21,269 bases of DNA from an uncultured bacterium (GTDB taxonomy: Bacteria; Methylomirabilota; Methylomirabilia; Rokubacteriales; CSP1-6). A model generated the notes under the pieces. It was given only the letters and a program-made list of their open reading frames with translations. It searched no databases and was not told where the DNA came from. Below are positions 1 to 21,269 of the stretch, piece after piece. Position numbers and translations under genes: made by a program. The DNA is taken from assembly GCA_946479205.1 (NCBI GenBank), contig CAMLFJ010000003.1, forward strand, positions 1-21,269, read 5' to 3'. Positions within the stretch are counted from its first letter, which is position 1, and each line of letters opens with the position of its first letter.

Positions 1-523
1 CGATGTGGCGCTCGCCCAGATCCCGAGCGACGCGGCGCACCATCGCGCCGGCGGTGAGCCACTCCGCGTGGCGCACGCCGCTGGCGAAGGGCCAGCGCCC
101 GGTGAGCCGGTAGCCGCCGTCCACCGGGGTGGCGGTGCCGGTCGGCAGGATGGCGACGGCGGCGGGCGGGACGCGGCCGCCCGCGAGGATCTGGCCGATC
201 GCCTCGTCCGGGAGGAAGCCGGCGGGCAGGCCCACCGCGGTGCTGGCGACCATGAGACACCAGCCGGCCGACGCGTCGATATGCGTGAGCGCCTCGAGCA
301 CCTCGAGCTGGGTGACCGGATCCGCCTCGGCGCCGCCGAGCGACTCCGGCACCTTCAGGGCGAGGAGACCGGAGCCGGCGAGCGCGCGCACGGTGGCGGG
401 CGGCAAGGTCCCGAGCCGCTCCGCCTCGAGGGCGCCGGCCTCGACCACCTCCCGGATCCCCTCGACCGCGGCGAGCAGATGCGCGCGCTTGGCCCCGCGC
501 TCGCGGGGAAACCCCGGGCTCAC
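1..523 (-). CDS. Acyl-CoA dehydrogenase family protein (partial, 3' part outside window)
   Basis: This is the N-terminal 174 codons of a flavin-dependent acyl-CoA dehydrogenase or related HpaB/DszC-type oxidoreductase; the rest lies beyond the left edge. The translation begins with a helical region rich in E, A and R, followed by the family pattern LPPATVRALAGSGLLALKVP, then ESLGGAEADP and ALTHIDASAGWCLMV. Further on come PVDGGYRLTGRWPFASG and HAEW, the FAD-proximal middle-domain strand. The GTG start overlaps the stop of the upstream histidine phosphatase in a GTGA tetranucleotide, so the two are probably translationally coupled. Several family members of this type are monooxygenases rather than true beta-oxidation enzymes. 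The C-terminal domain that would decide this is missing, so the substrate cannot be inferred. Confidence 0.8.
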   Translation of the reverse strand, partial: MSPGFPRERGAKRAHLLAAVEGIREVVEAGALEAERLGTLPPATVRALAGSGLLALKVPESLGGAEADPVTQLEVLEALTHIDASAGWCLMVASTAVGLPAGFLPDEAIGQILAGGRVPPAAVAILPTGTATPVDGGYRLTGRWPFASGVRHAEWLTAGAMVRRVARDLGERHI

Positions 524-1149
524 CGGCCGGCCGGCGTGGACGCGAGCTCGCGCCACTGCGCGAGGCTCACGCGGGCCACCACCTCGAAGTCGGTCCCGCG
601 GGGGTGCACCACGTCGGCCTCGCCCTCGCTGAGAAACTGCCCGCCGACGAGCGTGTAGTACGGATACGCGTGCGCGACGATGACCGTGTTCGCGCCGGGC
701 GCGACCGGCGTGGACAGGAGCGCGCGCAGGGCGGCGAAGCGGCCGGGGCTCCCCGGCGGGAGCGGGCCCCCCTCGCGCGCCGCCGGCGCCTTCTGTGCCC
801 TCCCGAAGGCGAGCGTCGCAGTCTCCACGGTGCGACAGAGCGGGCTCGCGAGCACCGCGCCGATCGGGACGCCCAGCGTCCGGATGGCCTCCCCGATGGC
901 GCGCGCGTGATCACGGCCGCGGTCGGTCAGATTGCGCTGGGTCGCGCAGTCCTCGACGCTCGTCATGCGGTCGTCGTTCTGGCGGTGGTCGGTGTCGGCG
1001 TGCCGGAAATAGAGAACGTAGCCGCCCGCGCGCAGGGCGGCGAGGAGCTCGGGGCCCCGGAGCGGAGTCGCGGCCGGCGCCTGGGCGAGCGCGCCCGCGG
1101 GCAGGCCCAGGACCAGCGTGAGGGCCGCGGGCAGCAGCCACCGCGGCAT
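520..1149 (-). CDS. Secreted/periplasmic histidine phosphatase family protein
   Basis: This is a histidine phosphatase (phosphoglycerate mutase-like) protein of about 209 residues that acts through a phosphohistidine intermediate. With the start used here the chain opens MPRWLLPAALTLVLGLPAGALA, a signal peptide with cleavage expected near residue 22. The catalytic RHA motif is at R49-H50 (YVLYFRHADTDH), the second arginine is in SPLCRTVETA, and the second histidine is in VIVAHAY. In-frame alternatives are an ATG at 1182 and a start near 1221; neither has a clear Shine-Dalgarno sequence, and I prefer 1149 because the signal peptide then begins normally. Its stop overlaps the next gene's GTG. 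The substrate is unknown. Similar exported proteins are usually annotated simply as histidine phosphatases. Confidence 0.85.
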   Translation of the reverse strand: MPRWLLPAALTLVLGLPAGALAQAPAATPLRGPELLAALRAGGYVLYFRHADTDHRQNDDRMTSVEDCATQRNLTDRGRDHARAIGEAIRTLGVPIGAVLASPLCRTVETATLAFGRAQKAPAAREGGPLPPGSPGRFAALRALLSTPVAPGANTVIVAHAYPYYTLVGGQFLSEGEADVVHPRGTDFEVVARVSLAQWRELASTPAGR

Positions 1150-1224
1150 CGGGACCGTCGCGCCGCCGGCGTTCCGCTCCATGTCGTCGGCCAGTGTAGG
1201 GCAAGTGCGGCTCCTCCACACCGC

Positions 1225-1254
1225 TTGACGGCGCCCGCGCCGCCGCGTCAGTAT
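1225..1254 (+). promoter_or_regulatory. Candidate sigma70-type promoter for the amidase gene, possibly leaderless
   Basis: A TTGACG box at 1225-1230 is followed after 18 bases by CAGTAT at 1249-1254. The expected transcription start (about 1261) falls almost on the GTG start codon at 1263, and there is no Shine-Dalgarno sequence before it, so a leaderless transcript is possible. The -10 match is weak (3 of 6). Confidence 0.35.
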
Positions 1255-1262
1255 CCGTTCCC

Positions 1263-2432
1263 GTGACCAGCCCGTTCGTTCCCGGTTCCACGGTGCGGAT
1301 CGCCGGCGCCCCCGGCGGCCCGCTCGCCGGCATGACCTTCGCGGCCAAGGATCTCTTCGACGTCGCGGGCCACCCGACCGGCGGAGGCAACCCCGACTGG
1401 GCCCGGCAGTACCCGATCCCGACGCGCCACGCCTGGGCGGTGCAGCGCCTGCTCGACGCCGGCGCCACCCTGATCGGCAAGACGATCACCGACGAGGTCT
1501 CGCTGGGCATCCTCGGGGAAAACGCCTTCGACGGCACCCCGCTCAATCCGCATGCCCCCGACCGCGTGCCCGGCGGCTCCTCGTCGGGCTCGGCCTCGGC
1601 GGTGGCCCAGGGCCTCTGCGACACCGCGCTCGGCACCGACACCGGCGGATCGGTGCGGGTGCCCGCGAGCTTCTGCGGCCTGCACGGCATCCGGCCCACC
1701 CACGGCCGGCTCGATCTCACCGGCATGCTACCGCAGGCGCCGAGCTCCGACACCGCCGGCTGGTTCGCCCGCGACGCGCAGACCTTCACCCGGGTCAGCG
1801 CGGTGCTGCTCGGCGAGCCGATCGCGGCCGCGCTGCCCTCGCGCCTGCTCGTCGCCCAGGACGCGTTCGGCCTGGCCGACGAGGCGACCGCCGCCGCGCT
1901 GCAGCCGATGGTGCGCCGGCTCGCCGGGCTGGTGCGCGAGGCGCGCGAGGAGGTGATGGCGCCGCCCGGCCTCACCGCGTGGGCCCGGGCCCAGCGCACG
2001 CTCCAGCCGTGGGAAGCGTGGCACACCTTCAAGGAGTGGATCGACCGCGACAACCCCCGGATGGCGTTCAGCGTGGCGCGCAATCTCGCGAGCGCGACCG
2101 CGATCCCGGAGAGCGAGCGCCAGTGGGCCGCGCTGGTGCGCGCCGAGGCCCGCGCCCGGCTCACCGCGCTGCTGCCGCCGGGGACGATCCTCTGCCTGCC
2201 GACCACGCCCTTCCCGGCGCCGCCGAAGGGCCTGCCCCTCGCGATGCTCGAGCCCCTGCGCGCCCGCATCACGTGCCTCGCCGCCCACGGCGGCCTCACC
2301 GGCCTGCCGCAGGTGAGCCTGCCGGGGGCGCAGGTGGACGGGCTGCCGGTGGGCCTGTCCATCGTGGCCGCCCGCGGCAGCGACGCGGTGCTGGTCGCGG
2401 TGGCCAAGGCGATGGAGGAGGCCGCGCGATGA
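1263..2432 (+). CDS. Amidase (amidase signature family, AMI1-like)
   Basis: This amidase-signature serine hydrolase has 389 residues, a compact AMI1-like size compared with the 450-500 of many relatives. The Ser-cisSer-Lys triad is visible as K29 (FAAKDLF), S106 (PGGSSSGSAS) and S130 (GTDTGGSVRVPA), with the 24-residue spacing between the two serines that is usual in the family. The N-terminal DLFDVAGHPTGGGNPDWA resembles indole-3-acetamide hydrolase-type amidases. It cleaves a C-N amide bond; the natural substrate is not known. The GTG start has no ribosome-binding site upstream. Its stop overlaps the ATG of an AtzH/HpxZ-like gene (ATGA). That pairing is seen with amidases of ureide, oxalurate and s-triazine degradation, so a small nitrogen-rich amide is a reasonable guess. 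Confidence 0.9.
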   Translation: MTSPFVPGSTVRIAGAPGGPLAGMTFAAKDLFDVAGHPTGGGNPDWARQYPIPTRHAWAVQRLLDAGATLIGKTITDEVSLGILGENAFDGTPLNPHAPDRVPGGSSSGSASAVAQGLCDTALGTDTGGSVRVPASFCGLHGIRPTHGRLDLTGMLPQAPSSDTAGWFARDAQTFTRVSAVLLGEPIAAALPSRLLVAQDAFGLADEATAAALQPMVRRLAGLVREAREEVMAPPGLTAWARAQRTLQPWEAWHTFKEWIDRDNPRMAFSVARNLASATAIPESERQWAALVRAEARARLTALLPPGTILCLPTTPFPAPPKGLPLAMLEPLRARITCLAAHGGLTGLPQVSLPGAQVDGLPVGLSIVAARGSDAVLVAVAKAMEEAAR

Positions 2433-2833
2433 CCGATCTCACGCCCAATCGCCCCGAGGTGGTGGCCGAGGTGCGCGCGCTGTTCGAGCGCTACGAGCAG
2501 GCGCTGATCGACAAGACCGTGGAGGTGCTCGACGCCACCTTCTGGAACAGCCCGCACACCATCCGCTACGCGCTCCACGAGAACGGCTACGGCTTCGACG
2601 CCATCCACGCCCATCGCGTGGCCCGCCCGCCGGGGCCCGGGATCAAGGAGCAGCGTCTGCGGCTCGAGATCCTCACGCTCGGGCGCGATCTCGCCACCGT
2701 CAACCTCGAATTCAAGGTGCGCGGCCGCGACCTGATCGGCCGCCAGAGCCAGACGTGGGTCCGCTTCCCCGACCTCGGCTGGAAGGTCATCGCGGCGCAC
2801 GTCTCCACGATGAACGCGGCGCCCATCTGGTGA
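2429..2833 (+). CDS. AtzH-like / oxalurate catabolism HpxZ-like protein (DUF3225)
   Basis: This 134-residue protein belongs to the DUF3225 family, an NTF2-like fold that includes HpxZ of oxalurate catabolism and AtzH of cyanuric-acid degradation. Recognisable segments are VRALFERYEQAL, FWNSPHTIRYALHENGYGFDAI, ATVNLEFKVRG, the highly conserved IGRQSQTWVRFPDLGWKVI and AAHVSTMN. The length matches family members. The ATG overlaps the amidase stop by 4 bases (ATGA), which implies co-translation and a shared pathway. AtzH-type proteins act on or near the same small nitrogen compounds as their partner amidase, but the reaction of this member is not established. No SD sequence of its own is obvious. 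Confidence 0.88.
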   Translation: MTDLTPNRPEVVAEVRALFERYEQALIDKTVEVLDATFWNSPHTIRYALHENGYGFDAIHAHRVARPPGPGIKEQRLRLEILTLGRDLATVNLEFKVRGRDLIGRQSQTWVRFPDLGWKVIAAHVSTMNAAPIW

Positions 2834-2914
2834 TGAATGCACAACGCCACCCAGCACGGCGCGCTCGCCCCGCGGACGCTGGAGCTGGTCGGGCGAGTGC
2901 GTCTGAGGGTGGAC

Positions 2915-3436
2915 TCACCGGGCCTTCTGTAAGGTGCCGACACCAAGGGAAGCGGGTCGAACCGGCGGAGCGGATGGGTGGCTCCGCCCACGCCCGGCGG
3001 CGTCACGAGGACGGCTCACGCGCTCCAGGGCCGCCCGGATCAGGAACGCGGCAGCGGCGGAGCCCGCGGCCCCGACGATCCGTCGGGCGATCGTCGGCTC
3101 CACCGCGACCTGCTCCGGGCGGTCGATCATGCGCCCGAGCGCCTCGCGCAGACGCCCGCCGCGGGCGGTCGGCGTGTTGCGGCGCCGGGCCCGCCAGACC
3201 CCGAGCGCGATCGAGCCCGCCGCGACGGCCCCCAGAGCGACAACGGTGACGGCGAAGCCCAGCGCGTGTCGCCGCACCTGGAGTCCGACGTCGGTGAGCT
3301 CGTGGCCGCGCCGGTTCAATTGCCCCAGGAGCGTGGTCAGCTCCCGCCGCCGGCGTCCGATCTCCGCCTCGATCGACCGCGGATCGCGCTGGGCCTGCTC
3401 CTCGATCCGGGTCACGCGATCTGCTCCTTCAGCCAT
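2915..3436 (-). CDS. DUF3618 domain-containing membrane protein
   Basis: This is a protein of about 173 residues with the DUF3618 signature near its N-terminus: DPRSIEAEIGRRRRELTTLL, a charged, probably coiled segment. Hydrophobic stretches follow at ALGFAVTVVALGAVAAGSIAL and at VGAAGSAAAAFLIRAAL, and the tail is basic and low-complexity. The ATG at 3436 is chosen for its strong ribosome-binding site (GGAGG at 3444-3448). A GTG at 3415 that overlaps the upstream stop as GTGA, with its own AAGGAG, is an equally good start and would remove 7 residues. DUF3618 genes commonly sit next to a phage-holin-family membrane protein gene, as here. These pairs are thought to be envelope or stress proteins, but the function is unproven. 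Confidence 0.8.
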   Translation of the reverse strand: MAEGADRVTRIEEQAQRDPRSIEAEIGRRRRELTTLLGQLNRRGHELTDVGLQVRRHALGFAVTVVALGAVAAGSIALGVWRARRRNTPTARGGRLREALGRMIDRPEQVAVEPTIARRIVGAAGSAAAAFLIRAALERVSRPRDAAGRGRSHPSAPPVRPASLGVGTLQKAR

Positions 3437-4839
3437 TCCCAGTCCTCCTTCAGTGACTTCCTCGTGAGGGCCAGCGGCGAGCGCGGGCGTCGCGTCCACG
3501 CCAGGTACCCGACCGTCAGGCTCACGCCGAACACGACCGCGGCCACCGCCAGCGCGGCGAGCCAGCCCGGCATGAGCATGGCCAGGGCCAGCACCGCGGC
3601 CACCAGGAGCAGGTTGAGCCCCGCGAGGGCCCCCACCGTCGCCACGCCGAGCCCCGCGACGGTCCGGCGTCCCGCCCGCATGTCGCTCGCCAGCTCGGCG
3701 CGCGCCAGCTCCACCTCGGCCTGGGCGAGGTCGACGAGCTGGCTGCCGATCTCGCCGACCAGCGCCCGGGTGCTCACTCCGCTGCTCTTCCCATTCGTCC
3801 CGGGCAGAGGGGCTCGCTCTTCGTATCGCGGCATCGTCTCCTCCTTGTGAATCAGCCCGGAGAGCAGTTGCGGCTTGCCCTCGAGGGCGCGGCTCATCTG
3901 CAGAGCCTTGCGATAGACCACCTGCCAGTCGTCATACTCGACGGGAAGCGCCTCGATCGCTCGCGCGATTTCCTGGAGGCGCGCCGCGCCACTTTCGCGC
4001 GCCGCGTGCCACGATCGCGCGATCCGCCGCTCGATCTCCTGGGCGCGCGGGTCCGATGTTTGACAGACGTCGAGATCGCTCACGCCTTCCACGATCAACC
4101 CCTGAGCCGAAGCCAGCAGGTCCGGCCGGCCTCGGATGAGAAGACCGCTCGGATAGAGCGCGAGGACCAGTTCCCGACCCTCGAAGTACGCGAGGTTCGC
4201 CGGGATGCGGCCCTGAAAGGCGTGGCGGTCCGCGGCGCTCAGCAGGCGCAGCGGAGCGGTCAGCCACCAGGGGGGCGGCGCGCGCCGCACCGTCCGGCCG
4301 TGCTCTCCCAGGACGGCCGGGATCCGCTCCGCGACCCGCTCGTACGATACCGCGTCGGTGAGCAGCGGGACCTGCACGTCCTTCCGGCGCCTCGCGGCGG
4401 AGACCAGCCGCAGGACCGGTACGGTCACGAGAGAGATCAGCAGAGCGGCCGAGAGGCCGGCGGTGATCGGGAACCCGCGCAGGAGCCGGACCGGCCAGGA
4501 CCGTCTGGGCCGGTCCGCCGGCTGCCGCGCCGCCATGGCCGCTCCCACCGCCAGCGGAACCCCGAGAGCCAGGCCGATCCAGAACCATCGGACAATCGAG
4601 GAGGGAACCCACGACGGAATGGCTACGAACGCCACCACGAACGCGGCCACCTTGGGCATGGCCACCCCGAGCAGGAGCAGGGGCCAGGCACCCGCGGCGG
4701 CAAGCAGCGCCGAGAGGAACAGTTTCTCGGTGCCGCTCGCGTATCCGAAGATCGCGACGACCGCCCAATCAAAGAGCGCGCTCAGGATCTTCCCGAACGA
4801 GCGACTGATGAAGGCCACGAGGGCCTGGATGAGCGCCAT
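3412..4839 (-). CDS. Membrane protein of unknown function fused in frame to a phage-holin-family (Holin-X type) domain
   Basis: A single open frame of 475 residues joins two modules. The N-terminal part (about residues 1-335) has roughly five hydrophobic segments, including FDWAVVAIFGYA, LFLSALLAAAGAWPLLLLGV, FVVAFVAIPSWV, FWIGLALGVPLAVGAA and AGLSAALLISLVTVPVL. A soluble region of about 190 residues that I do not recognise follows. The C-terminal 140 residues are a phage-holin-family/Holin-X-like protein: LVDLAQAEVELARAELASD, then two hydrophobic hairpin segments (GLNLLLVAAVLALAMLM and LAALAVAAVVFGVSLTVGYL), then the tail KEDWEWLKEQIA. A perfect ribosome-binding site and ATG lie at the junction (start 3834), so the C-terminal module may also be made separately. 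The ATG at 4839 is preferred over a GTG at 4866, which lacks an SD sequence. The gene is followed by DUF3618. Confidence 0.7.
   Translation of the reverse strand: MALIQALVAFISRSFGKILSALFDWAVVAIFGYASGTEKLFLSALLAAAGAWPLLLLGVAMPKVAAFVVAFVAIPSWVPSSIVRWFWIGLALGVPLAVGAAMAARQPADRPRRSWPVRLLRGFPITAGLSAALLISLVTVPVLRLVSAARRRKDVQVPLLTDAVSYERVAERIPAVLGEHGRTVRRAPPPWWLTAPLRLLSAADRHAFQGRIPANLAYFEGRELVLALYPSGLLIRGRPDLLASAQGLIVEGVSDLDVCQTSDPRAQEIERRIARSWHAARESGAARLQEIARAIEALPVEYDDWQVVYRKALQMSRALEGKPQLLSGLIHKEETMPRYEERAPLPGTNGKSSGVSTRALVGEIGSQLVDLAQAEVELARAELASDMRAGRRTVAGLGVATVGALAGLNLLLVAAVLALAMLMPGWLAALAVAAVVFGVSLTVGYLAWTRRPRSPLALTRKSLKEDWEWLKEQIA
3832..3846 (-). promoter_or_regulatory. Strong internal ribosome-binding site and ATG at the membrane protein/holin junction
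   Basis: On the minus strand AAGGAGG (3846-3840) is followed by AGACG and ATG (3834-3832), in frame with the long upstream frame and starting MPRYEERAPLPG. This is the start expected for a stand-alone 140-residue phage-holin-family protein (3412-3834). Confidence 0.7.
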
Positions 4840-4851
4840 CCTCTTTGTAGC

Positions 4852-4980
4852 CTCCGGCGGTTTCACCTAGCAAGCCATGTGCCGCCGGAGATCGACGTTC
4901 CGGTGTGGAGCTGGAGCGGGCAGGACGCGGCTCGACATCAGAATCCGGTAAGGACAACCCGGCAATACCTTCCGCCGGAG
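4852..4980. repeat. Three copies of a 9-mer in a divergent intergenic region
   Basis: CCGCCGGAG occurs at 4882-4890 and 4972-4980, and in inverted orientation at 4852-4860 (CTCCGGCGG). The first and second copies form a perfect 9-bp inverted repeat. The third also sits in a small hairpin (CCGCCG at 4972-4977 with CGGCGG at 4984-4989). The copies lie between the divergent starts at 4839 (minus) and 5054 (plus), 22 bases upstream of the TTGACA box. They could be operator sites, but GC-rich DNA yields such 9-mers easily. Confidence 0.3.
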
Positions 4981-5001
4981 CCTCGGCGGCGGACCGGATC
5001 A

Positions 5002-5030
5002 TTGACACCCGCGGCCGCCCGCCCTATGGT
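5002..5030 (+). promoter_or_regulatory. Sigma70-type promoter for the MBL/amidohydrolase operon
   Basis: A perfect TTGACA (5002-5007) is followed after exactly 17 bases by TATGGT (5025-5030). The expected start of transcription is near 5037, followed by the ribosome-binding site AGGAGG (5039-5044) and ATG at 5054, giving a very short leader. This is the best-looking promoter in the window. Confidence 0.7.
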
Positions 5031-5053
5031 GCGGGCTCAGGAGGCCACGCCCA

Positions 5054-5923
5054 ATGCTCGAACGCCAGGTCGGTGAGGTCATCATCAATCGCATCATCGA
5101 ATCGGAGCGCCCGGACTTCGACGCGGCCGGGTTCTTCCCGACGATCACGCCCGAGCAGTGGGCGCCCTACCGGCAGCGGCTCGCGGGCTGGGCCATGGAC
5201 ACCGGCGTCAACGGCCTGGTCTTCCCGATGCAGTCGTTCCTGCTTCGCACGCGCCACCACACCATCGTGGTGGACACCTGCGTGGGCGACCACAAGGAGC
5301 GGGCGCGGGCCAACTGGAACATGACGTCGAGCGGGGAGTACCTCAAGCGCTTCGCGGAGACCGGGGTTCGGCCCGAGCAGGTGGACTTCGTGATGACCAC
5401 CCACTTCCACACCGACCACGTCGGCTGGAACACGCGCTGGGAGAACGGGCGCTGGGTGCCCACCTTCCCCAACGCGAAGTACGTCATGTCCGAGAAGGAG
5501 TGGACGTACTGGTCGGCGATGCACAAGGAGACCCCGCAGAACCAGATCGCGGACAGCGTGATCCCCATCGTGGAGGCGGGACGCGCCCAGATGGTGCGCA
5601 ACGACTTCGCGATCGACGACGAGGTGCGCTTCGAGTCCACCGCGGGGCACACCCCCGACCACATGAGCGTGCACGTCCAGTCCAACGGCCAGCACGCGGT
5701 GATCACCGGCGACCTGATCCACTCCCCGGTCCAGCTCCAGGAGACCGCGTGGGTGCCGCGCCCCGACTTCGACCCCAAGCAGGCCGCGGCCACCCGCCGG
5801 GCGTTCCTCGAGCGGTACTGCGAGCAGGACGTGCTGGTGTGCGCCTCGCACTTCCCCTCGCCGTCCTTCGGCCGCGTGGTCCGCGAGGGCGACGGGTTCT
5901 GGTTCGAGTACCTGAAGGCCTGA
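5054..5923 (+). CDS. MBL-fold metallo-hydrolase
   Basis: This 289-residue metallo-beta-lactamase-fold hydrolase has a complete dinuclear zinc site. H117-x-H119-x-D121-H122 is seen in TTHFHTDHVGW, H199 in TAGHTPDH, the bridging D220 in ITGDLIHS, and H266 in CASHFPSPSFG. There is no signal peptide, so it is cytoplasmic. The start has AGGAGG at the right distance and a strong promoter upstream. The overall size and the long loop before the HxHxDH motif resemble the lactonase-like branch used on organic esters and lactones, but the substrate is not determined. The next gene, an amidohydrolase, begins 6 bases after its stop, so the two hydrolases probably act in one catabolic route. Confidence 0.92.
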   Translation: MLERQVGEVIINRIIESERPDFDAAGFFPTITPEQWAPYRQRLAGWAMDTGVNGLVFPMQSFLLRTRHHTIVVDTCVGDHKERARANWNMTSSGEYLKRFAETGVRPEQVDFVMTTHFHTDHVGWNTRWENGRWVPTFPNAKYVMSEKEWTYWSAMHKETPQNQIADSVIPIVEAGRAQMVRNDFAIDDEVRFESTAGHTPDHMSVHVQSNGQHAVITGDLIHSPVQLQETAWVPRPDFDPKQAAATRRAFLERYCEQDVLVCASHFPSPSFGRVVREGDGFWFEYLKA

Positions 5924-5929
5924 CCGCCG

Positions 5930-6958
5930 GTGCCCGCCCGGAAGAAGAACCACGACTGGCTCGCCCTCACCGTCGAGGAGCCGCTCGAGCCCGACCTGCC
6001 GATCTGCGACCCGCACCATCACCTGTGGGACGGCGAGACCGCCCGGGTGGTGCCGCGCTATCTCCTCGACGAGATCCTGGAGGACACGCGGAGCGGGCAC
6101 AACATCGTGTCCACCGTCTTCATCGAGTGCGGGGCGATGTTCAAGCCCGACGGCCCGGACGCCCTGCGCGCGGTCGGGGAGACCGAGTTCGTGAACGGCA
6201 TCGCGGCGATGAGCGCCTCCGGCCTCTACGGCCGGACGCGCATCGCGGCCGGGATCGTGGGCACCGCGCCGCTCCGCCTGGGCGCCGCCGCGGCCCCGGT
6301 GCTCGACGCGCAGATCGCGGCGGGCGGCGGCCGCTTCCGCGGCATCCGCCTGGGCGCGGCCTGGGACCCCGACGAGGCGATCCCCAATCACCGCACCCGG
6401 CCGCCCCAGGGCATGCTCCTGCGGGACGACTTCCGGGCCGGCTTCGCCCTGCTCGCGCCCCGGGGGCTCACGTTCGAGGCCTGGTGCTACCACCGCCAGA
6501 TCCCCGACGTCACCGCGCTCGCGCGCGCCTTCCCCGACACCACGATCATCCTCGACCACTTCGGCGGCCCGCCGGGCGTCGGCTCCTACGCGGGCCGCGC
6601 CCGGGAGGTCTACGCGGAGTGGCGCGGCGTCATCGCCGACCTCGCGACCTGTCCCAACGTGGTGGCCAAGCTGGGCGGCATCAACATGGAGGTCAACGGC
6701 TTCGCCTGGCAGGAGCGGCCGCGCCCGCCGTCCAGCCAGGAGCTGGCGGACGCGACCCGGCCCTACTACGAGTACACGATCGAGAAGTTCGGGGTGGACC
6801 GCTGCATGTTCGAGTCGAACTTCCCGGTGGACGCGGTGAGCTGCAGCTACTCCATCCTGTGGAACTCGTTCAAGCGTCTGGCCGCGAAGTACTCGGCCGC
6901 GGAGAAGGCCAAGCTGTTCCACGACACCGCCGCCCGCGTCTACCGCCTGACGTCCTGA
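5930..6958 (+). CDS. Amidohydrolase family protein (amidohydrolase_2, PDC-lactonase-like)
   Basis: This is a TIM-barrel amidohydrolase of 342 residues related to 2-pyrone-4,6-dicarboxylate lactonase-like proteins. The metal-binding start motif is D27-P-H29-H-H31-LW (ICDPHHHLWDGE). Later family markers are FRGIRLG, the catalytic-side EAWCYHRQI, IILDHFGGPPG, VVAKLGG and SNFPVD near the C-terminus. The GTG start (5930) lies 6 bases after the MBL gene stop. No strong SD is seen, so coupling to the upstream gene is likely. Enzymes of this type hydrolyse lactones or decarboxylate aromatic acids; the substrate is unknown. Its stop is only 3 bases from the stop of the convergent patatin gene. Confidence 0.9.
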   Translation: MPARKKNHDWLALTVEEPLEPDLPICDPHHHLWDGETARVVPRYLLDEILEDTRSGHNIVSTVFIECGAMFKPDGPDALRAVGETEFVNGIAAMSASGLYGRTRIAAGIVGTAPLRLGAAAAPVLDAQIAAGGGRFRGIRLGAAWDPDEAIPNHRTRPPQGMLLRDDFRAGFALLAPRGLTFEAWCYHRQIPDVTALARAFPDTTIILDHFGGPPGVGSYAGRAREVYAEWRGVIADLATCPNVVAKLGGINMEVNGFAWQERPRPPSSQELADATRPYYEYTIEKFGVDRCMFESNFPVDAVSCSYSILWNSFKRLAAKYSAAEKAKLFHDTAARVYRLTS

Positions 6959-6961
6959 CCG

Positions 6962-8425
6962 TCACGAACAGTTCTCCTTCGGGCCGCCGATGCCCTCCCC
7001 CATCCGGGGCTCGCCCCGGAGCGCCCGCAGCAGGCGCTGGAAGCTCTCCGAGGTGTCGAGCAGCGTGCGCGCGGCCTCGCCGAGCCGCTTCAGCTGCTCC
7101 GGCTTCAGGCTGAACGTCGTCGGGTAGGACAGGAGCTCTTCACGCATCGGCGACGGCAGGCCCTCGAAGTCGATGTGGACGAAGCAGGTCCTGATCTCCT
7201 GCGCCAGCTCGGGCATCGGGGAAGCCCCGCACCGGGCGAATGCCTCGTTGCACTTCCGGATATCGGTCTGGGCCTGCTCGCGCTCGGACTGGCGGCGGAG
7301 CGCCTGCTCGATCGTATCGAAGCTCACCGTCTCCATGCTGACCGTCGCCGTCTTCAGGAAGACGTCCACGAGCCCGGGCGACCGCTCCCGGCGACTCAGC
7401 TGCTCGGGCGGATCGGTGCGGCCGTTGATCGCGATCACCACGAACCGCTTGACGTGGCCCGCGCTGATCCGGGGCCGCACGAATCCGCTCGTCCGGTCGT
7501 AGGCGCGGAGGATCGACCGCAGTCCGATATTGTCGGCGAGCCCGCCGTCCAGCAGGTGCACCCACTTCTCCGCCGCCGCGTCGTCGGGCCCTTTCGGCCT
7601 CGGATTCATCAGGTCGAGGTGCTGGCGCGCCCAGTAGTAGCGGCCGGGGTTCAGCTCGCGCTCCTCGAGCCCATCCGTCACGTCGTCGGGCACCGTATAG
7701 CCCGCGGGCGGCGGAAAGCTCTGCAGGCTCACCGGGCTCAGCAGGAACGGGAACGCGGACGAGGCCGCGACCGCGCGCGCGACCGGAAACGTGCCGAGGT
7801 CGGAGCCGATGAAGTCGAACTCGGCCTGGGTGAACTCGAAGGGGGCGCCGTTCGCCATGCTGGTCGCGTGCAGGATGACGAAGGGGCGCGGAGGGAGACT
7901 CGCGAACGTGCGGCCTTCGAATACCGTCTCGTCGTACAGCTCGGCGGCCAGGTCGATCCGGCTGAAGTAGGGCGAGGCCAGGCGCACGAGGTTGACCGGG
8001 TTCGCCACGCGCAGGGCCAGCTCGACGTGGATATTGCGCTTGAGGAAGCGGTCGTAGAAGGTGTCGAGGCCGGCCTTGCCGAACAGGCCGTAGTAGGCGG
8101 CGGTGAACGCCCCGCCCGAGATGCCCGCGATGCAATCCACCTCGTCGAGCAGGCTGCGCGGCGCGCCGCCCCGGCCGATGTCGATCTCCCGCAAGCGGAG
8201 GAGCGCGCCGTGCGCGAACGCGGCGGCCCGCGTCCCTCCGCCCGAGAACGACAGGCAGACGAAGAGCTCGTCGGCCGGGTCGGGGCGCTCGGTGACCATC
8301 TGCGGAAAGCGGTACCCGCCCTTCCCCGACGGCGCGGTCAGCTGGGTGTTCGGCGGGTAGTGGGCGCAGCCGGAGGCCGCGACCACGCACAGCAGGAGTG
8401 CGGCGAGCCCGGCCCGCCGGCTCAT
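6962..8425 (-). CDS. Patatin-like phospholipase, lipoprotein
   Basis: This is a serine lipid acyl hydrolase of 487 residues. The N-terminus (MSRRAGLAALLLCVVAASGC) is a lipoprotein signal with the lipidated cysteine at C20, so the protein is probably anchored in the outer or inner membrane facing the periplasm. Patatin motifs are complete: the oxyanion loop SGGGTRA (62-67), the nucleophile elbow G101-I-S103-G-G105 in CIAGISGGAF, and the catalytic aspartate in LLDGGLADN. The C-terminal 150 residues are charged and helical and look like an accessory domain. The ATG overlaps the stop of the small upstream gene (ATGA), so the two are co-translated. It likely acts on envelope phospholipids; the direct substrate is not known. 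Confidence 0.92.
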   Translation of the reverse strand: MSRRAGLAALLLCVVAASGCAHYPPNTQLTAPSGKGGYRFPQMVTERPDPADELFVCLSFSGGGTRAAAFAHGALLRLREIDIGRGGAPRSLLDEVDCIAGISGGAFTAAYYGLFGKAGLDTFYDRFLKRNIHVELALRVANPVNLVRLASPYFSRIDLAAELYDETVFEGRTFASLPPRPFVILHATSMANGAPFEFTQAEFDFIGSDLGTFPVARAVAASSAFPFLLSPVSLQSFPPPAGYTVPDDVTDGLEERELNPGRYYWARQHLDLMNPRPKGPDDAAAEKWVHLLDGGLADNIGLRSILRAYDRTSGFVRPRISAGHVKRFVVIAINGRTDPPEQLSRRERSPGLVDVFLKTATVSMETVSFDTIEQALRRQSEREQAQTDIRKCNEAFARCGASPMPELAQEIRTCFVHIDFEGLPSPMREELLSYPTTFSLKPEQLKRLGEAARTLLDTSESFQRLLRALRGEPRMGEGIGGPKENCS

Positions 8426-8673
8426 AGGGGGCTCCCCGGAGAGAGCGGAATCGCGGCGGGCGGCAGGCGGTGAAACGTGATGCAGACGGGATCCATCGCC
8501 GCGGTGTTCGCCAGGCGCACCCTCTGGTCGAGGGGCGAGAAGTCGTTCGGCGGACCGAGGGCCACCCGGTGGATGCCGGCCTCCAGCTCCAGGATGACGT
8601 TCGTCCGGCCCACCGGCACGCTACCCACCCGCACCTCGCGGCTGTCATCGAAGAGCACGAGCAGGAACTCCAT
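8422..8673 (-). CDS. Small PEGA-like protein upstream of patatin lipoprotein
   Basis: This is an 83-residue protein without signal peptide or membrane segment. The core VRVGSVPVGRTNVILELEAGIHRVALG, followed by DQRVRLANT and DPVCITFHRL, has the alternating beta-strand pattern of PEGA-like small beta domains (a short strand, a turn with G-T-N, then a strand ending HRVALG). The assignment is by pattern only. The start has GGGAGG 5 bases upstream and a candidate promoter at 8717-8746. The gene ends inside the ATG of the patatin gene (ATGA), so it is the first gene of a two-gene operon. It may be a partner or regulator of the phospholipase; that is inference. Confidence 0.72.
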   Translation of the reverse strand: MEFLLVLFDDSREVRVGSVPVGRTNVILELEAGIHRVALGPPNDFSPLDQRVRLANTAAMDPVCITFHRLPPAAIPLSPGSPL

Positions 8674-8716
8674 CGCGTCCTCCCGGCCGAGCGTCGCTCG
8701 ATCTCGTCCTTCGGCG

Positions 8717-8746
8717 ACGCTAGTTGGACCCCCCGGTGGGTGTCAA
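8717..8746 (-). promoter_or_regulatory. Candidate sigma70-type promoter for the PEGA-like/patatin operon
   Basis: On the minus strand TTGACA (8746-8741) is followed after 18 bases by TAGCGT (8722-8717). The predicted transcript would start near 8710 and reach the ATG at 8673 after a short leader carrying GGGAGG. The -35 box is perfect; the -10 box is weak. Confidence 0.5.
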
Positions 8747-8760
8747 CATCTTTCCTGTGC

Positions 8761-8850
8761 TTACTCGGCCGTCTTGGCGCCGATGATCTCGGCGACCACC
8801 ACCCGGTCGGCGTCCGGCGAGGAATCCCTCGGGTGCGATTCTCCATCTCA
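8761..8850 (-). pseudogene. Possible 3' remnant of a gene in the 203-base intergenic region
   Basis: Between the divergent genes starting at 8673 and 8877, the minus strand reads an open stretch of 28 codons ending in TAA (8763-8761). It translates to HPRDSSPDADRVVVAEII and GAKTAE after a short DGES lead. It looks like a protein C-terminus but has no start and is bounded upstream by TGA (8850-8848). It may be the tail of a deleted gene or chance coding-like composition. Confidence 0.2.
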
Positions 8851-8876
8851 ACCAAGACTGGTAGTCTGGAGAGCGC

Positions 8877-9872
8877 ATGAACCCCGCCGACAGCCTGCAG
8901 TTTCTCGAGCACTACGGCGTCGTGATCCTTCCCGCCCTGGTGGTCGCCGAGCAGATCGGGGTGCCGCTGCCCGCGGTGCCCGCCCTCCTGGGGGTCGGCG
9001 CCCTCGCCGCGCACGGCCGTATCAACGTGGGGCTGGTGCTCGCCGCGATCACGGTCGTGGCGCTGACCGTCGATCTCACCTGGTACGAGCTGGGGCGGCG
9101 GCGTGGGGCCGTCGTCCTCGCGACGCTTTGCCGCCTCTCTCTCGAGCCGGACTCCTGCCTGCGCCGGGCCCAGCGCGTCTTCGTGCGTCATGGCGCGCGG
9201 GGCATGCTCGTCGCGAAGTTCGTCCCCGGCTTGAGCACGGTGATGCCGCCGCTCGCCGGGGTGTTCGCGGTGGGGCGCGTGCGCTTCGCGCTCTACGACC
9301 TCGCGGGCGTGCTGCTCTGGGCGGGCACGTGGCTGACGCTGGGATACGTCTTCAGCGACGCGATCACCCTGATCACCGCCCGGGCCGCCCTCCTCGGGCA
9401 GACGCTCGGCCTGGTAGCGGTGGTGACCCTCGCCATCTACGTCCTGCTCAAGTACGCGCGCCGGCGCCTGTTCCTGCGGCGGCTCCGCATCGCGCGCATC
9501 TCCCCCGCGTCACTCAAGCAGCGGCTCGACGCCGGAGACGACGTCGCGATCATCGACCTCCGGACTCCGCTCGACGTCGCGGCCACGCCGTACGCGATTC
9601 CCGGGAGCCGCTGGCTGGCCGTCGACGCCATCGACGCGGGCGAGGCGGGCCGGCTCCGGGGCCGCGAGCTGGTCCTCTACTGCGCCTGACCCAACGAAGC
9701 CACGAGCGCCCGGGTGGCGCTCCTGCTCGCGCGCCAGGGGCTCACGCGCGTCCATCCGCTCGATGGCGGCCTGGCCGCGTGGATGGAGCTGGGCTTCTCG
9801 GTGCAGTCGGTGCAACCGCCGGTCGTCGCGGTGGACGAGCGCGCGGACCGCACGCCGTCCCGGGCCGCCTAG
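8877..9872 (+). CDS. DedA/VTT membrane protein fused to a rhodanese domain, with an in-frame TGA (probable selenocysteine 271)
   Basis: This is a 331-residue fusion. Residues 1-200 are a DedA-family (VTT domain) membrane protein with the EQIGVPLPAVPALLGVGAL motif and the AKFVPGLSTVMPPLAGVF re-entrant region. Residues 210-310 are a rhodanese domain: ISPASLKQRLDAG, VAIIDLRTPLDV, IPGS, ELVLYCA, then TGA at 9687-9689, then PNEATSARVALLLARQG, RVHPLDGGLAAWMELG, ending in TAG at 9872. Known DedA-rhodanese fusions read YCxCPNEA here, so the TGA replaces a cysteine. It precedes the loop serine by six residues, the spacing of a rhodanese nucleophile. The frame after TGA is undamaged and runs to a normal end. 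If TGA were a stop, the protein would be 270 residues and lack its active site. Sulfur-transfer partners are unknown. GGAG just upstream is a weak RBS. Confidence 0.85.
9687..9689 (+). other. In-frame TGA, probable selenocysteine codon (rhodanese active site)
   Basis: TGA is codon 271, flanked by TAC TGC GCC before and CCC AAC GAA GCC after. Homologous fusions have cysteine here. TGC to TGA is a single-base difference, so a nonsense mutation or sequencing error must also be considered. The downstream hairpin and a second case at 12380 favour selenocysteine. Confidence 0.7.
9704..9722 (+). promoter_or_regulatory. Candidate bacterial SECIS hairpin for the rhodanese TGA
   Basis: GAGCGCC (9704-9710) pairs perfectly with GGCGCTC (9716-9722), closing a 5-base loop CGGGT (9711-9715). 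The stem begins 14 bases after the TGA, and the first loop G (second loop position, 9712) is 23 bases after it. A stable stem just downstream of UGA with a small loop carrying G near its 5' side is the known form of bacterial SelB-binding elements. The sequence is also coding, and GC-rich DNA forms stems readily. Confidence 0.55.
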
Positions 9873-9884
9873 CCGCGGTCCTCG

Positions 9885-10472
9885 CTAGCGCACCCGCAGG
9901 CCGATGCGGCTCCACCGCGGGTGACCATCCGCATCGGAGGACCAGTAGATCCAGACCGGCCGGCCGATGATCTGCGTCTGCGCGACCGGCCCCCAGTGCC
10001 GGCTGTCCTCGCCGGCATTCCGGTTGTCGGCCATCACGAAGACGGCCCCGGGGGGGATCTGGACCGGTCCCACCTCCCGGTCCGCGCGCACCTCGTCGGA
10101 GAAGTCCGCGTAGGGCTCGGCGAGCGGCGGGCACCCGTCCGCCGGCTCGCAGTTGATGTACACCCCCTGCCCCTGGACGACGATCTCTTCCCCGCCCAGG
10201 CCGACGATTCGCTTGACCAGGGTCTCGCTCGCGTCGCTCGGGTCGGTGAAGATGACGAGATCGCCGCGCGACCACCAGTGCGCACCCTTGTCCATCAGCA
10301 CGTAGTCCCCCACCAGGAGCGTCGGGGCCATGGAGGTCGACGGGATCCAGGCGCCCTCGAAGCGGTGACGCACCGCGAGCGGCAGCGCGAGGGCGAGCGT
10401 GATCGTCCCGAGCATGACGGCGATCCAGAACAGACGGCCGGAGCGAGAAGATGGGACCACGCGGGTGGTCAT
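9885..10472 (-). CDS. lepB: Signal peptidase I
   Basis: This is a type I signal peptidase of 195 residues that cleaves signal peptides at the outer face of the cytoplasmic membrane. One N-terminal membrane segment (about residues 14-34, FWIAVMLGTITLALALPLAV) is followed by box B with the nucleophile S47 (IPSTSMAPTLLVGDY). The general base K87 is in box D (LVKRIVGLGGEE), and box E reads VFVMADNRNAGEDSRHWGPV. There is a small insertion with two cysteines (YINCEPADGCPP). It is shorter than the E. coli enzyme and has a single membrane span, as in many Gram-positive and deep-branching bacteria. It converges on the DedA-rhodanese gene with only 12 bases between the stops. A TATAGT box lies 6 bases before the ATG. 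Confidence 0.93.
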   Translation of the reverse strand: MTTRVVPSSRSGRLFWIAVMLGTITLALALPLAVRHRFEGAWIPSTSMAPTLLVGDYVLMDKGAHWWSRGDLVIFTDPSDASETLVKRIVGLGGEEIVVQGQGVYINCEPADGCPPLAEPYADFSDEVRADREVGPVQIPPGAVFVMADNRNAGEDSRHWGPVAQTQIIGRPVWIYWSSDADGHPRWSRIGLRVR

Positions 10473-10478
10473 GCGATC

Positions 10479-10484
10479 ACTATA
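10479..10484 (-). promoter_or_regulatory. lepB: Candidate -10 box for a leaderless lepB transcript
   Basis: On the minus strand TATAGT (10484-10479) is separated from the ATG (10472) by GATCGC. Transcription would begin at or next to the start codon, and there is no Shine-Dalgarno sequence, so the mRNA may be leaderless. No convincing -35 box is seen. Confidence 0.35.
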
Positions 10485-10535
10485 GTTGATGGACGGCGTC
10501 GGCTATATCATGTCCCGCGAAGGGAGCCCCGACCC

Positions 10536-11378
10536 GTGAATACCTCCGCACTCGACGCGTCGCGAGACCGCCTGCTGAAGACCGCCGCGAATGACGGGAT
10601 CGTCCTCGCCCACGCCACCGCGACCAGGGCGGTGGCCGCCTGGACGCTGGCCCCGGCGCCCCCGGACCCGGCCCGTCATCTGGAGACGGCCCACGCGCAG
10701 GCCCGCCGCCATCTCGCCCGGCTCACCCAGCACGATCCCGCCCGTGAAGTGCTCGCGGTCATGACCGACGAGCTGTTCTTCCGATTGACCGACGCGCGAC
10801 CGGCCCCCCTCACCGCGCCGGCGGGCGTGACCCGTTTCGTCTACACGCCGCGCAAGACCCTGCGCCGCGTGCTCGATCACGCGCTGGACCATCTGAACCA
10901 GATCGACCAGTGGCTCGCCTGGCAGCATGACGGCGTCGTCCCGACGCCGACCGATGGATGGGTGCCGTCCACGGTGACCCTGCCCGATGACCGGCTGCCC
11001 CTGACGCCCGCCGATCTCGACGCGTGGCTCTGGCGCATCGACCAGGCCACCCGGCTCGTCGTGCGGCGGGCGGGGCAGCTCAGCCTAGCCGAGCTGGACT
11101 GGCTTCCCCCCGATGGAGGCTGGCCCCTGCGTCGCGTGCTCCACCACCTCGCGCGGTCGGAGCGTCTCTACGCGGCCGCGCTCGACGAAGCGCTGCCCGA
11201 CGAGGATCCGGCGCGCCGGTACGAGGCGGCCAGCCGGCGCCTCGACGACGGCGTGCGCGCGGCGAGCGATCGCGGCCGGGACGAGTCGATCGTCTATGCG
11301 GGCCTCTACGGAGTACTACAGTCGCCCGAGGAGGTCGTGGACCTCGTGCTCACCATCGAGCGTGAGCTGCTGGCCTAG
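10536..11378 (+). CDS. DinB-like (four-helix bundle) protein
   Basis: This is a helical protein of 280 residues with two DinB-like signatures. The first is RRVLDHALDHLNQIDQWLAW around residue 115. The second is RRVLHHLARSERLYAAAL around residue 205, preceded by LDWLPPDGGWPL. DinB/YfiT-type proteins are metal-binding four-helix bundles, some of which are thiol-dependent transferases. The histidines of the two signatures could hold a metal, but I cannot assign an activity. The GTG start at 10536 follows AAGGGAG (10520-10526) at a good distance, and a TATATC box at 10504-10509 could serve as a -10 element, without a clear -35. It is followed after 4 bases by a solute-binding protein gene. Confidence 0.7.
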   Translation: MNTSALDASRDRLLKTAANDGIVLAHATATRAVAAWTLAPAPPDPARHLETAHAQARRHLARLTQHDPAREVLAVMTDELFFRLTDARPAPLTAPAGVTRFVYTPRKTLRRVLDHALDHLNQIDQWLAWQHDGVVPTPTDGWVPSTVTLPDDRLPLTPADLDAWLWRIDQATRLVVRRAGQLSLAELDWLPPDGGWPLRRVLHHLARSERLYAAALDEALPDEDPARRYEAASRRLDDGVRAASDRGRDESIVYAGLYGVLQSPEEVVDLVLTIERELLA

Positions 11379-11382
11379 CGGC

Positions 11383-12171
11383 ATGGCCATGACGACGGGA
11401 CTTGTCGGTCTGATTCTGCTAGCATCTGGCGCCATGGCCGACATCACTCCCGCCGTCCGCGCCGATCTCGCTGCGACCGGCAAGCTCCGGGCCGCCATCA
11501 ACTACGGCAACTTCATCCTCGCCACGAAGGACAAGACCACCGGCGAGTCGAAGGGCGCGGCGGTCGACCTGACGCACGAGATCGCGAAGCGGCTCGGCGT
11601 CCCGGTCGAGATCGTCGCGTACGACAGCGTGGCGGTCATGGGCGACGCGGCGCCGAGCGGCGTGTGGGACATCGCGTTCCTCGGCTCCGACCCGGCGCGC
11701 GAGAAGATCATGAGCTTCACCGCCGCGTATCTCGAGATCGAGGCGACCTACCTGGTGCCCGGCGCCTCCCCGCTGCGCACCGCCGCGGACGTCGATCGCG
11801 AGGGCGTGCGCGTGGCCGCGCCGGCCCGCGCCAACTACGAGCTCTATCTGAGCCGCAACCTCAAGCGAGCGCAGCTCGTGTCGGCGCCGGGCGCCGACGC
11901 GGCCTTCGAGCTGCTCGCGACCGGCAAGGTCGAAGCCCTGGCCGGGTTGACCCAGGCCCTGCTCGGCCTGGCCCCGAAGCTGCCGGGGGCGCGCCTGGTC
12001 GAGGGACGGTTCATGGGCGTGCAGCAGTCCATCGCGGTGCCGAAGGGCAAGGACGCCGGCCTGCTCTACCTGCGCGCCGTCGTCGAAGAGGCCAAGCAGT
12101 CCGGGCTCGTGGCCCGCGCCATCGAGCGGACCGGGGCCAAGGGCGTCTCGGTGGCGCCCCCGGCGAAGTAG
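11383..12171 (+). CDS. Transporter substrate-binding protein (periplasmic binding protein type 2, SBP_bac_3-like)
   Basis: This is a periplasmic solute-binding protein of 262 residues. A short signal sequence (MAMTTGLVGLILLASGAMA) precedes the mature domain. Fold markers are GKLRAAINYGNFILATKD, GAAVDLTHEIAKRLGVPVEIVAYDS, GVWDIAFLGSDPAREKIM, SFTAAYLEIEATYLVPG, AFELLATGKVEALAGL and QQSIAVPKG. It resembles amino-acid or polar-solute receptors of ABC systems, but no permease or ATPase gene is adjacent, so it is an orphan receptor. The ATG at 11383 (with another at 11389) follows the DinB stop by 4 bases without an SD, so its translation probably depends on the upstream gene. A later ATG at 11434 would remove the signal peptide and is less likely. 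Confidence 0.85.
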   Translation: MAMTTGLVGLILLASGAMADITPAVRADLAATGKLRAAINYGNFILATKDKTTGESKGAAVDLTHEIAKRLGVPVEIVAYDSVAVMGDAAPSGVWDIAFLGSDPAREKIMSFTAAYLEIEATYLVPGASPLRTAADVDREGVRVAAPARANYELYLSRNLKRAQLVSAPGADAAFELLATGKVEALAGLTQALLGLAPKLPGARLVEGRFMGVQQSIAVPKGKDAGLLYLRAVVEEAKQSGLVARAIERTGAKGVSVAPPAK

Positions 12172-12253
12172 CGACCCCGCCGGTCCTCGCTTCTCGCCGG
12201 TCCGCGGGCGATCGGCGCCTGACCGTTCAGACCGATCCACAAGGAGAGACGGC

Positions 12254-13321
12254 ATGGAGATCCCCCGCACGATGAAGGCGACGGTGCTCGTCGCGCCACA
12301 CCGGTTCGAGCTGCTGGAGCGGCCGGTGCCGGTGCCGGGCGACGAGGACGTTCTCGTCCGGGTACGCGCCTGCGGTGTCTGAGGGACGGACCTGAAAATC
12401 ATCCACACCGGCATGCCGAAGATGCCGCCCTACGGCGAGTTCATCTTCGGCCACGAGTACGCGGGCGACGTGGTCGCCATCGGCCGGACGGTGGACGAGT
12501 TTCGGGTCGGCGACCGGGTGGTCGTCGAGGCGCACATGGGCTGCCGCCGCTGCGAGAACTGCATCCGTGGGCACTACACCGCGTGTCTGAACTATGGCAA
12601 CGCGCGGCGCGGGCATCGCGCCAATGGGTTCACCACGAACGGGGGGCTCGCCGAGTATGCGGTGAACCACGTCAACACGCTGTACCGCATTCCCGACGGG
12701 GTGGACTACGACGAGGCGACCGTGGTGATGACCTCGGGCAGCCCGCTCTTCGGGCTGGAGAACGCGGGCGGCTACTTCGCGGGCGAGACGGTGGCCGTGC
12801 TCGGCCCCGGCCCGATCGGCCTCATGGCCATCCAGCTCGTCAAGGCGCTCGGAGCCACCCGCGTGATCCTCACCGGCACCCGCGCTTCCCGCCTGGCCAT
12901 GGGCCGGCAGCTCGGCGCCGACGTCGTCGTCGACAGCCGTGAGACGGATCCGGTGGCCGCGGTCATGGAGGCGACCGCCGAGAAGGGCGCCGACCTCGTG
13001 ATCGACTGCGCGGGCGGCGACGACACGTTCGACCAGTCCATCAAGATGGCCAAGTCCGGCGGCAAGGTGCTGCTGGTGGCCTTCTATCACGGCCCGGTGA
13101 CCGCCGACGTGAGCCACGCGGTCCGCCGCAACATCACGATCTACACCGAGCGCGGCGAGGGCGGCACCAGCGTGGGCCGCGCGCTCGCGCTGCTCGCGGC
13201 CGGGCGGCTCACCGCCAAGCCGCTCATCACGCACCACTTCCCGCTCAGCCGCGTCCACGAGGCGATGGACGTCCTCGAGCGGCGCATCGGCGACCCGCTG
13301 AAGGTGGTCCTGGAGCCGTGA
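12254..13321 (+). CDS. Zinc-dependent alcohol dehydrogenase (MDR family) with an in-frame TGA (probable selenocysteine 43)
   Basis: This is a medium-chain zinc dehydrogenase of 355 residues if TGA (12380-12382) is read through. Start: ATG after AAGGAG (12241-12246). The GroES-like domain reads MKATVLVAPHRFELLERPVPVPG, DEDVLVRVRACGV, TGA, GTDLKI, then the GHE zinc motif (H67-E68). In relatives the motif is CGVCGTD, so TGA replaces the catalytic-zinc cysteine. The structural-zinc cysteines C97, C100, C103 and C111 (CRRCENC, then C) are intact. The NAD(P) loop is G184-P-G-P-I-G189. The frame is otherwise undamaged; starting at the ATG at 12413 instead would lose the catalytic site. It resembles threonine/sorbitol dehydrogenase-type enzymes; the substrate is unknown. 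Its stop overlaps the tctC start (GTGA), linking it to TTT uptake. Confidence 0.85.
12380..12382 (+). other. In-frame TGA, probable selenocysteine codon (catalytic zinc ligand of alcohol dehydrogenase)
   Basis: Codon 43 is TGA between TGC GGT GTC and GGG ACG GAC. The family motif has cysteine here, equivalent to Cys46 of horse liver alcohol dehydrogenase, which binds the catalytic zinc. TGC to TGA is a single-base difference, so a mutation or sequencing error is the main alternative. Confidence 0.72.
12400..12451 (+). promoter_or_regulatory. Competing RNA hairpins downstream of the dehydrogenase TGA (candidate SECIS region)
   Basis: Two alternative folds share GATG at 12421-12424. Fold A: CATC (12400-12403) with GATG, enclosing CGG (12409-12411) and CCG (12416-12418) around CATG. 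Its loop lies about 30 bases after the TGA, within the usual SECIS distance. Fold B: a perfect 10-bp stem, GCCGAAGATG (12415-12424) with CATCTTCGGC (12442-12451), loop of 17 bases; this is stable but its loop starts 43 bases after the TGA, farther than usual. Which one, if either, binds SelB cannot be told by eye. Confidence 0.35.
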
Positions 13322-14277
13322 GGCGACCCGCGCCCGCCCGCGTGATCGCGCTCGCGCTCGCGGCGGTCTGCCTGGCCGCGGGGCCGGCGACCGCGTTCCC
13401 CGACAAGCCCGTGGAGATGACGGTGCTGTTCGGGGCCGGCAGCGCCGCCGATCTCCTCGCCCGCAAGCTGGCCGAGCTGGCCGGCAAGGGCCTGGGGCAG
13501 CCGGTCGCCGTCGTCAACCGCACCGGGGCGGGCGGGGCCCTCGGCTACACCCACGTCAAGGGCCAGAGCGCGGACGGCTACGCGCTCGTCTGGAACTCCA
13601 ACAGCATCAGCACCGCCTACCATGCGGGCAACATGAAGTTCGACCACACCGCGTTCGCGGGCGTGGCCGCGCTGACCAGCGAGCCGGTCTCGCTCGCGGT
13701 CAAGGCCGACGCGCCGTGGCCGGGCATCCGGGAGCTTCTCGCTCACGCGAAGGCGCACCCGGGCCAGGTGCGCGTGGGCAACTCCGGCCGGGGCAGCTTC
13801 ACGCACCTGGTCGCCGTCGCGCTGGAGAACCGCGCGGGCGTCAAGCTCACCCACGTGCCGTTCGGCCGCGAGCTGGCCGTGACCACGGTGCTCGGCGACA
13901 AGATCGAGGCGAGTGTTCAGCTGCCGGCCGAGATCATGACCCAGGTGACCGGGCGCCAGGTGCGGGTGCTGGCGGTCACCGGCGAAAAACGGCTGGCCAG
14001 CCTGCCCGACGTGCCCACGCTGAAGGAGAGCGGGGTGGACCTCACCATGGCGCTCTGGCGCGGGATCGCGGTGCCGAAAGGCACCCCGGAGGCGGTGATC
14101 GCGCGGCTCGAGCACGCGTTCACGCTGGCCGCGCAGACCCCCGACTTCCGCGAGTTCTCGGCCCGCATGGGGGCGGTGGTCGAGGTCCGCGGCGCCCGGG
14201 ACTTCGACGCGTTCATCGCGCGCGACGACCGGGAGATCGCGGCCCTGATGGAGCAGATCGGGCTCAAGAAGCAGTAG
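13318..14277 (+). CDS. tctC: Tripartite tricarboxylate transporter substrate-binding protein (TctC/BUG family)
   Basis: This is a periplasmic TctC-type receptor of 319 residues. A signal peptide (MRRPAPARVIALALAAVCLAAGPATA) is followed by the family opening FPDKPVEMTVLFGAGSAADLLARKLAE. Further family segments are VVNRTGAGGALGY, WNSNSISTAYH, VRVGNSGRGSFTHL, LPDVPTLKESGVDL and WRGIAVPKGTP. Such proteins bind carboxylates or similar acids with a closed-cleft fold. The GTG start overlaps the alcohol dehydrogenase stop (GTGA), and tctB begins one base after its stop, so dehydrogenase, receptor and transporter form one translation-coupled unit. The likely ligand is the substrate or product of the dehydrogenase pathway; this is inference. 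Confidence 0.93.
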   Translation: MRRPAPARVIALALAAVCLAAGPATAFPDKPVEMTVLFGAGSAADLLARKLAELAGKGLGQPVAVVNRTGAGGALGYTHVKGQSADGYALVWNSNSISTAYHAGNMKFDHTAFAGVAALTSEPVSLAVKADAPWPGIRELLAHAKAHPGQVRVGNSGRGSFTHLVAVALENRAGVKLTHVPFGRELAVTTVLGDKIEASVQLPAEIMTQVTGRQVRVLAVTGEKRLASLPDVPTLKESGVDLTMALWRGIAVPKGTPEAVIARLEHAFTLAAQTPDFREFSARMGAVVEVRGARDFDAFIARDDREIAALMEQIGLKKQ

Positions 14278-14278
14278 C

Positions 14279-14719
14279 GTGAGCCCGCGCCCCGCCGCGC
14301 GCCGCGATCACTGGAGCGCCCTCGGCCTGGCCGTCCTCGCGCTCGGCTACCTCCTCGCCGGCCGCCGCTACCCGCTCGACACCCTGGCCACTCCCGGGCC
14401 CGGCATCTTTCCCCTCGCGGCCGGCCTCGCGCTGCTGGCCCTGGCGATCTGGCAGCTCGTCGCGGCCGGCCGCTCGGCGCCGGACCCGGCCGGCGGCGCC
14501 CCGGTGCCGCGGGCGCCGCTCATCATGTCCGCCGTGCTCGTGCTCTACGCGGCCGCCCTGCCCGTGCTCGGCTTCCTGCTCACGTCGTTCGCGCTCGTGA
14601 TCGTCGCCGCCCGGTTGATGGGACTCGACGACTGGTGGCGCGCGGCCGCGCTCGCGCTCGGCGTCACCGCGGCCAGCCGCCTGCTCTTCGGCACCTGGCT
14701 GGGGGTGCCGCTGCCGTGA
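14279..14719 (+). CDS. tctB: Tripartite tricarboxylate transporter small membrane subunit TctB
   Basis: This is a 146-residue membrane protein with four hydrophobic segments: SALGLAVLALGYLLAG, FPLAAGLALLALAIWQLV, PLIMSAVLVLYAAALPVLGF, and the C-terminal AAALALGVTAASRLLFGTWLGVPLP. The motif TPGPGIFPL near residue 40 and the final LFGTWLGVPLP are typical of TctB. It pairs with the large TctA subunit in proton- or sodium-driven uptake. The GTG start lies one base after the tctC stop, and its stop TGA overlaps the tctA GTG (GTGA). Confidence 0.92.
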   Translation: MSPRPAARRDHWSALGLAVLALGYLLAGRRYPLDTLATPGPGIFPLAAGLALLALAIWQLVAAGRSAPDPAGGAPVPRAPLIMSAVLVLYAAALPVLGFLLTSFALVIVAARLMGLDDWWRAAALALGVTAASRLLFGTWLGVPLP

Positions 14720-16197
14720 GCGACCTGTTCGTCGCCCTGACGCCGGCCAACCTCCTCGCCTGCTTCACGGGCGTCGTCCTCGGCACGATCGTGGGGGTGC
14801 TGCCGGGACTGGGACCGGCCGGGGCGATGGCGCTCGTCCTTCCGCTGACGATCAAGCTGGGGCCGACGGCCGGACTCATCATGCTGGCCGGGATCTACTA
14901 CGGCTCGATGTACGGAGGCTCGACGACGTCGATCCTGGTCAACGTTCCCGGGGAGGCGGCCAGCGTCGTCACGACCATCGACGGCTATCGGCTCGCGCGG
15001 AAGGGGCGCGCCGGCGCCGCGCTGGCCATCGCGGCGATCGCGTCGTTCGTGGCCGGCACCTTCAGCGTGGTCGCGCTCCAGCTCGCGGCGCCGTTCGTCG
15101 CCCGCCTCGCGCTGGCGTTCGGACCCGCCGAGTACTTCGCGTTCGCGCTGCTGGGCGTCACCCTGCTCGCCAACCTCACCGGGGGGGCGCGCGTAAAGTC
15201 GCTGGCCATGGTCGTGGCCGGCATCATGCTGTCGACGGTGGGGATGGATCCCCTCGGCGGCACCGTGCGGTTCACCTTCGACGTGGCGGGGGCCCAGGCC
15301 GGGCTCAGCTTCATCGCGGTCACGGCCGGGCTGTTCGGCGTGGCCGAGGTGCTGGCCACGATCGCGGCGCCGGCCGCCTTCGCGCCGGTGGCGCGCGTGC
15401 CCTTCCGCGCCTTGTATCCGAGCCGCGAGGAGCTGCGGCGCTCGGTGCCGCCGATGCTGCGCGGCACCGTGCTGGGCTTCCTGGTCGGCCTCGTCCCCGG
15501 GCCGGCCGCGACGATCGCGTCCTTCGTGTCGTACGGCGTGGAGAAGCGCGTGTCGCGCTATCGCCACGAGATCGGGACCGGCGCCATCGAGGGGGTGGCC
15601 GGGCCCGAGGCGGCCAACAACGCGGCGGCCGGCGGGGGCATGATCCCGCTGCTCGCGCTCGGCCTGCCGTTCACGCCGTCCACCGCGGTGCTGCTCAGCG
15701 GCATGCTCCTCATGAGCGTCACCCCGGGGCCGTTCCTGCTCCGTGATCACCCGCAGGTGTTCTGGGGCGTCATCGGCAGCTTCTACATCGGCAACGTGAT
15801 GCTGCTCCTCCTCAACCTGCCGCTGGTCGGCATCTTTGCCCGGGTCGCCACCATCCCGCCGCGCTACCTGATGCCGGGCGTGCTCGTCCTGTGCGCGGTC
15901 GCGGCCTACTCCGACAACAACAACCCGTTCGACGTGTGGGTGATGGTGGGCGCCGGCGTTCTCGGCTACGCCATGCGCGGGCTCGGCTACGATCCGGCGC
16001 CCCTGGTGCTCGGCCTCGTGCTGGGCCCGGTCCTGGAGCGCTCGCTGCTGCAGGCGCTCACGATCGGGCGCGGCGATCCGCGCGAGCTGTGGTCGTCGGC
16101 GCCCGCCGCGATCATGCTGGTCGCCACCGCCGTGGTGCTCCTCGCGCCGGCCGCTCGGGCGGGCCTGCGACGGTGGCCCCGCGGGCGCGTGTCGTGA
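14716..16197 (+). CDS. tctA: Tripartite tricarboxylate transporter permease TctA
   Basis: This is the large membrane subunit, 493 residues and about twelve membrane segments, matching the usual TctA length. Signatures include GTIVGVLPGLGPAGAMALVLP, the stretch GIYYGSMYGGSTTSILVNVP with GEAASVVTTIDGY, GFLVGLVPGPAATIASFVSY, GPEAANNAAAGGGMIPLLAL, GLPFTPSTAVLLSGM and a C-terminal VLGLVLGPVLERSL. The GTG start overlaps the tctB stop. It carries out uptake of the acid delivered by TctC. It is the last gene of the unit; a small hairpin at 16212-16226 follows the stop. Confidence 0.95.
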   Translation: MSDLFVALTPANLLACFTGVVLGTIVGVLPGLGPAGAMALVLPLTIKLGPTAGLIMLAGIYYGSMYGGSTTSILVNVPGEAASVVTTIDGYRLARKGRAGAALAIAAIASFVAGTFSVVALQLAAPFVARLALAFGPAEYFAFALLGVTLLANLTGGARVKSLAMVVAGIMLSTVGMDPLGGTVRFTFDVAGAQAGLSFIAVTAGLFGVAEVLATIAAPAAFAPVARVPFRALYPSREELRRSVPPMLRGTVLGFLVGLVPGPAATIASFVSYGVEKRVSRYRHEIGTGAIEGVAGPEAANNAAAGGGMIPLLALGLPFTPSTAVLLSGMLLMSVTPGPFLLRDHPQVFWGVIGSFYIGNVMLLLLNLPLVGIFARVATIPPRYLMPGVLVLCAVAAYSDNNNPFDVWVMVGAGVLGYAMRGLGYDPAPLVLGLVLGPVLERSLLQALTIGRGDPRELWSSAPAAIMLVATAVVLLAPAARAGLRRWPRGRVS

Positions 16198-16211
16198 GGA
16201 AGGGCAGTATT

Positions 16212-16226
16212 CCCGATCACGTCGGG
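16212..16226 (+). terminator. tctA: Weak hairpin after tctA (possible terminator)
   Basis: CCCGA (16212-16216) pairs with TCGGG (16222-16226) around TCACG, 15 bases after the tctA stop. No T-tract follows. The rest of the 230-base gap (16198-16427) contains no other gene that I can support; it must hold the promoter of the next gene, but no convincing box is visible. Confidence 0.25.
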
Positions 16227-16427
16227 CAGAACGCGGGGTCTTGACCGGCGCCGGCGACCAACTACGCGAATTTCGTGCGAACACCGAACGGGTGATCGCT
16301 TGGCACTGGTTGCGCATCGCGAGGCAGACCCGCTCGTAAGGGAGGTGATGCTCGAAGGCTCCCGGCTCCCACTGCGCCTATGCGCGCTCCCTGTCGCTCT
16401 CCTCGCGCCGCACAGGAGGATCGAGTC

Positions 16428-17762
16428 ATGATGCACGCCCTCAGACCCATCCGTCGCCTGGTCCCGACCACCACCCTGGTCGCCTGTCTATGGGCTCTCA
16501 CCCTGGCCCCGCCCGCCCTCGCCAACGAGGTCGTCCAGTGGAACGAGACGACGATGAAGGCCATCGTGGCGACCGGGCAGAACAACGTCGTGTCGACCCG
16601 CACCCTCGCCATGGTGCAGGTGGCGGTGCACGACGCGCTGAACGCCATCGATCGCCGCTACGACGCCTACTACTTCGAGGGGCCCGGAGACCCCGCCGCG
16701 TCGCCCGATGCCGCGGTCGCGGCCGCCGCCCACACGGTGCTCGTCGGGGTGATCGGAGGCTACGGCACACCCGCCCAGAAGGGCGCGACGTTTGCCCTGG
16801 TCGACCAGGCCTACGCGGCCTCGATGGCCCGCGTCACCGACGGCCCCGCCCGGAACAAAGGGGTGGCGGTCGGGCGCGCGGCCGGGGCGGCGATCCTTGC
16901 GCTTCGCAAGGACGACGGGGCCTTCCGCGACGCGCCCTACACGCCGGGCATGGGGCCCGGGAAGTGGCAGCCGCACCCGAACCCGGTCCCCGCCAACCCG
17001 CCCATCGCCAACCCGGACCTCGCCCGCGGCTACGCGCCCTCGGCGGTCCCGGGCTGGGGGAACGTCACACCGTTCACGCTCCTTTCTTCCTCGCAATTCT
17101 GGCTTCCGGGGCCCCCGGCATTGACGAGCCCGACCTATGCGCGCGACTACAACGAGGTGAAGAACATCGGCGGCAAGGTCAGCACGACCCGTACGGACGA
17201 CCAGACCCAGATCGCGCGCTTCTGGTTCGAGGGGCCGGGCAACTGGAACACGATCGCGCGCACGGTGGCCACCACGCGCCGCCTCGATGCTCGGGACAGC
17301 GCCCGGGTGCTGGCCCTCATGAACATCGCGATGGCGGACGCCTACATCGCGGGCTTCAAGATCCGCTACGTGTACGATTCGTGGCGACCAGTGACCGCCA
17401 TCCGGGAGGGCGACAACGACGGCAACGACGCCACCGTCGGCGACCCGACCTGGGACAGCCATCAGAATACGCCGTCGGTCTCGGACTATCCGTCCACCCA
17501 GAGCACCTTCAGCGCGGCCGCCGCGGTGGCCCTCGCCAGCGCCCTCGGCGGCGACCAGGCCAGCTTCACGGTCACGAGCGGGAAGCCATTCGACGGAATC
17601 ACCCGATCGTTCACGAGCTTCGCCCAGGCGGCGCGGGAGAGCGCCGACTCCCGAGTCTATGCGGGCATCCACTTCCGGAGCGCCTGTGAGGACGGGCTCG
17701 TCCTGGGCCGCAAGATCGGACAGCGGACCGCCACGCTCTATCTCCAGCCTGTGAAGAAGTGA
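16428..17762 (+). CDS. Vanadium-dependent haloperoxidase-like PAP2 family protein with altered active site
   Basis: This is an exported protein of 444 residues. A signal peptide (ending PPALA-N, cleavage near 32) precedes a haloperoxidase-type domain: NEVVQWNETTMKAI, QVAVHDALNAIDRRYDAY, FWFEGPGNWNTIARTVA. The vanadate/phosphate pocket is recognisable: R320-P321 in YDSWRPVTAIRE, S356 in DYPSTQSTFSAAAA, and R409 with H415 in SRVYAGIHFRSACEDG. Two canonical residues differ: R313 stands where the KxxxxxxRP lysine is expected, and Q358 replaces the histidine of PSGH. The start is ATG 16428 (or 16431) after AGGAGGA (16414-16420). A membrane protein and an amidohydrolase follow in the same direction. 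Halide oxidation is doubtful; phosphatase-like or non-catalytic roles are possible. Confidence 0.85.
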   Translation: MMHALRPIRRLVPTTTLVACLWALTLAPPALANEVVQWNETTMKAIVATGQNNVVSTRTLAMVQVAVHDALNAIDRRYDAYYFEGPGDPAASPDAAVAAAAHTVLVGVIGGYGTPAQKGATFALVDQAYAASMARVTDGPARNKGVAVGRAAGAAILALRKDDGAFRDAPYTPGMGPGKWQPHPNPVPANPPIANPDLARGYAPSAVPGWGNVTPFTLLSSSQFWLPGPPALTSPTYARDYNEVKNIGGKVSTTRTDDQTQIARFWFEGPGNWNTIARTVATTRRLDARDSARVLALMNIAMADAYIAGFKIRYVYDSWRPVTAIREGDNDGNDATVGDPTWDSHQNTPSVSDYPSTQSTFSAAAAVALASALGGDQASFTVTSGKPFDGITRSFTSFAQAARESADSRVYAGIHFRSACEDGLVLGRKIGQRTATLYLQPVKK

Positions 17763-17856
17763 AGCCGGGGCGAGAGGCCGCCGGCCGCCTTGCCGGAAAC
17801 GCGAGGCGTCCGGCGGCCCCCCACTCCCTGGTTCAGCACTTCGGGAGGGAAGCGTC

Positions 17857-18723
17857 ATGTCCTACCACGCCACGACGCGCAAGGGCAGGTCCCTCGACCG
17901 GCCATCGCCCGGCCCAACCAGCGAACCGGCGGCGACGCCGAACCCCACGGCACTCCACTGGATCCTGCGCGTGGCCGTGGCGGCCTGCTTCATCGGCCAC
18001 GGGGCCTTCGGCATCATCACCAAGGCCGCGTGGCTGCCGTACTTCGCGATCCTCGGCATCCCGGAAGCGTGGGCGTGGAGGCTCATGCCCATCGTCGGAA
18101 CCGTCGACATCACGGTGGGCGTTCTCACGCTGTTCCACCCGGTTCGCGCCATTGTCCTCTACATGGCGTTCTGGGGATTTCAGACGGCCTGCCTGCGCCC
18201 CCTCGCTGGACAAGGGGTGTGGGAGCTCCTCGAGCGCGCCGGCAATTACGGCGTCCCTCTGGCCTTCCTGGTCCTGCTCGGTGGGGGTCGGTCACCGGCC
18301 GACTGGTTCTCGACGCGGCCGACGCCCGCGCTCACCCACGAGCGGGCCGTGGCGATCGGGTGGATTCTCCGGGTGACGACCGCGCTGTTGCTGATCGGGC
18401 ACGCCGGCTTCGATCTCGCCATGCACAAGGACTGGGCCGGCTATGCCACGGCGATCGGGATCAGCCCGACCACGCTCTCGGGTCACCCGCTCCGACCGTG
18501 GGCGGGATGGTTCGAGTGCGCTCTGGGGCTCCTCGTCCTCGCCTGGCCGGGGCGCGGCCTTCTGGTCTTCGTCTTCGCCTGGAAGCTCGGGACCGAGGCC
18601 CTCCGGCCGCTGGCCGGGGAGCCGATCTGGGAGTTCATCGAGCGGGGTGGCAGCTACGGAGCGCCGCTGGCCCTCGCGTGGCTTCAGAACTTCCAGGTGA
18701 AGCGGCCCGGGGGAATGGAGTAA
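17857..18723 (+). CDS. Membrane protein with two tandem homologous halves (DoxX-like topology)
   Basis: This is a 288-residue integral membrane protein made of two repeats of about 115 residues. Repeat 1 runs from LHWILRVAVAACFIGHGAFG to RPLAGQGVWELLERAGNYGVPLAFLVLL. Repeat 2 runs from IGWILRVTTALLLIGHAGFD to RPLAGEPIWEFIERGGSYGAPLALAWL. Each repeat has about four hydrophobic segments, opens with WILRV-x-IGH and ends with RPLAG-x-WE-ER-YG-PLA. This topology recalls DoxX-like four-helix membrane proteins, but I do not recognise a named family. It has a hydrophilic 30-residue N-terminus. The start has GGGAGGGA at 17843-17850. It lies 94 bases after the haloperoxidase-like gene and 53 bases before an amidohydrolase gene, probably in one transcript. 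Confidence 0.75.
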   Translation: MSYHATTRKGRSLDRPSPGPTSEPAATPNPTALHWILRVAVAACFIGHGAFGIITKAAWLPYFAILGIPEAWAWRLMPIVGTVDITVGVLTLFHPVRAIVLYMAFWGFQTACLRPLAGQGVWELLERAGNYGVPLAFLVLLGGGRSPADWFSTRPTPALTHERAVAIGWILRVTTALLLIGHAGFDLAMHKDWAGYATAIGISPTTLSGHPLRPWAGWFECALGLLVLAWPGRGLLVFVFAWKLGTEALRPLAGEPIWEFIERGGSYGAPLALAWLQNFQVKRPGGME

Positions 18724-18776
18724 CATGCCGCCGAGCGATCGACCACCCGACCCTCATTGCTCTGGAGGCCCCCGAC

Positions 18777-20240
18777 ATGAGCCACAACGGCCACCTGGAT
18801 GCCCGGACCCTTCACGCCCGCCTCAACCACCCGGTCATCGACGCGGACGGGCACTGGCTGGAGTACGGCCCGGTGATGCGCGAGGAGTTCCGCCGCATCG
18901 GCGGCGAGGCGGCCGTCGAGGGCCTGGCCCTGGCGAGCCAGCGCGTGCCCAACGCGCTCAAGATGTCGGTGGCCGAGCGGGCCCGGCGCCGGGTCGGGCA
19001 GGAAGCGTTCTGGTCCTCGCCGTGCGAGAACGTGCTCGATCGCGCGACCGCCATGATGCCGCGCCTCATGTACCAGCGCCTGGACGACCTCGGCATCGAT
19101 TTCTCCGTGGTGTATCCCACCGCGGGGCTGAGCTATCACCGCATGCAGGACACGCGGATGCGCCGGGCCATCTGCCGGGCCTACAACGTCTTCGCGGCCG
19201 ACCAGTTCCGCGGCCTCGAGGACCGCGTCATCCCGGCCGCGATCATCCCGATGTACACCCCCGAGGAGGCGATCGAGGAGATCGAGTTCGCGGCCACCCA
19301 GCTCGGCTACAAGGTGATCATGGTCGGCGGCATGATGCGGCGGCCGGTGCCCGCGCTGGCCGAGGAGCGGCCCGACGCGGCGAGCCTGGTCGAGTGGTAC
19401 GACGTGGTCGGCCTCGACAGCCCGTACGACTACGACCCGGTCTGGCGCAAGTGCCGGGAGCTCAAGCTGGCCCCGACCTTCCACAACGGCGCCCGCTCCA
19501 TCCTGCTGCGCAACTCGCCGTCGAACTTCTGCTACAACCACATCGGCCACTTCGCCTCCGCGGGCCACGCGGTGGCCAAGGCCCTCTTCTTCGGCGGCGT
19601 CACCCGCCGGTTCCCGGACCTCAACTTCGCGTTCCTCGAGGGCGGGGTGGGCTGGGCGTGCATGCTCTACGCGGACCTGATCGGCCACTGGGAGAAGCGC
19701 AACGGGCAGGCCATCCAGTCCACGCACCCGAGCAAGCTCGACCACGCGAAGCTGCTGGAGCTGGCGCAGAAGTACGGCCGGCCGGAGGTCGTCGAGGCGG
19801 TGCGCCGCGGCGAGGGGCTGGAGGGTGACTCGAACTCCGCGCTGACCGGCGGGGTGGAGGACGTGGACGACTACTTCCGCTGCCAGATCGAGCGGAAGCA
19901 GGACATCCGGGATCTCTTCGTGCCGCGCTTCTACTTCGGCTGCGAGGCCGACGACCCCGCCAACGCCTGGGCGTTCAACACCAAGGCGAATCCCATGCGC
20001 GCCCGCCTCAACGCGATCTTCAGCTCCGACATCGGGCACTTCGACGTGCCGGACATGACCGAGGTCGTTCCCGAGGCCTACGAGCTGGTCGAGCACGGGC
20101 TGCTCGACGACAACGACTTCCGCGACTTCATGTTCGGGAACGCGGTGCGCTTCTGGGGCGAGGTCAATCCCGACTTCTTCAAGGGCACCACGGTCGAGAA
20201 GGCCGCGGCCCAGGTGCTCGCCGCCCCGGCCGCGCGCTAG
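18777..20240 (+). CDS. Amidohydrolase family protein (amidohydrolase_2)
   Basis: This is a cytoplasmic TIM-barrel hydrolase of 487 residues, longer than the 300-350 usual in this branch. The metal motif is in HPVIDADGHWLEY near residue 20. Other markers are RLDDLGIDFSVVYPT, RAYNVFAADQF, RVIPAAIIPMYTPEEA, LAPTFHNGA, RFPDLNFAFLEGGVGW and the C-terminal FSSDIGHFDVPDM, whose Asp is the expected metal-site residue. An insertion around residues 310-380 (KLDHAKLLELAQKYG, then VDDYFRCQIERKQDIRDLF) accounts for the extra length. The ATG at 18777 is chosen for GGAGG at 18764-18768. Such enzymes include aromatic-acid decarboxylases and lactonases; the substrate is unknown. Its TAG stop shares CTAG with the convergent PPOX gene. 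Confidence 0.9.
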   Translation: MSHNGHLDARTLHARLNHPVIDADGHWLEYGPVMREEFRRIGGEAAVEGLALASQRVPNALKMSVAERARRRVGQEAFWSSPCENVLDRATAMMPRLMYQRLDDLGIDFSVVYPTAGLSYHRMQDTRMRRAICRAYNVFAADQFRGLEDRVIPAAIIPMYTPEEAIEEIEFAATQLGYKVIMVGGMMRRPVPALAEERPDAASLVEWYDVVGLDSPYDYDPVWRKCRELKLAPTFHNGARSILLRNSPSNFCYNHIGHFASAGHAVAKALFFGGVTRRFPDLNFAFLEGGVGWACMLYADLIGHWEKRNGQAIQSTHPSKLDHAKLLELAQKYGRPEVVEAVRRGEGLEGDSNSALTGGVEDVDDYFRCQIERKQDIRDLFVPRFYFGCEADDPANAWAFNTKANPMRARLNAIFSSDIGHFDVPDMTEVVPEAYELVEHGLLDDNDFRDFMFGNAVRFWGEVNPDFFKGTTVEKAAAQVLAAPAAR

Positions 20241-20250
20241 CGCGCGGCCG
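20227..20250. terminator. 24-bp perfect palindrome over shared convergent stop codons, possible bidirectional terminator
   Basis: The 24 bases at 20227-20250 are exactly self-complementary, centred on CTAG (20237-20240). CTAG supplies TAG to the plus-strand amidohydrolase and TAG to the minus-strand PPOX gene. As RNA it forms a very GC-rich 10-bp stem closed by CUAG, in either direction. No T-tract follows, so rho-independent termination is not assured. Confidence 0.5.
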
Positions 20251-20662
20251 CGGTCGGCGCGTGGACGAACGGGATCCTGGCGAACCTTGCCCGGTCCACC
20301 GCGATGACGAGGGTGACCCCGTCGGGATTGCGCCACGGGAAGTCCTTCCCGGTGTACTTGCGGGCGGTGGCGTCCTTCAGCACGAATGTGGGGTCCGGTC
20401 GCCGCTCGACCACCCGGCCGCGGATCTGCGCCTCGACGTAGGGATCGCCGAAGTCCACGACCGAGAGGGCGACCCGCGGATCCCGGCGGGTGTTCTTCGC
20501 CTTGAGGGAGCCCTCGCCGGTCCCCACGAGGATGAGGTCCCCCTCGCGCGTCACCCAGACCGGCGCCGACTGGGGCGAGCCATCGGGCATGATGGTCGCG
20601 AGATGGGCGAAGTTGGGGCCGTCGATCAGCTTCCTGACGTCCTCGGTGAGCGCGATGGCCAT
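20237..20662 (-). CDS. PPOX-class (pyridoxamine 5'-phosphate oxidase fold) flavin/F420-dependent protein
   Basis: This is a split-barrel flavin- or F420-binding protein of 141 residues. Family segments are LIDGPNFAHLATIMPDGSPQSAPVWVTREGD, LILVGTGEGSLKAKNTRRDPRVALSV, and YVEAQIRGRVVER. Its length and pattern match the TIGR03618-type PPOX-class F420-dependent enzymes; whether it uses FMN or F420 cannot be decided from sequence by eye. The ATG follows AAGGAGG with 6 bases spacing. It is convergent with the amidohydrolase gene and divergent from the Mug-type glycosylase gene. The C-terminal tail after FVHAP is short and low-complexity and its stop lies in the palindrome at 20227-20250. Confidence 0.88.
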   Translation of the reverse strand: MAIALTEDVRKLIDGPNFAHLATIMPDGSPQSAPVWVTREGDLILVGTGEGSLKAKNTRRDPRVALSVVDFGDPYVEAQIRGRVVERRPDPTFVLKDATARKYTGKDFPWRNPDGVTLVIAVDRARFARIPFVHAPTAAAR

Positions 20663-20748
20663 GTGCTCCTCCTTGCCGCGATCGGGCGTTGCCGCCCATT
20701 CTGCCCCCGGAGCGCCGGGGATGCCACCCGGTGAAGCGGGCGAGGCCG

Positions 20749-21258
20749 ATGAAGCGGCTGGCCGACCGCCTCGGGCCCCGCCCGCGTATCCTCTTCGTGG
20801 GGATCAACCCGTCGCTGCGCTCGGCGGAGATCGGCCATCACTTCGCCAGTCCGGGCAATCCGTTCTGGCGACTGCTCTACGCGGCCCGGTTGATCCCGAG
20901 CGCCTTCACCTACCAGGACGACGTGCGCCTGCCGTCGTACGGGCTGGCGCTGACCAACATCGTCCCCCGCCCGACCCGGGCGGCCGCCGAGCTCACCCGC
21001 GCCGAGTACGCGGCCGGGCGCGCGCGGCTCGCGCGATTGATCGAGCGGGTGAAGCCGCGGACCGTCGCCTTCGTCGGCGTCACCGTCTACCGCGCCTTCT
21101 TCGGCCCGGCCGCGAGCCCCGGCCCCGGGGCCAAGCGGCAACGGATCGGCGCGGCCCGCGTGTTCGTGCTCCCGAACCCGAGCGGGCTGAACGCGGCCTA
21201 CCCCGGCTTCCAGGACAAGCTGATCTGGTTCAAGCGGCTCGAGCGCTACACGAAATGA
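20749..21258 (+). CDS. mug: Mismatch-specific DNA glycosylase, Mug/TDG family
   Basis: This is a single-domain DNA glycosylase of 169 residues, essentially the length of E. coli Mug. It excises uracil or thymine opposite guanine, and ethenocytosine, in base excision repair. Motif A is ILFVGINPSLRSAE with the active-site-region asparagine at N20, followed by HHFASPGNPFWRLL. The DNA-intercalating motif is VLPNPSGLNAAY near residue 147. The central segment LALTNIVPRPTRAAAEL is also typical. The ATG at 20749 is chosen because it begins just before motif A; a GTG at 20731 and a TTG at 20689 are in-frame alternatives and none has a good SD. The stop TGA is at 21256-21258; the last 11 bases of the window hold nothing I can identify. 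Confidence 0.92.
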   Translation: MKRLADRLGPRPRILFVGINPSLRSAEIGHHFASPGNPFWRLLYAARLIPSAFTYQDDVRLPSYGLALTNIVPRPTRAAAELTRAEYAAGRARLARLIERVKPRTVAFVGVTVYRAFFGPAASPGPGAKRQRIGAARVFVLPNPSGLNAAYPGFQDKLIWFKRLERYTK

Positions 21259-21269
21259 TAGACTCGGGC

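Follow-up and report, generated by a model that had tools for sequence, protein, structure and literature searches.

A zinc-type medium-chain dehydrogenase of Candidatus Rokuibacteriota with a predicted selenocysteine at the catalytic-zinc position

Introduction

In well-known enzymes, metal-bound selenocysteines are found on redox metals, namely molybdenum, tungsten and nickel. In formate dehydrogenase (Mo/W) and NiFeSe hydrogenase (Ni), selenocysteine (Sec) replaces a cysteine that binds the active-site metal (PMC13188914). The same source, whose table draws in part on Haft and Tolstoy (2025; PMC12013261), puts the number of selenoprotein families and subfamilies in prokaryotes at 119 as of May 2026. 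These include the SO_0444 family Cu/Zn efflux transporter, with the motif UxC (PMC13188914).

Table 1 of PMC13188914 has no entry for a dehydrogenase of the medium-chain superfamily, be it for alcohols, threonine or polyols, in agreement with an earlier, sequence-only reading of the locus described here, which knew of no well-characterized selenoprotein in this dehydrogenase family. Furthermore, a term search found no “alcohol dehydrogenase” in the main texts of PMC12013277, PMC9312934, PMC2398784, PMC1088965 and PMC1794560, and the single mention in PMC10298544 sits in the reference list. None of the literature matches listed describes a Sec-containing medium-chain dehydrogenase; an earlier listing is possible in Deng et al. 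(2026; Cell Rep, 10.1016/j.celrep.2025.116760), to whom PMC13188914 refers for 63 selenoproteins predicted in a MAG of Methylomirabilota.

Here we analyze a gene for a zinc-type medium-chain dehydrogenase, a member of one of the best-studied enzyme superfamilies, in which an in-frame TGA is predicted to encode Sec. The dehydrogenase is likely to represent a new selenoprotein family. As in formate dehydrogenase and NiFeSe hydrogenase, Sec is predicted to take the place of a metal-binding Cys, but the metal would be zinc, with a constant oxidation state, rather than Mo/W or Ni, and we take the fold to be unrelated to either enzyme. The SO_0444 family is likewise zinc-linked and has Sec forms, but from its description it is a transporter and not a zinc-catalyzed dehydrogenase. 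If the prediction is true, Sec on a catalytic zinc raises the question of what selenium buys at a metal of constant oxidation state.

The dehydrogenase gene and its in-frame TGA

The window, that is, the whole stretch of 21,269 nucleotides analyzed here (an uncultured bacterium, contig CAMLFJ010000003.1), contains the following elements of the gene:

12241..12247, + strand, AAGGAGA, a ribosome-binding-like sequence ahead of ATG 12254
12254..13321, + strand, zinc-type medium-chain dehydrogenase, predicted selenoprotein of 355 aa with one Sec (from frame, Pfam, alignment and AlphaFold)
12371..12373, + strand, Cys40, invariant in the close family, forming a CxxU motif with residue 43
12380..12382, + strand, in-frame TGA at codon 43, predicted selenocysteine codon, aligned with an invariant Cys
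12542..12586, + strand, four-cysteine set C97, C100, C103 and C111

From ATG 12254, the only internal stop is the TGA at codon 43, in the context ACGV-TGA-GTD, and the next in-frame stop is TGA 13319-13321. The sequence-only reading had described one dehydrogenase frame with this single TGA and a good ribosome-binding site before its start; both observations hold. Its expectation that automatic annotation would begin at ATG 12413 is borne out as well, given that the table 11 ORF list has only 12413-13321 (302 aa) for this locus. The Pfam domain ADH_N is recognized across the TGA (residues 29-148, 99 bits) and ADH_zinc_N downstream of it (residues 187-298, 100.7 bits), both over the cut-off. 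The AlphaFold model has a mean pLDDT of 89.6; a first structure model, with a mean pLDDT of 71.3 and values below 50 at residues 42-67, was set aside for this later one. TGA terminates 11 of the 17 genes examined in the window, the dehydrogenase included, which indicates that the genetic code is not reassigned for TGA, and global reassignment is thereby ruled out.

In four solved dehydrogenases, E. coli ECK1772 (5vm2), the ketose reductase/sorbitol dehydrogenase 1e3j and the threonine 3-dehydrogenases 2dfv and 2dq4, the residue aligned with position 43 is the Cys of a CGTD or CGSD motif, whereas the window gene has TGA, predicted to encode Sec, at this site. Cys43 is present in all 21 full-length homologues that, together with the window, make up an alignment of 22 sequences, and in 35 of 35 sequences of a wider alignment, both sets having been chosen from stop-free sequences. 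We take the Cys at this position in the relatives to be a ligand of the catalytic zinc, and the role predicted for residue 43 as a zinc ligand follows from the enzyme family. H67 and E68 are present and the position of the catalytic-zinc Cys is TGA, so that the predicted ligand set is complete only if this codon is read as Cys or Sec. The GxGxxG loop is also present (GPGPIG). In the alignment of 22 sequences, C97, C100, C103 and C111 (presumably the structural-zinc cysteines), G66-H67-E68, and G184, G186 and G189 are invariant, consistent with the earlier description of the structural-zinc cysteines, the GHE motif and the GPGPIG loop as intact. The wider set shows no variation at His67, at Glu68 or at three of the structural-zinc cysteines, and the fourth of these cysteines is nearly invariant. 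In one TGA member, L003 (1970-3031), the GHE motif reads GDE, i.e., the predicted zinc-ligand histidine is lost (His67 to Asp).

Conservation of the TGA codon in relatives

Scanning 84,980 species, each represented by a single genome, yielded 42 loci, 38 of which were read around codon 43. Codon 43 is TGA in 9 of these, all from Candidatus Rokuibacteriota at 86-94% identity, and TGC or TGT in 6 (L002, L010-L014). The remaining 23 were viewed as protein; 22 have Cys in the motif, and the distant L039 does not. A search of 95 Candidatus Rokuibacteriota genomes produced 12 matches at an identity of at least 81%, namely 10 with one TGA (from 9 genomes, with two copies in G001), one with Cys (G002) and a fragment in G072 that stops short of codon 43. 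Among the 11 relatives in this identity range that are readable at codon 43, TGA is thus found in 10 and TGC in one. In all 10 TGA loci, one of which (L036) is a fragment of 97 residues ending within the dehydrogenase gene, the stop is exactly at codon 43, with no second stop in the sequence available. Among the matches listed below 57% identity, internal stops occur in one (G017, one TGA and one TAG).

Because 9 other genomes have the same TGA codon, at 10 loci in total, a base error can be discounted for the family. Furthermore, in the 10 TGA genes dN/dS is 0.18 before the TGA and 0.15 after it, that is, both sides are under purifying selection of a similar degree. The sequence-only reading, which had proposed this search of related genomes for TGA or Cys at codon 43, would have given way to reads with TGC or TGT at the codon, to homologues with TGAs scattered as in a decaying gene or to a genome without selB/selC. 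At the level of the family, none of the three was encountered: TGA recurs at codon 43 in 9 genomes, always there and only once per gene, and selA, selB, selD and tRNA-Sec are present in the relatives (see below). The reading of the codon as selenocysteine is supported by the conservation of the TGA, by the Cys homologues and by these sel genes.

The nearest 120 database proteins comprise 29 with Cys43 and 91 without the N-terminus, with P0016, P0101 and P0102 assigned by eye. The shortened proteins start at residue 54 (44 proteins), 57 (43), 47 (3) or 44 (1). Judged from the proteins alone, starts just past codon 43 are the pattern that gene callers would give with a TGA there; if so, 91 of the 120 nearest database entries would be cut short before the active-site residue. 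The closest row to the window, P0006, is a Cys43 form that is identical to it over the 290 columns compared after codon 43 and thus offers a natural matched pair. In P0033, a shortened dehydrogenase is fused to TctC in a single frame of 542 residues.

With regard to mobile elements, none of the 16 pattern matches in viral contigs is a relative, no match was found in phages at 1e-60, and 7 plasmid records match at 47-50% identity.

Selenocysteine machinery in relatives

The machinery was counted in the ten relatives' genomes that are readable at codon 43, of which nine have TGA and the tenth, G002, has Cys. Over the cut-offs, selA was detected in 10 of 10, selB in 9 of the 9 tested (G054 being outside the test) and tRNA-Sec, with scores of at least 66 bits, in 9 of 10; the exception, G003, has a sel contig that breaks off inside selA. 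In 8 genomes, a single contig holds selA, selB and tRNA-Sec together in a stretch of about 5 kb, and ARAGORN gives the anticodon TCA in the 5 tRNA-Sec loci read. Across the phylum, selA is found in 83 of 95 genomes, so that finding it alongside the TGA gene would be expected in any case and adds little.

The selD gene is present in all ten genomes, each time with one in-frame TGA of its own, as in the dehydrogenase, which points to active decoding of Sec in these genomes. SelD of these Rokubacteria (L108-L117; G001-G009, G054) is itself a predicted selenoprotein, with the motif CAG-TGA-ASK. In the 9 of 10 selD loci that pass the filter, an 8-bp hairpin with a 4-nt tip, mostly CUCCUGGAGAUCUCCAGGAG, begins 13 nt after the TGA; its tip AGAUCU resembles, as we take it, the E. 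coli AGGUCU. The dehydrogenase, by contrast, has no such plain element after its TGA. The FdhA-type genes of the ten genomes (L118-L133) have no internal stop in any of the 16 matches, indicating that the Sec system is not maintained here for the sake of a Sec formate dehydrogenase of that family.

RNA signals around codon 43

The following element was examined as a candidate SECIS:

12409..12427, + strand, candidate SECIS hairpin of 6 bp with a 7-nt loop starting with G, 32 nt after the TGA; weak and not distinctive

In 10 of the 11 TGA genes, a stem of 5-6 bp closed by a 7-nt loop occurs 32 nt past the TGA. The published SECIS rule was taken from PMC13188914 and applied as a plain-hairpin version with no bulges allowed. 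The hairpin reaches the published energy limit in 6 of the 11 genes, and 9-29% of the codons in these genes reach the same limit. A similar hairpin is present in the Cys gene L002, the structure following in part from the coding sequence for GMPxMP. Given these frequencies and the hairpin in L002, the hairpin proves nothing, and in a gene as GC-rich as this one the plain-hairpin version of the rule has no selectivity. Rfam identifies no SECIS in the window at gathering scores, and single-sequence and RNAalifold folds give no single structure common to all. Comparison of folding energy with synonymous shuffles gives no signal (mean z -0.1 to -0.5); the hairpin of SelD itself reaches only +0.4 to -2.4, so this test has little power. 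We therefore speak of a weak candidate hairpin and do not claim a SECIS after the dehydrogenase TGA. Not every SECIS element of bacteria conforms to the published rule (PMC13188914).

Synonymous variation after the TGA is mildly low, with windows as low making up 18% (13 codons), 16% (18 codons) and 8% (22 codons). At codon 48 (Lys, 12395-12397 in the window), AAA is used in 8 of 11 TGA genes, compared with 6 of 80 other lysine codons, AAG being the usual lysine codon elsewhere in the TGA genes of this GC-rich family. The Fisher p-value of this excess (5e-6) is optimistic because the genes are related, and AAA at codon 48 is also found in L013 and L014, both of them distant genes with Cys. The preference is a hint of constraint on the RNA. 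A terminator-like stem with a T-rich tail lies within the gene (12423-12437, 41 bases past the TGA), probably by chance.

Alternative explanations

SECIS apart, comparative tests predict that the dehydrogenase is a selenoprotein; we consider it highly probable that the TGA at codon 43 is read as Sec, whether or not this residue binds zinc. A sequencing or assembly error, TGC to TGA, might be suspected from the Cys of P0006, which is identical over the 290 columns compared, but is refuted for the family by the TGA shared among the 10 loci and has a negligible chance of being correct. A true stop, in a decaying gene or one subject to regulated truncation, would make the real protein the 302-residue product from 12413, as mechanical ORF calling has it; the start of this form is shared by 44 of the 120 database proteins nearest to it. 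Against this, codons 1-42 are constrained about as much as the rest, the 10 TGA loci contain no second stop, and the short form would be deprived of its first 53 residues, residue 43 included; we regard a true stop as very unlikely. If a suppressor-type tRNA or inefficient termination led to the UGA being read as Cys or as some other standard residue, the product would be an ordinary zinc dehydrogenase. Such misreading fits both the Cys of the full-length homologues and the unconvincing SECIS, but the relatives have a dedicated tRNA-Sec and other Sec machinery, along with a SelD that has an in-frame TGA, and TGA is otherwise a stop, which makes this explanation quite improbable.

Should the protein contain Sec, residue 43 might not be a metal ligand at all but form a redox CxxU pair with Cys40, in a thiol-selenol oxidoreductase or a redox-regulated protein. 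The invariance of Cys40 in the close family is compatible with such a role; Cys40 is, however, just as invariant in the Cys forms, and His67, Glu68 and the structural-zinc cysteines are conserved throughout the wider set to the extent described above, and we consider this version unlikely. The interpretation that we prefer, and hold to be likely, is that of a zinc-type medium-chain dehydrogenase in which TGA-encoded Sec replaces the Cys predicted to hold the catalytic zinc.

Exchange of Sec and Cys

A tree of 135 rows was built from the residues after codon 43. The first row set left out L003, P0016, P0101 and P0102; in the tree, L003, P0101 and P0102 were restored, P0016 (Cys43) was left out, and the fragment L036 is in neither set. 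In the tree, 101 rows were counted as Sec, comprising 10 in which TGA is seen and the 91 shortened proteins known as protein only. If the shortened rows count as Sec, at least 17 Sec/Cys changes are needed; the rows with codon or residue 43 itself seen (10 TGA, 34 Cys) need 5, and well-supported branches force only 5. Sec and Cys thus seem to swap often on this tree. Under equal-cost parsimony rooted on distant Cys rows, the changes resolve into 1 gain with 16 losses or, alternatively, 2 gains with 15 losses, and with a doubled loss cost into 20 gains and 4 losses; the direction of change accordingly depends on the costs. Given that a shift from Cys to Sec is the general trend described for bacteria in PMC1794560, frequent return to Cys would be unusual.

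Genomic context and proposed function

The neighbors of the dehydrogenase gene are the following:

11389..12171, + strand, extracellular solute-binding protein, family 3, upstream neighbor (PF00497, 42.2 bits)
13318..14277, + strand, TctC, tripartite tricarboxylate transporter receptor, its start overlapping the dehydrogenase stop (PF03401, 175.1 bits)
14279..14719, + strand, TctB (PF07331, 71.4 bits)
14716..16197, + strand, TctA (PF01970, 491.6 bits)

The dehydrogenase-TctC pair is found in L001-L005, four of which also have TctB and TctA, and the fifth contig ends in tctC. The DNA of the window operon is 80-86% identical to that of L001, L002, L004 and L005, which suggests that the species of the window is a Rokubacterium. 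TctC- and TctA-like genes also lie near the dehydrogenase in the distant Cys relatives L010-L012 and L014; in L013 they are beside a second dehydrogenase copy (10664-11569) on the other strand. Around the dehydrogenase genes of L006-L009, none of the neighbors seen in the window was found. From this gene neighborhood, and specifically from the adjoining tripartite transporter genes, we infer that the dehydrogenase probably oxidizes a hydroxy compound that the transporter imports.

We propose that SelA would convert Ser-tRNA(Sec) using selenophosphate supplied by SelD, and that SelB would deliver the resulting Sec-tRNA to the UGA, with translation continuing to the TGA at 13319. In the mature enzyme, Sec43 and His67 would bind the zinc that polarizes the hydroxyl group of the substrate, and NAD(P), held in the GPGPIG fold, would accept the hydride. 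The downstream transporter genes suggest an imported hydroxy-carboxylate or polyol-like compound as the substrate. A selenolate ligand would be softer than a thiolate and more readily and reversibly oxidized, and Sec43 might pair with Cys40 as a selenenylsulfide that protects or switches the site. The Cys versions in close relatives suggest that selenium is an optional tuning rather than a requirement of the fold. We favor, with moderate confidence, the fuller scenario of a natural zinc-selenolate enzyme in which Sec was gained about once in Rokubacteria and often reverted to Cys, with Cys40 as a protective or regulatory selenenylsulfide partner.

Right after the transporter operon, the window contains a gene whose product has vanadium chloroperoxidase-like and PAP2 domains (16380-17762).
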